A stretch of DNA of 23,591 nt, from the IMG/VR virus record IMGVR_UViG_3300038425_000597, positions 1 through 23,591 of that record. One strand, 5' to 3'. The notes under the pieces are model-generated. The model worked only from the letters and a program-made list of their open reading frames with translations, ran no database searches and was not told where the DNA came from. The position numbers were made by a program, and so were the translations under genes. The DNA is from a virus. Positions 1 through 23,591 of the stretch are shown one piece after another; positions within the stretch are counted from its first letter, which is position 1, and the number at the start of each line of letters is the position of its first letter.

Positions 1-312
1 TTGACCCCTGTACGCATGAAAAGAATGGTTTGTGACCGCCTACAAAAGTGCAGGCGAATTCTTCAGATTGACACTCAACAGATTCGCTTCAAGGTGATCA
101 CAAAGCTTGAGGAAATGTTTGACTGCGCTCATGCATTAAGTCAGAACACTGGCCTGCGTCTTCGCGAACGGGAGAAGTGGGCAAGAGTCGCGGCCAGCAT
201 CGCTCAAACGATTAACAGCGTTTCAGCAGGATTCGACGAACAGAAAGTCAATCGTGACCTTGACGAGTTAGAGCACCTTGTCAGTGAAGCCAGAGCAAAA
301 GCGAAGGTTTGA
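1..312 (+). CDS. Small helical protein in the small-terminase position (possibly 5'-partial)
   Basis: The reading frame is open from the first base, where a TTG could be a start, so the gene may begin outside the window; an internal ATG at 16 gives a 98-aa version. The protein is almost wholly helical, with charged stretches and a C-terminal amphipathic segment rich in Leu, Glu and Lys (about residues 83-103). It lies directly upstream of the large terminase and overlaps its start by 35 bases. That position is where tailed viruses usually keep the small terminase subunit, which recognises viral DNA. No helix-turn-helix could be recognised with confidence, so the small-terminase role is inferred from position only. 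Confidence 0.6.
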   Translation: MTPVRMKRMVCDRLQKCRRILQIDTQQIRFKVITKLEEMFDCAHALSQNTGLRLREREKWARVAASIAQTINSVSAGFDEQKVNRDLDELEHLVSEARAKAKV

Positions 313-1660
313 AAGGCTTAAGCGCGAGTTGTTCAGGCCTGAGGATGTCGCTCTTCCAAGAGACCCTGTTGAATTTGTGAAGGCCGTTTTCAATTTTAAC
401 CCTACGGACTATCAGGAGCGTCTTCTCAGAGACGAGAGCAAGCGAATAGTCGTGCGATGGTGCCGTCAAGCCGGAAAAACAACGACTATAGCGCTTGGAG
501 CAATCTGGTTCGGCTTGACCTGTCCGAAAACCTTGACGCTCATCGTGGCGCCAAGCTTGAGGCAAAGCATGATAATGGGCGACCGTGTTCAGGACTTCCT
601 TAGCAGTCTGCCCAAAAACCTTCAGGAGGCGCTCATAGACAGGCAGCAGCGAACTGTCACGCGGTTCAAGAACGGCAGCAGGATCGTGATCCTGCCAAAT
701 TCACCTCAGCTTCTGCGAGGTTACACAGCTCATAAAGTCGTTCTGGAAGAGTGCAACTTTTTCCCCGCAGACGAACTGCTAGTCCAGAGTGTCATCTACC
801 CAATGCTTGCCACGACTGACGGTGCGCTCATCGCTGCGAGTACTCCTTGGAATAAAGACAGCATCTTCTACCGCATGTGCCAAAGCAACGAGTTCAGCAA
901 GCATGTTGCAACGTGCGACGACGTCGTAAAGGCCGGCACAATCAAACAAGAATTCATCGACCAGATGCGTGATGAGCTTCCGTACGAACGTTTCCAAAGA
1001 GAATTCAAGGCAGAATTCATTGAAGATATCGACACTTGGCTTACCCAGAGCTTGATCGTAAGCTGCATTGACAGTCAATTGCAGCCTTACGATTTTCAGG
1101 ACCAGCCGAAGGGCGAGTTTTACGTTGGCATCGACTTCGGGAAAGAACAGGACTTCAGCGTAGTCCTGGTAGCTGAAAAGCCTGGACGTACAATGCGAAT
1201 AATTCATGTGCACAGGTTCCCGCTGAGGACGGAATACGCAAGCGTGATCGGCTACGTGAAAAGTCTCCAAGACCGGTGGCGATCTGTCCGGGCAGTGTAT
1301 GCTGATGTTACTGGCGTTGGAGGCTACATCGTCGAGGACATGGTTCGCAGTGGGATCCAAGGCGTGACCGGCGTTACCTTCACTGTTCAGTCGAAGGAAG
1401 AAATGGCCACGATTATGCGGGAAAAGATGCGGACCGCTGAGGTCAAGATTCCTTACGTTCCTTCGCGAAGGCTTGAAGATATCGACCTGACAGCCGAATT
1501 AAACATTGAGAAATACGAGCTGATGAAGACTGGGCACCTCAGGTTTAGCCATCCGGAGGGCGGTCACGATGATGTCTTCTGGTCCGCAGCCTTGGCTATT
1601 TACGCTTCTGTCAAAGCGCCGCTGCCAGGAAGAGGCGCGTTCATGCTTCCGCACAGATAG
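278..1660 (+). CDS. terL: Terminase large subunit (packaging ATPase and nuclease)
   Basis: This is the DNA packaging motor that cuts concatemeric DNA and pumps it through the portal. The 460-aa protein has a Walker A motif CRQAGKTT (62-69), a Walker B-like VVLEE (154-158, with Glu where Asp is usual), and a coupling motif AASTP (186-190). The C-terminal RNase H-like nuclease shows its acidic triad at D286 (YVGIDFG), D343 (YADVTG) and D431/D432 (GGHDDVFW). Length and motif order are normal for the family. The TTG at 278 has no clear ribosome binding site; GTG at 284 is an alternative start. It is followed immediately by the portal gene, the usual packaging order. The identification is firm; only the exact start is uncertain. 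Confidence 0.95.
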   Translation: MSVKPEQKRRFERLKRELFRPEDVALPRDPVEFVKAVFNFNPTDYQERLLRDESKRIVVRWCRQAGKTTTIALGAIWFGLTCPKTLTLIVAPSLRQSMIMGDRVQDFLSSLPKNLQEALIDRQQRTVTRFKNGSRIVILPNSPQLLRGYTAHKVVLEECNFFPADELLVQSVIYPMLATTDGALIAASTPWNKDSIFYRMCQSNEFSKHVATCDDVVKAGTIKQEFIDQMRDELPYERFQREFKAEFIEDIDTWLTQSLIVSCIDSQLQPYDFQDQPKGEFYVGIDFGKEQDFSVVLVAEKPGRTMRIIHVHRFPLRTEYASVIGYVKSLQDRWRSVRAVYADVTGVGGYIVEDMVRSGIQGVTGVTFTVQSKEEMATIMREKMRTAEVKIPYVPSRRLEDIDLTAELNIEKYELMKTGHLRFSHPEGGHDDVFWSAALAIYASVKAPLPGRGAFMLPHR

Positions 1661-1669
1661 GTGTTCAAC

Positions 1670-3055
1670 GTGAGTTTCGTGGCGAAAACAGTCAAAAAGG
1701 GCCTTAAAGCGATTCGCGAGTTCACGAGCAGGTTTCAGGCTCAACGACAGGTTCCCCAAGACATTAGCAGGAAACAGATCGAAGAGGAGATCCCGGTCAC
1801 TTGGAAGCAGGATCAGGCTCTATGGGGTTACGTTACAAAGTACATGCTGAAAGCCTCAGGCGTCGGCTTCGTCACTCCGCCCTACATGGCCTACTGGGAG
1901 CGCATCTGGGGAGCAACTCCGGTTGAAGATTTACCAAAATATAAGGACATGTACACGTTCACGCCGTACATCAAGGCTTCAATCGACGTGACTATTAACT
2001 TGGCTTTGAGCAACGGATTTGAACTCGAAGGCGGGGATGACGCTGTTCGAGAATGGCTCACGAACTGGCTTGACGAGCAGAACATCCTTCAAACGCTGAG
2101 GATTATCGCAACAGACATGCTGATTTCAGGGAACGCTTACTTGGAACTTTGCCGTCACGAAGATGGTACAATAGAGTGGCTCAAGCCGCTAGACCCGGTG
2201 CACATGCGTGTCCGTCGCGATGCTTACGGCAACGTCTTCGGCTACGTTCAACTGCTCACTTTTCCACCGGTCGCCTTCACGGCGCAGGAGATTGTGCACT
2301 TCCGCTGGGGTGCAAAGAGCTGGTGGTACGAGTACAGCTATGGCACGAGCCAGTTAAGGCCCCTCTTGTTGGTTCAAGCGTTGATAGATGACTTCCAGAC
2401 GGACATGGCAACGATCATGAAGGTCTACACTAAGCCGATGCTCGTTGTTCAAGCAGGAACGCCGGAGATACCTTGGGGCGACCAGCAATTAGCCGGTCTC
2501 GTCCAGGCTTTTCAAGACCGTCAGCCTGCTACGGACGTGTTCGTGCGAGGCGACGTCAACGTCAAGGTTATTCAGAGCATGACAAGGGAGATCAACGTTC
2601 AGTGGTGGCTTGATTATCTTCACAGGCAGCGCGAAGCTGTCTTGGGAGTTCCGAAGATTTTTCTCGGGGAAAGTGAAGGGACAAACCGTGCGACTGCAGA
2701 GATAGTCATGCAGGAATACATCACCAGGCTACGAATGATTCAGGAACTCATGGGAGACACATTAGAAACAGACCTGTTTAAACAGCTGATCGAAAGCCAG
2801 TTTGGCGACGGCGTCGAGATTCCGCATGTTAAGTGGCGTCCGATCTGGGAGCCGACGATTCAGGAGAAAGCTGCTTACTATGTCGCACTGGTGCAGAACG
2901 GAATTGCAACGATATCTGAAGCAAGAGTAGCTCTAGGCCTACCATCTGAACCTGAAGAAGGACAAGAGCAGACAAGCGCCGGAACAGCACTTGCCACGAA
3001 ACCTGAGCAAGCGAAGCCTATTTCGTTGCCTCTTCAGCAGAAAGAATCTGCCTGA
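1670..3055 (+). CDS. Portal protein
   Basis: This is the dodecameric ring at one capsid vertex through which DNA enters and leaves. The 461-aa protein follows TerL directly and has the features of HK97/SPP1-type portals. These include TPYIKASIDVTINLALSNG in the N-terminal half, a conserved-looking core VHFRWGAKSWWYEYSYGTSQL, and a helical wing and stem with YLHRQREAVLGVPKIFLGESEG. The C-terminal tail is Gln/Glu rich. The frame is open from 1661 (GTG), but GTG at 1670 has AGGTG (1659-1663) six bases upstream and is the better start. That ribosome binding site overlaps the terL stop, so the two genes are translationally linked. The next gene downstream runs the opposite way. Confidence 0.9.
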   Translation: MSFVAKTVKKGLKAIREFTSRFQAQRQVPQDISRKQIEEEIPVTWKQDQALWGYVTKYMLKASGVGFVTPPYMAYWERIWGATPVEDLPKYKDMYTFTPYIKASIDVTINLALSNGFELEGGDDAVREWLTNWLDEQNILQTLRIIATDMLISGNAYLELCRHEDGTIEWLKPLDPVHMRVRRDAYGNVFGYVQLLTFPPVAFTAQEIVHFRWGAKSWWYEYSYGTSQLRPLLLVQALIDDFQTDMATIMKVYTKPMLVVQAGTPEIPWGDQQLAGLVQAFQDRQPATDVFVRGDVNVKVIQSMTREINVQWWLDYLHRQREAVLGVPKIFLGESEGTNRATAEIVMQEYITRLRMIQELMGDTLETDLFKQLIESQFGDGVEIPHVKWRPIWEPTIQEKAAYYVALVQNGIATISEARVALGLPSEPEEGQEQTSAGTALATKPEQAKPISLPLQQKESA

Positions 3056-3091
3056 GGACGAAATTCGGTTACTTCTTTGATTCGCGCGCGG

Positions 3092-4594
3092 CTACTTGCG
3101 TAGTAGTATTCTTTTCTTCTTGCAGAACCCTAATACAGCTAAAGCCGAAACCATGCACAGCGGCAGAAACTCAAACGATGGAAATTCCGCCACTGTCGCG
3201 TAGTTTACATAGAGATAGCTTGAGTTCACGTCGGAACATGACAGCAACGTGTACGCAGTTTCCGACCCGTTAATATACACGTTAATTGGTGCACTAATCA
3301 AAGCTGTTGGGATACATATCCTGCAGAAGCCAACATTGCCTGATGGACTCTGAACGGTTAAATGAATAGTTGAATTGTCGAACGTCAAAGCCGATATCGT
3401 GGAGTTGCTTATTGTCTCGACGTATTCGTTCGGAGTCAGGGTGAAACTTGAAAAGCTGCCCATCAAGGGATAATGGTCTGTGTTATTTACGTTCAAAACA
3501 TAGGGCGTGTCACCAATTCCGTCTGAGCCGCTAATATTCTGATAAGGCCCGCTAGATAAGTCTGTGCCATTATAGTCGCTCCAGTAGTTTCCTCCTGAAG
3601 GATATCCGTTGTCCCAAGTGTTGTAGTTGTTATCAAGAGTGAATGGGGACACGAAAGCATTATGGTAGAAGAAGTTGCTGCTTGAACCACTCAAGGAAAT
3701 GCCTGTGATACTATTATCAAATAAGAGATTGCTAACTGAGGAAGTCAACACTATCCCATGCCACGCGTTCCCTGAAATCAAATTCCCTGTTATGTTGTTC
3801 AGGTTTGAACTGCTTAGCAGAATTCCTGTACCGCCATCTTCAACATCATTGTCGCTTATTAGGTTACTAAAGGTGCTAGAGAGAGAGATGCCGACCGCAT
3901 TTGAAGAAACTTCTTCGTAACCAAATATGCGATTTCCAGAAGCTATATTGCCGTAGCTGTTGCCATATATGTAAGACTTAATTTCAATTCCAATTTCATT
4001 GTTGGACATATTGTTATCTGTGATAGCATTCAACGAAACAGAATAAATCTGTACTGCTTCGTCGTTGTCAATGAAATGGTTTTGAGTTATGGTATTGTTC
4101 GACGATACATAATATGTATTATAGCCATAAAGAAGTACTCCGTCGCCGCAGCCAGATATCGCATTCCCGATAACTGTGATGTTGCGAGGGTCATCGGTTT
4201 CAACGCCTCTATTAAAGTTACTAATTATCGTGTTCTTAACAGTCACATTTTGTATTTTGCCCGCATATATGCCGCAAGAATACATTAAGTGTCCAGTTGG
4301 ATAACCTTGAATCGCGAACCCTGCCCCATCAAGTATGATATTATTTCGATCGATTGTGATCGCATTCGAGCCTGACCACTCTCCTCCCTCGTCCGTGATG
4401 TTCCCAGTCAGTTTATACGTGAAGTTATCAAGACTGGAGATCGGTGCTGCTGGCGGACTTATGCTACCGTCGGCGTTGATCGTTACCTCCATATTATTAT
4501 TCTGTGCATTAACACTGTGAACACATAATGAAAAGGGTAAAATAATCATACAATAAAATAGAAGAAGCGACGGTAATAACCTAAATATTTTCAC
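3092..4594 (-). CDS. Secreted NosD-type right-handed beta-helix surface protein with C-terminal membrane anchor
   Basis: This 500-aa exported protein begins with GTG. Residues 1-30 form a signal peptide (hydrophobic core LLLFYCMIILPF, likely cut after VNA). Residues 75-320 carry parallel beta-helix repeats of the NosD/PbH1 kind, rich in N-x-I and G-I-x-L steps. Residues 327-378 hold the typical closing motif of archaeal NosD-like proteins (WDNGYPSGGNYWSDY, then GSDGIGDTPY and DHYPLM). A beta domain follows (about 385-468), then EFPSF (470-474), a hydrophobic helix and a KKKR tail, resembling the archaeal PEF-CTERM sorting signal. It would sit outside the cell on the membrane or S-layer. It is antisense to the flanking head genes and visibly more A/T rich (17 G/C in 60 at 3961-4020). 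It is probably host-derived cargo. The substrate is unknown. Confidence 0.85.
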   Translation of the reverse strand: MKIFRLLPSLLLFYCMIILPFSLCVHSVNAQNNNMEVTINADGSISPPAAPISSLDNFTYKLTGNITDEGGEWSGSNAITIDRNNIILDGAGFAIQGYPTGHLMYSCGIYAGKIQNVTVKNTIISNFNRGVETDDPRNITVIGNAISGCGDGVLLYGYNTYYVSSNNTITQNHFIDNDEAVQIYSVSLNAITDNNMSNNEIGIEIKSYIYGNSYGNIASGNRIFGYEEVSSNAVGISLSSTFSNLISDNDVEDGGTGILLSSSNLNNITGNLISGNAWHGIVLTSSVSNLLFDNSITGISLSGSSSNFFYHNAFVSPFTLDNNYNTWDNGYPSGGNYWSDYNGTDLSSGPYQNISGSDGIGDTPYVLNVNNTDHYPLMGSFSSFTLTPNEYVETISNSTISALTFDNSTIHLTVQSPSGNVGFCRICIPTALISAPINVYINGSETAYTLLSCSDVNSSYLYVNYATVAEFPSFEFLPLCMVSALAVLGFCKKKRILLRK

Positions 4595-4604
4595 TGCGAT
4601 TCAA

Positions 4605-4781
4605 TTAGTGGTTTTGTAGGACTTGCATATATATCTTTGCAAGCTTGCAATAACTGTTGTCGAACTTTACGTACCAATCCTCAAGGTCAACCCTGGCTTT
4701 TCGGTCTATGGACAGAGCTAAAACTAGCGCGCGCTTGGCTTTGAAGTTGTATGCGAGAAATACCAGAATTGCGATGGGCAT
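4605..4781 (-). CDS. Small hypothetical ORF (58 aa) between the zinc-ribbon gene and the beta-helix gene
   Basis: An ATG at 4781 opens 58 codons to a TAA that lies 10 bases upstream of the beta-helix gene. The translation has a hydrophobic start (MPIAILVFLAYNF), a basic patch (KAKRALVLALSIDRKAR) and an amphipathic end (DLEDWYVKF, then YCKLAKIYMQVLQ). The composition looks protein-like. The ribosome binding site is weak, and an in-frame TAG lies 18 bases upstream of the ATG. With its neighbours it would form a three-gene minus-strand unit. The predicted TATA box and the 14-bp palindrome for the next gene lie inside this ORF, which argues against a strongly conserved coding role. No homologue is recognised. 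Confidence 0.35.
   Translation of the reverse strand: MPIAILVFLAYNFKAKRALVLALSIDRKARVDLEDWYVKFDNSYCKLAKIYMQVLQNH
4622..4650 (-). promoter_or_regulatory. Candidate promoter with 14-bp palindrome upstream of the beta-helix gene
   Basis: Read on the minus strand, GATATATATGC (about 4625-4635) is a good archaeal TATA box centred some 36 bases before the GTG start at 4594, so the leader would be about 10 bases. Immediately upstream, where the BRE would lie, is the perfect palindrome TTGCAAGCTTGCAA (4637-4650). A second inverted pair, CTTGCA (4622-4627) and TGCAAG (4638-4643), brackets the TATA box. This is the layout of a repressor or activator site over a promoter. Confidence 0.45.
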
Positions 4782-4807
4782 AGGTCGATTCTGAAACTAG
4801 CGCGCGC
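4718..4807. repeat. Pair of 17-bp direct repeats with a GCGCGC core
   Basis: CTAAAACTAGCGCGCGC (4718-4734) and CTGAAACTAGCGCGCGC (4791-4807) differ at one base and lie 73 bases apart. A looser relative, GTGCGCGCTTA, occurs at about 4836-4845. The first copy is within the 58-aa ORF and the second just upstream of its start. Confidence 0.6.
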
Positions 4808-4842
4808 GTGAAATCAACGGAAAAAATGAGATACGTGCGCGC

Positions 4843-5049
4843 TTACTGGAGTTTTGTGCTGCACCTTGGGCATCTTAGGGGATAGTTGTCTTTGCTGATC
4901 ATTCTTAGCGCGCAGCCGAAGCAGATGCAGATCTTGCACGTTGGGCAGTAGTAGTTGCCGCCTTGAATGCGGTTGCCGCACACGCTGCAGGGTTTGGTCA
5001 AGCAATCATTAGACACTAGGTTCGCCTTGGTGAAGGCATGATCGGCCAC
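4843..5049 (-). CDS. Double zinc-ribbon / RING-like small protein
   Basis: This 68-aa protein carries ten cysteines. Four CxxC pairs (C21/C24, C35/C38, C43/C46, C60/C63) are enough for two zinc sites, and C16 and C41 are extra. The spacing is compatible with two ribbons or a cross-brace. Such mini-proteins bind nucleic acid or protein in archaea and their viruses; which applies here cannot be told. The start is GTG at 5049, with no ribosome binding site. A TTTTAA box on the minus strand (about 5074-5081) lies roughly 28 bases upstream, the distance expected for a leaderless archaeal transcript. It may regulate the beta-helix gene downstream or the divergent head genes. Confidence 0.7.
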   Translation of the reverse strand: MADHAFTKANLVSNDCLTKPCSVCGNRIQGGNYYCPTCKICICFGCALRMISKDNYPLRCPRCSTKLQ

Positions 5050-5179
5050 GGTTGAAAGCTCGGAGTTTCAGAGTTAAAAGGCGTTTGTCGATGCGACATT
5101 CTGGAAGAGTGGAGAGAGTGGAGTTAAAGTAATGTTGGGTGCGGAGGAATTCGTCATTCTCGTTATAGCAAATTTGCAT
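5009..5179 (-). CDS. Doubtful small ORF (56 aa) overlapping the zinc-ribbon start
   Basis: ATG at 5179 opens 56 codons, and the last 41 bases overlap the zinc-ribbon gene in another frame. The first 45 residues look plausible as protein (NENDEFLRTQHYF, RIDKRLLTLKLRAF). There is no ribosome binding site, and the ORF would contain the putative zinc-ribbon promoter. It is recorded because it fills the only unexplained part of 5050-5210; it may be chance. Confidence 0.18.
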   Translation of the reverse strand: MQICYNENDEFLRTQHYFNSTLSTLPECRIDKRLLTLKLRAFNRGRSCLHQGEPSV

Positions 5180-5210
5180 TAGAACATGATTTGAAAAGTT
5201 GGCGCGTTCA

Positions 5211-5492
5211 ATGCGAAAGTTGAGTGACCTATTGCCAAAGATGCCGTGTCGTACGCTCTGCGGGCATCCTCTTCAGCGTTACCATTGGAGCTGCATGTAC
5301 TGTCGTGTCCGGCGGTTTTTTTACGGAAAGATGGACCCGAAGATATACCATTACAACAGTTTAATGCGTCTAGTAGTGCCTGCTGACCAGACGACTTATG
5401 TTCTTTTCATCGATGATAGGCGCAGAAACGCCAAAGTCAAATCAATTCTGCTTAAGGCTTGTCTTGAGTTGGCTGAGTGGCTGGCGAACTAG
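5211..5492 (+). CDS. Small protein with N-terminal zinc-finger-like cluster
   Basis: This 93-aa protein has C13, C17, H19, H25, C28 and C31 in its first third (PCRTLCGH, then HWSCMYC), consistent with one zinc site. A basic RVRR stretch and a mixed alpha/beta remainder (YVLFIDDRRRNAKV) follow. The frame extends back to a TTG at 5199, but ATG at 5211 is the more natural start; neither has a ribosome binding site. The stop TAG is directly followed by the ATG of the next gene, in the same frame. It is the first gene of the second plus-strand head segment. Function is unknown; nucleic-acid binding is possible. Confidence 0.6.
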   Translation: MRKLSDLLPKMPCRTLCGHPLQRYHWSCMYCRVRRFFYGKMDPKIYHYNSLMRLVVPADQTTYVLFIDDRRRNAKVKSILLKACLELAEWLAN

Positions 5493-5807
5493 ATGCCCAG
5501 ATTAGGAGAAGACAAAACAGTCTGGCGTTATCTGGTCCACGATCCGAACAAGTTTGACAAAATGCGGGTTGACCCAATAGCGCAGGGCGTGAAGACAGCG
5601 TCGGGTCGAGTTAGGGGCACTGAGCGCTGGGAGATTCAGAGTTACCTTTTCGACAAGGCTCATTTCAAGTCTTCACAAGAAGTTATGGTGTGGCTTGACT
5701 CTTACTTGAAGGGGAAGATTCAGACTCTCCTTGACCATAAGGCATGGGATGAGTGGCGTCGGCGGTTCGTCAACGCCTACATGCAGATTAGCAAAGTCGA
5801 AGGCTGA
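5493..5807 (+). CDS. Small head-module protein with IQSYLFDK motif
   Basis: This 104-aa protein has the pattern WRYLVHDPNKF, then VKTASGRVRG, IQSYLFDKAHFKS (48-60) and VMVWLDSYLK. The block ending in QSYLFDK plus an acidic, helical tail resembles a short domain found next to, or fused with, phage prohead proteases and other head proteins; this is recalled from the motif and not tested. Its ATG abuts the TAG of the previous gene, so translation is probably coupled. It ends before a long inverted repeat. A minor head or maturation-related role is inferred. Confidence 0.55.
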   Translation: MPRLGEDKTVWRYLVHDPNKFDKMRVDPIAQGVKTASGRVRGTERWEIQSYLFDKAHFKSSQEVMVWLDSYLKGKIQTLLDHKAWDEWRRRFVNAYMQISKVEG

Positions 5808-5822
5808 ATTTCAGCCATCCTA

Positions 5823-5906
5823 GTTACTGCTTGAAGCCGCACTTTTTCCGTTCTCGAAGCCTTCTCCTTTCTCCATAGCGGTTCTGGTGCGACTTCAAGC
5901 AGTAAC
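5823..5906. repeat. 20-bp inverted repeat (19 of 20 matching) around a 44-base loop
   Basis: The arms are 5823-5842 (GTTACTGCTTGAAGCCGCAC) and 5887-5906, the reverse complement with a single mismatch (C5837 opposite A5892). The outer 14 bp are perfect. The loop is pyrimidine-rich. The element fills the gap between the 104-aa gene and the signal-anchored gene. It could fold in RNA as a stable hairpin that insulates or protects mRNA, or be a small inverted-repeat insertion. No flanking target duplication is visible. Confidence 0.75.
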
Positions 5907-5933
5907 AAATCAAAAACTTTGGAGACAGAAAAT

Positions 5934-6374
5934 ATGAACTATAGTCGTGCAATAGGACTATTCTTCGCTATCCTTGCGACATCATTTGTCGTCGCTCTCT
6001 CCATGCAATCTTACACGCGGCAAATACCGAGCACTGGCACAATCACTGCAGTTGGCGTAAACGTCTTCAGCGACGCTGCTTGCACCCAGAACTTAACAAG
6101 CGTAAACTGGGGAGTCTTGACGCCAGGGAGCTTAGCGAACTATCAGATGTATATCAAGAGCACAAGCAACGTGCCGATCACCCTTAGTTTAGGCACAGAC
6201 TCATGGAACCCAGCGGCCGCAGCAACTTACATAACGCTTACTTGGAGCTATGCAGCGGGAACAGTGATTCAGCCGAATGCTTCGTTACCAGTCACGCTGA
6301 CCTTGACCGTTAGCTCTTCTGTGGCAGGGTTCACGTCTTTCAGCTTCAACATCGACGTAACAGGCTCTGGTTAG
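5934..6374 (+). CDS. Signal-anchored beta-sandwich protein (SipW/pilin-like, possible virion surface protein)
   Basis: This 146-aa protein has an N-terminal hydrophobic segment (residues 7-24) after a short basic start. It continues as a beta-rich domain: TITAVGVNVFSDAACTQNL, VNWGVLTPG (57-65), YIKSTSNVPITLSL, YITLTWSYAAGTVIQP, and a final SFSFNIDV strand. Similar small exported proteins with a cysteine in the first strands and a WG-x-L-x-PG turn occur in mesophilic and thermophilic TACK archaea; the function is not established. The ATG at 5934 is chosen because GGAG (5921-5924) precedes it by nine bases; a TTG at 5919 overlaps that site. Being among head genes, it may be displayed on the virion or placed in the host envelope. 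Confidence 0.6.
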   Translation: MNYSRAIGLFFAILATSFVVALSMQSYTRQIPSTGTITAVGVNVFSDAACTQNLTSVNWGVLTPGSLANYQMYIKSTSNVPITLSLGTDSWNPAAAATYITLTWSYAAGTVIQPNASLPVTLTLTVSSSVAGFTSFSFNIDVTGSG

Positions 6375-6403
6375 GGTCCAGATAGTTTTGAGGTGTAAAC
6401 AAA

Positions 6404-6814
6404 ATGAGTTTTCAAGGAAGAGTTTGGAATACAAAAGAGCAGAACGATTTGCCAGACTGCTCCTTCGCGTATATCGAGCCTGGAGGCAAGAAGGATAGCG
6501 AAGGTAAGACGACGCCGAGAAGCCTAAGGCATTTCCCATTCAAAGACAAGAACGGAAGGATTGATGAAGCGCACATAAACGCAGGGTTTTCATATCTCAG
6601 TAAAGCGAAGCTGCCAGCGGTTGCGAAGAAACACATACACCAGACCTTAGTGAATGCTTGCAGGAAGCTTGGGAAAGAGCACAAGCCATGCAGCTTCCCA
6701 GGTTGCAAGGGTTACAGTCCAGCGAAAAAGAGCTTCCTCGAAGATGCAGCCAGCTTTCTTGCGTTTCAAGCAGAAGCACGTCGGAGAGCAGGCGTTTTAG
6801 TAGTGGTGCCATAG
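6404..6814 (+). CDS. DUF6582-like head maturation accessory protein
   Basis: Residues 16-46 (LPDCSFAYIEPGGKK, then GKTTPRSLRHFPF) match the pattern known at the N-terminus of many phage prohead proteases (DUF6582-like: LPD-x-x-FA, GGKKD, PRSLRHLP). The family match is from memory of the motif. Residues 86-101 add a small cysteine/histidine cluster (C86, H93, C96, C101). The C-terminus is helical and ends VLVVVP. The start ATG has GAGGTG (6390-6395) eight bases upstream. The TAG stop is followed at once by the protease ATG in the same frame, so readthrough would fuse the two as 514 residues. This suggests one ancestral polypeptide split by a stop. Confidence 0.6.
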   Translation: MSFQGRVWNTKEQNDLPDCSFAYIEPGGKKDSEGKTTPRSLRHFPFKDKNGRIDEAHINAGFSYLSKAKLPAVAKKHIHQTLVNACRKLGKEHKPCSFPGCKGYSPAKKSFLEDAASFLAFQAEARRRAGVLVVVP

Positions 6815-7948
6815 ATGCAGCTAAAGTACTTCGTTCCATTCAAGGCGCAAGAAGGCGTAAGCGCCGAGTTTGCGCTGCGAGAAAAGCTCGTAAACATTGA
6901 AGGCATAGCGATAGACACGAGCGTCAACTCAAATAAGTGGCAGGTACCAGAAGAAGACATTGATTTTTTCGTAGCGACACTGATAAACTCACAGCTGCGA
7001 ATTGATCATGCAGAAAGTGCCTTGGCTGTTATCGGTAGAGTTCCTGAAGGCAAGAGGATCGGGAATACTGCTTGGTTCAGAGCGGAGATCGGCGATCTAC
7101 CGATAATTGAGAAGGTTCTTCGGGGTTACTTGACACACGTCAGCGTTCAAGTTGATAGTGATGATGTAGAATGTAGCAAGTGTAAGCGGCCCACACGGAA
7201 GGAGGGGATGCTCGTGCACCTCTGCCCAGGCGCTTGGGAAATCGTCCACAAGCCGAAGGTCAGAGAACTTAGCATCGTGGCGAGCCCAGCTTATCAGAAG
7301 ACCGAGTTCAAGCCCGTTGGCTTCGCAGCAGCGATGAATGAATCACAGAAGATCGAGTTTCCATGCGCTCATTGTTCACAGTTACTGAAAAGTAACGAAG
7401 ATGTGGGTTCTAAGCGAGAGCTGCAAGAACCTGAAAACAAACAGAATGAAACGAAGGAGGTGAAGCTCTTGTCTGAGAATGCTCAGCAAGCGGCTTCTCC
7501 ACATCAAGCACAAGGCGTAGTAAACGTAGCACCAGGGGAAACGGCACCGAAGCAGGTTGAATATGAAGACCTTATGAATCAGTTGACTCAGCTAGAAAAC
7601 AAGATCAGACAGTCGCCTTCAGCATCAGAAGCCGAGGTGGATGCCCTCAACAAAAAAGTCGCAGAACTCGAAAGCGAACTCTCAAAGCGAGCAACAAAGA
7701 GAAGCCTCAGCAAGAAGATCAGCGAGCTCAGCAAGAAACTCAATGACGAAGGCATCAATGCTGAAGAAGGCGCAGAAGAGGCTGAAGAGGGTGATGAGGA
7801 CGCTGGAACGAAAACTGCTCCTGAGGCGAAGCGTGCAAGCGGTCACGGAATCGTCGCAGTTGACGAGGCCAATAAGGATGTTCTGGGAAGCTACGAGTGG
7901 TTCAAGGATATCATGAAGGCTAACTCAAAGCTCAAGGGAATGAAGTAA
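6815..7948 (+). CDS. Prohead maturation protease with C-terminal scaffold domain
   Basis: This protein acts inside the procapsid, where it trims capsid and scaffold proteins. The 377-aa product has an N-terminal S78/U35-like serine protease. The likely catalytic residues are H65 (RIDHAES), S110 (THVSV) and E151 in RELSIVASPAY, the usual late motif. A cysteine insertion (C120, C123, H135, C137) and a second pair (C184, C187) suggest bound zinc. Residues 247-312 form a charged coiled coil, followed by an acidic stretch (314-330) and a conserved-looking C-terminal helix (YEWFKDIMKANSK), as in scaffolds that bind capsid protein. AGTGGTG (6802-6808) lies upstream of the start. An internal start within the gene would give the scaffold alone. 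Confidence 0.85.
   Translation: MQLKYFVPFKAQEGVSAEFALREKLVNIEGIAIDTSVNSNKWQVPEEDIDFFVATLINSQLRIDHAESALAVIGRVPEGKRIGNTAWFRAEIGDLPIIEKVLRGYLTHVSVQVDSDDVECSKCKRPTRKEGMLVHLCPGAWEIVHKPKVRELSIVASPAYQKTEFKPVGFAAAMNESQKIEFPCAHCSQLLKSNEDVGSKRELQEPENKQNETKEVKLLSENAQQAASPHQAQGVVNVAPGETAPKQVEYEDLMNQLTQLENKIRQSPSASEAEVDALNKKVAELESELSKRATKRSLSKKISELSKKLNDEGINAEEGAEEAEEGDEDAGTKTAPEAKRASGHGIVAVDEANKDVLGSYEWFKDIMKANSKLKGMK
7469..7948 (+). CDS. Scaffold protein from an internal in-frame start (predicted, 159 aa)
   Basis: Inside the protease gene a full GGAGGTGA (7456-7463) is followed after five bases by TTG at 7469, codon 219 of the same frame. The identical eight-base site precedes the gene at 9371, and a TTG start with AAGGTGA is used at 7961, so this would be a good start in this virus. 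The product is residues 219-377, exactly the part after the protease domain: linker, coiled coil, acidic region and C-terminal helix. This is the arrangement of lambda C/Nu3, where scaffold is made in excess from within the protease gene. It is predicted from sequence only. Confidence 0.6.
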   Translation: MSENAQQAASPHQAQGVVNVAPGETAPKQVEYEDLMNQLTQLENKIRQSPSASEAEVDALNKKVAELESELSKRATKRSLSKKISELSKKLNDEGINAEEGAEEAEEGDEDAGTKTAPEAKRASGHGIVAVDEANKDVLGSYEWFKDIMKANSKLKGMK

Positions 7949-7960
7949 AGGTGAACAATT

Positions 7961-8347
7961 TTGTCAACATGGCCATTAGAAGGAACAACACCGCTGATAG
8001 CAGATCGTTTCATCAACACGTACATCGCAGGCGAAGATCTCCTGGCGGTTGGCGTGTTTGTCGAGATCACAGCAGACAACACTGTTAAGAAATGCACAAC
8101 TCAGAACAGCACGAAGATCGCAGGCGTAACATTAACCAAAGCGTACAACGGTCAAAAGATCAGTATCGTCGCAAGAGGAAGATGCAGAATAGTCCCATAC
8201 TCGAGCCTATCCGCAGGCGACCAGTTCGGCTCAGCAGCTTCAGGCGGAACAGCGATTCAGGACAACAGCAGCAAGAACGCGACGATCCTCGGCGTCTGTG
8301 TTCAAGGCGGCAACAGCGCTGGCACAGCGATCTGCGACCTCTGGTAA
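7961..8347 (+). CDS. Capsid decoration / cement protein (DUF2190-like)
   Basis: This 128-aa, beta-rich, glycine- and alanine-rich protein sits directly before the major capsid gene. Its order of segments (DLLAVGVFVEITADNTVKKC, KIAGVTLTKAYNGQKISIVARG, LSAGDQFGS, and a final ATILGVCVQGGNSAG) fits DUF2190-type cement proteins that stabilise capsids at three-fold positions. The assignment uses fold pattern and location. The start is TTG at 7961, with AAAGGTGA six bases upstream; the next Met codons are too far inside. It is probably co-transcribed and co-expressed with the capsid gene, 12 bases downstream. Confidence 0.7.
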   Translation: MSTWPLEGTTPLIADRFINTYIAGEDLLAVGVFVEITADNTVKKCTTQNSTKIAGVTLTKAYNGQKISIVARGRCRIVPYSSLSAGDQFGSAASGGTAIQDNSSKNATILGVCVQGGNSAGTAICDLW

Positions 8348-8359
8348 AGGGTGGTTTGA

Positions 8360-9253
8360 ATGTCTTTCATAAGAGACGCACTTTCATGGATAGATACTGG
8401 CGCCGTCCAGTATCCGACTTTACATAAGAAGATCATCGAATTGACTATGCCTGCACTTGTCGTCAAGAGGCTCTTGCCAGAGTTTCCCATAGTTGTGGGG
8501 AGAACAGCAACCTTTGTGAAAGAAAGCGGTTCAAGAAGCATAGGCATTACGGAGATCGCGGAGGGCTCCGAGATCATGATGGATTTCACGCCGCTTAGCA
8601 CGGTGACAGTTACACCGTACAAGAAAGGCGCGAGAGAGCGCATAAGCAGAGAGAACATTGAAGACTTGTATATTCCAGTGATTGAACAGCAGCTGAGGCG
8701 TCTGGCAAGACGTGTCGCCTACCAGATAGACCTTGATTGCATGAATGCTATCGCTGCCGCCGCCGCATGGACTTCAGCAGGAACAGGGATAAGCTTGGGC
8801 GCCACGGGCACAGAGTTCACCATCACAGGCGGAATAGGCACCAAAGACATCTTGAAGGCAGAGGCTGCAATAGCGAGTAAGAACTTCATCGCTGACTCTC
8901 TTCTATGCAACCCGATTCAGGCTCGCGATCTCAAGTACTTGCCCCAGTTCACGCTTGCCAGCCAGTACGGCGAACCTGTAGTGCAAACCGGAGCCATCGG
9001 CACCGTCTACGGCCTAAACCTGTACGTCAGCAACGTCGTCTCAGCAGGAACAGCCTACGTCATAAGCACAGGGCAGAACTTGAGTTCAAGCTACGCGCCG
9101 CTCGGATTCTTCGTGATCAAAAGACCGCTGATGACGGACTTGGACCCCAAGAAAGAGTTTGACAGCGTTGACGTTGAACTCACCACAAGATACGCGCCTG
9201 TCGTGCTGAACGGAGAATGCATCGCCCAGCTCACTGGATTAGCAACGATATAA
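8360..9253 (+). CDS. Major capsid protein, HK97 fold
   Basis: This 297-aa capsid subunit has an N-terminal arm and an extended E-loop region (about 40-85: VGRTATFVKESG, IAEGSEI). A long spine helix follows (about 105-135: VIEQQLRRLARRVAYQIDLDCM). The P-domain comes next, with DILKAEAAIASKNFIADSLLCNP and an A-domain LYVSNVVSAGTAYVIS, and a final strand pair ends the protein. There is no long delta domain, in keeping with a separate scaffold from the protease gene. The ATG has AAGGGTGGT upstream. A T-rich tract and a hairpin follow the stop, as expected for a highly expressed unit. Confidence 0.9.
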   Translation: MSFIRDALSWIDTGAVQYPTLHKKIIELTMPALVVKRLLPEFPIVVGRTATFVKESGSRSIGITEIAEGSEIMMDFTPLSTVTVTPYKKGARERISRENIEDLYIPVIEQQLRRLARRVAYQIDLDCMNAIAAAAAWTSAGTGISLGATGTEFTITGGIGTKDILKAEAAIASKNFIADSLLCNPIQARDLKYLPQFTLASQYGEPVVQTGAIGTVYGLNLYVSNVVSAGTAYVISTGQNLSSSYAPLGFFVIKRPLMTDLDPKKEFDSVDVELTTRYAPVVLNGECIAQLTGLATI

Positions 9254-9266
9254 ACTCAGTAATCTA

Positions 9267-9297
9267 GTTTCCCTCTTTTTCTTTCCATTTTTGTTCT
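9267..9297 (+). terminator. T-rich archaeal-type terminator after the capsid gene
   Basis: A pyrimidine tract with T runs of three to five (TTTCCCTCTTTTTCTTTCC, then ATTTTTG) begins 14 bases after the capsid stop. Archaeal RNA polymerase ends at such T runs without needing a hairpin. Confidence 0.55.
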
Positions 9298-9300
9298 AAA

Positions 9301-9323
9301 GCCTGTCCACAAGCGGGATAGGC
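9301..9323 (+). other. 8-bp hairpin after the capsid terminator
   Basis: GCCTGTCC (9301-9308) pairs with GGATAGGC (9316-9323) over a seven-base loop, with one G-U wobble. It may protect the capsid mRNA 3' end or mark the leader of the next gene. Confidence 0.4.
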
Positions 9324-9370
9324 GGAACATTGCGTGGCAACAAAATAAACCTCAGTGGAGGTGAATAGTA

Positions 9371-9889
9371 ATGTTTGAAAATCTACTTAATTCACCTATA
9401 TTGCAAAACCCCATTTTCGTCGCGGCCATTCTCGCAGTCATCCGAAACTTGGGCGGCTACATATACAACTGCTTTGAGGCTAAGAAAATTCTTCCCTACT
9501 CAGGCAGCCAGTTTCTTGTGACGTTTGGCCTATGGGAAACCGTTTTCGTCATTCTTGCAGGTGGCGCAAACCTCAACAGCGAGACAACCGCAGTCATAGC
9601 TATAGCTCTCGACTGGATTCGTGGCTTGAAAACAGCGATAAGCTCCACAAACACATCAACAACAACGACAACAACGACCTCAACGCCATCTTCATCGTCG
9701 GCGCAGCCAGTATTCACGTCAGTAGAATCGTATAAGGGCTATCAAATTGGAACAGCCGCAAGCCAGACCACTTCTTATGGATACACTGTCTTCAACCCTA
9801 TTACAAAGGGAATCGTGATAATGGGGTTCGCTTCAGTCACTGATGCTGAGAAGTGGCTTGATAACGCCCTTGCAGTAGCTCAAAAATAG
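9371..9889 (+). CDS. Membrane protein with Thr/Ser linker and small C-terminal domain
   Basis: This 172-aa protein has hydrophobic segments at about 14-31, 47-65 and 72-82. A Thr/Ser-rich linker follows (91-110, seven consecutive Thr), then a compact C-terminal domain (121-172: YKGYQIG, YGYTVFNP, ASVTDAEKWLDNAL). The last domain resembles the short fold with a final Ser/Thr-x-x-x-Ala-x-x-Trp-hydrophobic-Asp helix seen in many phage and archaeal proteins; this is a pattern impression only. GGAGGTGA (9357-9364) precedes the ATG by six bases, the best site in the window, so the protein is probably abundant. A holin, a membrane-inserted entry protein or a virion protein are all possible. Confidence 0.65.
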   Translation: MFENLLNSPILQNPIFVAAILAVIRNLGGYIYNCFEAKKILPYSGSQFLVTFGLWETVFVILAGGANLNSETTAVIAIALDWIRGLKTAISSTNTSTTTTTTTSTPSSSSAQPVFTSVESYKGYQIGTAASQTTSYGYTVFNPITKGIVIMGFASVTDAEKWLDNALAVAQK

Positions 9890-9915
9890 ACCGAGGACCA
9901 ACGAAGCAGGAGAGT

Positions 9916-9941
9916 AAGGCAAAAAAGCCTTTCCCTTTTTT
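9916..9941 (+). terminator. Hairpin plus T tract
   Basis: AAGGC and GCCTT form a 5-bp stem over six A, followed by TTCCCTTTTTT. It ends the membrane-protein gene and separates it from the connector operon starting at 9974. Confidence 0.65.
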
Positions 9942-9973
9942 GATTTGCGTTTCAGAGTAGATAAGGTGAAAAC

Positions 9974-10435
9974 ATGACAGTAACATATATTCAAATAAGC
10001 GACGTTCAGGCGCAGCTTAACGCGACGTTTGACGGTGTGCACACCTACACAGTGTACGGTCTCACAATCTTAGACGCAACGATGCAGGCGCACACAGACT
10101 ATGCGAACAGTTACATAAACGGAATCTTAGGCAGAGACTTGGCGACTAGCGACCCGCTTTACCCAACAGCAAAGCTCGCAGCGCTCAACGTCGCCTGCCT
10201 TCGCATTCTCGTAGTCTCAAGCAACGGTGTGCTCACCGGCGCTTTCGACTATTTCCTTGGAGACATGCGCGTCATCAGGCACATGCCTTACGCAGCATCA
10301 CTTCTGCGGACGATGGACCAACTCAAAGCAGACCTTGTGAAGATGATGACACAGATCAGCACGCCTGTGAAAACGGGTGATGCGTCGCTGGGCAGCCAAG
10401 TGCCGACTTATCGCGGAGGCTTGGCAAGTCCATGA
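9974..10435 (+). CDS. Head-tail connector adaptor
   Basis: This 153-aa, mostly helical protein begins the connector operon. The helices HTDYANSYINGILGRDL and PTAKLAALNVACLRILVVSS, plus a C-terminal helix (LLRTMDQLKADLVKMM) and a short flexible tail, fit the HK97 gp6/SPP1 gp15 adaptor layout. Such adaptors bind under the portal and extend the DNA channel. AAGGTGA stands upstream of the ATG. Its stop overlaps the start of the next gene (ATGA). Role is assigned by fold pattern and gene order; no single diagnostic motif exists. Confidence 0.65.
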   Translation: MTVTYIQISDVQAQLNATFDGVHTYTVYGLTILDATMQAHTDYANSYINGILGRDLATSDPLYPTAKLAALNVACLRILVVSSNGVLTGAFDYFLGDMRVIRHMPYAASLLRTMDQLKADLVKMMTQISTPVKTGDASLGSQVPTYRGGLASP

Positions 10436-10638
10436 GCAGCGATATGGGGCCGACTCTTGCATCAAGCGCCGGAACAGCTGTTGATTACAGCGTTCCATCC
10501 CAGCCTTCTGGGCAGACGCTTTACACGGGAAACTATATCGTTGCGAAAGTTAACGGCTATCGCCAGCTACTAACTTCAGCCCAGTATCAGCAGCATATTG
10601 ACAACGGCGATACAGTTGAGGTCGTGAACTTACCGTGA
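10432..10638 (+). CDS. Small connector-region protein (68 aa)
   Basis: The gene overlaps its neighbours by four bases on each side (ATGA at 10432, GTGA at 10635), so it is translated in a coupled chain. The protein is short, with a disordered Ser/Gly/Pro start and a beta-type end (YTGNYIVAKVNGYRQLL, DTVEVVNL). It may be a head-closure or stabilising peptide; no family is recognised. Confidence 0.6.
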   Translation: MSSDMGPTLASSAGTAVDYSVPSQPSGQTLYTGNYIVAKVNGYRQLLTSAQYQQHIDNGDTVEVVNLP

Positions 10639-11075
10639 CAGACACGGCTCAAATCGTAAGTACGATGCTTCAGGCAAAGTGGGGCCTCTCATCTCCGACT
10701 TCTGGCCAGATTTATTGGGCAACGACGCGGTTTCAGACGATGGACTTTCAGAAGCTGGCTAGTTCTTACGCTATAGCCTGCTATAACCCTGGCGGCCCAG
10801 TTGCGTCCGAAGCATTGGCCCGTGAAGTCTGGCAGATGGTTGAAGATGTCGTAATTGACATAGTCGTAAAAGTCGGCTCTGGTACTGTTCAGCAGGCGCT
10901 AGACGCCAGGGAAAACATGCGGAAAGAGGTTTACAGAATCATCCACGCTAACGAGTTTTCATTCTCAGGATGTGTTGATGTTTACCCGATGCGAGAGCAT
11001 ACGAAAGCTGAAAGTCCAGACCTCGCTCGCCTCGCAATTCAAGTCAAGTGCAGGAGCTTTAACGTCTCAAGTTAA
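10635..11075 (+). CDS. Tail terminator / head completion-like protein
   Basis: This 146-aa protein starts at a GTG that overlaps the previous stop. A central long helix (SEALAREVWQMVEDVVIDIVVK), a second helix (RENMRKEVYRIIHAN), and a last strand after MREHTKAESPDLARL (AIQVKCRSF) fit the alpha/beta layout of tail-completion proteins. Its place between the adaptor and the HK97 gp10-like gene supports a head-tail joining role. Which ring it forms cannot be told from sequence alone. Confidence 0.55.
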   Translation: MTDTAQIVSTMLQAKWGLSSPTSGQIYWATTRFQTMDFQKLASSYAIACYNPGGPVASEALAREVWQMVEDVVIDIVVKVGSGTVQQALDARENMRKEVYRIIHANEFSFSGCVDVYPMREHTKAESPDLARLAIQVKCRSFNVSS

Positions 11076-11085
11076 GGTGGCTTCT

Positions 11086-11469
11086 GTGAGCGCACGTATA
11101 GAGTGCACAGTTGCTTATGCTGACCAGCTCTCAGCTGCTCTGCAGTCAGCCTTCCCAGGGGCGCTTGATAGAAACATTATGGCAGCCATTGAAGCTGTCG
11201 TGAACAGAATCTTAGACACTGCTAGGATCCTGGTCCCAGTTCGTACTGGCTTTCTTCTCAGCACAATCGGCGCTGAAGCCCTCGCAAGGTGGGCTTTCAC
11301 GATTTATGCCCGTGCTCCTTACGCCGGATATGTCGAGTGGGGCACGTTCAGAATGCATGCGCGGCTATATATGACCCGTGCGATCGGGCAGCATCAAGGT
11401 GAGCTGCCGCAGGAGCTGGCTAACGCCGTCATACAATCAGCCCAGGAGAGTGGCATAGTACTTGGATAA
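11086..11469 (+). CDS. HK97 gp10-like tail completion protein
   Basis: This 127-aa protein has the family hallmarks: a helix of AIEAVVNRILDTARILVPVRTG (35-55, with the usual PVRTG-x-L turn), then PYAGYVEWGT (79-88) and ARLYMTRAI (92-100). Members sit at the head-tail interface and finish the tail top. The frame is open back to 10972, but GTG at 11086 with AAGGTGG (11074-11080) six bases before it is the true start; the upstream part overlaps the previous gene. The 3' end overlaps the next start by eight bases. Confidence 0.8.
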   Translation: MSARIECTVAYADQLSAALQSAFPGALDRNIMAAIEAVVNRILDTARILVPVRTGFLLSTIGAEALARWAFTIYARAPYAGYVEWGTFRMHARLYMTRAIGQHQGELPQELANAVIQSAQESGIVLG

Positions 11470-11983
11470 GTGGGCGAAGCTGCATTGGAGAAAGAACTTT
11501 GTTAACTTCAGTGTTCGTGTTCTCAACTACTTAATGCCAGAAATGAAGCCTACTTATCCGCAGACAGTGATAGTTCAAAAAGTGTTTGACCAGCTTGACG
11601 AGGCCTATGAGACAGAAGTCCGTGCTGGGCGCTTCGATGATATGCCATATCAAACTCTGGATGGCTTGAAAGATAGGAACTTTCAACGGCTCTTGCAACT
11701 CTCTCGGAAACTGCTTGTCTACTTCAGCGAAGACGATCGCTACTACAGACAGTGGCTCGGCCTTGCTATGCTGCTTGTCAGAAAAGAACTTGGTCACCGA
11801 CTTGAAACATTAAGCTTTGAAGAATGTAGGTGGCTTGTCTTTTCCCAGTGGCATTTTGATTTGAGAGGTGCCGTTTCGGAGGAGTACTTTAACGCTCATA
11901 GGGAAGATTTCCTGAACATGGTTCTCGCGAACTTCCTTATGAATCTCATAAAAAAAGACTTAACAGAGGTGAAAAAAGCATGA
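11462..11983 (+). CDS. Hypothetical helical protein before the tail tube gene
   Basis: This 173-aa protein is rich in Leu, Arg, Tyr and Trp and probably all helical (RNFQRLLQLSRKLLVYFSE, YYRQWLGLAMLLVRKEL, FLNMVLANFLMNLIKKDL). The only start near the beginning is TTG at 11462, because an in-frame TAG lies at 11456. AGGAG is 13 bases away, so initiation probably depends on coupling with the preceding gene. It overlaps the tube gene by four bases. Function is unknown; the position suggests tail or neck assembly. Confidence 0.6.
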   Translation: MDKWAKLHWRKNFVNFSVRVLNYLMPEMKPTYPQTVIVQKVFDQLDEAYETEVRAGRFDDMPYQTLDGLKDRNFQRLLQLSRKLLVYFSEDDRYYRQWLGLAMLLVRKELGHRLETLSFEECRWLVFSQWHFDLRGAVSEEYFNAHREDFLNMVLANFLMNLIKKDLTEVKKA

Positions 11984-12381
11984 GCACTCCATTGATAGGT
12001 CGTAATGCCGTTGTCCAGTATGTTTCTGGCGGTACGGCGACAACCATCGGCTACGCTCAAGGAGTCACAGAAGACGTTACAGCAGACCTCATAAAAGAGT
12101 TCCAGCTTAACAGTGACCACCCAGCGCTTCTAGCAGCAGGTAACAAAAGCTTCAAAATCGCAGTTGACCGAATGTACATAGACACTTTCTTCGCCCAAGT
12201 TATGTACGGAAACCAAGTTGTGGACTTCGTCATTGGTCCAGCAGGTACAAGCGTCGGCTTGCCAAAGATAACCATAAAGAACGTCGTCTTGATAGCTCAT
12301 AACATCAAAGTTGACCAGAAAGGCATAGTAGGCCAGAAGATAACAGGCGAAGGAAACGACCGAATAGTAAGCACTTTCTAA
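11980..12381 (+). CDS. Major tail (tube) protein
   Basis: This 133-aa, beta-rich protein has the tail-tube order: an N-terminal strand (PLIGRNAVVQYVSGG), an ATTIGYAQGVTEDV loop, a helix with DHPALLAAGNKSF, and paired strands (PKITIKNVVLIAHNIKVDQKG, IVGQKITGEGNDRIVSTF). The position just before the chaperone frameshift pair and tape measure is the classic one for this gene in siphoviruses. AGAGGTGAAAAAAGC leads to the ATG. A T-rich terminator follows. Confidence 0.8.
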   Translation: MSTPLIGRNAVVQYVSGGTATTIGYAQGVTEDVTADLIKEFQLNSDHPALLAAGNKSFKIAVDRMYIDTFFAQVMYGNQVVDFVIGPAGTSVGLPKITIKNVVLIAHNIKVDQKGIVGQKITGEGNDRIVSTF

Positions 12382-12390
12382 GCAATCATC

Positions 12391-12425
12391 CTTTTCTTTT
12401 TTCTTTTCCCGGCGCATTTGGCGCC
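12391..12425 (+). terminator. T-rich tract plus short hairpin after the tube gene
   Basis: Runs of T broken by single C (CTTTTCTTTTTTCTTTTCCC) lie 10 bases after the tube stop. GGCGC (12411-12415) and GCGCC (12421-12425) then form a 5-bp hairpin. The T runs fit archaeal termination, giving high tube-protein mRNA relative to downstream genes. Confidence 0.5.
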
Positions 12426-12455
12426 AGAGTTTCAATAATGGAGGTATAAATAAGC

Positions 12456-12920
12456 ATGAGTCAAAATGAGAAGATAGACTGGGGAAAAGCCACAGAGATG
12501 GAAGAAGCTCTTAATGCTTCAGAAGCTGAGAGGCTTGCAAGAGTAAGAATCTTTGACCCGAAAGAGATCGTGCGGAAGGCTAAGGAAGTCAGGGAAATCG
12601 TTGATGAGGACTTGGGAACGATTCGCTATGTGCTGCTGAGCTACGATGAGCTTAACGAGATAATCGAGAAGCATAAAGACAACAGAGACAGAAGCATCCA
12701 ACTACTCTTTAAGCAGCTTAGCCCGGCGAATGAAGGCTTGAAAGTCGAGGACATTCGCAAGATGCCGTATGAAGTTGTTGTGCGGCTACTGATGAAGCTT
12801 CAGACTGAGGGAAGTTTTTTTCAGCGCCCTCAGAAGCCGTCGCAGAATGGGTCGCAAACGACGGAAGAGCGCAGACCATCGGATTCATCGCGCATGAGTA
12901 CGGTTACACACTTCAAATGA
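12456..12920 (+). CDS. Tail assembly chaperone G (zero-frame product)
   Basis: This 154-aa, acidic, helical protein lies between tube and tape measure. GGAGGT (12440-12445) precedes the ATG by ten bases. Helices with RARVRIFDPKEIVRKAKEVREIV and YDELNEIIEKH are followed by a helical block ending at MPYEVVVRLLMKLQTEGSFF. The last 32 codons after the seven-T run look unlike the rest, being rich in Ser, Arg and Gln, as expected for a frame that is mostly read past. Chaperone G coats the tape measure while the tube assembles. The identification follows position and the frameshift arrangement. Confidence 0.8.
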   Translation: MSQNEKIDWGKATEMEEALNASEAERLARVRIFDPKEIVRKAKEVREIVDEDLGTIRYVLLSYDELNEIIEKHKDNRDRSIQLLFKQLSPANEGLKVEDIRKMPYEVVVRLLMKLQTEGSFFQRPQKPSQNGSQTTEERRPSDSSRMSTVTHFK

Positions 12921-12997
12921 TCGGCGAGCTGACTCCTTTCCAAATCCAATTTTTGAAAGAATGGGCAAAGTGGTACTATAACCAGCAGAAAGGTTAG
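12456..12997 (+). CDS. Tail assembly chaperone GT made by -1 programmed frameshift
   Basis: At 12815-12821 seven T lie as T TTT TTT in the zero frame, an ideal X-XXY-YYZ slip site. Slipping by -1 continues at TCA (12821) for 58 codons to TAG at 12995-12997, seven bases before the tape-measure ATG. The extension reads as sound protein (SEAVAEWVAND, HEYGYTLQMIGEL, TPFQIQFLKEWAKW). The product is 180 aa. A possible 6-bp stem (CCGTCG 12837-12842 with CGACGG 12859-12864) begins 15 bases downstream. The layout is that of lambda G/GT. Confidence 0.85.
12815..12864 (+). promoter_or_regulatory. Programmed -1 frameshift signal
   Basis: A slippery run of seven T (12815-12821), in the correct phase, is followed by a possible hairpin (12837-12864). 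The spacer of 15 bases is longer than the usual five to nine, so the stem's role is uncertain. The slip site itself is canonical. Confidence 0.8.
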
Positions 12998-13003
12998 AGC
13001 TAG

Positions 13004-15355
13004 ATGAGCAGCGAAGATGTTGAGATTCATCTGATAGCCTACGATGAGGCTTCAGACGTTATTCAGAGCATTGGCTCTAACCTTTCCACGACCTTTACTG
13101 ATGTTGAAGGGAACACACAAGGCCTTGTAACGACTACTGATAACGCGACTAACCAGATCGTCTATGACTATAGTCAGGTCAGCGATGCTGGGCAGCAGCT
13201 TCAGAATAGTCAAGCAGACCTTCAGATGAGCACAAGCGACACTGTAATGAGTATGAACAACTTGGCGCTCGGCGGCGCTGCCCTAGCTATGAGCTTCATG
13301 AATGTTGAGAATCGCCAAGTCGCAGTGGACCGCGCGAACTTAATGGTAGAGCGTGGCTTAGCAACCTTGCAGAAGGCTCAAGACTCATACAATGTCGCTG
13401 TTGAAAAGTACGGTGCTGATAGCTCCCAAGCTCAAGCTGCTGCTGACAAACTCAGCATCGCCCAGGATGCATATAACGTCGCTGTTGAAAGGGCAGATAT
13501 GTCTCAGAGAAACCTCAGCATGAGCATGACGATGGCTGCGCTGACTGTTATTCCCAGCCTCGTCTCCATGATCACGATTGTTTCAAAATCGACAGAGATT
13601 TGGGAAGGTATACAGGCAGCACTGAATACCGTAATGGATGTTAACCCAATCTTTCTTGTCATAACTGCTATCGGCGCTCTCGTCGCTGCTCTTGCTCTTA
13701 TTCCTGGCGCTTGGGATGCGGTGGTCAACGCGTTTCGTGCAGCTGGGAACTTCATCATCACGGTTGCGAATGACATAGGTAATGCTTGGAACGGCTTCGT
13801 CGGCCTTTTCACGGGAGGGAACAAGCAAGCGACAGACTCAGTTAACGGATTAACCGCTGCTGTCCAAGACGAAGGGGACAAACTCATTTCAGCATCGCAG
13901 AACATCAAGGATTTTCAAACTCAACTAGACGCGGCAAATGCATCAGTGTGGGGTGTTGATGAGGTCTTATGGAGAAATACGACAACATTAGGCGAGTATC
14001 AGGCAAAAGCAGCAGACGCTAGTGATGAAGTTAAAGTTCTTGACGATCAAATAGCTTCTCTGACTGATTCTTACAAGAAGAGCAAGGACGAACTTGACAA
14101 AGATATAGCAGGACTTGAAGCGCAGAAAATCATTCTTGAATCAGTTGGAGGAAACACGAAAGAAGTTCAAGGTGCTATCGAGAAACTCAACGCGAAAGAA
14201 GCTGATATGAAGAAGCAACTTGATGATACTACAACATCTCTTGGAAGCCAGAAAGCTGCTGTTGAAGCAGCACAGAAAGCAGCGCAAGACGACGCGACAT
14301 TTATAGAGAACTTGACGACAGAATACGACGAGATGAAGGCTGCTGTTGACACGAATCTCGGCGCTGTCAAAGCGGCTTTTGACGATGCTTTCAACGCTGG
14401 AGATTTTAACAAGGCGCTTGGAATCGTTCAAGACTTCGCGAACAAGTACGGTCTAAGCTTATCTGACGCTGAGAAAACTATTGATGCCTTCAAGGCTGCC
14501 CAGGCTGCTGTTCCGCAGACGATTGAAGAGCAGCTTATCGGAAAAGCTCAAGCTGACCTTCAGACCTTCCAAAACTGTGCAACCGGGAAGTTCGTAAATC
14601 TCGAAACTGATACGTCCGCCAGCATGGAACAAGTAGTCAGTGACACGAACGACTTGATTAGCAGGGGACTCGTCGGCCAAGCTCAAGACAGTATTCAAAC
14701 TTTCGTGAATTGTGCGACAAGCAAGCATGATACGCTTGTCTCGAACATCGAGTCTGACTTAGCAAAGCTGCGGGCAGCCTACGCGGCCGGTGCTGCAGAT
14801 GTCGCGCCGTACATAAAATCGCTGGAAGAGTTCAAGCTTGCAGCGACATTTGACACATCCGGGGCAACTATTCTTGACGCTATCAAGCTTGCAGGCGAGA
14901 CTGCTGATCAAGTTGCTGCTCAAACAGACGCACCAACGACGCAGATCACAGGTTCTTTCCATGATATCGCCAATGACGCAACCACTACTTTGAGAATGCT
15001 CCAGCATAACATCGTTGGCGGAAGCATCTGGACTGACATGCTCACGCAGATGGAGGATACGACTGCGAAATCTGTCGCCAAGATACAAGCACAGTTCAAG
15101 ACTCTTCAAGCTGAAGGCATTGTCGGAGGAGGCGGGTTCGGTGTTCCTGAAGCTTTGCCTGGTCCTAGCGGAAATGCGCCCAACATCTTTCACATCGGCG
15201 AGCTTGTGCATATTGACGGGAGCGCTGATAAGGCAACAGTGGACTTGGCGACAAGACAAGTGCTAGACAAGCTGAAGAGCATCGTTGTCGAGCCGACAAC
15301 ATCTTTCGCGAGTACAACTCAGAAAAGAATCAGACAAGGGGCCGTGACGTACTAA
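13004..15355 (+). CDS. Tail tape measure protein
   Basis: This 783-aa protein sets the tail length; by the usual 0.15 nm per residue the tail would be about 117 nm, a siphovirus-type tail. Sequence features include long coiled-coil helices with heptads and two hydrophobic segments (177-194 and 215-240: IFLVITAIGALVAALALIPG). A further coiled coil follows (about 320-420), then an Ala-rich helical part and a short beta end. Internal repeats are seen: LQKAQDSYNVAVEK (122-135) and LSIAQDAYNVAVER (150-163), and IGKAQADLQTFQNCATGK (512-529) and VGQAQDSIQTFVNCATSK (557-574). The ATG is seven bases after the GT stop. The TAA overlaps the next ATG (TAATG). Confidence 0.9.
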   Translation: MSSEDVEIHLIAYDEASDVIQSIGSNLSTTFTDVEGNTQGLVTTTDNATNQIVYDYSQVSDAGQQLQNSQADLQMSTSDTVMSMNNLALGGAALAMSFMNVENRQVAVDRANLMVERGLATLQKAQDSYNVAVEKYGADSSQAQAAADKLSIAQDAYNVAVERADMSQRNLSMSMTMAALTVIPSLVSMITIVSKSTEIWEGIQAALNTVMDVNPIFLVITAIGALVAALALIPGAWDAVVNAFRAAGNFIITVANDIGNAWNGFVGLFTGGNKQATDSVNGLTAAVQDEGDKLISASQNIKDFQTQLDAANASVWGVDEVLWRNTTTLGEYQAKAADASDEVKVLDDQIASLTDSYKKSKDELDKDIAGLEAQKIILESVGGNTKEVQGAIEKLNAKEADMKKQLDDTTTSLGSQKAAVEAAQKAAQDDATFIENLTTEYDEMKAAVDTNLGAVKAAFDDAFNAGDFNKALGIVQDFANKYGLSLSDAEKTIDAFKAAQAAVPQTIEEQLIGKAQADLQTFQNCATGKFVNLETDTSASMEQVVSDTNDLISRGLVGQAQDSIQTFVNCATSKHDTLVSNIESDLAKLRAAYAAGAADVAPYIKSLEEFKLAATFDTSGATILDAIKLAGETADQVAAQTDAPTTQITGSFHDIANDATTTLRMLQHNIVGGSIWTDMLTQMEDTTAKSVAKIQAQFKTLQAEGIVGGGGFGVPEALPGPSGNAPNIFHIGELVHIDGSADKATVDLATRQVLDKLKSIVVEPTTSFASTTQKRIRQGAVTY

Positions 15356-16365
15356 TGGCGCCCATAAGCGAACAGGAACGGCTCATAGCGCAAGAACTGC
15401 AGCTTATCAACGTCGCGACACAGTACAGCTTCCCAGCTGGTATGGGAACAATCCATGACTACGGCAACATTACGCTGCCTCAAGCAGGCTTAGTGATCTT
15501 TCGATTCTCGCTTGCATACGGCTCAGGAGGAGCTGTCTGCAGGGTTAAAGTCGGCAGTTACTACGTGTGGACGCTAAGCACTGCAGGAAGCTTTAGTAGT
15601 ACACCTTATGAAGCAGTCGCTTGGCTTCCTGCTGGAACTTACGATGTTCTCGTAGAAGGTCATTATGTCAGCAACTCTGCAAATATGAGTTCTATGAGCG
15701 TCGGTTACGTCCAATTCAACGACGCTCAAGGGAGCGCTTTGGCAGCATACAGTTCTGGAATCGCACTGACCGTCGCGAATAGAAACACGCCATTAGGCCC
15801 GTTGAACCAAGCTGTCTACGCTGTTCAGGTCTATGCTGTCACGTCTGGAGCGCACACGAATCTAGAAAACGTCGGTGACAACTTAACGAACGGCGTAAGC
15901 GTCTCTATAGACGGTACACAGGTCAATTGGGCAGAAAGAAACTCTCCAGACGTTGGCAACGGCGACGGCGTAAGCGGCAAATGCTTCTTGCCGTACTCTG
16001 TCGGCTCAAGTCACACAGTCACATTCGGTTTGCGGAACGGGAGCACAGTTGTTCATGTTAGCGTTGTCGCGTGTCCATGGATTCTTAGCCCAGTGAATCA
16101 TGCGCCAGTAAATCTGACCTTTAGTCAGCTTTCCACAGTTGACATCATTCTGAATCCGCTCTTTGATGACCCGACGAAGTTTGTCGGTGTCGGGCAGAAG
16201 AGAGGCATCTCATTCGGAACAGCCGCAGACTATTACAACAGCACAAGCGCGACTGGCCTCATAAACTACTCGTACATGATCGATACGCCAGACATTTCGC
16301 AAGTCAACCTCTTTGTCAATGGCTTCGGCGGCTGCATAGAAGCAATAGCGGTGGATCTGAGATGA
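15355..16365 (+). CDS. Tail-tip beta-rich structural protein
   Basis: This 336-aa protein is translated by TAATG overlap with the tape measure. After a short helical start it is nearly all beta: a first domain of about 20-130 (YGNITLPQAGLVIFRFSLAYG, VCRVKVGSYYVWTL, PAGTYDVLVEGHYV) and a second of about 135-250 with an IDGTQVNWAER turn. A third part ends NLFVNGFGGCIEAIAVDL. The order suggests a distal-tail or baseplate component, or a virion adhesin. No Dit or lysin motif is recognised. It heads a run of overlapping tail-tip genes. Confidence 0.6.
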   Translation: MAPISEQERLIAQELQLINVATQYSFPAGMGTIHDYGNITLPQAGLVIFRFSLAYGSGGAVCRVKVGSYYVWTLSTAGSFSSTPYEAVAWLPAGTYDVLVEGHYVSNSANMSSMSVGYVQFNDAQGSALAAYSSGIALTVANRNTPLGPLNQAVYAVQVYAVTSGAHTNLENVGDNLTNGVSVSIDGTQVNWAERNSPDVGNGDGVSGKCFLPYSVGSSHTVTFGLRNGSTVVHVSVVACPWILSPVNHAPVNLTFSQLSTVDIILNPLFDDPTKFVGVGQKRGISFGTAADYYNSTSATGLINYSYMIDTPDISQVNLFVNGFGGCIEAIAVDLR

Positions 16366-16646
16366 CAATAAAAATCACTCAGGTCGCGACAGCAAGCGGC
16401 CAGATTATGCTCACTGTCACGTACGACAACCCGAAGGGCAGTGGCACGCTCTACATTTTTCAGCCAAGTTACCAGAGCCTTGTCGAGCGGCTTGTTCAAG
16501 TCTCGGCGCTTCTCGGACGGAATGTGACTTTGACAGATGCGCAGCAGGCTCTTGTCGAGATAGTCAATGAGGTCCGTAAGAACCAGGCTGGAATTCCGCA
16601 GAACTTTGACTTCACGCCTTACATTGGCACGGAGCTGGAAACATGA
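16362..16646 (+). CDS. Small tail-tip protein (94 aa)
   Basis: It is joined to both neighbours by ATGA overlaps. The first half is a beta hairpin (TIKITQVATASGQIMLTVTYD, SGTLYIFQPS), and the second half is a helix (QQALVEIVNEVRKNQAG). It may be an adaptor or chaperone of the tail tip. No known family is recognised. Confidence 0.6.
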   Translation: MTIKITQVATASGQIMLTVTYDNPKGSGTLYIFQPSYQSLVERLVQVSALLGRNVTLTDAQQALVEIVNEVRKNQAGIPQNFDFTPYIGTELET

Positions 16647-17011
16647 CTGGCGTAACTCTCGGCGGTAAGACGCTCACTTGTACCCAGATCACTGAAGGCT
16701 TCTCGCTTATTCCAGGCACGCAATGGCAGGGCTGGAGCGCTGGGACTGCTGGACTGAGAATGTACGTCGCAGGCCTAGTTCGTAACTGGGTTCTCAAGTG
16801 TTTTGAGCAAGGCGTAAATTATCCCGGGTGTCCTGAGGACTCGTTACGGAATAGCGCTTCAGCGGGGTCAGCTTTATCGCTCGTTATCGACCTCGGAAAC
16901 TTGTACTATGTTTCTGCGACAGTGAAGATTGACGGCATAGACGTATGCCTTGACCCGTTGGGCACGCAGAACATCAGACATTTCTCGGTCCGAGTTCATG
17001 AAACGATATAG
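16643..17011 (+). CDS. Small tail-tip protein (122 aa)
   Basis: It starts by ATGA overlap with the previous gene. The protein is mixed beta with aromatic residues and five cysteines (LTCTQITEGFSLIPGTQWQGW, VLKCFEQGVNYPGC), ending in strands (LYYVSATVKIDGIDVCLD, HFSVRVHET). The cysteine content may mean disulfide-stabilised exposure on the tail. Function is inferred from place only. Confidence 0.6.
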   Translation: MTGVTLGGKTLTCTQITEGFSLIPGTQWQGWSAGTAGLRMYVAGLVRNWVLKCFEQGVNYPGCPEDSLRNSASAGSALSLVIDLGNLYYVSATVKIDGIDVCLDPLGTQNIRHFSVRVHETI

Positions 17012-17020
17012 GTGTGAAGG

Positions 17021-17242
17021 ATGAGCACATGGGGTGGCGAAGCAACACAAAATGCGATTCTGAGCACCATAACCAGCTCTCCTCCGGGCTGGCCTCAGGC
17101 AAAAGTGAACAGGATCGTGTTCAGCTATAACTCAGACGGAAGCATTAATACCATTCAATTTTCTGACGTGAACAATAATCTTCTGTTCACGCTAACCTTT
17201 GGTTACAGCGCCGGAAGCATAGTCAGCATAACGAGAAGCTGA
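17021..17242 (+). CDS. Small beta-repeat tail protein (73 aa)
   Basis: It begins with ATG after TAGGTGTGAAGG. The C-terminal two thirds are alternating strands with an SDGSI turn (NRIVFSYNSDGSINTIQF, LLFTLTFGYSAGSIVSI), like a single YD-type repeat. It ends five bases before the fibre gene and may be a fibre subunit or trimerisation piece. Confidence 0.6.
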   Translation: MSTWGGEATQNAILSTITSSPPGWPQAKVNRIVFSYNSDGSINTIQFSDVNNNLLFTLTFGYSAGSIVSITRS

Positions 17243-17246
17243 TAAC

Positions 17247-18692
17247 ATGGTTGGCACTTTCACTTATGATGCTACAAACAACATCATAACAGTTACTGGA
17301 GGCACTTCTGGCTCTCCTGTTGGCTTCATTGATTTCTGGAACGCAGACAAAGCTGGAACACGCACGCTCCTAGCGACAACACCGGGCAGCGCTGGAATGT
17401 CTTTAACAACACCAGTAAAGCCCACAGATAAACTCGCATTGAAACTAACCTTTGTCGTTTCGGCCTTCTCTGTTGCTGGGGTTATCACGATTAACGGGTT
17501 TGACGCATGGGGAAACGCAAACACTGAGAACATCACAGTAAATGCGAACGGCAGCTATGCGACAACGCTGTATTATGCCTCAGTCAACGCTGCTGGAATC
17601 AATTGCACAGGAACATACAGCATAAGCGTGACTCAGCCACAATGGGGAATCATCTGGAAGCAAAGCACAAACTCCTTCTTGTTTAACTGTGGAATCGTGA
17701 TCGGTAATAACAGTACAGCAACATACTTCACTGACTACGGTAAGCAGATAACTTTCTCAGCGACGGCTATAAGCGCAAACGGTCAGAGCTGGCTTGTCAC
17801 ATTGGACAATGCTACGACCACCTTTGGACAGTGTGCTGACGTCGCCAAAAAGACAACACATAATGGAATTAACTTTGCAGTATTAGACGCGGCACATTAT
17901 GGATACTTCGGCATCGGTGACCCAGGTAGCGCCCTTCAATACTATTACAGTTGCGAGTTCTGGTCAGCAGGAGGAACAATATTCATACGTGCAACGAGAA
18001 TATGGAACTGCCTTCTCGACAGCAACACTGACCTGAATCTAGTAAACAGCGGAGGAGACATAGATACACTCGTAGCGACAAATGCTCTTCGTGGAATCCG
18101 CACGTGGCCAGGTATTACGGTTAATAGAGTGTTTCTGATCGGCTGCACTTATGGAATTTGGCCTTACGCCGCAACGGGAACGATCTCGAATATCTACTCA
18201 AGGTACTGTACGAACACGCTATATCTTTCATATTTCAATGGAACTGCTTACTTAGTAAACTGGGACAGCGATAGTTATGCTTGTGCAGGCGACCATTCCA
18301 CCGGAACTGTTTATCGACAGTACACCTTCGACCTGCTCGTAGCCGACAAGGCAGGCAATCCAATTCCAGGCGCAACCGTCACAGTCAAAGATACGAACGG
18401 AACGCTAGTCTTTTCGGTCACAACCAAGGCAGACGGAACGATAGACACCCAAACGATAACTCGTACAACCTACGGCGGAAGCAACGGGGGCACTGTTACA
18501 GATTACGCTCCGCATGCACTGACCATAATCAAGGCGGGATACCAGACGTACGCGAAAACCTTCGTGCTTTCAGCAAAGACGAGCTGGGAGATCAAGCTCG
18601 CAAAGGCCCAAGCCCTACTGCTAGACTCTGGAGGTCCCGTTGTAAATCTCTCTCCAAGAGATCCAGAAAACAATATGGTGTTAGCTTTATGA
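17247..18692 (+). CDS. Tail fibre / receptor-binding protein with beta-helix and carboxypeptidase-regulatory-like domain
   Basis: This 481-aa protein is the likeliest host-binding fibre. The N-terminal 130 residues are beta-sandwich-like (IITVTGGTSGSPVGF, LKLTFVVSAFSVAGVITING). The middle, about 140-350, reads as a right-handed beta-helix (GINFAVLDAAHYGYFGIG, RATRIWNCLLDSNTDLNLV, GIRTWPGITVNRVFLIGC). Residues 359-455 form a carboxypeptidase-regulatory-like Ig-type domain (FDLLVADKAGNPIPGATVTV, LTIIKAGYQTYAKTF). A short tail ends with DPENNMVLAL. It has no signal peptide, as expected for a virion protein. The last gene of the tail module overlaps its stop. Confidence 0.7.
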   Translation: MVGTFTYDATNNIITVTGGTSGSPVGFIDFWNADKAGTRTLLATTPGSAGMSLTTPVKPTDKLALKLTFVVSAFSVAGVITINGFDAWGNANTENITVNANGSYATTLYYASVNAAGINCTGTYSISVTQPQWGIIWKQSTNSFLFNCGIVIGNNSTATYFTDYGKQITFSATAISANGQSWLVTLDNATTTFGQCADVAKKTTHNGINFAVLDAAHYGYFGIGDPGSALQYYYSCEFWSAGGTIFIRATRIWNCLLDSNTDLNLVNSGGDIDTLVATNALRGIRTWPGITVNRVFLIGCTYGIWPYAATGTISNIYSRYCTNTLYLSYFNGTAYLVNWDSDSYACAGDHSTGTVYRQYTFDLLVADKAGNPIPGATVTVKDTNGTLVFSVTTKADGTIDTQTITRTTYGGSNGGTVTDYAPHALTIIKAGYQTYAKTFVLSAKTSWEIKLAKAQALLLDSGGPVVNLSPRDPENNMVLAL

Positions 18693-19078
18693 AAAAGAGA
18701 ATAGTTGATGGAATCAAACAGCTGAACCTGGGCGACTTGGTCCTCGTCGAATGGTGTGACGCGAGCACCGGCAAAAGTCTCAGTTCAGGCAGCAACATTG
18801 ACGTCCCCGTCGAAAGCTGGGGCATATACTTGGCTGTCTTGGGTGCAAAAGCGAAGCACATCATTCTCGCCCAGAACAATTATCGATACGCAGACGGATT
18901 GTACGACCTCGACTATACGGCAATACCGCTCCAGTGGAGTGAACGCGTAACGGTTCTCGTGAAGAATCATGTGCGGCTAAAAGAGGCGGAGGAGATGCTC
19001 AACAGCTTCCTAACGGGTGGACGTGGACCTCTAGGCCAGAAGAAGCAACAGCAAAGGGTGGTGAATCATCATGCCTGA
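18689..19078 (+). CDS. Conserved-looking small protein after the fibre gene
   Basis: This 129-aa protein starts at ATG 18689, overlapping the fibre stop (ATGA); the frame is open further upstream, but that part overlaps the fibre gene. A beta core (LNLGDLVLVEWCDAST, PVESWGIYLAVLGAKAKHIILAQ, YTAIPLQWSERVTVLV) suggests an SH3-like barrel. A C-terminal helix (RLKEAEEMLNSFL) and a Gln/His tail follow. It overlaps the membrane protein gene downstream by eight bases, so the two may act together, possibly in lysis or at the envelope. Function is unknown. Confidence 0.6.
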   Translation: MKKRIVDGIKQLNLGDLVLVEWCDASTGKSLSSGSNIDVPVESWGIYLAVLGAKAKHIILAQNNYRYADGLYDLDYTAIPLQWSERVTVLVKNHVRLKEAEEMLNSFLTGGRGPLGQKKQQQRVVNHHA

Positions 19079-19322
19079 CTGGGTGAAAAGGGCTCTCACA
19101 CGTAAGCGTTGTAAGAGGGGGCCCAGATATTTTGCCGTTGTCGAGGAGCCAAATGAGAAGCTTGTTTACACTGTCAAGTTTGCGCTGGGCATGACGGGCT
19201 TCTTGTCAGGCGTTGAGGTTACACAAATCGTTGTTCTACATACCTGGAACAGTGAGGTTTTCGCATCAATCACCGGCCTAATCGGTACAGTAACAGGCGT
19301 TCTAATCGGACAAAGAGCTTAG
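19071..19322 (+). CDS. Two-segment membrane protein, holin-like
   Basis: This 83-aa protein has a basic N-terminus (WVKRALTRKRCKRG), then two hydrophobic segments at 32-56 and 62-80 with a short turn. Small size, two membrane passes and a place at the end of the tail module fit a holin. No endolysin is seen nearby, and an archaeal envelope may need a different exit route, so the role is a guess. GGTGGTGA precedes the ATG. Confidence 0.55.
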   Translation: MPDWVKRALTRKRCKRGPRYFAVVEEPNEKLVYTVKFALGMTGFLSGVEVTQIVVLHTWNSEVFASITGLIGTVTGVLIGQRA

Positions 19323-19368
19323 CGTCCAATCTCTCCTTCAACATTTAACTTTGGAGCTAGTGAATACC

Positions 19369-20814
19369 ATGCGAAGACACGAGTTCTTCCACATCAGAAA
19401 GGTCCGCAGGACCTACGACCGGGCCCGGAACATGTTTTCCTTCAACATTTCGTACAGCACAGCGGTAGCCTTGACGCCTAGAACCTCGGCTGTCGCTGAG
19501 GCGTTTGGACTCGGCGTTGACGAGGAGCACATGTTCACCGTCTTGGATGCCGAGTTGAAAATAAACCCCGCAGACATCGTGTACATAACCGGCGACTCTG
19601 GCAGCGGAAAAAGCGTCCTGTTACGCGCCATCAAGAAGGACCTCGGACACATTGCAGTCGACGTCGCAGATATCCAGGTTCCTCTGGATAAACCGCTGAT
19701 CGAGACAGTTGGCAAGACGGTTGAAGAGGGTCTGGAGCTGCTGGCTAAGGTGGGCCTGGGCGACGCTTTCCTTTTTCTTCGATCCTACGACCAGCTCAGC
19801 GACGGGCAGAAGTACAGGTATCGTCTGGCCAAGCTTGTTGAAAGCGACAAGCAGTGGTGGATCCTCGACGAGTTTGCAGCTACATTAGATCGTGACACTG
19901 CAAAGATCGTTGCTTTCAACCTTCAGAAGCTTGCACGCCAACAGGGCAAAGCAGTTTTAGCAGCGACAACACACATGGACCTGTTTGAAGACTTGCATCC
20001 CAGCGTTCACGTTCACAAAAGGTTTGGCAAAGAGATCACCATAAAATATTTCCCGAATGAGCCTGCCAAAGAGTGCAGTTTAGTCAAGGAGATGCGTGTT
20101 GAAGAGGGTTCCACTGAAGATTGGCGGGCCTTGGCAAGTTTTCATTACAGAAGTCACAGAATAAGCGCGCCGCGCAAGATTTTCTGCTTGAAGCGTGGCG
20201 ATGAGCTCTGCGGGGTGATCGTGTACTGTTATCCGCCGTCTGCAAGCTTTGGGCGAAGGCTTGTACTTCCGAGAATGAGCATGCGGGAGCTGAATGAGAA
20301 GCTCAGCGTCATCAGTAGGGTCGTTGTTCACCCCAAGTTTAGAACGGTAGGCTTAGGCGTTAAGCTTGTAAGCGAGACGTTAGCCCTTGCTGGAACAGAC
20401 TACGTTGAAATGTCAGCTGTCATGGCAAAGTACAACCCGTTTGCGGAAAAGACTGGAATGAAGAGAATAGCGGAACAGCACCCGCCAAGAGAAGCTGAGA
20501 AGATCATGGATTTTCTCGAGTGCCTCGGGTTCAACAGTCAACTGCTCGGCAGCACAAACTATGTGTCGAAAATGCTTCAAGCACTCAATGAGGAAGGCAT
20601 AGTGAAAATAAGAGAAGCCTTGGCCAAGCAGAGGCATCCACGTTTTCTGAAAAGTTTTTCGAATGATCTTCCCTTTGGCACCAAGGATGCTTATCAGAAG
20701 GAAATAGCAAACGCGAGCCTCCAGAAACTTGCAAGCCTGATCAAGATCTGCGGTTTTCTGATGCAGACGAAGGTCTATCTTTTCTGGCAAAGAGAAAGGC
20801 TCGAGTTCAGTTAG
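19369..20814 (+). CDS. ABC-type ATPase fused to GNAT N-acetyltransferase
   Basis: This soluble 481-aa protein has no membrane domain. The ATPase half has Walker A GDSGSGKS (75-82), signature LSDGQ (143-147), Walker B WWILDE (163-168) with the catalytic Glu, and the switch His in ATTHMD (H202). The C-terminal half (about 250-390) is a GNAT domain: SVISRVVVHPKFRTVGLG (313-330) gives the acetyl-CoA loop, then ALAGTDYVEMSAVM and YNPFAEKTGM. A helical tail follows. Cytosolic ABC-GNAT fusions are known in viral and cellular genomes, but the substrate is not established. Start choice: ATG at 19369, with GGAG 12 bases upstream; GTG at 19360 and TTG at 19351 are alternatives. It may modify nucleic acid, as Mom-type GNAT-fold proteins do, or protein. 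Confidence 0.8.
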   Translation: MRRHEFFHIRKVRRTYDRARNMFSFNISYSTAVALTPRTSAVAEAFGLGVDEEHMFTVLDAELKINPADIVYITGDSGSGKSVLLRAIKKDLGHIAVDVADIQVPLDKPLIETVGKTVEEGLELLAKVGLGDAFLFLRSYDQLSDGQKYRYRLAKLVESDKQWWILDEFAATLDRDTAKIVAFNLQKLARQQGKAVLAATTHMDLFEDLHPSVHVHKRFGKEITIKYFPNEPAKECSLVKEMRVEEGSTEDWRALASFHYRSHRISAPRKIFCLKRGDELCGVIVYCYPPSASFGRRLVLPRMSMRELNEKLSVISRVVVHPKFRTVGLGVKLVSETLALAGTDYVEMSAVMAKYNPFAEKTGMKRIAEQHPPREAEKIMDFLECLGFNSQLLGSTNYVSKMLQALNEEGIVKIREALAKQRHPRFLKSFSNDLPFGTKDAYQKEIANASLQKLASLIKICGFLMQTKVYLFWQRERLEFS

Positions 20815-20846
20815 GTTCCTCTGTTCTGTGGCTGCTTTGATTCGAC

Positions 20847-20900
20847 TGTGATGTTACTCCTATACGATCACATAGGCCAACCGACCGTTCAAACGAACGG
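20847..20900. repeat. Short inverted repeats upstream of the first recombinase
   Basis: TGTGAT (20847-20852) pairs with ATCACA (20867-20872). CCGTTC (20885-20890) pairs with GAACGG (20895-20900) over four bases. They lie in the 159-base gap before the recombinase and could be operators or arm-type recombinase sites. Confidence 0.35.
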
Positions 20901-20912
20901 GGGAATTTGGAC

Positions 20913-20940
20913 AAAAGAAGATTGCCTTTTAAGTTTTAAG
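20913..20940 (+). promoter_or_regulatory. Candidate promoter of the recombinase pair
   Basis: AAAAGAAG (20913-20920) could be a BRE. It is followed by two overlapping TATA-like elements, CTTTTAAG (20926-20933) and GTTTTAAG (20933-20940), 34-48 bases before the ATG at 20974. This leaves room for a short leader containing the GGAGGT ribosome binding site. Confidence 0.4.
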
Positions 20941-20973
20941 ATCAAAAACCTAGAGAAAAGGAGGTTTGATAAG

Positions 20974-22329
20974 ATGAAATACAAAACTCTAGTCATAGAA
21001 AAGAGCATTCGAGGCAAGATACTGAAGAAACCGCTGACGATAAAAGTCCCGGAGCAACAAAATGCGGCAGAAAAGAAACTTCTAGACTATGTCTTAGAGT
21101 CGTTGAACCAAAGATCCTGCCTAATACCATTTACTCTCGAAAACTTCTCAACAAGGAATCTTGCCAGATATCTACTATTCAGCAGAACTGGGAGTCAGAA
21201 CAGTCTTTACGGATACGCCGAAAGCGTCTATCATTTCAGCAAATGGATTGGCGCCCAGCCTGATCAACTTCTAAATAAATGCCAGAAAAGAAATGGAGAT
21301 ACAAACCCAAAGGGAATTGCCAGAATGACGCGTGCTCTTGATGAGTACGTAGATTTCTTGCAAGCAAACAACTTTTCACCTAACTCTATAAGGAGCTACC
21401 TGAAAGGCGTGATAGCCCTGTTTAATGTCAATTGCGTAGGACTTAGAATGGCCTACGGCCTGAGCACTTGGAATGTATACGAAGGTCGAGCTCCCTCGCG
21501 GGAAGAAATCCAAAAAATCCTAGACTTAGCAGACCTTCGTGATAGAGTCATAATCACAATACTCGCTGTCAGCGGTCTGCGTGTGGGTACACTCCTGAAA
21601 CTGCAATATCAACATGTAAAACACGACATCGAACGAGACATCGTCCCAATTCATGTGCATGTCGAGGCGGAACTAACAAAGAACAAACGTCGTAGTTATG
21701 ACACTTTTCTGAATGATGAGGCATCAGATTGTCTCAGGTCTTATATTGAGGCTAGAATAAGAGGCACACAAAAGATCCCACGAGAAGAACTACACGACGA
21801 ATCACCTTTGATCAGGGCCAAACTTTGCAAACAAGTTAAGACGGTAACTGTTGGGAGCGTCCAAAGTGTCATTCACGACCTCTATGTCAAAGCTGGCTTA
21901 TTGGAAAATAACTCTTTGCGGAGAAGATATGAATTGAGAACTCACAGCTTTAGGAAGTTTTTCCGGACCCAAATGGCCTCACTTGACGTTGATCGCGATT
22001 GCATCGATTACATGATGGGTCGCCGCGCGAAAGATCGCTACCATGATATTGGAATGAAAGGCGTCGAATACCTGCGCGGCGTCTACTTGAATTCCAGAAT
22101 AAGCATACGAGCGAAAGTCAAGATGAACAAGATCGATGCTTTGAAAGAGATAGTCCAAGCATGGGGTCTGAACCCTGAGAAAATCCTGACCAATGAAGCA
22201 TTGGCGCAGCTTACTTCAACTACCGAAAAGAAGCCGGCCACTGACAGAGATCTGCTCTTCTGGTTAAAGCCTTTGCAGAATCATCAATCGAACGGCTTTT
22301 CCCCAGAATCAAGTGGTGCACACAAATGA
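20974..22329 (+). CDS. Tyrosine recombinase A (integrase family, altered active site)
   Basis: This 451-aa protein has an N-terminal SAM-like core-binding domain (about 60-165) and a C-terminal catalytic domain. Active residues are R203 (SGLRVG), K236 (LTKNKR), H324 and R327 (THSFRKF), and Y371 (RGVYLNS). The histidine expected after MMG is replaced: the sequence reads MMGRRAKDRYHD, with R350 where the paralogue has H348. The start is ATG 20974 with GGAGGT (20960-20965); the frame opens earlier at 20848, but the paralogue aligns from 20974. About 30 extra C-terminal residues are absent from the paralogue. It overlaps the next gene by four bases. Altered chemistry or a partner role is possible. 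Confidence 0.85.
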   Translation: MKYKTLVIEKSIRGKILKKPLTIKVPEQQNAAEKKLLDYVLESLNQRSCLIPFTLENFSTRNLARYLLFSRTGSQNSLYGYAESVYHFSKWIGAQPDQLLNKCQKRNGDTNPKGIARMTRALDEYVDFLQANNFSPNSIRSYLKGVIALFNVNCVGLRMAYGLSTWNVYEGRAPSREEIQKILDLADLRDRVIITILAVSGLRVGTLLKLQYQHVKHDIERDIVPIHVHVEAELTKNKRRSYDTFLNDEASDCLRSYIEARIRGTQKIPREELHDESPLIRAKLCKQVKTVTVGSVQSVIHDLYVKAGLLENNSLRRRYELRTHSFRKFFRTQMASLDVDRDCIDYMMGRRAKDRYHDIGMKGVEYLRGVYLNSRISIRAKVKMNKIDALKEIVQAWGLNPEKILTNEALAQLTSTTEKKPATDRDLLFWLKPLQNHQSNGFSPESSGAHK

Positions 22330-23591
22330 AATCCCTGACCGTGACAAGAAGCCCGAATAATTACACACTGAAACAACCCTTGACACTTCATATTCCAGAG
22401 CCAGAAACTGTAGCCGAGGAAAAACTGCAACAATACATCATAAACACGTTCGTCGTAAGGCAGCCCTCGTTGGCGCGATTCACTTTCGAAAACTCCACCA
22501 CCATGGAGCTCACGAAACATCTGCTACGTCACCGAACAGGCAGTACAAGCACGCTTTACAATAACGTTTACGCTGTATATCGTTTCTGCACATGGCTGCA
22601 GAGTGAGCCCGACCAGCTTGTGAATCGATGCAAAGGAAAGGATGAAGTTCCGATACCCAAGGCCGTCATTCAAATGGGGCGCCTCCTTGCAGACTTTGCC
22701 GATAATCTTCAAGAAGAAAATGGCTTGGCCCCAGCCACGGTGTACTGCATGGTAAAGTGCATCCAATTCTTCTTCCAGCTTAACGGTGTCAAATTTAGAA
22801 TGCCCTACCGAAGATCGCGGTGGGGCATTTACGAAGAACGCGCACCAACGCCGGAAGAACTCCAAAAGATCATAAGCGTAGCTGATGCCCGCGGCAAGGT
22901 CATAGTCGCCCTGATGGCGGTCGCTGGTTTTCGAAACGGAACCCTGGTTCAGCTCAAATATCGCCACGTTAGGCAAGACATGGAAAAGGGAAGAACCTCC
23001 ATTCATGTTCATGTAGAAGCCGCGATAACAAAAGGAAAGCGTCATGATTACGACACCTTTCTGAACAAGGAAGCTTCAGATTATCTCAAAGCCTACTTAG
23101 ACGCTCGAAGAAACGGGACAAAACGGAGACAGCCAGAATGCCTTCACGATGAATCGCCTCTGATCAGCTACTATCGCCAGATTAGACCGTTAACTCCGCC
23201 GCGCATTGGAGATATCGTGAACGCGCTCTACGTGAAGGCTGGTCTATTAACTAAGAACCCTAGAATCAGGAGATATGACCTGAGGGCACACAGCCTCCGC
23301 AAATTCTTCCTAACTCAGATGGTTTCCTTAGGCGTAGAACGCGACTACATTGAGTACATGATGGGCCACACCTTAAGCATATACCACGATGTCAAAATGA
23401 AAGGAGTCGATTTTCTGCGCGCAGTCTATCTAGCATCAGGCCTTAGCATACAACCAAGAACCAAAGCCAGCAAAATGATCGACCTAATAGAAATCATCAA
23501 TTCATGGGGACTAAATCCAGAAGAGTTCCTAACACAAGAAGCATTAGATCAGTTCTACGAAGCTCGCGCGCGGTCGTTCACACATAATTAA
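22326..23591 (+). CDS. Tyrosine recombinase B (integrase family, complete active site)
   Basis: This 421-aa protein is collinear with recombinase A and clearly its paralogue: 19 of 25 residues match over 226-250 in both. It has R203 (AGFRNG), K236, H322, R325, H348 (MMGHTL) and Y368 (RAVYLAS), so the full set is present. ATG at 22326 overlaps the stop of A (ATGA), so the pair is translated together. The gene ends at the last base of the window with a TAA and is intact. It probably catalyses integration or excision of the element. No att core or tRNA is visible within the window. Confidence 0.88.
   Translation: MKSLTVTRSPNNYTLKQPLTLHIPEPETVAEEKLQQYIINTFVVRQPSLARFTFENSTTMELTKHLLRHRTGSTSTLYNNVYAVYRFCTWLQSEPDQLVNRCKGKDEVPIPKAVIQMGRLLADFADNLQEENGLAPATVYCMVKCIQFFFQLNGVKFRMPYRRSRWGIYEERAPTPEELQKIISVADARGKVIVALMAVAGFRNGTLVQLKYRHVRQDMEKGRTSIHVHVEAAITKGKRHDYDTFLNKEASDYLKAYLDARRNGTKRRQPECLHDESPLISYYRQIRPLTPPRIGDIVNALYVKAGLLTKNPRIRRYDLRAHSLRKFFLTQMVSLGVERDYIEYMMGHTLSIYHDVKMKGVDFLRAVYLASGLSIQPRTKASKMIDLIEIINSWGLNPEEFLTQEALDQFYEARARSFTHN

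Follow-up and report, generated by a model that had tools for sequence, protein, structure and literature searches.

Does a run of seven T's between two genes of a viral tail module allow one start codon to yield two tail-assembly proteins? The question arises in an IMG/VR record of 23,591 bases, analysed here at its full length and referred to as the window, which carries a head-tail module in which the terminase, portal, capsid, neck and tape measure proteins were named by PHROG or Pfam. Just before the tape measure gene, a zero-frame ORF overlaps a second ORF in the -1 frame, and the region is laid out as follows:

11035–11469, plus strand: neck or tail completion protein (PHROG phrog_5, E = 4e-14).
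11980–12381, plus strand: putative major tail (tube) protein, named by position; a conserved neighbour in the relatives.
12456–12920, plus strand: G-like gene, zero frame, 154 amino acids; an ORF with its N-terminal part conserved in 38 relatives.
12815–12821, plus strand: slip heptamer T_TTT_TTT, zero-frame codons AGT TTT TTT; in phase; all 38 relatives have T_TTT_TTN at this position.
12821–12997, plus strand: -1 frame extension, the T-like part, 58 amino acids and the stop TAG (12995–12997); no stops across the relatives, predicted compact helical domain.
12822–12920, plus strand: overlap read in both frames, in which the 32-amino-acid zero-frame tail ends; suppressed silent variation.
12837–12864, plus strand: 6-bp inverted repeat, 12837–12842 with 12859–12864; present, not conserved, probably not functional.
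13004–15355, plus strand: tape measure protein, 783 amino acids (PHROG phrog_8462, E = 7e-10).

The zero-frame AGT codon ends with base 12815, and the run is therefore read as T|TTT|TTT, the phase that a preliminary description of this DNA had assigned to it. A -1 slip at this point would resume reading at 12821 and continue for 58 codons to the TAG, giving a fusion of 122 + 58 = 180 amino acids whose residues 1–122 are common to the 154-residue zero-frame protein; the ORF coordinates thus agree with the earlier proposal that the T run joins the two reading frames. Only the spacing needed correction, as the gap between the extension's stop, which ends at 12997, and the tape measure ATG at 13004 is six bases rather than seven. 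We consider it highly probable (about 0.9) that a single start codon gives rise to two tail-assembly proteins through programmed -1 ribosomal frameshifting at U_UUU_UUU, a reading that is drawn from comparison of related sequences. Most ribosomes would read on and produce the G-like protein, and a minority, with tRNA-Phe paired to both UUU codons, would slip back by one base to produce the GT-like fusion. By analogy with phage lambda, the tape measure protein would be bound by many copies of G and a few of GT, with the T part recruiting the tail tube protein.

Seven T's in a single sequence are weak evidence for such a mechanism, since the run has a probability of ~0.12 in the window given the encoded amino acids, and a second TTTTTTT is present at 5316. 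The preliminary description had proposed an alignment of related loci as a check. Scans of IMG/VR with four queries (the N-terminal part, an alignment of the fusion, the capsid protein and the T part) yielded 37 distinct relatives having both ORFs, and in all 37 the second ORF lies in the -1 frame and the junction reads T_TTT_TTN. A 38th and more divergent relative, L088, has an in-phase TTTTTTA and a -1 ORF that extends to the next gene, such that the alignment found the in-phase heptamer and an open, overlapping -1 frame in 38 of 38 relatives, with only the last base varying, by clade. A further contig, L073, holds the start of the gene only, at the contig end. Sixteen of the 37 relatives, together with L088 (17 in total), came from the capsid scan, which selects neither for this gene nor for the slip site. 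The heptamer forms TTTTTTT, TTTTTTG, TTTTTTA and TTTTTTC require five changes on the fusion tree and their first six T's are invariant; in about half of the relatives there are six T's only, with A, C or G as the seventh base. For fixed amino acids, the codon choice at the slip site has a joint probability of ~1e-20 over 14 clusters below 70% identity, and a product of ~2e-13 with one representative for each of 8 clusters below 50% identity, values that are indicative only because the clusters share ancestry. Since the heptamer is conserved in 38 relatives, chance is excluded as its origin and, as far as codon choice can tell, the heptamer is kept beyond what the amino acids demand.

The second frame is also conserved as protein. 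Over the stretch between the slip and the extension's end, the -1 frame of the window and its 37 closest relatives contains no stops in 2159 codons, compared with 126 and 94 stops in 2121 codons in the other two frames over the same region. Among 12 close relatives, pN/pS was 0.20 for the stretch ahead of the slip and 0.18 for the part of the extension past the zero-frame stop, which upholds the earlier impression that the extension reads as protein. In the same 12 relatives, synonymous divergence in the -1 frame, whose third positions are the second positions of the zero frame, drops from 0.66 to 0.31 inside the overlap. Examined codon by codon in the window group, silent variation is absent at the slip codons, stays low up to the zero-frame stop (codon 92) and then returns. 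The overlap is 32 codons long in this group versus 9 in the L108 clade, where the zero-frame tail is correspondingly 9 codons; in that clade codons 61–70 are without silent variation, which is back at codon 71, and the encoded motif is much alike. As the L108 clade is closely related internally, its ten silent-free codons are weaker evidence than the pattern in the window group. Since the boundary of the constraint moves with the zero-frame stop, dual coding fits these data and RNA structure does not; we rejected RNA structure as the source of the low silent variation because the two clades differ in overlap length and in each the constraint ends with the zero-frame ORF. With silent sites constrained over the two-frame overlap in both clades, the short and the long product therefore both appear to be under selection.

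Frameshift sites of the X_XXY_YYZ type are usually, though not universally, accompanied by a stimulator, either a downstream structure or an upstream SD-like sequence. The locus shows the phase of the heptamer, its conservation beyond the amino acids and a selected second frame that lacks a start, but no conserved stimulator of this kind. The 6-bp stem that had been reported 15 bases downstream does exist in the window, where CCGTCG at 12837–12842 can pair with CGACGG at 12859–12864, 15 nt after the slip, but it is not conserved and is probably irrelevant. When folded, the stem region was less stable than its own shuffles, and one of its pairs is lost in 7 of 12 relatives, on which grounds the stem was rejected as a conserved stimulator. 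Its pair counts were higher than in most shuffles, which leaves a small probability of a role in the closest relatives. A search for conserved downstream RNA structure in the relatives found none, and an SD-like stimulator was rejected as the SD-like sequence is inconsistent among them. The missing stimulator is not decisive, since phage P2 also lacks one (PMC3091744).

In viruses whose capsid is related but whose tail module is different, the G/T pair is an unrelated one, and a -1 overlap was found in 25 of its 26 distinct loci. Of these overlaps, 21 have the heptamer A_AAA_AAC and two have A_AAA_AAA, whereas A_AAA_AAT and T_TTT_TTA occur once each. Examples among the loci are:

L032, 6381–6949: sister G/T pair.
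L043, 15706–16286: sister G/T pair.
L069, 6460–6466: T_TTT_TTA heptamer.
L018, 13131–13682: both parts in one ORF, heptamer absent.

Judging from these alignments, the sister slip site has been swapped in L069 and lost in L018. The varied sister heptamers and the L018 fusion thus suggest that this place tolerates different heptamers while the slip works, or else a fusion. A methanogen virus, Methanobacterium virus Drs3 (MH674343), possibly has a +1 (or -2) G/T frameshift. At positions 23635–23790 of this genome (L136), an unannotated +1-frame ORF lies at the end of Drs3_00030 and before a large tape-measure-like gene. Of 974 Drs3 ORFs compared with the T profile it scored best, though with a weak E-value of 0.44, and it is in the expected place; it aligns as GYHLCDRQADLTPLQSYFI against GYTLxxIGxLTPFQIxFL.

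The G part of the window pair is predicted to adopt a beta hairpin with helices (pLDDT 80), and the T part a small compact helical domain (pLDDT 92.7). Neither G nor T had a usable match in Pfam, the PHROGs or the sequences of the PDB, a fold search of the parts against the PDB gave nothing, and no relatives of the T part were detectable among 50,697 phage records; as protein families, G and T thus match nothing annotated in these collections. Among the weak matches of the two parts in a viral fold library, all with E above 0.001, were several annotated tail assembly chaperones and a Drs3 protein. Family searches also gave no match for the product of 11980–12381, and its designation as the tail tube protein is therefore putative. 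The likeness to lambda G/GT in position and design that had been pointed out holds, as the pair lies directly before the tape measure gene and after the putative tail tube gene, and would comprise a short G and a longer GT with a common N-terminal part. Wherever the locus includes it, the next long ORF begins no more than about 20 nt from the stop of the extension, and in the window this is the tape measure gene named by PHROG. From the gene order, this design and the weak fold matches, we infer that the two products are tail assembly chaperones.

Could the two ORFs be expressed in some other way? The tight packing of adjacent operon genes would suit an extension that forms a gene in itself, with translation by re-initiation or from a start of its own, but in 37 of 38 sequences the part of the -1 ORF that precedes the conserved core contains no ATG, GTG or TTG. 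The exception is L114, with a GTG 37 codons before the slip; the window itself has no such codon, in line with the earlier observation that the extension lacks a start near the slip, and we regard a separate gene as very improbable. It is harder still to credit that the overlap reflects a sequencing or assembly error in a gene that is truly in one frame, or a decayed gene whose extension is unexpressed. Homopolymers are prone to indel errors, and both parts form one ORF in L018 of the sister module, but 38 relatives from many metagenomes have the identical arrangement with both frames selected, and errors would leave no silent-site constraint across the overlap. On sequence comparison, this explanation is refuted unless one artefact is common to all of the assemblies. 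Polymerase slippage generally involves runs of about nine or more. Transcriptional slippage, in which RNA polymerase would insert one U too many at the T run and part of the mRNA would then code for the fusion in one frame, would nonetheless suit the seven T's of the window and would yield a fusion identical in sequence to that of the ribosomal slip. Against it, the six T's found in about half of the relatives are short for the polymerase, the strict T_TTT_TTN phase is required by the ribosome and not by the polymerase, and A_AAA_AAC stands at the corresponding place in the sister viruses. With six T's and a strict phase, we consider transcriptional slippage distinctly unlikely. For programmed ribosomal frameshifting, the comparison of sequences establishes that the heptamer is in phase, that it and the -1 frame are conserved, that the extension has no independent start and that the overlap is selected in both frames; that the slip is made by the ribosome and not by the polymerase, and how efficiently, we infer.

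The frameshift might also be real but the host bacterial. Two scans of GTDB genomes found no host genome, the terminase also matches Meiothermus and Thermus phages with E-values close to the best, and counts of archaeal promoter motifs showed no enrichment, although these counts carry little information on the host. On the other side, the best-fitting models for the integrases are those of archaeal XerA and archaeal phage integrase, albeit with scores below the cut-offs. The contig end of L003 is a tRNA-Ser(GCT) adjoining an integrase; when this tRNA was compared with 50,697 phage records, the sole match was in an Aeropyrum pernix virus, where it falls at the integrase (E = 2e-3). Haloviruses account for about half of the portal matches, and Halogranum tailed virus 1 gave the best terminase E-value. 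MCM was absent from 16 relatives, and the capsid, integrase and tape measure proteins had no match in the phage collection. Taken together, the integrase, tRNA, portal and terminase affinities make an archaeal host likely and a bacterial one rather unlikely. The preliminary description had singled out a poly-T slip site in an archaeal setting as worth documenting; the slip site is confirmed and the setting is likely, though judged indirectly, and poly-T slippage (in P2) and G/GT frameshifting in archaeal viruses are each already on record.

The slip heptamer of phage lambda is G/A-rich. The -1 frameshift that produces its G/GT tail assembly chaperones has been described (PMC5009743), and the window pair has the same gene order and design, but there is no detectable sequence similarity and the window pair has a selected 32-codon zero-frame tail. 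In phage P2, E and E+E' arise from a -1 slip at TTTTTTG with no hairpin predicted downstream (PMC3091744). This heptamer is of the same T_TTT_TTN class as that of the window, the gene order also matches E/E' and a conserved hairpin is likewise lacking in the window, although P2 is a bacterial myovirus whose proteins are 91 and 142 amino acids long. Predicted -1 frameshifts in the tail chaperones of HVTV-1, HCTV-1, -2 and -5 and Hardycor1 (PMC5009743, PMC7911831) use GGGAAAC, AAAAAAC, GGGAAAG (HCTV) and GGGAAAT (Hardycor1) as opposed to poly-T, and the proteins are not recognisably related to those of the window. There are thus precedents for a chaperone slip at T_TTT_TTN, in P2, and for G/GT frameshifts in archaeal viruses, in the haloarchaeal group. 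A -1 frameshift has been studied experimentally in an archaeal cellular gene, the fucA1 alpha-L-fucosidase of Saccharolobus solfataricus (PMC8211752), which encodes a cellular enzyme and has an A-rich slip site conserved in close strains only, whereas the site in the window is viral and poly-T. By 2021 only one such cellular case had been reported, the viral cases being haloarchaeal predictions (PMC8211752, PMC5009743), and a recent study of Bathyarchaeia viruses makes no mention of frameshifting (PMC10848311).

The tRNA-Phe of many archaea is modified with wyosine derivatives, and these reportedly prevent -1 frameshifting, whereas Haloferax volcanii has only m1G (PMC7761594). If wyosine on tRNA-Phe does prevent the -1 slip, then a site of this kind would be unexpected, or would be a sensor of tRNA modification. 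As a tentative proposal, a widespread, uncharacterised group of archaeal head-tailed viruses might rely on a -1 slip at U_UUU_UUN without a structural stimulator, with host tRNA-Phe and tRNA-Leu mainly setting the efficiency, the zero-frame tail under selection, and A_AAA_AAC and T_TTT_TTA swappable in the sister viruses. The comparative set of 39 sequences (the window and its relatives), which has natural variation in the last slip base and comes from probably non-halophilic viruses, would allow a clean test of slippage by the archaeal ribosome at U_UUU_UUN and of the effect of wyosine on tRNA-Phe. Standard annotation of such viruses will miss the T domain.

Runs of T such as that at 12815–12821 can serve as transcription terminators in archaea, and the operon would have to be read through this terminator-like run into the tape measure gene. 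Elsewhere in the window, 20848–22329 and 22326–23591 encode tandem, related tyrosine recombinases that overlap by 4 bases, and similar integrase pairs are present in relatives. A tRNA-Ser(GCT) at 3–91 of L118 (contig IMGVR_UViG_3300032069_000027), at the contig end and beside an integrase, is likely the attachment site of an integrated virus. Positions 19351–20814 encode a 487-amino-acid protein in which an ABC-type ATPase part precedes a GNAT acetyltransferase-like part, and an ABC ATPase gene is also present in three of the large relatives. Finally, a NosD-like beta-helix protein with a signal-like start and a C-terminal hydrophobic stretch is encoded at 3092–4594 on the minus strand; the gene lies between the portal and capsid genes, on the strand opposite to theirs and in a stretch of lower G+C, and is probably a cargo gene.
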